A stretch of DNA of 29,042 nucleotides from a virus. The notes beneath the pieces were generated by a model. That model saw nothing but the letters and a program-made list of their open reading frames with translations. It did no database searches and had not been told where the DNA came from. The translations under genes were made by a program, and so were the position numbers. The stretch is taken from positions 1 through 29,042 of IMG/VR virus record IMGVR_UViG_3300025759_000488. The stretch is one strand, 5' to 3'. The stretch's first letter is position 1. Every line of letters begins with the position of its first letter. This document shows, piece after piece, positions 1 to 29,042 of the stretch.

Positions 1-13
1 ATCCTAATCCCAT

Positions 14-49
14 ATCTGCCGAGCCAAAAAAAAATAAAATCTGCCGAGC
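14..49. repeat. Two 11-bp GC-rich direct repeats
   Basis: The 11-mer atctgccgagc occurs at 14-24 and 39-49, one period of 25 bp, separated by an A-rich tract. It is GC-rich in an otherwise very A/T-rich stretch and precedes the first gene. It could be a pair of regulator-binding sites, or the edge of a longer repeat array or terminal repeat that begins outside the window. Only two copies are visible, so its role is open. Confidence 0.5.
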
Positions 50-60
50 AAATTAAATTA

Positions 61-88
61 TTAATACTATTTACAATATTAATATAAT
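61..88 (+). promoter_or_regulatory. Possible sigma70-type promoter before first gene
   Basis: A perfect -10 TATAAT lies at 83-88, with a -35-like TTAATA (4 of 6) at 61-66 and a 16-bp spacer. It sits about 45 bases before the first start codon. The region is almost pure A/T, so a TATAAT by chance is quite likely; support is weak. Confidence 0.25.
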
Positions 89-133
89 ATGTTAAACTTG
101 GGATTATTCATACAAATAATACTGGAGAAATAC

Positions 134-622
134 ATGAACATATTCTTTATAGACAAATGCCCTGTTATGTCAGCTATGCAATTATGTGACAAACACGTTG
201 TTAAGATGGTACTGGAGACTGCCCAGATGTGTAGTACTGCTATACATGAATGGTGCTTTGGTGATGAGCCTATTCTAGATAACATATACAAGTCTGCCTA
301 CAAGAACCATCCTATGACTGTATGGGTACGAGAGAATGATGCTAACATGATGTGGGCTGTATTGCATGGACTATCTATAGGTAGGGAGTACAAGTATAGA
401 TACGGTAAGGATCACAAGAGTACTGCTATACTAGAGAATATCTCACAGTATATGTTCCATGACAACTTTGATGAGGACTATACATTACATACAGAACCAC
501 CACAATGTATGCCTGATGAGCATAAAAGACTTGACTATGTAGATGCTTATCGTGCATACTACAGAACAGACAAAGCACACATACTTAATTGGACAAATAG
601 ACCACAACCAGACTGGATATGA
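134..622 (+). CDS. Conserved phage protein of unknown function
   Basis: A 162-residue soluble protein. The start is taken at ATG 134 because GGAG lies seven bases upstream; a longer frame from 89 lacks such a site. The protein begins MNIFFIDKCP and carries DKHVVKMVLE, then KNHPMTVWVRE, YRYGKDHK, PPQCMPDEHKR and AYRAYYRTDKAH. This order of motifs recurs, as I remember it, in many marine phage proteins of similar length that are mostly unnamed. The conserved His, Asp, Trp and Arg residues suggest an enzyme or nucleic-acid-binding protein, but no function can be assigned. It is followed one base later by the Mom-like gene and is probably co-transcribed with it. Confidence 0.85.
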   Translation: MNIFFIDKCPVMSAMQLCDKHVVKMVLETAQMCSTAIHEWCFGDEPILDNIYKSAYKNHPMTVWVRENDANMMWAVLHGLSIGREYKYRYGKDHKSTAILENISQYMFHDNFDEDYTLHTEPPQCMPDEHKRLDYVDAYRAYYRTDKAHILNWTNRPQPDWI

Positions 623-623
623 A

Positions 624-1196
624 ATGCAACATATGTATGAAGTAGTACAGATACCATACGAGGCTACAAAGGATTGGATATTAAATATACATTATGCTAA
701 ACGTATGCCATCAATCAGTTATGCATATGGTCTGTATCGTTATGATGAGATGGTAGGCATGGTATCTTATGGTAGCCCTGCTTCACCATCACTGTGCAAA
801 GGTATCTGTGGTGAGGAGCATAAGTCTGATGTCATCGAGTTGAATAGGTTGGTACTCAAAGATAACCTACCCAACGAGGCATCGTTCTTAGTGTCTAAGT
901 CATTGAAACTATTACCTAAACCCAAGGTAGTTGTATCATATGCCGACACTGCCCAAGACCATGCAGGTATCATTTACCAAGCCACTAACTTCCTGTTTAC
1001 TGGTACAACTAAACCTAGAACAGATATAGCTGGTAAGGATGGTAAACATTCTAGACACCATCTAGGTGACAAAACTAATAGAATTAATCGTAGTGCAAAG
1101 CATCGTTATGTATATTTTATTGGTACTAAAAAAGAAAAAAAGATATTGCGTAATGCTTTACGTTATGATATAAAAGATCAGTACCCAAAGTACTAA
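624..1196 (+). CDS. Mom-like adenine modification protein
   Basis: A 190-residue protein resembling the Mom family (phage Mu Mom, a GNAT-fold enzyme that converts N6 of adenine in DNA to a carbamoylmethyl derivative and so blocks many restriction enzymes). Visible family features are VIELNRLVL, then a run of SYADTAQDHAGIIYQATNF followed by TGTT, and a basic Lys/Arg-rich C-terminal third (HSRHHLGDKTNRINRSAKHR) suited to DNA contact. ATG 624 is chosen as start because it follows the previous stop by one base; the frame extends upstream, but only inside the preceding gene. No strong ribosome site is seen, so translation is probably coupled to the preceding gene. The assignment rests on motif recall, not a search. 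Confidence 0.72.
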   Translation: MQHMYEVVQIPYEATKDWILNIHYAKRMPSISYAYGLYRYDEMVGMVSYGSPASPSLCKGICGEEHKSDVIELNRLVLKDNLPNEASFLVSKSLKLLPKPKVVVSYADTAQDHAGIIYQATNFLFTGTTKPRTDIAGKDGKHSRHHLGDKTNRINRSAKHRYVYFIGTKKEKKILRNALRYDIKDQYPKY

Positions 1197-1238
1197 ATGC
1201 TTATGACTTCCTATATTAGGAGAGGAGAGATTAATACT

Positions 1239-1397
1239 ATGATTAACACTGCAATAACTTTCTACTTGTTTATCGCATTACTTGGTGTTACAGTAATTGC
1301 AATAGCATGGATAATGTTCTTGACACAAAGATTAAATAAGTTATCATCCACATTAAGAGAAGTTTTAATTAATTATTCAAAGGAGAATAAAGAATGA
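1239..1397 (+). CDS. Small single-pass membrane protein
   Basis: A 52-residue protein with one hydrophobic helix (about residues 6-27, TFYLFIALLGVTVIAIAWIM) followed by a polar Lys/Glu-rich tail. The start at ATG 1239 follows a strong ribosome site (AGGAGAGGAG). Its stop overlaps the start of the DUF932-like gene (ATGA-type overlap). No family is recognised; it could be an inner-membrane host-takeover factor or a spanin/holin-like accessory, but nothing in the sequence decides this. Confidence 0.7.
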   Translation: MINTAITFYLFIALLGVTVIAIAWIMFLTQRLNKLSSTLREVLINYSKENKE

Positions 1398-2242
1398 ATG
1401 TACTAGAAAATTTTGGTGATGCAGACTTTGATATAGACTTTGCTCCACTAGAAAGGTTTCCAGAACGTAAGTATGTTATTCGTACTGATACTGATGAGGC
1501 TATCGGTGTTGTCGGTAAGGACTTTGGTGGTGTTAGTCATCCTCAGTTCTTTGGACAAATACGAGAGGCATGGGCTGAAGAGTTAGGGTTCACACATGAT
1601 GACTTCTATGACTCAGTAGCATTGGAGAATGATATCAGTATTGATACCAAGGTATCTCGTAATGGTGCTTGGGCATTGGAGAAGGTAGTCTTCAACAATC
1701 ACAAGGCTACTGTCGAGACAAACAGACACACTACTGAAACTGCTCTGTCTCTGTATGCATGGCATGGTGTTGATGGATCTACATCTAACAATGTGATCAG
1801 TGGTGCTATTGATTTCTTCTGCACTAATGGTATGGTTACTGGTGACTACAGTAAGATACGCAAGAAGAATACTAGGCACTTTGATATGGGTCGTATCACT
1901 CACGAGATGGAAGGTATCTATGATCGTTGGGTAGATCACAACGCATGGTGTCAGAAGTTAGCAGAGAAAGATGTATCTGTTAATGCACTCAAGACTGCTC
2001 TTGAAGACATATTACCAGAGAGAGCATCTAAGAATATGCTTAACTCTGTACTTGATGAGTTCAGTGTAAGAGGTGCAAACGCATGGGCTGTATACTCTGC
2101 ATTCACTCAGTATGCTTCACATGAGGATCGTTTCGGCTTTCGACAGACTGCTAATGACAATACTCTGGAGCGTCAGTTCAAGCGTAATGAAGATGTAGCG
2201 AAATGGATTGAGCATCCTGCTTTTCTAAAATTGGTTGCATAA
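1394..2242 (+). CDS. DUF932-like phage protein
   Basis: A 282-residue acidic soluble protein resembling the DUF932 / phage-plasmid-like family: an N-terminal region with RTDTDEAIGVVGKDF, a middle with GSTSNNVISGAIDFFCTNGM, and a helical C-terminal half. Members are common in large and marine phages and plasmids next to replication genes; their biochemical role is not settled to my knowledge. The start overlaps the upstream small gene by four bases, with GGAG in the right place. The stop shares one base with the next small gene (TAATG), indicating coupled translation. Confidence 0.75.
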   Translation: MNVLENFGDADFDIDFAPLERFPERKYVIRTDTDEAIGVVGKDFGGVSHPQFFGQIREAWAEELGFTHDDFYDSVALENDISIDTKVSRNGAWALEKVVFNNHKATVETNRHTTETALSLYAWHGVDGSTSNNVISGAIDFFCTNGMVTGDYSKIRKKNTRHFDMGRITHEMEGIYDRWVDHNAWCQKLAEKDVSVNALKTALEDILPERASKNMLNSVLDEFSVRGANAWAVYSAFTQYASHEDRFGFRQTANDNTLERQFKRNEDVAKWIEHPAFLKLVA

Positions 2243-2421
2243 TGAGAGTACTGAAGCGTAAAATAAAAGTCTTTGAGGATCTTGACAATCAGATCCTTGA
2301 AGACTATATTAGAGATATATACAATGATGTTAAACAAAATGAGGATAAAGACAATGCAGAAATCATCCAAGGCTTTGAAGCAATCAAAAAAGAGGAACTT
2401 GATGGCGATAGCTTTAGCTGA
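2242..2421 (+). CDS. Small acidic hypothetical protein
   Basis: A 59-residue frame starting MRVLKRKIKV and ending ELDGDSFS. The start overlaps the stop of the DUF932-like gene as TAATG, the same coupling used at several other junctions here. It is charged and likely helical (many Glu, Asp, Lys, Ile). The next gene begins inside it in another frame, 20 bases before its stop. No family is recognised. The arrangement and codon pattern favour it over the 80-codon alternative frame in the same interval, which lacks an SD until position 2402. Confidence 0.6.
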   Translation: MRVLKRKIKVFEDLDNQILEDYIRDIYNDVKQNEDKDNAEIIQGFEAIKKEELDGDSFS

Positions 2422-2515
2422 TCCATTATTCCATAAACGAGTAATTGAGAATAAAAGACGTAAAAAACTATTAGCTAAACGAACTAAACGAGAACTGATG
2501 AAAGGTGTTATATAA
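2402..2515 (+). CDS. Small basic protein
   Basis: A 37-residue Lys/Arg-rich protein beginning MAIALADPLFHKRV, followed by a run of basic residues (NKRRKKLLAKRTKRE). AGAGGA five bases before ATG 2402 sets this start; the same frame is open from 2273 but without a ribosome site there. Short proteins with an ALADP-x-[FY]-x-x-RV start and a basic tail recur in marine phages, as I remember. Its charge suggests binding to nucleic acid, possibly non-specific; function unknown. The stop overlaps the next start as TAATG. Confidence 0.62.
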   Translation: MAIALADPLFHKRVIENKRRKKLLAKRTKRELMKGVI

Positions 2516-2709
2516 TGCCTATAAGTGATGACGATTATGACCATGTCCAAGCAATAGCGATCTGTCACTCTGATTGGAGTCCAAAAACAGCAGCTAAAGT
2601 AGCTAGAGTCATGGGTTTTACTGAGTTTGATCAATACAAAGCAGTTTATCGTGCAGGTAAAAGGGCAATAGAAACATATACACATAAAGGGAAGGTGTGG
2701 GATGATTGA
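2515..2709 (+). CDS. Small hypothetical protein, possible helix-turn-helix
   Basis: A 64-residue protein beginning MPISDDDYDHVQ. The central part, WSPKTAAKVARVMGF, followed by a second helix (EFDQYKAVYRAGKRA), has the look of a compact helical DNA-binding unit, but this is only a pattern impression. It is coupled to its neighbours on both sides: a TAATG overlap upstream, and an 8-base overlap with the primase gene downstream. A role in replication initiation or regulation would suit the location; no family is recognised. Confidence 0.65.
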   Translation: MPISDDDYDHVQAIAICHSDWSPKTAAKVARVMGFTEFDQYKAVYRAGKRAIETYTHKGKVWDD

Positions 2710-3466
2710 GTTACCTGACTTTGACGAGATAGATGACAATCAAGGCATAAGAATTAATTGTCCTAGTTGTGGTGGGTATGGTACATTTACTGCTACTAGA
2801 GTTGATGGAAGTATTCTGTATAACTGTTACAAAGCAGGATGTTCTGTGTCTGGTAAGAAAGATGTTGTGGGATCAAGCAAGTATGTTAGAGAAAAATCTA
2901 TCATACCTGCCGAAACAGATAAGTATAAGTTTGAGATACCAGAACATTTTTCTGTTTACTTCCCAAATAAAATGGTAAATTATTGTGTACGAAATAATAT
3001 TGATACTAATAAAGTACAGTTATACTATGATGTTAAGTTAGACAGAGCAGTATTTCCGATCTTCATGGCACAACCATCTAACTTTAACGTTCCTACTATT
3101 TGGAGAAATAAAGTGGTTGATGCTGTTGGTAGAACGCTAGGAGGATCTTGGAGTAAATGGCATAGGTATGGTAACTCAGGTTTACCTTTTATTTGTGGTA
3201 ATAGTGAGACTTGTTATGTCGTTGAAGACTGTGCTTCTGCTGTAGCTGTATCGCAGTATGGCACTGGACTTGCATTGCTAGGTACAAATTTATCTGATTC
3301 AATACTTGACATTGTGGTAAACTATCCTTATGTTATAGTATGTCTTGATAAAGACGCATCTGCCAAGGCAATACAAATGAAAAATAGAATTGGACAATTT
3401 ACCAAAGCTGAAGTAAGATTACTTGATGTTGACCCTAAAGAGAAACCAGAAGGAGTATTAGAATGA
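2702..3466 (+). CDS. DNA primase (zinc ribbon plus Toprim)
   Basis: A 254-residue protein with the layout of the primase half of T7 gp4. An N-terminal zinc ribbon has C20-x2-C23 and C42-x4-C47, which would recognise the priming site. A Toprim fold follows, with the acidic VVEDCASA motif near residues 173-180 and the DxD-type motif CLDKD near 214-218, which bind catalytic metal. It would lay down short RNA primers for the lagging strand. In T7 the primase and helicase are one protein; here the helicase is a separate gene just downstream with only the methyltransferase between them. The start follows an AAGGTG-like site inside the previous gene, and the stop overlaps the next start by four bases. 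Confidence 0.85.
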   Translation: MIELPDFDEIDDNQGIRINCPSCGGYGTFTATRVDGSILYNCYKAGCSVSGKKDVVGSSKYVREKSIIPAETDKYKFEIPEHFSVYFPNKMVNYCVRNNIDTNKVQLYYDVKLDRAVFPIFMAQPSNFNVPTIWRNKVVDAVGRTLGGSWSKWHRYGNSGLPFICGNSETCYVVEDCASAVAVSQYGTGLALLGTNLSDSILDIVVNYPYVIVCLDKDASAKAIQMKNRIGQFTKAEVRLLDVDPKEKPEGVLE

Positions 3467-4014
3467 CTACATACAATAGAGCCTTTTCAATGCCTAACAG
3501 TCAAACCTTTAGCATGAAACCTATTAAAGAGTTTGTGGAACATTGGATTGGTTTAGCATATTCTGCTGAAGATAGAAATAATCCAATTGTTGTAGATCCC
3601 TTTGCTAGAGATAGTAAGTATGGTACAATAACTAATGATATAAATACTATTACAGATGCTCATTATCATATGAAAGCTGATGATTTTCTGGATATGTTGT
3701 TGGATGATGGAGTACAAGCTGACGTTGTGTTATATGATCCACCATACAGTCCAAGACAGATCAGTGAGTGCTACAGTGCTAGTGGTATAAAGACTACGCA
3801 ACAAGATACACAGAGTAGTTTCTATACTAAAATAAAAGATCGTATTAGACCTCTTGTCAAACCTGATGGTATTGTGCTATCCTTTGGATGGAACTCTATG
3901 GGAGTTGGTAAGAAGTTTGGTAACTATGAAGAAATACTATTGGTAACTCATGGTGGAGCGCATAACGATACAATATGTGTTGCACAAAGAAAGGATACAA
4001 ACGAATATGTCTAA
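3463..4014 (+). CDS. DNA adenine methyltransferase-like protein (DPPY motif)
   Basis: A 183-residue protein with the catalytic motif DPPY (in VVLYDPPYSPRQ, about residues 87-98) typical of amino-methyltransferases that act on N6 of adenine. An upstream VVDPFARDS segment (about residues 43-51) resembles the S-adenosylmethionine loop that usually reads DPFxGxG; here the two Gly positions are Arg and Ser, so SAM binding may be altered. It is short for a sequence-specific enzyme and has no obvious target-recognition domain. Its position between primase and helicase is that of a replication-coupled modification gene. Together with the Mom-like gene it suggests modification of phage DNA against restriction; activity is not proven. 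Confidence 0.75.
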   Translation: MTTYNRAFSMPNSQTFSMKPIKEFVEHWIGLAYSAEDRNNPIVVDPFARDSKYGTITNDINTITDAHYHMKADDFLDMLLDDGVQADVVLYDPPYSPRQISECYSASGIKTTQQDTQSSFYTKIKDRIRPLVKPDGIVLSFGWNSMGVGKKFGNYEEILLVTHGGAHNDTICVAQRKDTNEYV

Positions 4015-5218
4015 TGATTTATTAGGACTATTTCTATCTCATAACTTCTATGAGAAGAACAGACACTTGATCGCAATGGACTTCTTTGAGAATGAAGCCA
4101 AGAAGATCTGGCGTAGCATTGAGTTAGGTCATGCAAGATATGGGCGTGACTTGACCCCTGCTGAAGTGGAGCAGGTATTGTTCAGTGAGTTTAGGACTAT
4201 GACAAGTAGCCAGAAACAAGCTATGATGATGCTGACTAGAACATTGTCAAATGATATCGGTGAGGATGTTGCAGAAGATGTTCTCAGAGATCAGTTTAAA
4301 GTTTACTTTGGTAGACAATTAGCTGATCTTGGTATCAAGATGATGGACAACAAGGTGAATGACCTGACCAAGGTCAATGAATTACTGGGTAAGTACGAAC
4401 AGAACTTCATGCCCAAAGAAACTATACAGGAGATTAAACATGATGTCGCATCTTTATTGCACTCTACTAAAGATGTATCCAAGTACAAATGGAACCTCAA
4501 AGGACTCAGGGAAATCTGTGCAGGTATCGGACCCTCGACCTTCTCTGCTGTCTTTGCTCTTGTCGAAACTGGCAAGACTGCATTCCTGATATCTACATTG
4601 TTTGGGCCAGATGGTTTCTTGAACCAAGGTGCAAAGGTAATGATACTAGGTAATGAGGAGCCTGTCGAGCGTACTGCACTGAGAGCAGTTAGTTCGTTCA
4701 CTGGCATGACTGACAAAGAGATTGCTAATGATACTATTACTGCACACAATCAATGGGATGTATATTCTAGTCAGTGTGTGTTCTTGAATACTGATGAGGT
4801 ATCCTCGATGGAGGAACTGGATCAGTTACTAGCCAAGCACAAGCCTGATGTACTAGGCATTGATCAGCTAGATAAGATGCAAGTCGGAGGTAATCATGCC
4901 AGAGATGACATACGTTTGGGTGAGATCTATCGTACTGCTAGGACGTTATCCAAGAAGCATCAGTGTGCAATCATTGGTGTATCTCAGGCTAATGCCGAAG
5001 CAGATGGTAGAACTGTGCTACGCTTCACTCAAATGGCAGGAGCAAGGGTAGGTAAAGCTGCCGAAGCAGATCTTATTATTGGTATAGGTAAAGAGACTGA
5101 GGAAGGTGGTTCAGACAATGGACTCAGACATATCTATGTCAGTAAGAATAAGCTAGGTGGTAAACATGGTACTTGTACTACTGTGATTAAGCCAGAGGTA
5201 TCCAGATATGTCGATTAG
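4007..5218 (+). CDS. Replicative DNA helicase (DnaB / T7 gp4 type)
   Basis: A 403-residue protein with an N-terminal helical domain and a C-terminal RecA-like motor. Walker A is ALVETGKTAF (Lys190 and Thr191), with Ala where most P-loops have Gly, as in the xPETGKT form of phage helicases. The segment KVMILGNEEP follows as the H1a-type motif, and Walker B is DVLGIDQLDK (Asp286). IIGVSQANAE is the sensor region, and RLGEIYRTARTLSK the helix before it. It would unwind DNA as a ring at the fork together with the primase encoded upstream. ATG 4007 lies eight bases inside the methyltransferase end, with AAAGGA 11 bases upstream; the longer frame from 3950 lacks such a site. Confidence 0.87.
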   Translation: MSNDLLGLFLSHNFYEKNRHLIAMDFFENEAKKIWRSIELGHARYGRDLTPAEVEQVLFSEFRTMTSSQKQAMMMLTRTLSNDIGEDVAEDVLRDQFKVYFGRQLADLGIKMMDNKVNDLTKVNELLGKYEQNFMPKETIQEIKHDVASLLHSTKDVSKYKWNLKGLREICAGIGPSTFSAVFALVETGKTAFLISTLFGPDGFLNQGAKVMILGNEEPVERTALRAVSSFTGMTDKEIANDTITAHNQWDVYSSQCVFLNTDEVSSMEELDQLLAKHKPDVLGIDQLDKMQVGGNHARDDIRLGEIYRTARTLSKKHQCAIIGVSQANAEADGRTVLRFTQMAGARVGKAAEADLIIGIGKETEEGGSDNGLRHIYVSKNKLGGKHGTCTTVIKPEVSRYVD

Positions 5219-5375
5219 TACTGGATATCCTCATGCTACCTTCAATGATATGAAGAGTTGTCTTCACCCCGATCCTGACATTACTTGCCTTGATTGTGAT
5301 TGTTGGAAGATAAACCCTTTTCAAGAAAATATGGAGGAACCTAAAAAAGAACTTGACAAACTGATTATTATATGA
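5208..5375 (+). CDS. Small Cys-rich hypothetical protein
   Basis: A 55-residue frame starting at ATG 5208, inside the helicase end, with GAGG upstream. It begins MSISTGYPHATFNDMKSC, then has a CLDCDCW cluster (four Cys between residues 18 and 32) and a Lys/Glu tail. The Cys spacing could bind one zinc ion together with His20. It fills most of the 205-base gap before the SleB gene. No family is recognised. Overlap with the upstream gene and a plausible start support it, but it is short. Confidence 0.5.
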   Translation: MSISTGYPHATFNDMKSCLHPDPDITCLDCDCWKINPFQENMEEPKKELDKLIII

Positions 5376-5382
5376 TATTGAA

Positions 5383-5404
5383 GTATTCCCCTTCGGGGGG
5401 ATAC
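5383..5404 (+). promoter_or_regulatory. UUCG-capped stem-loop before SleB gene
   Basis: Bases 5383-5391 pair with 5396-5404 in a nine-pair stem (one T-G wobble) closed by C-TTCG-G, an exceptionally stable RNA tetraloop. No U-tract follows, so it is not a standard intrinsic terminator. It ends eight bases before the AGGAGG ribosome site at 5412-5417 and 20 bases before the start codon. It may stabilise or define the 5' end of a processed mRNA, or stop exonucleases coming from the 3' side. Confidence 0.7.
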
Positions 5405-5423
5405 ATTACCTAGGAGGTATAAT

Positions 5424-5831
5424 ATGCTTGAAGGATTAGCTTGTTTAGCACTTAATATATATCATGAAGCTAGAGATCAACCAATAGAAGGTCAGGTAGC
5501 TGTAGCTCAAGTAGTAATGGAAAGAGTAAAGAGTAATAAATATCCTAACAGTATCTGTGAAGTGGTAATGCAAGGTCCAACATACTCGTGGTCTATTAAT
5601 TATCCTATTAAACATAGATGCCAATTCAGTTGGTACTGTGATGGATTAAGTGACAGACCTAAAGATATGACTGCATATTTAAATTCAGTAGATGTTGCAG
5701 AAAAGACTTTACATGGACTGAAAGATGTGGTAAAAGGATCTATGTACTACCATAGTGTAAAAGTAAAACCTTGGTGGGCAAAGTACAAGATAAGAGTGAG
5801 ACAAATTGGTGATCACATATTTTATAAGTGA
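5424..5831 (+). CDS. SleB/CwlJ-type cell wall hydrolase
   Basis: A 135-residue enzyme of the Hydrolase_2 (SleB/CwlJ) family, which cleaves peptidoglycan glycan strands. The signature NIYHEARDQPIEGQVAVAQV holds the likely catalytic Glu15, followed by VMERVKSNKYPNSICEVV, CQFSWYCDG and a C-terminal SMYYHSVKVKPWW. These match the family order. No signal peptide is present, so it either needs a holin or acts from within the virion or after lysis begins. The ribosome site AGGAGG is ideal and lies just after a stable hairpin. The gene stands in the early block, far from the GH24 endolysin and holin of the late block, so the phage carries two wall-degrading enzymes. Confidence 0.87.
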   Translation: MLEGLACLALNIYHEARDQPIEGQVAVAQVVMERVKSNKYPNSICEVVMQGPTYSWSINYPIKHRCQFSWYCDGLSDRPKDMTAYLNSVDVAEKTLHGLKDVVKGSMYYHSVKVKPWWAKYKIRVRQIGDHIFYK

Positions 5832-5843
5832 AGGAGATAATAT

Positions 5844-6881
5844 ATGAAAACAACTATACTAACACTACTACTAACATATTTTGTTGCATCTACATCAATG
5901 GGTTTAGCAGAAGATCGTAATCAAATAAGAGTAGTAGGTTCATCTACAGTATATCCATTTGCAACTACAGTTGCTGAGAACTTTGGTAAGCAAACTAAAT
6001 ACAAGACTCCTGTTATTGAAAGCACTGGATCTGGAGGAGGAATGAAGATATTCTGTTCTGGTATGGATCTAAGATATGCTGATGTAACGAATGCATCTAG
6101 GCGTATGAAGAAGAAAGAATATAACAAGTGTATGAATAATGGAGTTAGAAATATATTAGAAGTAAAGGTTGGGTATGACGGTATAGTTCTAGCTAACAGT
6201 AAAAAAGCTAAAAAGTTTAGTATGTCTTTGAAAGATGTCTTCCTTGCACTAGCAAAGGATATACCTACAGAAGATGGTAAAACTATACCCAATCCATATA
6301 GAACATGGAAGCAAGTAAATCCTATGTTACCTGCTACAAAGATAGAAGTACTAGGCCCACCACCAACGTCAGGAACACGAGATGCTTTCGTTGAGTTGGC
6401 TATGGAAGGTGGGTGCAAAACTTTTAAGTGGGTTAAGGCAATGAAGAAGACAGACAAGAAAGCCTATAAATCTTTGTGTCATACTATACGAGAGGATGGT
6501 GTGTACATAGAAGCAGGAGAGAATGACAACATGATTGTTCATAAACTTGTAACAAACAAAAATATATTAGGTATCTTTGGTTTTAGTTTTTTAGACACAA
6601 ACAGAGACAAAATACAAGGTAGTATAATTCAAGGCAACAAACCTACCTTTGATAACATTGCTACTGGCAAGTACCCTGTATCAAGACCCTTGTACTTCTA
6701 TGTTAAAAAGAATAATATGGGTATCATTGGAGGACTACGAGAGTATGTAGAAATGTTTACCTCTGACAAAGCATCTGGTCCTGAAGGTTATCTTACTGAT
6801 AAAGGATTGATACCTCTAGGTGATGTTGAACGTAGCAAAAGAAGTAAAGCTATGAAGACATTAGAAAACTTGGTGATGTAA
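5844..6881 (+). CDS. pstS: PstS-like periplasmic phosphate-binding protein
   Basis: A 345-residue homologue of PstS, the substrate-binding component of the high-affinity phosphate ABC transporter. A signal peptide (about residues 1-22, hydrophobic core ILTLLLTYFVAS) should send it to the periplasm. Ligand-binding segments are present: VVGSSTVYPF near the mature N terminus, ESTGSGGGMKIFCSG, ADVTNASRR and GPPPTSGTRDAF. The sequence resembles alphaproteobacterial PstS as I remember it, implying capture from a host. There is no pstCAB here, so it would feed the host permease and raise phosphate uptake during infection. A ribosome site (AAGGAGA) precedes ATG 5844. Phosphate-acquisition genes are known auxiliary genes in marine cyanophages and pelagiphages. 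Confidence 0.9.
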   Translation: MKTTILTLLLTYFVASTSMGLAEDRNQIRVVGSSTVYPFATTVAENFGKQTKYKTPVIESTGSGGGMKIFCSGMDLRYADVTNASRRMKKKEYNKCMNNGVRNILEVKVGYDGIVLANSKKAKKFSMSLKDVFLALAKDIPTEDGKTIPNPYRTWKQVNPMLPATKIEVLGPPPTSGTRDAFVELAMEGGCKTFKWVKAMKKTDKKAYKSLCHTIREDGVYIEAGENDNMIVHKLVTNKNILGIFGFSFLDTNRDKIQGSIIQGNKPTFDNIATGKYPVSRPLYFYVKKNNMGIIGGLREYVEMFTSDKASGPEGYLTDKGLIPLGDVERSKRSKAMKTLENLVM

Positions 6882-6958
6882 TGGAATTACTTAATCATGC
6901 ATACATCATAGGAATATGTTTTATAACAGTTTTAATAATGCTATTTGCAGGAGAATAA
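6881..6958 (+). CDS. Tiny single-pass membrane peptide
   Basis: A 25-residue frame starting at ATG 6881, overlapping the pstS stop as TAATG, and ending one base before the polymerase start. Residues about 8-23 (YIIGICFITVLIMLFA) are one hydrophobic helix. The polymerase ribosome site (GCAGGAG) lies inside its last codons, so it may mainly serve translational coupling between pstS and the polymerase, or be a functional micro-protein. No family is recognised. Confidence 0.42.
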   Translation: MELLNHAYIIGICFITVLIMLFAGE

Positions 6959-6959
6959 T

Positions 6960-9281
6960 ATGGAAGATTGGTATGAAGATGAAGAGGGGTATGTAGTAAT
7001 AATAGACCTTGAAGTTGACTTAGGAGGGGATCGTAAAGACCCTTCTCCATACAATAAAGAAAACAGTTTGGTTGCTTTGGGATGGACTCAAAGAAGTATA
7101 TCAGGAAAAAAATGGTGGTGTGAGGAAGAGTTATGGTGGAATAATAGCCACACTCAGATATCTTTAACTCCTACAGAACCACAGATGATACCTACAAAAG
7201 ATGATGTACATATTATAAAATTTTCTGGTTCACCTTTGCCTAAAGAAATTACTAAAGAGTGGTATGAAGAAAGATTAAAAGAAGATAAGGAAAGATTGGA
7301 AGATCCTGAATGTAAGTATCATTATTTAAACATAGAAGCTATGGAAGAATGGGAATACGAGGAGTCTTCTGTAGAAAAAGATTTAGAATACTTTAAAGAA
7401 GTACTTGAAGATGCTAAGTATGTAGTCGCTCACAATGCTAAGTTTGATGTAGCTTGGTTGCGTGAGGTGGGCATAGATTGTCGATCAAAGATTATTGATA
7501 CCATGATTAGTGAGTATGTACTAAACAAAGGTATACGAGATAAGTTAAGTTTAAAAGCCTTGGCAGAGAAATACAATGTTACTCGTAAAGAAGAATCTCT
7601 TGGAGATGCTTTTAGTCAAGGTTTAAATTATAGTGATATGTCTGAAAAAGATCAAATAGATTACCTGTACTCTGATGTTACTGCTACTGCCGAAGTATTT
7701 CAAAAACAAGAAGATAGATTTTCTGAAAAGGATAATGAATCCCTGATACCAATACGAGATCTTATGTGTGAGTTCTGTGATGTTCTCACTGACATAGAGC
7801 GATCAGGTATGGCTATTGATACTGCTGAGATGCATAAGGTTGACCATGACTACCAAGTAGAACAGGCAGAGTTGACTGAGTATCTTAATAATACAGTTAA
7901 AAAACTGGTAGGTGACACACCAATCAATCTTAGTTCACCAGAACAATTGTCTCAGGTTATTTATTCATACAAGTTAAAAGACAAAAAAACTTGGCGTGAT
8001 GTCATGAACATTGGGGTAGATGTTAGGGGTAAACCAAAGCGTAGACCTAAGATGATGGAGTCAGGTTTTGTTAGATGTATTGATGAATGTTTTGTTCCCA
8101 CGTTCAAGACCCAAGCTAAACGCTGTTTGTTTTGTAATGGAAAGGGAACCATACAGAAATATAAGAAGGATGGTACACCATATAAGAATACAACTAAGTG
8201 TGTGCATTGTGAAGGTACTGGCTTTATCTACAAAGAGCTAGGAGAGATTGCAGGACTAAAGGTTAATCCTACACTTGCTCTAGCATCGGCAGGAGGATTT
8301 AAGACAGACAAACATACACTCGTAGAACTAGAGAGAGGACAGAGCAATCAAGAAGTCAAGAAGTTTCTGAACTCTTTAATAAGATTATCTGCTATTGATA
8401 CATACAGAAGTTCTTTCATAGAAGGAATATTCAAGAACATGGTTAATAGTACAGATAATATACTTCATGCTAACTTTAATCAGTGTACTACTGCTACAGG
8501 TAGATTGAGTAGTAGTAACCCTAATTTACAGAATATGCCCAAAGGAAAGTTGTTTCCTGTTAGAAAAGCGTTTGTGAGTAGATTTAAGGATGGACAGTTG
8601 CTTGAGGTAGATTATTCTCAGCTAGAGTTTAGGGTAGCAGGTATCCTAGCCAAGGATGAGACAATTAAAAAGGAAGTAGAGGAGGGGTTCGATGTCCATT
8701 CTTACACGGCAAAAGTACTCACTGAAAACGGTGAACCAACAGATAGAGGAGCTGCCAAGGCATCTACGTTCAGACCTCTTTACGGAGGAACGCAGGGTAC
8801 ATTCGCACAAAGGGTATACTTTCAAGAGTTCTTTGGAAAATACTCAGGAGTATTCAACTGGCATGAAAGACTTCAGGATGAAGCTATACAAAATGAAACT
8901 ATTACTACTGCTACAGGTAGGCAGTTTAAGTTCCCTAATGTATATCGTACTAAGCAGGGGAAAGCATCTGTTAAGACACAGATAGTCAATTATCCTGTTC
9001 AATCTGTAGCTACTGCTGATATAGTTCCTCTTGGCGTAATTATGTTACACAAACAGCTAAGAGAACGTAATTTAAATAGCTTAGTTATCAATACAGTACA
9101 CGATTCTGTTGTAGTAGATTGTCATCCTGATGAGATTGAAGAAGTCAAACAGGTTGCCAGTATATGTTTAGTCAAAGCACAAGATGAAGCTGAGAAACGA
9201 TTCGGTTTAGATAAATTTATTCCTTTGGAAGTTGAAATGTCTATTGGAAAAAATTGGATGGAACAGCAAGATTGTGCTTGA
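6960..9281 (+). CDS. polA: Family-A DNA polymerase with DnaJ-like zinc insert
   Basis: A 773-residue T7-like replicative DNA polymerase. The proofreading exonuclease has DLE (Asp16, Glu18), VVAHNAKFDVAWL (Asn159, Asp163) and DYLYSDVTAT (Asp239). A central insert has two CxxCxGxG motifs, CLFCNGKG (about 389-396) and CVHCEGTG (about 414-421), as in the DnaJ zinc domain; this insert is known from HMO-2011-type phages. The polymerase domain carries motif A LEVDYSQLEFRVAG (Asp551), motif B RGAAKASTFRPLYGG (Lys600) and motif C INTVHDSVVVD (His714, Asp715). All catalytic residues are present. ATG 6960 is preferred because GCAGGAG lies seven bases upstream; the frame opens five codons earlier at 6945 without a site. 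Confidence 0.95.
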   Translation: MEDWYEDEEGYVVIIDLEVDLGGDRKDPSPYNKENSLVALGWTQRSISGKKWWCEEELWWNNSHTQISLTPTEPQMIPTKDDVHIIKFSGSPLPKEITKEWYEERLKEDKERLEDPECKYHYLNIEAMEEWEYEESSVEKDLEYFKEVLEDAKYVVAHNAKFDVAWLREVGIDCRSKIIDTMISEYVLNKGIRDKLSLKALAEKYNVTRKEESLGDAFSQGLNYSDMSEKDQIDYLYSDVTATAEVFQKQEDRFSEKDNESLIPIRDLMCEFCDVLTDIERSGMAIDTAEMHKVDHDYQVEQAELTEYLNNTVKKLVGDTPINLSSPEQLSQVIYSYKLKDKKTWRDVMNIGVDVRGKPKRRPKMMESGFVRCIDECFVPTFKTQAKRCLFCNGKGTIQKYKKDGTPYKNTTKCVHCEGTGFIYKELGEIAGLKVNPTLALASAGGFKTDKHTLVELERGQSNQEVKKFLNSLIRLSAIDTYRSSFIEGIFKNMVNSTDNILHANFNQCTTATGRLSSSNPNLQNMPKGKLFPVRKAFVSRFKDGQLLEVDYSQLEFRVAGILAKDETIKKEVEEGFDVHSYTAKVLTENGEPTDRGAAKASTFRPLYGGTQGTFAQRVYFQEFFGKYSGVFNWHERLQDEAIQNETITTATGRQFKFPNVYRTKQGKASVKTQIVNYPVQSVATADIVPLGVIMLHKQLRERNLNSLVINTVHDSVVVDCHPDEIEEVKQVASICLVKAQDEAEKRFGLDKFIPLEVEMSIGKNWMEQQDCA

Positions 9282-9306
9282 CAATTACGAAGGTATGTGT
9301 TATACA
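9278..9306 (+). promoter_or_regulatory. Likely sigma70 promoter after polA
   Basis: A perfect -35 TTGACA (9278-9283) overlaps the polA stop codon. After a 17-base spacer comes TATACA (9301-9306, four of six). It lies in the 52-base gap before the next gene, one of the few gaps in the block, and would let the host polymerase transcribe the ssDNA-binding-protein candidate and the genes that follow. Confidence 0.5.
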
Positions 9307-9333
9307 ATCAGTCTACTTTGAAAGGAGAATAGT

Positions 9334-10149
9334 ATGTCATTAGTTGAATTAGACTTTACGGAATCAACAGATTTGTTTGTTGTTCCAGAAGATACAGGGC
9401 CAGTAATTCCAAGAGCATCTATAAATAGGGATGCATTCTTTGGGGATGATATGGCTAGTGTACCTGTTCCATCAATTAAGTTGGAGCATCCTGATCACAG
9501 TACAGTGTTTGGTAAGAACGTATCGGTACGAGTGTTTGCTACTACTATGCAGACTTCTGTATTCGATAGTGATGAGGAAGAATATACCAATATGTCTCAG
9601 CACTTTGTCAGGTTTGGTGACAAGGCATTGGATTGGCAAGGTGGTAACAAGTGTGGTTGGATACCTTCCAAGCAACGTGAGAAGTTAAAGGCAGAAGATC
9701 CAGTTGCCTATGCAAGAGCCAGTAAGGTTAAATTGTATAGACATTTGTTTGGTATGATGACCATGACTGATGCAGTTAAGGCAGGTTCTGATCCAGTTGA
9801 GTTTGATCCTGTACCATTTCGTATGCGTCTTGGCCCATCTAACTTCTATGAGATTGGTAAAGTTGTAGGAGAACTTGCTAAACAAAATAGGCAACACTTC
9901 AACTACAATCTAGAACTCTCTTATGGTGTTGAGAAGCGAGGATCTAATCAGTGGTTTGTTTTAAAGTACAAGCCCTTGCTAGATGCTAAGATTGATATTG
10001 ATCAGGATGACAAGGATACTCTAGCAGTATTCCAAGAAGTCATCAAAAAGGAAAATGATTCTGTAACAGAACGAATGAGAGAAAACATGGGTAGTTCTAA
10101 TCTTGGTTCTGAATTTATAGACATAACTCCTGCTCAAGAAGATGACTGA
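9334..10149 (+). CDS. Candidate single-stranded DNA-binding protein
   Basis: A 271-residue soluble protein. It ends in an acidic tail (EFIDITPAQEDD), the hallmark of phage and bacterial ssDNA-binding proteins, which use it to contact polymerase and helicase. The interior has mixed beta-rich segments such as SVRVFATTMQTSVFD, FRMRLGPSNFYEIG and FNYNLELSYGVEKR, with aromatic and basic residues suited to ssDNA. It sits between the polymerase and the recombination nucleases, as gp2.5-type genes often do. I do not recognise the family itself; the role is inferred from tail and position. It has its own promoter candidate and a strong ribosome site (AAAGGAG). Confidence 0.8.
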   Translation: MSLVELDFTESTDLFVVPEDTGPVIPRASINRDAFFGDDMASVPVPSIKLEHPDHSTVFGKNVSVRVFATTMQTSVFDSDEEEYTNMSQHFVRFGDKALDWQGGNKCGWIPSKQREKLKAEDPVAYARASKVKLYRHLFGMMTMTDAVKAGSDPVEFDPVPFRMRLGPSNFYEIGKVVGELAKQNRQHFNYNLELSYGVEKRGSNQWFVLKYKPLLDAKIDIDQDDKDTLAVFQEVIKKENDSVTERMRENMGSSNLGSEFIDITPAQEDD

Positions 10150-11011
10150 TCTTCAATCTAAACTAGACCTGTTTCTTGCAGGAACTCCAGAGATCCCTCG
10201 TAGTATCATCTATGAAGCTAGTCAGATGTTCAACGAGAAGTTATCTAGGTTTAACTACAAGAAGCTAGGTAGTAGTAATGGTTTACCTTCTATGTCTCAG
10301 ATTGGTAAACCTATGTGTCAGCTACAGGCATCTAAACTTGGTTGGAAGGAAGCACCAAAGCCAGATCACTTCAAGATCATGATGGCTTATGGTGATATGA
10401 CTGAAGTTCTAGCTGTTGCTTTATTGTTATCAGCAGGTATAAAGATTACTGATATGAACAAGAAAGTTAAACTTCCAACTAAGTCAGGTGATATGTATGG
10501 TGAATTGGACTTAGTTATACAATTAGAGGATAAGAGTGTATGGGATATTAAAAGTGCAAGTTCATGGTCTTATGACAAGCGATTTGCTTCCTACGAACAG
10601 CTAAAAAGACAGGATGACTTCGGTTATTGTTGTCAGTTGTTTGGTTATGCTAAAGCAGAAGGTGTAAAAGCAGGAGGTTGGATCGTAGTTAATAAGGGTA
10701 CAGGTCAGATGAAAGTTATTGAGGCTGATCCTGAAGATCAAGACTACTACATTGATTTAATTGAACAAAAAGCACTACAAATCTCTAAAACTACTGAAGA
10801 GGCTCATTTTGAGAGGCTTTATGACGATACTTTGGAAACTTATTATAAAAAATCTACAGGTAATCGTAAACTACAGATGCCATGTACGTTTTGTGACTAT
10901 AAGTTTTCATGTTGGAAGGGTTTAAGATACGTTAAGAACCCTGTATCTAAAGCAGGTAACTATGAGTACTATACACAAATGGCTAATAGATATGAAACCA
11001 GCGTCAGCTAA
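10142..11011 (+). CDS. Cas4-like PD-(D/E)XK exonuclease with Fe-S cluster
   Basis: A 289-residue RecB/Cas4-type nuclease. The PD-(D/E)XK core shows an upstream acidic helix (GDMTEVLA, Glu88), GELDLVI (Asp123) and WDIKSAS (Asp135, Lys137). One cysteine in the N-terminal part (KPMCQL, Cys59) and a C-terminal CX2CX5C set (PCTFCDYKFSCW; Cys248, 251, 257) give the four ligands of a [4Fe-4S] cluster, as in Cas4 and AddB. It would resect DNA ends during recombination-dependent replication or host DNA breakdown. There are no CRISPR genes or arrays here, so a CRISPR role is unlikely. It overlaps the preceding gene by eight bases. Confidence 0.85.
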   Translation: MTDLQSKLDLFLAGTPEIPRSIIYEASQMFNEKLSRFNYKKLGSSNGLPSMSQIGKPMCQLQASKLGWKEAPKPDHFKIMMAYGDMTEVLAVALLLSAGIKITDMNKKVKLPTKSGDMYGELDLVIQLEDKSVWDIKSASSWSYDKRFASYEQLKRQDDFGYCCQLFGYAKAEGVKAGGWIVVNKGTGQMKVIEADPEDQDYYIDLIEQKALQISKTTEEAHFERLYDDTLETYYKKSTGNRKLQMPCTFCDYKFSCWKGLRYVKNPVSKAGNYEYYTQMANRYETSVS

Positions 11012-11342
11012 AAACAAAGGAAGGTTATTACAACAATGGGTAAGGGATATACTATTATCTAAACTAAAAGGTGTAGAAGATGACGATGTCAAGTCTACTC
11101 CAATGGGTGTAAATGGCCCTGATATTAGTTTATCCCCTCTAGCCAGAAAGAAATGGCCTTGGGCTGTCGAGTGTAAATCTAGAGCAAAGTTTGCTGTATA
11201 TGATATTATGTCTCAGGCTGAAAGTCATGTTACAAAAAATACTAAACCGTTAGTGATCATCAAAGCTAATCGCAAAGAACCACTAGCACTTGTTTACGCT
11301 AAAGACTTTTTGGAGATGTCATGTCAGATAAGCAAAAAATAA
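10992..11342 (+). CDS. PD-(D/E)XK endonuclease, resolvase-like
   Basis: A 116-residue small nuclease with GVNGPDISLS followed by WAVECKSRAKF: the Asp, Glu and Lys form the PD-(D/E)XK active site. The N-terminal helix KNKGRLLQQWVRDILL and the later AESHVTKNTKPLVIIKANR fit small endonucleases of the Holliday-junction or T7 endonuclease I type common in marine podoviruses. ATG 10992 is chosen; it lies 20 bases inside the exonuclease end and begins MKPASAKNKGRLLQ, as such proteins usually do. The frame is open from 10962 without a better site. Confidence 0.78.
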   Translation: MKPASAKNKGRLLQQWVRDILLSKLKGVEDDDVKSTPMGVNGPDISLSPLARKKWPWAVECKSRAKFAVYDIMSQAESHVTKNTKPLVIIKANRKEPLALVYAKDFLEMSCQISKK

Positions 11343-11611
11343 ATCATATAGCTAATATACCTGATTGCAGTCTTATGATATTAGTTACTCATGATGGTGT
11401 AGAAATACAAATAACTTGTGGTGATTTTGCATCACCAAGCGTTAAAGACAGTACAGAGCATGAAATGATAAAGGACATCGGTTCTGCTGTAATGGAAATG
11501 GTTCAAGACATAATAGGTCATGCAGTAGAAGAAGCTGTAGAACCTAGTGAAATAGAAGTAAAAGGTAATGTTATTTATTTAAATACTAAACTACCACCAA
11601 CGAAACACTAG
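11321..11611 (+). CDS. Hypothetical protein
   Basis: A 96-residue acidic protein beginning MSDKQKINHIANIPDCS, with a strand-rich N-terminal half (SLMILVTHDGVEIQITCGD) and a long central helix (EHEMIKDIGSAVMEMVQDII). It begins 22 bases inside the endonuclease gene, with TGGAG upstream of ATG 11321. No family is recognised. It lies in a run of nucleotide-metabolism genes. Confidence 0.7.
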   Translation: MSDKQKINHIANIPDCSLMILVTHDGVEIQITCGDFASPSVKDSTEHEMIKDIGSAVMEMVQDIIGHAVEEAVEPSEIEVKGNVIYLNTKLPPTKH

Positions 11612-11619
11612 GAGATAAT

Positions 11620-11913
11620 ATGAAAGATATGGTTAATCATCCTCCACACTATAATCAACATGGTGTAGAGTGTATTGATGCAATTAAAGCAACTACAGGA
11701 GATAACTTTAAAGATTATTTAAAAGGAAATATAATGAAATACCTTTGGCGTTTTAATTACAAAGGTAAGCCTGAAGAAGACTTGCAAAAAGCTAAATGGT
11801 ATCTAGATAGATTAATATCTGAAGTTGCTGTAAGTCGTTACAAGAATACCCCAGATGTACAAGATCTTTTAGATCAAGCTAGAGGAAGAAAACCAAGAAG
11901 AAAGGAAGGTTAA
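11620..11913 (+). CDS. DUF3310-family protein
   Basis: A 97-residue protein with the family signature: VNHPPHYNQHGVECIDAI near the N terminus, then GNIMKYLWRFNYKGKPEEDL and KAKWYLDRLI. DUF3310 occurs alone in many phages and as part of the T7 gp1.7 nucleotide kinase, so a role in nucleotide metabolism is plausible but unproven for the stand-alone form. The C terminus is basic (ARGRKPRRKEG). A ribosome site AGGAGA precedes ATG 11620. It is directly followed by the MazG-like gene. Confidence 0.85.
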   Translation: MKDMVNHPPHYNQHGVECIDAIKATTGDNFKDYLKGNIMKYLWRFNYKGKPEEDLQKAKWYLDRLISEVAVSRYKNTPDVQDLLDQARGRKPRRKEG

Positions 11914-11914
11914 T

Positions 11915-12457
11915 ATGGTGTCACTTACAGAAGACTTAAATGGTTATATACATAATGAGAGTGTAGCAGATAAACTTACTACAGGAGGAATGATACCTTT
12001 GGAATTACAAGCAGATTATCTAGGTTGCCTAGAAGAATTTCAAGATGAAGTAACAAAACGCTTGACAAATGCAGCAGTACATGATAGAGTTCTGTTACAG
12101 AGTAGAGGTAATTTAATTACTGAAGTAAGTAAAAATAATTTTGATCGTATGGATTTATGTCAAGAACTAATTCAAGAGGAGCTAGAAGAACTTCAAGATG
12201 AATTAGATGCACCTGAAATAAATCCAGAAAAAGTACTTAAAGAATTGTGTGATGTTCTCTATGTTGTGTTTGGTTTTGCTTCAAGATATAAAGAGTTAAA
12301 GTTTTTACCAGAAGCATTTTTAAGAGTTCATCATAATAATATGACCAAAGTAACAAAAGGTCATTTTAGAGGAGATGGTAAGTTGGTTAAACCTGCTGAC
12401 CATAAACAACCCGACTTATCGGATTTAATTGAGAAAGGAGTAAACTATGGAAGCTAG
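11915..12457 (+). CDS. MazG-like nucleotide pyrophosphohydrolase
   Basis: A 180-residue protein whose C-terminal two thirds fit the all-alpha MazG/dUTPase-like NTP pyrophosphohydrolase fold. LCQELIQEELEELQDELD supplies the metal-binding ExxEE helix, VLKELCDVLYVVFGFA the ExxD helix, and EAFLRVHHNNMTKV the third helix. Such enzymes remove pyrophosphate from (d)NTPs, and in phages may recycle nucleotides or alter host (p)ppGpp signalling. The N-terminal 60 residues are an extra helical part. It starts one base after DUF3310, with AAAGGAAGG upstream, and stops 11 bases inside the next gene. Confidence 0.82.
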   Translation: MVSLTEDLNGYIHNESVADKLTTGGMIPLELQADYLGCLEEFQDEVTKRLTNAAVHDRVLLQSRGNLITEVSKNNFDRMDLCQELIQEELEELQDELDAPEINPEKVLKELCDVLYVVFGFASRYKELKFLPEAFLRVHHNNMTKVTKGHFRGDGKLVKPADHKQPDLSDLIEKGVNYGS

Positions 12458-12680
12458 TCTAGTTAAAGATCTTGAAGAAGAGATTAAAGTAAAACAACAG
12501 GAATTAAATCAATTAAAGTATAAAGATGTATACGATGCTCAAGATGCATACGAAGCTGCTCAAATAGTTTATAAAGAAGCAGAAAAAAATATGGTTGAGG
12601 CAGCTAAGAAACTATCTCAAGCTAGAATAGATAGTGGTTTTAGTAGAGCTACTGTGTTACATCGTTCTTTTAGGTTGTAA
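12447..12680 (+). CDS. Small coiled-coil protein
   Basis: A 77-residue protein that is almost entirely a charged amphipathic helix (ASLVKDLEEEIKVKQQELNQ, then AYEAAQIVYKEAEKNMVEAA), predicted to form a coiled coil. The ribosome site AAAGGAG precedes ATG 12447. No family is recognised. Dimerisation or a scaffold role is likely from the heptads. Its stop overlaps the next start as TAATG. Confidence 0.7.
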   Translation: MEASLVKDLEEEIKVKQQELNQLKYKDVYDAQDAYEAAQIVYKEAEKNMVEAAKKLSQARIDSGFSRATVLHRSFRL

Positions 12681-12856
12681 TGTTTAGTTTAACTTTGACA
12701 GCAAAGGTAAAGGTAGAAGAAGATAGTCATTATGTCCCTGTAGATGGGGTTGACGGTCTTCTTCAGACCTTACCTAAAGATGTTAAAACAGTTCTTGAAG
12801 ATTACTTTGAGGGTTTTGAAATTATTATTGAAGAGGTAGAAATAACAAATGAGTAG
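12680..12856 (+). CDS. Small acidic hypothetical protein
   Basis: A 58-residue frame beginning MFSLTLTAKVKVEEDSHY and ending EEVEITNE. It starts with a TAATG overlap on the preceding stop and overlaps the ribonucleotide reductase start by eight bases, so it exactly bridges the gap between two firm genes. The alternating pattern suggests beta strands flanking a helix (LPKDVKTVLEDYFEGF). No family is recognised. Confidence 0.6.
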   Translation: MFSLTLTAKVKVEEDSHYVPVDGVDGLLQTLPKDVKTVLEDYFEGFEIIIEEVEITNE

Positions 12857-14555
12857 TTTTAAATCTAACATGAACCCAATGTTTCGTTCTAAATTTTCAG
12901 AAGACATCTTTAATTTAAAGTATTCTCATACAGGTTGTGACACTTGGGAACAGTTGTCTAGAGTACTCGTAGAAGATGTATGTGGTAATTTACGTTCAGG
13001 TGAAGAAGCTCTGATGCGTAAAGAAGAACGCAAACAACTACAAGAGTATATAACAGATCTCAAGTTCGTTCCTGGTGGTCGATACTTATATTATGCAGGA
13101 AGAGATAAGAGATTTTACAATAATTGCTTTCTATTGTCAGCAGAAGAAGATACAAGAGAAGACTGGGCTAACCTTAGTTGGAAAGCTGAGTCATGTTTGA
13201 TGACTGGTGGTGGTATAGGCATTGACTATTCTACCTACAGAGAATCAGGACGTTCTCTTGGAGGTTCTGGTGGATTAGCATCTGGTCCTATTCCTAAAAT
13301 GCAGATGATTAATTCTATCGGAGCCAATGTGATGCAGGGTGGATCTCGTAGATCTGCCATGTACGCTTCCTTAAACTGGAAGCATAATGATATCCCTAGC
13401 TTTTTAACAGCAAAGGATTGGGATACAATGCCAGTAGGTACTACAGGTTTTACATTTAAACAAATCAAAGAGCAAGACTTTAACTTTCGCGCCCCTCTTG
13501 ATATGACTAATATAAGTGTGAACTATGATACAGATTGGCTTGTAAATTACTGGAACACTGGTGATGTTGGTGAAGTGTTCTTGAGTAATGTCAAACAGGC
13601 ACTTCGTTCTGCTGAACCAGGATTTAGCTTTAACTTTATGGAGAACGAAAATGAAACTTTACGAAACGCCTGTACTGAAGTATGTAGCTCTGATGACAGT
13701 GATGTGTGCAATTTGGGCAGTATCAACCTTGGGCGTATTGAGTCGATATGGGAATTGGCCCATGTAGTCGAACTAGCTACTAAATTTTTAATATGTGGTA
13801 CTCTGAGGGCTGAGTTACCCTACCAGAAAGTTTATCAAGTAAGAGAGAAAAACAGAAGGTTGGGGCTTGGCCTGATGGGTATGCACGAGTGGTTAATTAA
13901 ACAGGGAGAGAAATATGAAGTTACCACAAATCTTCACAGATGGTTATCTGTATATAAAGGAATCAGCGACAAAGTTTCTAGAGAATTTGCAGACGAATTA
14001 TCCGTTTCTAGGCCAGTGGCGAATCGTGCTATTGCTCCAACTGGCTCTATTAGTATTCTTAGCGGTACTTCTTCTGGCATAGAACCTATATTCGCTGTAG
14101 CATATAAACGTAGATATCTAACTGGTGGTACTCGTTGGAAATATCAATACGTTGTAGACTCAGCAGCACAAGAGTTAATAGATCTTTATGGTGTAGATCC
14201 AGAGAGTATTGAATCTGCACTAGACCTAGCAGAGGATTATGAGAGAAGGATTAAATTCCAAGCTGATGTACAAGACTACGTTGATATGTCCATTAGTTCT
14301 ACAATTAATTTACCTGCTTGGGGATCTAAGAATAACAATGAAGATACAGTAAAAAACTTTTCTGATACTCTAGCTTCCTATGCTCATAGGTTACGAGGAT
14401 TTACAGCATATCCTGATGGGTGCAGAGGTGGGCAACCACTTTCGGTAGTACCTTATTCAGAAGCTGTTGATAAACTAGGAACAGAGTTTGATGAACACGT
14501 TGAGACACATGACATTTGCGAAATCACTAACTCAGGAGGTGTTTGTGGCGTTTAA
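12849..14555 (+). CDS. nrdJ: Class II (B12-dependent) ribonucleotide reductase
   Basis: A 568-residue ribonucleotide reductase, making deoxynucleotides for replication. FVPGGRYLYYAGR and the first redox Cys in YNNCFLL (Cys93) lie near the N terminus. The catalytic NACTE motif (Asn273, Cys275, Glu277) is followed by VCNLGSINL (Cys287) and the APTGSISILSGTSSGIEP phosphate loop (about 396-413). The C terminus ends ICEITNSGGVCGV, a Cys pair for re-reduction. No small radical subunit gene lies nearby, and these motifs are of the class II adenosylcobalamin type, so the enzyme should depend on the host's vitamin B12 supply. It is shorter than most cellular class II enzymes, typical of phage forms. 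Confidence 0.88.
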   Translation: MSSFKSNMNPMFRSKFSEDIFNLKYSHTGCDTWEQLSRVLVEDVCGNLRSGEEALMRKEERKQLQEYITDLKFVPGGRYLYYAGRDKRFYNNCFLLSAEEDTREDWANLSWKAESCLMTGGGIGIDYSTYRESGRSLGGSGGLASGPIPKMQMINSIGANVMQGGSRRSAMYASLNWKHNDIPSFLTAKDWDTMPVGTTGFTFKQIKEQDFNFRAPLDMTNISVNYDTDWLVNYWNTGDVGEVFLSNVKQALRSAEPGFSFNFMENENETLRNACTEVCSSDDSDVCNLGSINLGRIESIWELAHVVELATKFLICGTLRAELPYQKVYQVREKNRRLGLGLMGMHEWLIKQGEKYEVTTNLHRWLSVYKGISDKVSREFADELSVSRPVANRAIAPTGSISILSGTSSGIEPIFAVAYKRRYLTGGTRWKYQYVVDSAAQELIDLYGVDPESIESALDLAEDYERRIKFQADVQDYVDMSISSTINLPAWGSKNNNEDTVKNFSDTLASYAHRLRGFTAYPDGCRGGQPLSVVPYSEAVDKLGTEFDEHVETHDICEITNSGGVCGV

Positions 14556-14742
14556 AAGAAAAAGATTTTTTAGTGGAGATTTTTATCCTCTAAAGAAAAT
14601 ATATAAGGAGGGTATAGTGGGGTTCCAAGAGAACTTCATTAACCCTTATGTTTACGGAACTTCTCGATATAAAGAGTGGGAACGTGGATACAACAAAGGG
14701 TACTTTATTAATCTTAAAAGGATTAATAGAAATGCAGTATAG
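14545..14742 (+). CDS. RMF-like small protein
   Basis: A 65-residue basic protein. GTG 14545 is taken as start because a perfect AGGAGG (14534-14539) lies five bases upstream, inside the nrdJ end; ATG 14488 has no such site. The segment KKIYKEGIVGFQ..NPYVYG...YKEWERGYNKGY lines up with E. coli ribosome modulation factor (GYQAGIAG, then CPY, then a Trp-x-x-Gly-aromatic end). RMF converts idle ribosomes to inactive 100S dimers. A phage copy could adjust host ribosomes or simply reuse the fold. The match is by eye only. Confidence 0.6.
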   Translation: MAFKRKRFFSGDFYPLKKIYKEGIVGFQENFINPYVYGTSRYKEWERGYNKGYFINLKRINRNAV

Positions 14743-15175
14743 TCTATTTGAAGAGACTTGTTCTGAAAATGAAGACTTAGGGGCAGGTGAAGGTAAGGTA
14801 TGTATAAAGTGTAATACATATCTACCTTTATCCTCCTTTACTTTTAGTTCAGGTGCTAACTATCTAAGACCTGAGTGTAAACCTTGTAACAACGAGCTAA
14901 CCAAAGTAAGAAATAAATTACGTCAGGAATATGGTATGCCTCCAGAAGGATATACTTGTCCTATTTGTAATGGGGATGCTGAACATGTTAAGGGTAGAGG
15001 TAATACTAAAAACGGATCTTGGGTACTAGATCATTGCCATGATACAGATACATTTAGAGGTTGGTTGTGTCATAAATGTAACAGAGCTTTAGGAGGTATG
15101 GATGATGATGTACCAACTTTAAAAAGAGCCATACAATATGTTGAAGATCATCTTAAACGAACATTTTTAGTGTGA
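14732..15175 (+). CDS. Recombination endonuclease VII (T4 gp49-like)
   Basis: A 147-residue nuclease with the endonuclease VII (HNH/beta-beta-alpha-metal) core: CPICNG, then WVLDHCHDTDTFRGWLC and CHKCNRALGG. The DH pair is catalytic and the four Cys bind structural zinc. An extra N-terminal zinc ribbon (CIKCN and ECKPCNNE) precedes it, as in many phage forms. It would resolve branched DNA before packaging. ATG 14732 is chosen, with AAAGGA ten bases upstream, because the frame before it overlaps the RMF-like gene and has no site. It overlaps that gene by 11 bases. Confidence 0.88.
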   Translation: MQYSLFEETCSENEDLGAGEGKVCIKCNTYLPLSSFTFSSGANYLRPECKPCNNELTKVRNKLRQEYGMPPEGYTCPICNGDAEHVKGRGNTKNGSWVLDHCHDTDTFRGWLCHKCNRALGGMDDDVPTLKRAIQYVEDHLKRTFLV

Positions 15176-15186
15176 TAGGAGATACT

Positions 15187-15528
15187 ATGAACGTAAGAAC
15201 ACAATTAGGACTATTTGGATTATTATTTGTAGCAATAGCATTAGTATTTACTGGTGTTAATGCAGAAACAAAAAAACCCCAAGAACTGGGGTGTAGAAGT
15301 ATACAAGATTTTAAGAGGGTTGTTGTAGAAGGTCACAAAGAAAAGTTAATATTTCGTGGTATATCAGCTAGAGGTCATGTAACTTTTATACATTTAAATA
15401 CTGATACCCAAACATGGACCGCATCAATAGTCAAACCAAGTGATACACAATCTATGTGTTTAGTAGATGCAGGGTTTACTGGTGAACTTGTAGATAATAA
15501 AGACTCAATTAAAGCATTTAAATGGTAA
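15187..15528 (+). CDS. Small exported hypothetical protein
   Basis: A 113-residue protein with a clear signal peptide (hydrophobic LGLFGLLFVAIALVFTGVNA, likely cut after the final VNA), followed by about 87 mature residues with beta-strand character (LIFRGISARGHVTFIHLNTD, then WTASIVKP). Two Cys remain after cleavage (GCRSI and MCLVDAG), enough for one disulfide. It should lie in the periplasm. No family is recognised. ATG 15187 follows GGAG. It is the last + strand gene, and the - strand terminator lies inside it. Confidence 0.7.
   Translation: MNVRTQLGLFGLLFVAIALVFTGVNAETKKPQELGCRSIQDFKRVVVEGHKEKLIFRGISARGHVTFIHLNTDTQTWTASIVKPSDTQSMCLVDAGFTGELVDNKDSIKAFKW
15270..15292 (-). terminator. Intrinsic terminator of the - strand late operon
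   Basis: Read on the - strand, ACCCCA pairs with TGGGGT around a five-base GTTCT loop, then comes a T-run (six Ts). This is a standard rho-independent terminator, placed inside the coding region of the last + strand gene, about 365 bases beyond the last - strand stop codon. Confidence 0.72.
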
Positions 15529-15619
15529 AAATAGGCTAAATTCCATATAAAGCATTTTAAGCTATGCTACAGTCGATGTAGGTATAATCTGGACACTACC
15601 TACCTAAGACTATCTTTAA
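15529..15619. other. Convergent junction, no gene
   Basis: No convincing reading frame lies between the last + strand stop and the terminator stem. A weak inverted repeat (GTAGGT 15578-15583 with ACCTAC 15598-15603) and a TATAAT (15583-15588) are present, but without a good -35 or U-tract. Confidence 0.5.
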
Positions 15620-15655
15620 GACCCTCTCTGCTTCATCCTAGAGGGTCATTTTTTT
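15620..15655 (+). terminator. Intrinsic terminator of the + strand block
   Basis: GACCCTCT (15620-15627) pairs with AGAGGGTC (15640-15647) in an eight-pair stem, followed by seven Ts. It ends right at the stop codon of the first - strand gene. Read on the other strand there is no U-tract, so it acts for + strand transcripts only. Confidence 0.88.
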
Positions 15656-15910
15656 CTAACGTCTATAATTTTTGGTCTTTTTAGCAATTCTTTTAGGTTG
15701 TTTAGAAAATTGCTTACCTTTCTTGGTATCTCTTCTCTTCTTCCTAGTAGTAGCAGCATACTCAGCAGAACTCATAGACTTTATAGCTGATGAAGGTAGA
15801 TATCTTTCTCCTGTAGCCTTTGGTCCTTGAGTAGATGGTTTACCTGATTTGGTTCTCCACTTCTGTCTAGTCCAGTTTTTAAGACTTCTTTGAGATTTCT
15901 TTAGGGCCAT
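15656..15910 (-). CDS. Small basic conserved phage protein
   Basis: An 84-residue, very Lys/Arg-rich protein: SLKNWTRQKWRTKSGKPS, then TGERYLPSSAIKSM, SAEYAATTRKKR and a basic end. I recall close relatives in many marine phages and large environmental phage genomes, always unnamed. The charge suggests binding to packaged DNA or RNA. It starts at ATG 15910, overlapping the previous stop as TAATG, with AGAGG upstream. It is the last gene of the late operon. Confidence 0.8.
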   Translation of the reverse strand: MALKKSQRSLKNWTRQKWRTKSGKPSTQGPKATGERYLPSSAIKSMSSAEYAATTRKKRRDTKKGKQFSKQPKRIAKKTKNYRR

Positions 15911-16101
15911 TATCCTCTATACCCTCCTCCTGCTTTTTTATAAGCAGATGCTAACATTTGAGCTTTTCTTGCTGACCATTGTCCACTAGCACCGCCTTTA
16001 CTACCTGCCTTAATACGACTAAATATTCTCTTTCTTAGTGCAGGTTTTGTATAGTTACCTGCTTCGTTTACTTTACTTTTAGATTTTTTCTTAGCTGCCA
16101 A
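15910..16101 (-). CDS. Small basic conserved phage protein, TTG start
   Basis: A 63-residue basic protein. It contains NEAGNYTKPALRKRIFSRIK, then GGASGQWSARKAQMLASAYK, a pattern I remember from many marine phage genomes without known function. The start is TTG 16101, with AGGAGG six bases before it; no ATG is available near. The next gene is coupled through a TAATG overlap. The Lys/Arg content again points to nucleic acid. Confidence 0.8.
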   Translation of the reverse strand: MAAKKKSKSKVNEAGNYTKPALRKRIFSRIKAGSKGGASGQWSARKAQMLASAYKKAGGGYRG

Positions 16102-16102
16102 G

Positions 16103-16552
16103 TTATCCTCCTATAAACATTAATCGCTCATGATTTCTTCGTTTTATTAATCCTTTTAACTTTCTTCCTCCTGCAAATACCCAACGTGGAAATTCATCTG
16201 CTGCACCAATATAATCTCCTCTGTTTATTTTACGTCTTAGGGTACTGCTTTGTAGAGAACCACTACCTAAATTAAATACGAATGAGCATAACGAATCAAA
16301 CTGCCCATCCTCTAAAGGTACTTTTATTAGTCGTAATACTGCTACTTGTGACTTTCTTACATCTCTCCTTAGTAATTGGTCAGCTCGATCTTTATTTATA
16401 TCAGGATGATCTTTTGTTACTCGTTTGCCATCTAGACCCCAGATAGCTCCATACCCGATTGTCCAATGCTGGGCAGGGCATAAATAAGGAGAGGAGCTAT
16501 ACCCCTCATACAACTTAATGAGATCAAGACCTTCATCAGTCATACTTCTCAT
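16103..16552 (-). CDS. GH24 endolysin (T4 lysozyme-like)
   Basis: A 149-residue muramidase that should cut the glycan backbone of peptidoglycan at lysis. KLYEGYSSSPYLCPAQHW followed by TIGYG gives catalytic Glu16, Cys25 and Thr31: an E-C-T triad with the 9- and 6-residue spacing of T4 lysozyme's E11-D20-T26. Cys in the middle is also known in P1 Lyz. C-terminal helices include FDSLCSFVFNLGSGSLQSS and WVFAGGRKLKGLIKRR. No signal or SAR anchor is present, so it needs the holin to reach the wall. Its start overlaps the preceding gene by four bases. Confidence 0.92.
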   Translation of the reverse strand: MRSMTDEGLDLIKLYEGYSSSPYLCPAQHWTIGYGAIWGLDGKRVTKDHPDINKDRADQLLRRDVRKSQVAVLRLIKVPLEDGQFDSLCSFVFNLGSGSLQSSTLRRKINRGDYIGAADEFPRWVFAGGRKLKGLIKRRNHERLMFIGG

Positions 16553-16725
16553 TTTTTAGTTTTCTTTATTCTAGCTTGTACAGTTTTAGATAAATCTTTA
16601 AAATGAACTACTGGTTTACTAGTCTTATTATGTGTTTTACCACTATGGGTAGACCCGTTAGGCATCTTGTGTGTACCACCCTTATATTCTTTACCACTTT
16701 TAAAGTAATGCTTCACGCCTTTCAT
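16549..16725 (-). CDS. Small basic conserved phage protein
   Basis: A 58-residue Lys/His-rich protein beginning MKGVKHYFKSGKEYKG, then GTHKMPNGSTHSGKTH and HFKDLSKTVQARIKK. I remember short phage proteins with this GGTHKMPNG-x-HTGKTH pattern, of unknown role. ATG 16725 is chosen, one base after the previous stop, with AAGGGA upstream; a TTG three codons earlier is the alternative. It lies just before the endolysin. Confidence 0.75.
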   Translation of the reverse strand: MKGVKHYFKSGKEYKGGTHKMPNGSTHSGKTHNKTSKPVVHFKDLSKTVQARIKKTKK

Positions 16726-16726
16726 A

Positions 16727-16906
16727 TCATTCAAAATCCCTTACAAGTGTTTTATCAGTGTGACAATTGCATCTACACACCTTTGGATCACAATTGCACT
16801 CTATACAACTGTCACAATTACATTGCTTATTAGTATTATTATCTTCTTCTGTTTTATTTACCATGATACTACTAGTTCCCCCATAAAATACTTTCCCACT
16901 AATCAT
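16727..16906 (-). CDS. Cys-rich mini-protein
   Basis: A 59-residue frame starting at ATG 16906 (overlapping the preceding TGA as ATGA) and ending one base before the next start. Residues 29-49 hold eight cysteines and a histidine, in the order CxCxxCxxCxC, four residues, CxCxCH. Density and spacing recall metallothioneins or a small zinc-cluster protein. The first 20 residues (MISGKVFYGGTSSIMVNKTE) contain a second possible start at Met15 with GGGGG upstream. No family is recognised. The exact fit between neighbours supports it as a real gene. Confidence 0.68.
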   Translation of the reverse strand: MISGKVFYGGTSSIMVNKTEEDNNTNKQCNCDSCIECNCDPKVCRCNCHTDKTLVRDFE

Positions 16907-17049
16907 TGTCTGTTTCTCCAGAACTCTTTACTTTTTAGATACTTTTCTTTATCTACTGGTTTTACTTTAATCCACTCATCTTCAATTAATACTTTCTCAC
17001 CCTCATCTTGTATTAATGATCCTGTAGAATCAAACATAGGCTTATTCAC
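16903..17049 (-). CDS. Small hypothetical protein, GTG start
   Basis: A 48-residue acidic frame starting at GTG 17049, with GGAGG eight bases upstream, in the 325-base gap between longer genes. It reads VNKPMFDSTGSLIQDEGE, then LIEDEWIKVKPVDKEKYLKS, and ends KEFWRNRQ. Its stop overlaps the start of the Cys-rich gene as ATGA. No family is recognised. Confidence 0.62.
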   Translation of the reverse strand: MNKPMFDSTGSLIQDEGEKVLIEDEWIKVKPVDKEKYLKSKEFWRNRQ

Positions 17050-17061
17050 TAAATACCTCCT

Positions 17062-17340
17062 TTACCATTTTACTTTGTTAGCCCAATACGCTGCTGACAT
17101 TTTACCCTTGGCTATGTTTCTACCATGTCTAGCCTTAAATGATTTTCTTCTAGCTGTTTGTCTTGACGATTCTCCTTTCTTAGGTTTACCAGCAGTTTTA
17201 ACTCCTTGCTGACCAAACCGTATTAGCTTTACCTTAGTACCTTCTTTAGCTAGTACGGCATGAGATTTTTTAGGATGACTTGGTGTTCTCTTAGGTTTAT
17301 TGTATCCAGAGAATGTTTCTTTACCTTTTTTAATTGCCAT
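17062..17340 (-). CDS. Conserved basic phage protein (DUF6321-like)
   Basis: A 92-residue basic protein with ETFSGYNKPKRTPSHPKKSH, then KVKLIRFGQQGVKTAGKP and a strongly conserved-looking end, FKARHGRNIAKGKMSAAYWA. I remember this pattern from many marine phages under a DUF name (I believe DUF6321). Function unknown; the combination of basic residues and a compact aromatic end suggests a nucleic-acid or virion-associated role. It overlaps the holin stop as TAATG. Confidence 0.85.
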   Translation of the reverse strand: MAIKKGKETFSGYNKPKRTPSHPKKSHAVLAKEGTKVKLIRFGQQGVKTAGKPKKGESSRQTARRKSFKARHGRNIAKGKMSAAYWANKVKW

Positions 17341-17801
17341 TACGAACTACTCCTAGATCTTTGTAAGGCTCTACTTCCAAACCAGAATGAGATAATAGCA
17401 GCAAATATTCCTTGAGTTTCTTCATCCCACAGTGTTTGTATAGCCATTTCCCATACAACTCCATCTGTATATATTAAACCATACATAGCTGTACCTTTTA
17501 TTACTGCAAATAAAGTAAAGAATAAATATGTTATAACTGGTCTAACTGATGCTCTCAAAGCAGACATAAATCCTGTAGTCTTTAATGACTGATCGTGTTT
17601 GTATATTGCCTTAGTCTCACTAATATCAGCTTCTATATTTAGTGCTTCAATCTTCTGAACATGTTCTAGTTTAGATGCTTCCAGTTGTCTGTCCATCATG
17701 GCTAATTCATGCTTACGATCTTGCCAATCATTGACCATGTCGAACACTTTAGGTAAGGCTGATCCAGCAAATCCAATTAATGATCCTAGTATAGTAATCA
17801 T
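17340..17801 (-). CDS. Holin, three-TM type (GTA-holin-like)
   Basis: A 153-residue membrane protein resembling the three-TM holins of gene transfer agents and phages. There is an N-terminal hydrophobic stretch (ITILGSLIGFAGSALPKVF), a long charged helical middle, the signature RASVRPVITYLFFTLFAVIK, and a final helix GIFAAIISFWFGSRALQR with a short basic/Ser tail. It would permeabilise the inner membrane and release the endolysin. It overlaps the upstream MscS-like gene by four bases (ATGA), and the endolysin lies five genes downstream. Confidence 0.8.
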   Translation of the reverse strand: MITILGSLIGFAGSALPKVFDMVNDWQDRKHELAMMDRQLEASKLEHVQKIEALNIEADISETKAIYKHDQSLKTTGFMSALRASVRPVITYLFFTLFAVIKGTAMYGLIYTDGVVWEMAIQTLWDEETQGIFAAIISFWFGSRALQRSRSSS

Positions 17802-18121
17802 TCTTTAGGCTCCTCTATTATCTTTTCTATCTTGAGAAACTTAATTCTCTCATTAGGTACATATCTCCATACATGACCTCGACCATTAGATATGGCAAAT
17901 ACACTCTCGTATATACCTACCTTAACTAGTATGGCTCGATCTCCATCTATAATACATTTGTCACCCTCATTAAAACTACCATCGAATTTAAATCTAATAC
18001 CAGTAATAAAGTTTGTTATTAGATCCTTAATAAAGAAACCAAGTCCTAAACTAAGGAATATTGCTATTAGTGGTACTAAAGCATTAGTAAGGTCTAGAGA
18101 TATACTGTCCAGTGATTGCAT
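17798..18121 (-). CDS. Minimal MscS-like membrane protein
   Basis: A 107-residue protein with one hydrophobic helix (ALVPLIAIFLSLGLGFFIKD, about residues 14-33) followed by ITGIRFKFDGSFNEGDKCII, DGDRAILVKVGIYESVFAIS and YVPNERI. This is the order of the pore helix TM3 plus beta-domain of small-conductance mechanosensitive channels (in E. coli: GLALQGSLSNLAAG, FRAGEYV, G-x-V-x-x-V, IPNGKI). The TM1, TM2 and C-terminal cage domains are absent. It sits directly upstream of the holin with a coupled start, suggesting a lysis or turgor role. The homology is by eye. Confidence 0.62.
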   Translation of the reverse strand: MQSLDSISLDLTNALVPLIAIFLSLGLGFFIKDLITNFITGIRFKFDGSFNEGDKCIIDGDRAILVKVGIYESVFAISNGRGHVWRYVPNERIKFLKIEKIIEEPKE

Positions 18122-21100
18122 TATATGTTACTCTTAGCTTTTTTAGATTTATATATTTTAGTTACTTCTACTAGTAAAGCAGTTTCATCTTTTGTAAGGT
18201 CAAAGTTACTTATATATTCTGCTCTTTCATTTTCATATTGAGGGAGATAGCCATTTTCTTGCATCCACCTTACACCACTATTTCTAGGTGTTTTAGGTAA
18301 TTTATCTAATGTGCCTAACAATCCTAAATGAAAAAGAGAATTAAATTCTCTAGCAACGTAACCTTTTGCGTCATTTAATACACTTTTAATCATATCTTTT
18401 TTACCTGAATCATTATAATTTAAATACTTTTCAGACACTATAGCATCCTGTAGTATTCTTTCTGCAAAGTTACTTGTTAGCATCGCTAGTTCTCTGTCGT
18501 AATCAGGAATGTTAGTTCTTTTAAACAGCCTCCATTCTGCAAGTCCTAATCTTTCAAACTCTTTTTCTATATAGTTTCTTCTTCTTTTTCTAAACCCACC
18601 ATAAAATTGTTTTCCTAAAGGAGAAATATTGGTTAAAGGTTCTGGATTAAGAACAGAATATCTAACTCTTGGTACGGTTGTTTGTCCTGTTTTTATATCT
18701 CTGGAATATTCTACATCTTCTTCAAATATAAATGTACCATCTTTTTGTCTTATTACGCCACTGTAAGGGCTTTTTAACATTGAGTATCCGTAAGGAACAT
18801 TTTTAAAAATTGCATCTAAAAAGTTAGCCTTGAATCCTTGACTACTTCTAGCATCGTGTAGCAATCTAGCCATGTCATCAAATCCAAAAGCGTTTGTTTC
18901 TGCTAGTAGTTCAGCGCCTAGCTTTAGTGGTGTAGCTAACGCACCAAATATACTTCCCATAGCTCTACCCACACCATTTAATAACTCTTCTTTACTGTTA
19001 GCATCTCCTGATAAAATACCTTCTAGAAAATTTTTATCAATCTCTTTCCATATTCCAGATCTACTAGAAGGACCACCTAATGCTTTCATGGTGTCTAAAA
19101 GCCAAGCCTCTTTAAAATCTCCCATGTTGCTTTTTCCATCTAGTTGCTCACCAAATTGAACTATACCATCAGCAAACCATAAAGCAGGAGCTAGAGGATA
19201 CCAAGTACCTATATCTTGTGCATTACCTGTATCATCTATAAGATCATGCCAAAGCTCACCACCAAGTTCAGATGTTCTTATAGCATACGCCATTAGTAAT
19301 AATGATGCTCCACTTGCCTGTCTACTGAGAGCCTTTATTCCTTCTTGTTGTAGATATGTATTACCTTCCTTTCCAAAACCTCTTGTTGTTTTTGCTATAG
19401 CTTCAGGTAAACCTACAGGAGAATGTTCGTACATAAACTTCATACTATTTATCATAAACTTAGGAAAGGGTGCTAGTGCAGATCCTACATAAGGAACATT
19501 AGATAATTTGTTTATCGTTTCTACAGCAAATCTAGTTAAGGCATTGTCACCTCGTATATTAGCTTGGTAGTTATATTCCATAGCCCATTGCATACCGTCT
19601 GCTATAAAACGATCATCAATATCTTGTATTTTACCTGTCCTTATAAAATCATCAAGATCTAAATTTTCTCTTGACATAGATTGTCTTAACCCTACTATAA
19701 AAGATTGAGACTTCATATATTTGTCTTGTACACTATTTAGTACATTTGCATGAATTAGACCACGTTCCAAAGGGTCAAATCCATAGCCTAATACTTTATT
19801 TACAAATCCACCTTTATCTCCGTTCATAGTCTGAGCTATCTTAGCAGTTTGCAAGTAACCTTCTGGACCTTTTATTAACTCAGCAGCTAAAGGTTTCTTA
19901 GACATTATTAACTTAGCCATTTCATTATACTCTTGAGGAGATAACAAAGAAGTTAAATGCTCAAAACCATCAGAAAGATTAACAGGACGAATAGTATTTC
20001 CTGTAATTTTTGCCATAGACATTGTTATTATGTTATCAAAAGTTCTTGTGGTGCAATCCATAGGGCTTCTAATTAACCCACCCATAACATTACGACAAGT
20101 TGTAGCAGGTTGAGCAATCATACCTAGTCTAATCATTCTGTTCCACTGATCACCTCTATGTGCAGTAGGACCATATACTTTACTCATCTTGTCTATGTTA
20201 TTTCGTTCTGCAAGTAAAGAAGTATAATATGCCTCTGTTTCTTTGCTAAGTTCTGTTGTTCCTATTACCTCCTGTGCATATTGTCTACCATCTTTTATAC
20301 CTCTAAATCCTGCCTCTGTACGCATACCACTTGTAATCTTTTGAAAGTTACCACCAAAAGTTACATCTAACTCTTTTTCAATAGCTATCTTCCTAGCTTT
20401 TTTACTTAAACCACTTAACTTACCTAATGTAGATGCAGATTTATATACTGTACCTCTATAGGCTTTTGATAATGTTTCACCCATCATCACGCCTAGCATC
20501 TCTATATTACTAACACCATGAGAATCTAGTATTTTTACAAATTCAGAAGCATTAAAACCTTTAGGTTGATTAGCTAAAACATCCTCTACCATAACGGATA
20601 TTGCTTTATTAGGATTATAAGATATACCAGAATCTTGTATGATATCTAAAAAAGCTCCATTTACTCTTTTTACTGCTGACTCTGATAAAACAAACTCAAC
20701 ACCTTTATCTAACTCATCTAGTTCTTCTTTAGTAACTCCTCTTGCTTCTAAAACCTCTTTCATCTCTTTTTGAAAATCTTTGTAACCTAACTTTGCTCTT
20801 TCAGTGTTATATACTTTAGCAGCACCTTGAATTTGTCTTTCTATTTTCATAGTAACTTTAGCATCAAAAGGATCAACTAATTTTACTTTATCTATGTTTA
20901 CTTCCTTAGTTATAGCATCACCTAACTCATCAAAACCTACATTAACAGTGTAAGTATTTTTATCTGTATTAATACTATCTACATAAGCCATACGATCTAC
21001 TGCATCACCTTTTACTATACTTCTGTCATTAACTTGAACAAAACTACCTTCGACTACTTTACCATCAAGAAATGCTTTACCTGCTTCTGAGTTTTCTAAA

Positions 21101-21810
21101 TAAATTCTTTTACCTTCTGCTACATTTTGCATCATAGTATCAGATTTACTTAAAGCCTTTAACCCTCTACCTGCAAGACCTATAGCTGCTCCTGGAACAA
21201 TAGCAGATGCAGCAGCTAATCCTGCTTGAGCAAAGTCATAGCCATCTTCTCTATAATTTATTCTTCGTTCTACACCTTGTATTTCAGCATCTGTTAAAAC
21301 ACTAGCTACGGTATCTGTAGCGATACCTGCCATAGCAGAGTTAAGAGTAGCTTTACGACCTACTTGTAAGGATGTTTGCAAACCTGCTCTTACTGCACCA
21401 TATGCAGATGCCTTTGTCGCAACACTGGCAATACCTCCAGTAGCTATCCCTAAATACGTCATGGGATCAGTAAAAATAGCAGAGGCGTAATCCCAAAATG
21501 CTTGAACATTAGAAGCAGAATCATCTTCCCAAAAACTAGGCAATGCACGATATACTTCATAAGATTGTCTTAGTTCCTCTTTTTGCTCATCGTTGAGGTC
21601 ACCATTTGTTGCACTCCAGAGTTGATATGCATCAACCGTGTTAGTATCTACCTCTCTAAAATTTTCATAAAAAGCATCTAAAATTTCTTCATCCGTACTT
21701 AGAACATGGTCCTCACCAAAACTATCGTATAATACATTACGAGTATTATTTAAAAACTCTTTGTTTTCTAAAAGTTTTTCATAGCTAAGATTATCCATAG
21801 AATTTTTCAT
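18121..21810 (-). CDS. Large internal virion protein (1229 residues)
   Basis: The longest gene of the window. Size and place, after the tail/fibre genes and before lysis, match the large ejected internal proteins of T7-like phages (gp16-type). An acidic helical N terminus is followed by Gly/Ala-rich amphipathic segments (about residues 105-215, such as TYLGIATGGIASVATKASAY and AGLAAASAIVPGAAIGLAGR) that could insert in a membrane. A long mixed region follows, then a basic RKRRRNYIEKEF stretch near the end. No lysozyme or transglycosylase motif is evident. Start ATG 21810 has only a weak ribosome site; Met5 is an alternative. Confidence 0.7.
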   Translation of the reverse strand: MKNSMDNLSYEKLLENKEFLNNTRNVLYDSFGEDHVLSTDEEILDAFYENFREVDTNTVDAYQLWSATNGDLNDEQKEELRQSYEVYRALPSFWEDDSASNVQAFWDYASAIFTDPMTYLGIATGGIASVATKASAYGAVRAGLQTSLQVGRKATLNSAMAGIATDTVASVLTDAEIQGVERRINYREDGYDFAQAGLAAASAIVPGAAIGLAGRGLKALSKSDTMMQNVAEGKRIYLENSEAGKAFLDGKVVEGSFVQVNDRSIVKGDAVDRMAYVDSINTDKNTYTVNVGFDELGDAITKEVNIDKVKLVDPFDAKVTMKIERQIQGAAKVYNTERAKLGYKDFQKEMKEVLEARGVTKEELDELDKGVEFVLSESAVKRVNGAFLDIIQDSGISYNPNKAISVMVEDVLANQPKGFNASEFVKILDSHGVSNIEMLGVMMGETLSKAYRGTVYKSASTLGKLSGLSKKARKIAIEKELDVTFGGNFQKITSGMRTEAGFRGIKDGRQYAQEVIGTTELSKETEAYYTSLLAERNNIDKMSKVYGPTAHRGDQWNRMIRLGMIAQPATTCRNVMGGLIRSPMDCTTRTFDNIITMSMAKITGNTIRPVNLSDGFEHLTSLLSPQEYNEMAKLIMSKKPLAAELIKGPEGYLQTAKIAQTMNGDKGGFVNKVLGYGFDPLERGLIHANVLNSVQDKYMKSQSFIVGLRQSMSRENLDLDDFIRTGKIQDIDDRFIADGMQWAMEYNYQANIRGDNALTRFAVETINKLSNVPYVGSALAPFPKFMINSMKFMYEHSPVGLPEAIAKTTRGFGKEGNTYLQQEGIKALSRQASGASLLLMAYAIRTSELGGELWHDLIDDTGNAQDIGTWYPLAPALWFADGIVQFGEQLDGKSNMGDFKEAWLLDTMKALGGPSSRSGIWKEIDKNFLEGILSGDANSKEELLNGVGRAMGSIFGALATPLKLGAELLAETNAFGFDDMARLLHDARSSQGFKANFLDAIFKNVPYGYSMLKSPYSGVIRQKDGTFIFEEDVEYSRDIKTGQTTVPRVRYSVLNPEPLTNISPLGKQFYGGFRKRRRNYIEKEFERLGLAEWRLFKRTNIPDYDRELAMLTSNFAERILQDAIVSEKYLNYNDSGKKDMIKSVLNDAKGYVAREFNSLFHLGLLGTLDKLPKTPRNSGVRWMQENGYLPQYENERAEYISNFDLTKDETALLVEVTKIYKSKKAKSNI

Positions 21811-21829
21811 GTGTATATGCTTTCTTTAA

Positions 21830-23206
21830 TTAATTTATTTTTCTAATGTTTTCAAAATTAGAGGAAACAACATACCTGTTTCTGTCTATAACGTAAAGAT
21901 GAGCTAAAGTATTACTATTAGGATCTCTTGTTGTTTTTGCGTCTTTTCTGTATTTTTTTATAAATGCTTCTCTGTCATCTGTATTTGCTAAGTTCATAAG
22001 TTGTTCAAAAGATAGTTTAGTTCCTTCAGATAAATCTACAGTAGGAACAGAAGACTTTATCTTTTTAGCATTTGGTTTATTTGTTATAGGTTTTGAAGAC
22101 CGTTTGTTTGTACCTCCAGTCATTCTTTCCTGAAAAATATCCATTTGTGTTTTTCCATCTGCACCTATTGGAGTAGTTAAAAATTGTTGTGTTGCAGAAA
22201 CTGCACTATTTACATTTGTATTATTAAAAATAGATGTAGAACCCCTCATAGTTTCCTCTTTTATTTTCATAAATTCTTTTACTTGTCTTTGTATGGTTTC
22301 AGGTAAACCTGCTAAGTCACTGTTACTTAGGGAAGACTTATTAACCACTGCTGCTAGTTGTTGTAATCGATCAGGATTTTTATTTATAATTAGATTTTTT
22401 AAATCATTTAATTGTCTAGGAACTTCTGTTACAAGATTTTTTTCAAATGTTTCATACTTTTTAGCTTTACGAGTCTCTCTTTGAATATCTGCTAACATCT
22501 TAGGAGGTAAATCAGGAATAGTTGATGCTTCTCCTTTAGTTCTTACTTCTTCCATATAATCCATAGCATCAGAATATGCCTGTTCACCTTCTTCAGGTGT
22601 TCTAAACATAGAGGAATATCGTTCTCTTACCGCATCTCTTACAGAAGGTCCAGATACTCCACCTAATAAAGTGTTCATTATATTACCAGCAATACCACCA
22701 CCGTATCTTTGTTCTTTATAATCTCTTTCTGATTTTTGTTGTGATGGTAACTTTGTACTTGTAGTACTAATCATACTAGAAGCATCCTGTAGTGCTTTAG
22801 TTGTATCTCCAGACATATCACTCAAGTCTCGTGTAGATGTTGACTCTTGAGTAAAACCTTCCATACCATCTGTTACAGTAGTTGTAGGAGTAGGGGCTTG
22901 ATTTTTAGCCATTCTAATCAACGTATCTGTTGCTAAAGCTGTATCTCCTTTAGAAGACATAAACACATTCAAAAGCACTGCTTCACTAAATTCTTTACCA
23001 GTTTCGTTAAATACGTTTATACCTATGGGAGCTATTAATTTTTTTCTATTACGAACAATTAGATTGTTCTTTTTCATTTCTTTTTCAGCTTCATTTAGTT
23101 TAGTTATACCTGTAGTTACATCAGATTCGTATTTGAGTTGATTAGCATCTCTTACTTCTTCTCTACGTTCTAATGCCCCTACTACTGCTCTTTTGAAAAA
23201 TGACAT
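21830..23206 (-). CDS. Putative virion protein
   Basis: A 458-residue mostly helical protein: charged N terminus (MSFFKRAVVGALERREEVRD), a Thr/Ser-rich low-complexity middle (APTPTTTVTDGMEGFTQEST), a Gly-rich GGGIAGNIMNTLLGGVSGPS, and a C-terminal globular part. It lies directly before the 1229-residue protein and after the acidic 162-residue protein, in the place where T7-like phages encode internal core proteins. No family is recognised; the role is inferred from position. Confidence 0.65.
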   Translation of the reverse strand: MSFFKRAVVGALERREEVRDANQLKYESDVTTGITKLNEAEKEMKKNNLIVRNRKKLIAPIGINVFNETGKEFSEAVLLNVFMSSKGDTALATDTLIRMAKNQAPTPTTTVTDGMEGFTQESTSTRDLSDMSGDTTKALQDASSMISTTSTKLPSQQKSERDYKEQRYGGGIAGNIMNTLLGGVSGPSVRDAVRERYSSMFRTPEEGEQAYSDAMDYMEEVRTKGEASTIPDLPPKMLADIQRETRKAKKYETFEKNLVTEVPRQLNDLKNLIINKNPDRLQQLAAVVNKSSLSNSDLAGLPETIQRQVKEFMKIKEETMRGSTSIFNNTNVNSAVSATQQFLTTPIGADGKTQMDIFQERMTGGTNKRSSKPITNKPNAKKIKSSVPTVDLSEGTKLSFEQLMNLANTDDREAFIKKYRKDAKTTRDPNSNTLAHLYVIDRNRYVVSSNFENIRKIN

Positions 23207-23207
23207 A

Positions 23208-23696
23208 CTACGCTCCCATTAAACCTTTACGCTCTGGTTCTTCCTCATCTTCTACTTCTTCCTCTTCAGGTTCTTCTTCTGAATCAGATGGAGTAAGACC
23301 CTCTTCTTCTTCTATCTTTTTGATCTGAGCTTCGACAAAGCTAGTATCTACCTTACGAGGAATAGCCATAACATAGTCTATCTCTGCTTTCTTAGCTACA
23401 GCTTCTAATACTCTACCTATTTCTGGTGTTATTAAAAGAGCTACATCATAACTAATAAGACCACTAGCAGTCATGTTATTAACTATAGTATTAGTAATAC
23501 CTTCTATCGGCAATCCTTCATCCATGCAAAATACTATTCTGTCGTAGTTATCTCCTTTAGCCAATACATCTATAAAATGTTGAAAGGCTTCAGTAGGCAA
23601 GGTTATCCTTGGTGGTTTCTGCCATTTAGCAGTACCAACTTCTTCTGTAAAAGAAGATCCTGGAATAGGTCCATCTCCTAAAAATTCATTTAACAT
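23208..23696 (-). CDS. Putative virion or assembly protein, acidic tail
   Basis: A 162-residue protein with a folded N-terminal part (PRITLPTEAFQHFIDVLAKG, then YDRIVFCMDEGLPIEGITNT) and a strikingly acidic tail (EEEGLTPSDSEEEPEEEEVE). The acidic end may bind a basic partner or mimic DNA. A strong AGGAGG lies before ATG 23696. No family is recognised; the position suggests a structural or assembly role. Confidence 0.65.
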   Translation of the reverse strand: MLNEFLGDGPIPGSSFTEEVGTAKWQKPPRITLPTEAFQHFIDVLAKGDNYDRIVFCMDEGLPIEGITNTIVNNMTASGLISYDVALLITPEIGRVLEAVAKKAEIDYVMAIPRKVDTSFVEAQIKKIEEEEGLTPSDSEEEPEEEEVEDEEEPERKGLMGA

Positions 23697-23709
23697 ACTC
23701 TACTACCTC

Positions 23710-24030
23710 CTACGTTATCGAACCCTGCTTAATAGCACCGTATTCTCCAACCTGTGTTCCTTTTTCTGGATCTAGTCTATCTGCAACTAACTTAGCTTTA
23801 GCTACCATCTGATAATAATCATACATTTCTGCACTAGCAGCAGACTTAGCACTTCTACCTGTACTAGGTTGGCTCATTCCTATAGAACTAGTTTTAAATC
23901 CACCAGCAGATAAACTTGCTTGTGCGGAATCTAATGGAGTTGCTTTTCTGGATTTACCTTTGCTACCAAATATTTTACCTAGGGCTTTAAAGCCTAGACT
24001 TACTGCCATGCCTGTTGGATCAGCTACCAT
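23710..24030 (-). CDS. Small putative structural protein
   Basis: A 106-residue protein with a Gly/Lys-rich N-terminal region (VSLGFKALGKIFGSKGKSRK), a Ser/Ala-rich middle and a helical end (AEMYDYYQMVAKAKLVADRL). The start follows AAGGAG. No family is recognised; the late-operon location suggests a virion component. Confidence 0.65.
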   Translation of the reverse strand: MVADPTGMAVSLGFKALGKIFGSKGKSRKATPLDSAQASLSAGGFKTSSIGMSQPSTGRSAKSAASAEMYDYYQMVAKAKLVADRLDPEKGTQVGEYGAIKQGSIT

Positions 24031-24041
24031 CTATTTTCTCC

Positions 24042-26063
24042 TTATGTACCAATATTAAATATACTATCTCCACCTATAACAGTATCTAAACCAGTATCTC
24101 CTGCAAAATCACCTAAATCAAAATCAGATACAGCATCAACGCCATCACTAAAGAAATTAGAAACACCGTCTACTATATCACCACCAAACTCTTGACCTAT
24201 ACCAGATACAACATCAAATGCTAAAGCACCTACCTTACTAGAGAAAGCAGCATCTGCATTCTTACCATAAATAAACGATGCATAAGCAACTTTCTTAGCA
24301 TACTGATCATTATCACGAGAAGTAGTTCTAGCCCAGAACTCATTATCTCTAAACTGTTGCCAACGATTGTTTAGTGCAGTTTGGCTCATGTTAAACCTAT
24401 TCATGACATTCATCTGGTTAGCAGCATTCTGTAGTGCAGTATTCTGAGTATTAATCTGTCTACGCCATACAGCATTAGATTGATCTATAAGTATACTATT
24501 CTTAGTATTAAACTGCTCTCTCTGGTTTTCTAGATTAGCATTAAACTGTGACATTGTGTTTGTCTGTCCAGCATTAAACTGAGCTATAGCATTCTGTTGT
24601 TGTGCATTAAACTTACTTGTCTCATTAAACAGTCCTGCAAAGAACTGGTCATTCTGTTGCTCACTAGATGCATTAAACTGTTTGGATGAGTTAATAGCTG
24701 ACTGATCATTAAACAGAGCCTGTACTCTTTGTTGAGAATTAAATACTCTAGTCTGTTGTTCGTTGTTTAAGTTCTGTATATCTAGTTGTAATGTCTGTTG
24801 TGAGTTTAATACTTCTGCTTGTTGTCTGTTATTTAGGTTAGCTTGTTGGAATGCAGCGAATGTCTGAGCATCAGCAGCGGCTATAGGTGTAGCAGCTTCC
24901 ATAGCAGCATTAAGTATAGCTTCTCCTGCCATTGTAGATGCACCCATACCTCGTGCTGCTAGTCTCTGTTCAGCTAAACGTATAGATGGTGCAGCCCATG
25001 ATGGTATTTCACCACCATCAAACTGAGCAGTAAGAGATGCTAACTGACCCTGTACCGTTGATTGAGTGTCAACTTGTTCTTGTTGGGCTGTTACGAAATC
25101 TCTTAGATCAGTTTGTTTTGCTGCCTGTATATTCTGTTGCTGTACCTGATCAAACATTTGAGTAGCTTGAAAGTTAGCAGGTCCAGTTTTAGGTTGAGCA
25201 GTTGCTTGTTGTACATTCTGCACTGTTTGCGTAGGTGCGAATGTAGATCTAGGGTCCAGTTGATAATTCTGTTTATTAAGCAACTCCTCTGGTTGTACTT
25301 GTTGCATTGTAGGTTTAAATATTGTACCACCTGTTGTAGGTGCAGTTCTTCCTTCAAATTTACCAAAAGTATCATAATGTTGTTGAGCAGATGTAAAATC
25401 TCCTCTTTGTATAGCTTGAGCAACATCTGGATTTGCATCCATGTAACCTTGTTGGTCTAGTGTTCCCTGTATTAATGTAGGATTAGTTGCCATCTGTGCC
25501 TGTTGGCCTTGAGCAGTTTGTTGACCAAAAGCATCTACATTACCTAGATTAGTACCTTGAGCAGTTCTAAATGCAGTAGCTCTACTAGGATCATCAAATG
25601 CACCTTTAAATCCTATATCTCTATCTGTTTGTCTCTGTTTTAAATTATCTAAAGCAGACTGTAATTGATCAGTATTACCTTGAGCATTTAAATCTCTTAG
25701 TTGTTGTGCAGTAAAGTTAAAATCACCACCCATCAAATCTTCACGAATATTACCTTGAGCATCTACATAATTAGCTAACTGAGTATTAAATTGTTCATCT
25801 CGTAATTGCTCTGGAGTTTTAGGTGGTGGAGGAGCATTAGGATCAGGTGGTATGTCAGTAAATACATTTAGTCCAGTATTAGGATCTTGTGTTATTTGTT
25901 TACCTGCTGGTGTAGGTCCAGTAGCATAGTTTTGAGGTACATCTAAACCTAATTCCTCTAATCTATTTGTAGGAACAGGTACAAACTGACCCTCACTACC
26001 CATAGAAGGATCAAATATTTCCCATCTACCTTGTTCTTTTCTAGTTTCACCTGCTTGTGGCAT
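24042..26063 (-). CDS. Repeat-rich virion protein with 11-residue coiled coil
   Basis: A 673-residue Gln/Asn-rich protein. Residues about 207-239 form an NPDV module (YMDANPDVAQAIQRGDFTSA, ending FGKFEGR) also seen in shorter form in the next gene. Residues about 408-566 are made of 11-residue repeats starting FN (for example FNAQQQNAIAQ, FNAGQTNTMSQ, FNANLENQREQ), the period of right-handed coiled coils. The C terminus is acidic and Gly-rich. This suggests a long fibrous tail or internal component. AGGAG precedes ATG 26063. The exact role is unknown. Confidence 0.72.
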   Translation of the reverse strand: MPQAGETRKEQGRWEIFDPSMGSEGQFVPVPTNRLEELGLDVPQNYATGPTPAGKQITQDPNTGLNVFTDIPPDPNAPPPPKTPEQLRDEQFNTQLANYVDAQGNIREDLMGGDFNFTAQQLRDLNAQGNTDQLQSALDNLKQRQTDRDIGFKGAFDDPSRATAFRTAQGTNLGNVDAFGQQTAQGQQAQMATNPTLIQGTLDQQGYMDANPDVAQAIQRGDFTSAQQHYDTFGKFEGRTAPTTGGTIFKPTMQQVQPEELLNKQNYQLDPRSTFAPTQTVQNVQQATAQPKTGPANFQATQMFDQVQQQNIQAAKQTDLRDFVTAQQEQVDTQSTVQGQLASLTAQFDGGEIPSWAAPSIRLAEQRLAARGMGASTMAGEAILNAAMEAATPIAAADAQTFAAFQQANLNNRQQAEVLNSQQTLQLDIQNLNNEQQTRVFNSQQRVQALFNDQSAINSSKQFNASSEQQNDQFFAGLFNETSKFNAQQQNAIAQFNAGQTNTMSQFNANLENQREQFNTKNSILIDQSNAVWRRQINTQNTALQNAANQMNVMNRFNMSQTALNNRWQQFRDNEFWARTTSRDNDQYAKKVAYASFIYGKNADAAFSSKVGALAFDVVSGIGQEFGGDIVDGVSNFFSDGVDAVSDFDLGDFAGDTGLDTVIGGDSIFNIGT
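24366..24842 (-). repeat. Hendecad (11-residue) coding repeats
   Basis: Phe or a replacement occurs every 11 residues at 463, 474, 485, 496, 507, 518 and 529 of the encoded protein, with looser copies on both sides. Each unit corresponds to 33 bases. The repeats are degenerate at DNA level. Confidence 0.7.
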
Positions 26064-26075
26064 TATACTCTCCTA

Positions 26076-27194
26076 TTAAACTGGGCTTCTTGTAGGCCCA
26101 AAACCGACTTGATCTCTAGGATCTACTGCAACAGGACCAGTTGGACCCATCATACCTCCACCTTGAGGTGCAAATGATCTAAGATTTTGACCTGCAATCT
26201 GTGCTGCCTGACTTGCCTGTTGTGTCTGTTGTGCTTGTGGTGCTACTTGACGAGCCATCATACCTTGTTGTCTTGCTAATGCCTGTTGTTCTGCCATTCT
26301 ATTAGTTTGCGCTCCGACAGTTCTTAATTGATTTTCTAACTGATCACGAGTAGTCATACCTATTTCTCTACCTTGCGCTCTCTGACCTTCAGCAGCTAAT
26401 TGATATTGTCTTTGTGCGCTCTCAAAATCACTAAGATCACCAGTTAATGTAGTTAGATCTCTACCTAGTCCTCTAACACCACTAGTAATACCTGCCTGAC
26501 CTTGACCTAGTGCCATCTGACCACCAAATAATGTTTGAGGTTGGTTTTCACTAGCTACACCAATAGCACCACCGATAGCTTGTTGACCTTCTCCTAGTGC
26601 CTGTTGTCCACCCATGATACCCTGTTGACCTGCTGCTAATGCAGTTTGACCTTCACCTAATGTAGCTTGACCTTCTGCAAGAACACCTTGACCAGTACCT
26701 AGAGTTTGTTGACCAGTCATAAGATCTTGTTGACCTGACATAAGACCTTGACTTGGTTGTTGAGCATATATTCCTGTTGCTTCTGTGACAATATTACCTT
26801 CTTCATCACGAACTTCAGGAGTTCCTACAAAACCTTGAATACGATCATAGTCTATGTCTGGTCCTTGAGTGATATTCATAGTTCTATAATCACCACCACC
26901 ACCACTTACACTAATGGGAGTATTATCTTTTATTTGTTGTAATTGTTCAGCAGTAAATGGGGCAGGTTGTATGGCCTCCACAGGGTCAGGAGGAGGAGCA
27001 TCTGCTTCACTAGCAAATCTAGCCTCTCCTGCTGCTTGAGCATATTTATAGTGATCGGTAACACTACCTTGCCATTTTGGACCGTCTGCTCCTACCTGTT
27101 GCCTTAATATAGCAGTAGCAACATCAGGATTTTGTTTTAGATAAGCTATTTCTTGCTCTGGAGTTAGCTCTCCTTGAATTTCTGGTAATGCCAT
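26076..27194 (-). CDS. Virion protein with GQ heptad repeats
   Basis: A 372-residue protein. The N-terminal part (about residues 12-60) has an NPDV module, EIAYLKQNPDVATAIL, like the neighbouring gene. Residues 153-208 hold eight heptads of the form xGQxxLx (TGQQTLG, TGQGVLA, EGQATLG, EGQTALA and others). A Gln-rich helical region follows, then a Gly/Pro-rich end (PQGGGMMGPTGPVA). It is probably an elongated structural protein of the tail or fibre base. AGAGGAAAG precedes ATG 27194. No named family is recognised. Confidence 0.7.
   Translation of the reverse strand: MALPEIQGELTPEQEIAYLKQNPDVATAILRQQVGADGPKWQGSVTDHYKYAQAAGEARFASEADAPPPDPVEAIQPAPFTAEQLQQIKDNTPISVSGGGGDYRTMNITQGPDIDYDRIQGFVGTPEVRDEEGNIVTEATGIYAQQPSQGLMSGQQDLMTGQQTLGTGQGVLAEGQATLGEGQTALAAGQQGIMGGQQALGEGQQAIGGAIGVASENQPQTLFGGQMALGQGQAGITSGVRGLGRDLTTLTGDLSDFESAQRQYQLAAEGQRAQGREIGMTTRDQLENQLRTVGAQTNRMAEQQALARQQGMMARQVAPQAQQTQQASQAAQIAGQNLRSFAPQGGGMMGPTGPVAVDPRDQVGFGPTRSPV
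26571..26738 (-). repeat. Eight 21-bp coding repeats (GQ heptads)
   Basis: Eight consecutive 21-base units encode xGQxxLx or xGQxxIx. The protein pattern is strict at Gly and Gln while the bases vary, which argues for selection on the protein. Partial further copies follow (GGQMALG, QGQAGIT). Confidence 0.75.
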
Positions 27195-27207
27195 ATTACT
27201 TTCCTCT

Positions 27208-28704
27208 CTAACCTTTCACAATTAATTCTGTTGCAGATATTGCCGTACCAGCTACTACACTAGGACTATCTGCACTTGTTCCTAACGTACCATCAGTCTG
27301 CACATAGTATGTCTGACCTGCTGTTAGACCTGATTGATCTTTGTTTACTGTGCCAACTACATCTATTGTAGCTTCTGCTGTATCAGCATATGTACCACCT
27401 GATGCTATGCCTATGTAGTTTTCTGAGGTTAGAGTACTCGCATTATATGTAGCAGCAGTTGCACGAACAATAGCTTTACCATGACTACTATCTCCTGAGT
27501 CTGAATAAAGTAATACAGTTCGTTTTAAGTTTGAATCAAAGATAACATCATTATAATCTGTAGAATCATTTGAATCTACTTGAGCGTGAGTAAATGATAC
27601 GTTAGTCCCACTTATTGTACCTTCTGCATAGCGAACTCCTGGTGTATTGTCACCAGTATTACCTTCATTATATATTCCAACAAACTTACCTGCTGCATCA
27701 TTAAAAACTAAGGCTATCGCAGTTGCAGCTCCTGCACCAGTGTCATAAACTAATGCTTTACTGCCAAAACTTAAAGAAGTACCTGATACAGTTCCTACTA
27801 TTCCTGTTGCTTTAGAATATATACCTAGACCAATTTGTTGAAATAATATTAAAAACTTATTATTCGTTGTATCAAATGCAATATCCATATATGAGGTTTC
27901 AGCAGATTCCCAGACAACAGGTGTCTGCGCTGTAACCACACTATTAGATGCAACTGATAATACACAAGCAGTTCCGTAAGAGCTATTAGCACCATCCTTA
28001 TAAGTAACTACATGGACATTATTACTACTATCAAACGCCACTGACTGCTCTGTTGCTTGTCCAGTTTCAAAAACTACTTCACTTCCAAAAGATATACTTG
28101 TGCCACTAACTGTACCTGCAATAGCGCAACCATCGTTGCCAACCTTTGGAAAAGTAATTAAAACTTTATTAACATTTGTATCAAAAGATGCATCTATATC
28201 ATCTCCCATATTAGAATTGGCCCAAAAGGTTGTTGCGGTTCCAAAACTTATAGACGTTCCACTAACCGTTCCAACAATAGCAGTACCGTAATAGCTATTG
28301 CCACCATCTCTATATACTATAACAACTTTATTATTACTACTGTCAAATATAGCAGCAATTCCATCAGTGGTGGCACTTTCAAATACAACAGGCGTACCAA
28401 AAGAAATACTATTATCACTATCGTCTATTGTGCCAATTACAGCAGTACCATAATTTGAATTACCTATATCTTGATAAGTAACAACGACTTTATTGCTGTT
28501 GCTGTCAAACGTGCCGTGTTGTGGCCTTGCTGATGCCGACTCAAATGTAACTGCTGAACCAAGACCTGCTGATATAGTTACAGATGATGCAGCTTGTTTA
28601 ACAGTACCATCAGTATTCACAACTACAGCCTTACCATTTGTAATCGCACCAGATGCAACAGCTTTATATTTACCTGCTTGTTTAGGGGGAACGTATGCTA
28701 CCAT
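27208..28704 (-). CDS. Fibre-like protein, seven beta repeats
   Basis: A 498-residue protein. It begins MVAYVPPKQAGKYKAVASGA, likely a virion attachment segment. Then come seven repeats of about 52 residues with the core FDSSNNKVVIVYRDGGNS, YGTAIVGTVSGTSISFG and FES, consistent with a seven-bladed beta-propeller. From residue 425 there is a C-terminal domain (LTAGQTYYVQTDGTLGTSAD and ATELIVKG) shared with the neighbouring gene. It is a good candidate receptor-binding or surface decoration protein of the virion. The start lies three bases after the previous stop, with AAAGGG upstream. Confidence 0.75.
   Translation of the reverse strand: MVAYVPPKQAGKYKAVASGAITNGKAVVVNTDGTVKQAASSVTISAGLGSAVTFESASARPQHGTFDSNSNKVVVTYQDIGNSNYGTAVIGTIDDSDNSISFGTPVVFESATTDGIAAIFDSSNNKVVIVYRDGGNSYYGTAIVGTVSGTSISFGTATTFWANSNMGDDIDASFDTNVNKVLITFPKVGNDGCAIAGTVSGTSISFGSEVVFETGQATEQSVAFDSSNNVHVVTYKDGANSSYGTACVLSVASNSVVTAQTPVVWESAETSYMDIAFDTTNNKFLILFQQIGLGIYSKATGIVGTVSGTSLSFGSKALVYDTGAGAATAIALVFNDAAGKFVGIYNEGNTGDNTPGVRYAEGTISGTNVSFTHAQVDSNDSTDYNDVIFDSNLKRTVLLYSDSGDSSHGKAIVRATAATYNASTLTSENYIGIASGGTYADTAEATIDVVGTVNKDQSGLTAGQTYYVQTDGTLGTSADSPSVVAGTAISATELIVKG
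27433..28551 (-). repeat. Seven-fold ~52-residue blade-like repeats
   Basis: Seven successive units share FD(S/T)xxNK, a Val-rich strand with a Tyr, an NSxYGxA turn, GTVSGTSISFG and an FES-type end; units 6 and 7 are the most diverged. Similarity at DNA level is lower than at protein level. Confidence 0.7.
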
Positions 28705-28707
28705 TTC

Positions 28708-29042
28708 TTACCCTTTCACAATCAGTTTAGTTGCCGTTACGGCAGTACCAGCTACGACAGATGGGCTATCTGCCGATGTGCCTATTGTACCATCTGTTTG
28801 TACAAAATACTGTTGTCCTGGAGTTAAACTCGTTTGATTTTCATCTACAGTGCCTTTAGTATTTACTGTAACAGGTTGCCCAGTAGCTACTGTATCTTCT
28901 GCAAAGCCTATGAAGTTTTCTGATGTAAGGTTTGTTGGTACAGCATTCTGTAATATTATTGCAGTACCATCATCACCGTCCCCTGCATCTTTATATGATA
29001 TAACAACTCGCTCTGCATTGCTGTCATAACCTAATCCAATAT
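28708..29042 (-). CDS. Fibre-like protein, C-terminal part (cut by window end)
   Basis: The last 110 residues of a protein whose start lies beyond the window. It has the end of a blade repeat (YDSNAERVVISYKDAGD) and then the same C-terminal domain as the downstream neighbour (LTPGQQYFVQTDGTIGTSAD, ending TKLIVKG). The two genes are tandem paralogues, probably from duplication. The stop is followed after three bases by the next start. Confidence 0.8.
   Translation of the reverse strand, partial: IGLGYDSNAERVVISYKDAGDGDDGTAIILQNAVPTNLTSENFIGFAEDTVATGQPVTVNTKGTVDENQTSLTPGQQYFVQTDGTIGTSADSPSVVAGTAVTATKLIVKG

Follow-up and report, generated by a model that had tools for sequence, protein, structure and literature searches.

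Cys-rich small open reading frames can arise by chance, and one such frame in the lysis region of a marine phage raises the question whether it encodes a genuine protein and, if so, whether that protein resembles any known kind of metal-binding module. The DNA analyzed, 29,042 nucleotides of the IMG/VR record IMGVR_UViG_3300025759_000488 (hereafter, the window), is a fragment of a relative of the HMO-2011 group; its RNR is 67% identical at the DNA level to Roseobacter phage CRP-3 and matches HMO-2011 and pelagiphages more weakly. Two blocks of genes run toward each other and meet near 15.6 kb, where the GC skew changes sign. The late block consists, in order, of a phrog_6637 membrane protein, phrog_7595, a 48-aa gene, the Cys-rich gene, a 61-aa gene, a GH24 lysozyme (PF00959), phrog_17747 and phrog_14910 (Table 1). 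Elsewhere, the window encodes a Mom-family protein, a DNA-modification gene (543-1196; PF25680, E 2.9e-36), a second cell-wall hydrolase (5424-5831; PF07486) in the block opposite that of the lysozyme, and a PstS-like periplasmic binding protein with an apparent signal peptide (5844-6881; PF12849), likely a phosphate-related cargo gene.

The Cys-rich gene comprises 59 codons and a stop, and residues 29-49 of its 59-aa product (MISGKVFYGGTSSIMVNKTEEDNNTNKQCNCDSCIECNCDPKVCRCNCHTDKTLVRDFE) include exactly eight Cys and one His, as an earlier note on this DNA had pointed out, likening the density to that of metallothioneins; Cys accounts for 38% of this core and 13.6% of the whole protein. GGAG lies 9 nt 5' of the ATG, which shares 4 nt (ATGA) with the stop codon (TGA) of the 48-aa ORF before it, and the downstream gene has an in-frame ATG at 16725, one base past the stop codon at 16729-16727. 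The same note held that the gene exactly fills the space between two starts, which is close to the mark given the 4-nt overlap and the ATG at 16725; the TTG at 16734, the start of the downstream gene in the ORF list, is probably not the true one.

Table 1. Features of the late region of the window
Feature	Position	Strand	Basis and remarks
Cys-rich mini-protein gene	16727..16906	-	ORF; homologues in ~99 viral contigs; pN/pS 0.18 over core
Putative metal-ligand core CNCDSCIECNCDPKVCRCNCH (C1, C3, C6, C9, C11, C16, C18, C20, H21)	16760..16822	-	Conservation among 61 distinct cores; re-found with Cys/His-only patterns
N-terminal module MISGKVFYGG	16877..16906	-	Invariant in window clade; exchanged in relatives
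48-aa gene upstream, modular sibling (FDSTGSL ... EFWRNRQ), without Cys core	16903..17049	-	Stop/start overlap with Cys-rich gene
Downstream small basic gene (61-aa), likely start ATG 16725	16549..16734	-	Absent or replaced in several relatives: not fixed beside Cys-rich gene
Terminator-like hairpin	15624..15645	+	Junction of converging gene blocks, at GC-skew switch
Phage lysozyme, GH24 type (endolysin)	16103..16552	-	PF00959 E 4.6e-41; phrog_7 endolysin
phrog_17747 small basic protein	15910..16101	-	PHROG match; upstream flank of slot holding Cys-rich gene in other phages
phrog_14910 small basic protein	15656..15910	-	PHROG match; downstream flank of slot holding Cys-rich gene in other phages
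phrog_7595 small basic protein, upstream neighbour	17062..17340	-	PHROG match
Probable membrane protein, holin candidate (phrog_6637, function not assigned)	17340..17801	-	Holin role inferred from sequence and place

A high density of Cys is, on its own, weak evidence for a gene because a chance frame in the same window is equally Cys-rich: a non-coding stop-to-stop segment elsewhere has 8 Cys in 24 residues. Such frames are what could be said for a chance ORF without translation, a reading that becomes exceedingly improbable once the relatives are compared. Pooled NG86 counts over 35 distinct nucleotide cores give pS of 0.80 and pN of 0.14 (ratio 0.18), with Cys codons alternating freely between TGT and TGC and synonymous sites saturated; the reading frame is open in 85 of 85 distinct nucleotide cores, and start and stop are coupled to the neighbouring genes. 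Seven ligands (C3, C6, C9, C11, C16, C18 and H21) are present in all 61 distinct amino-acid cores, C20 in 57 and C1 in just 37; among the other core residues, D/N12 occurs in 61 and D4, E8 and V/I15 in 60 each, and S/N5 and R/K17 are also conserved, although the expression used for counting itself fixes several residue classes (scans with Cys and His alone revealed little true family outside it). Conservation at positions 16-21 is not a search artefact because the search pattern left these positions free, and here C16, C18 and H21 are found in 35 of 35 cores and C20 in 31. Antisense ORFs over the gene carry no information, as TGY codons produce no stops in the opposite in-register frame. The substitutions show strong purifying selection, and the gene is real because its homologues are under strong protein-level constraint; it had indeed been overlooked, as the earlier note suspected, being absent from every family library searched.

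How widespread is the gene? The first scan of viral contigs yielded 13 relatives, with 35 to 100% identity, and profile and pattern scans enlarged the family, the final profile scan returning 99 stretches (about 99 viral contigs). The search by Cys pattern that the earlier note had proposed, run on viral contigs, recovered relatives with this pattern, so that both homologues and protein-level constraint, whose absence was to count against the protein, are in evidence. Patterns consisting of Cys and His only, the first of which gave 101 stretches, led back to this family, extra residues included, with few divergent additions among the matches listed. Taken over all scans, the family has at least 61 distinct amino-acid cores. 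Other matches to these patterns were set aside, namely, poly-Cys stretches, antisense-type frames, stop-broken matches and one isolated frame (L151; labels L and G denote contigs carrying relatives or comparison sequences); L073, which fits an earlier search pattern and lacks the core, was not counted as a relative.

No homologue was detected in 50,697 records of isolated phages with five protein queries, which produced chance matches only. Among 84,980 species of bacteria and archaea scanned, there were two matches, of which one, from Acidobacteriaceae (L102), is not homologous, and the other, in a Halobacteriovorax MAG (L103), is identical in sequence to viral contig L092, that is, a phage contig inside a MAG. 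The presence of this 34,887-base phage contig both as a viral record and in the MAG (PBIO01000021.1) reflects a host link or a binning error. Neither the window protein nor the family members had a relevant match among Pfam, PHROGs, NCBIfam or PADLOC profiles or PDB sequences, and none of 38 members matched the PADLOC anti-phage defence profiles; a match of L101 to DUF3648 (E 0.001) is under the cut-off of that family and was seen in L101 alone. The family comprises previously unnamed, virus-only mini-proteins that are apparently confined to phages. Literature searches found no phage-encoded metallothionein, within libraries and papers that are not exhaustive.

The placement of the gene in the lysis region also stood up, the gene sitting in a late/lysis cassette beside lysozyme. 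A PF00959 lysozyme is encoded in 54 of the 58 contigs tested, counting a partial match under the curated cut-off at the end of contig G034, and in all 54 it shares a strand with the Cys-rich gene and is at most 2 kb away (downstream in 46 contigs, upstream in the other 8). The phage backbones that carry the gene are not all related: L030 matches HMO-2011, and L071 shows only short SSB-gene matches to unrelated phages. In five contigs (L030, L036, L046, L062 and L063), the gene occupies the slot between phrog_17747 and phrog_14910, which in HMO-2011 (L015 3219-4985) holds methanesulfonate monooxygenase (msmA) and one further ORF and in CRP-345 is empty. The arrangement is akin to the late cargo slots of HMO-2011-type marine phages, which carry the Cys-rich gene in several contigs and msmA in HMO-2011, except that the copy in the window is found on the opposite side of the lysozyme; since slot contents vary between phages, the Cys-rich gene behaves as late-region cargo. 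The same neighbourhood could be read as pointing to a minor virion or packaging-associated protein with a structural metal site, given that in several phages the gene is flanked by two small basic late proteins and is on the late strand with the structural genes. We consider this improbable: none of the isolated phages searched has the gene, not even relatives in which the flanking genes are the same, and hence it is not needed for virions.

Outside the core, the proteins are variable in composition. The N-terminal module of the window protein is replaced in relatives by MGYYRRYY, MTWGKIFYGE, MVANKQTSLFDSTGSL, FDSTGSL-type peptides and others, and tails such as FKNKGE and RDFE recur among members. 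The 48-aa neighbour protein in relatives contains MGYYRRYY, FDSTGSL and EFWRNRQ and has no Cys core; FDSTGSL-type peptides are joined to the core in L101 and L170, L187 encodes a 48-aa-type protein ending in CEC...PKVCEC, and in L007 the two genes are fused through a deletion. On these comparisons, the Cys-rich gene and the 48-aa gene are modular siblings. The combination of conserved non-Cys residues and swapped flanking peptides suggests a specific folded module rather than simply a metal sponge. In L062 (9888-9926), L075, L046 and L077, a half-module, MTCECGExxxCMC, with the outer spacing of the core, comes before the complete core, as a partial duplication might have produced.

The loss of a ligand is frequently compensated. 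Members without C20 (L064, L068, L071 and L101) have an extra Cys two residues N-terminal to the core, some of those without C1 (L031 and L041-L043) have a Cys at position 14, and forms with both the original and the extra Cys exist (L034-L040; L061 and L095), so that the ligand swaps look like gain before loss. The idea that the number of ligands is strictly constant was dropped because of members with seven core Cys and the His and no obvious replacement (L164, L168, L185, L196 and L207). In three contigs (L011 3161-3346, L012 8001-8186 and L013 3617-3802), the core is altered (CECGNNLKCECEPEVS) and contains an in-frame TAG, after which comes CGCH; the tail being invariant, decay, a shortened functional form and readthrough are indistinguishable. 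This degraded core implies that the putative cluster may be dispensable in at least one lineage.

Metallothioneins are proteins of less than 10 kDa, rich in Cys with CxC and CxxC motifs and with few or no aromatic residues, that bind d10 metals in a metal-thiolate cluster. At 59 aa, with 8 Cys in a 21-residue core and CxC pairs, the mini-protein falls within this class by size and Cys content; by aromatics the whole protein does not, as it contains F7, Y8 and F58 (and relatives have YYRRYY modules), all of these being outside the core, which is free of aromatics. SmtA is a metallothionein with His ligands, the Cys spacing of which is unlike the CxCxxCxxCxCx4CxCxCH of the mini-protein. The likeness to metallothioneins (the mammalian beta domain, M3S9, and bacterial SmtA/BmtA, Pfam Metallothio_Pro) extends to the small size, the CxC pairs, a set of nine potential ligands, the number found in a three-metal cluster, and the lack of predicted regular secondary structure, and His ligands may also occur in bacterial metallothioneins, for example PflQ2 (PMC7614390). 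The differences are the lack of a profile match (the catalogued metallothionein families in Pfam and NCBIfam match neither the window protein nor any of 38 members), the aromatics outside the core, the phage-only distribution and the fact that metal binding is here a prediction. Classical zinc ribbons and fingers, in which a beta-hairpin or helix of at least about 10 residues separates two knuckles, are not a suitable model: the longest ligand-to-ligand gap in the core is 4 residues, and no secondary structure is predicted.

In CXC domains, the ligands follow the order pair, single, pair, single, pair, single. The mini-protein shares this order and the number of nine ligands with the CXC domains of tesmin/TSO1 and MSL2 and with pre-SET Zn3Cys9, but its ninth ligand is His, C1 is dispensable (Cys in 37 of 61), there is no Pfam or PDB match, and the core thus departs from nine invariant Cys in three pair-single repeats. 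This resemblance bears on the main rival reading, in which the core is a structural zinc cluster, a small rigid module that offers its conserved side chains (D, S, E, P, V and R/K), together with the flanking peptides, to a partner, either a protein or a nucleic acid, as a host takeover factor, an inhibitor or a lysis or packaging adaptor. In the CXC domain of MSL2, which binds DNA, nine closely spaced ligands form a Zn3 cluster, and similar clusters occur in metallothioneins (PMC3447885). The conserved non-Cys residues of the core and its attachment to exchangeable N- and C-terminal peptides, some common to the 48-aa neighbour, speak for such a role as well. We nonetheless deem it somewhat unlikely: no partner is known, no profile or PDB sequence matches, and the core loops of 2-4 residues are far shorter than those of CXC domains; CXC and pre-SET Zn3Cys9 modules, which belong to eukaryotic chromatin proteins, spread nine Cys over about 50 residues (PMC3447885). 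The numerous CxC and CxxC pairs and the late, lysis-side location would also suit a peptide that is redox-active or forms disulphides and acts at lysis or later, such as a thiol guard or a peptide released on lysis; however, no export signal was seen, and a role as metal ligands accounts better for the invariant His and for the odd number of Cys (7 or 9) in some members, which leaves little likelihood for this option.

The reading we favor, with a probability of roughly 0.45, is a late, cytosolic metal-thiolate mini-protein that would bind two or three zinc-like ions and engage in metallothionein-like metal handling. What it builds on directly is the gene and its constraint, together with the pattern of ligands, the restriction to phages and the lysozyme linkage. 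The protein would be made late in infection along with the lysis and packaging genes. Reading the sequence reveals neither an evident signal peptide nor a membrane span, so the thiols are expected to be in the reduced state; within the reducing cytoplasm of the host, the core, with its 7-8 Cys and its His, would wrap metal ions into a compact metal-thiolate cluster, with two tetrahedral Zn(II) sites possible in 8-ligand members and a three-metal cluster of the M3L9 kind in 9-ligand members, including the window protein. The likeliest job of such a protein would be to catch and buffer zinc (or copper) released by the breakdown of host proteins and ribosomes before lysis. AlphaFold2 predicted no secondary structure (pLDDT 54 and 58, with low confidence also for the 61-sequence input), too weak a model for a fold search; this is compatible with a fold set by metal, neither favouring nor excluding it. 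Counting against a metal store is the conservation of D4, E8, D/N12 and V/I15 beyond what a pure store would need, and against a strict metal cluster, the 7-Cys members and the degraded core of L011-L013. More tentatively, the family might be a phage-specific metallothionein-like one, unrelated to the cellular families, that captures or redistributes host zinc or copper before lysis or employs a metal cluster as a takeover device.

Over 2 million small phage genes of unknown function have been reported (PMC11323111). The mini-protein is one among very many of this kind, but differs from uncharacterized small phage proteins in having a ligand signature and a fixed genomic neighbourhood, which therefore make for a testable biochemical prediction. 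No library searched contains the family, and yet, if it binds metal, its way of working is that of an already known kind of protein. Across much of the ocean, trace metals limit growth. A compact invariant ligand set, found beside lysozyme in several unrelated phage lineages, offers a handle on whether phages manage host metals late in infection.
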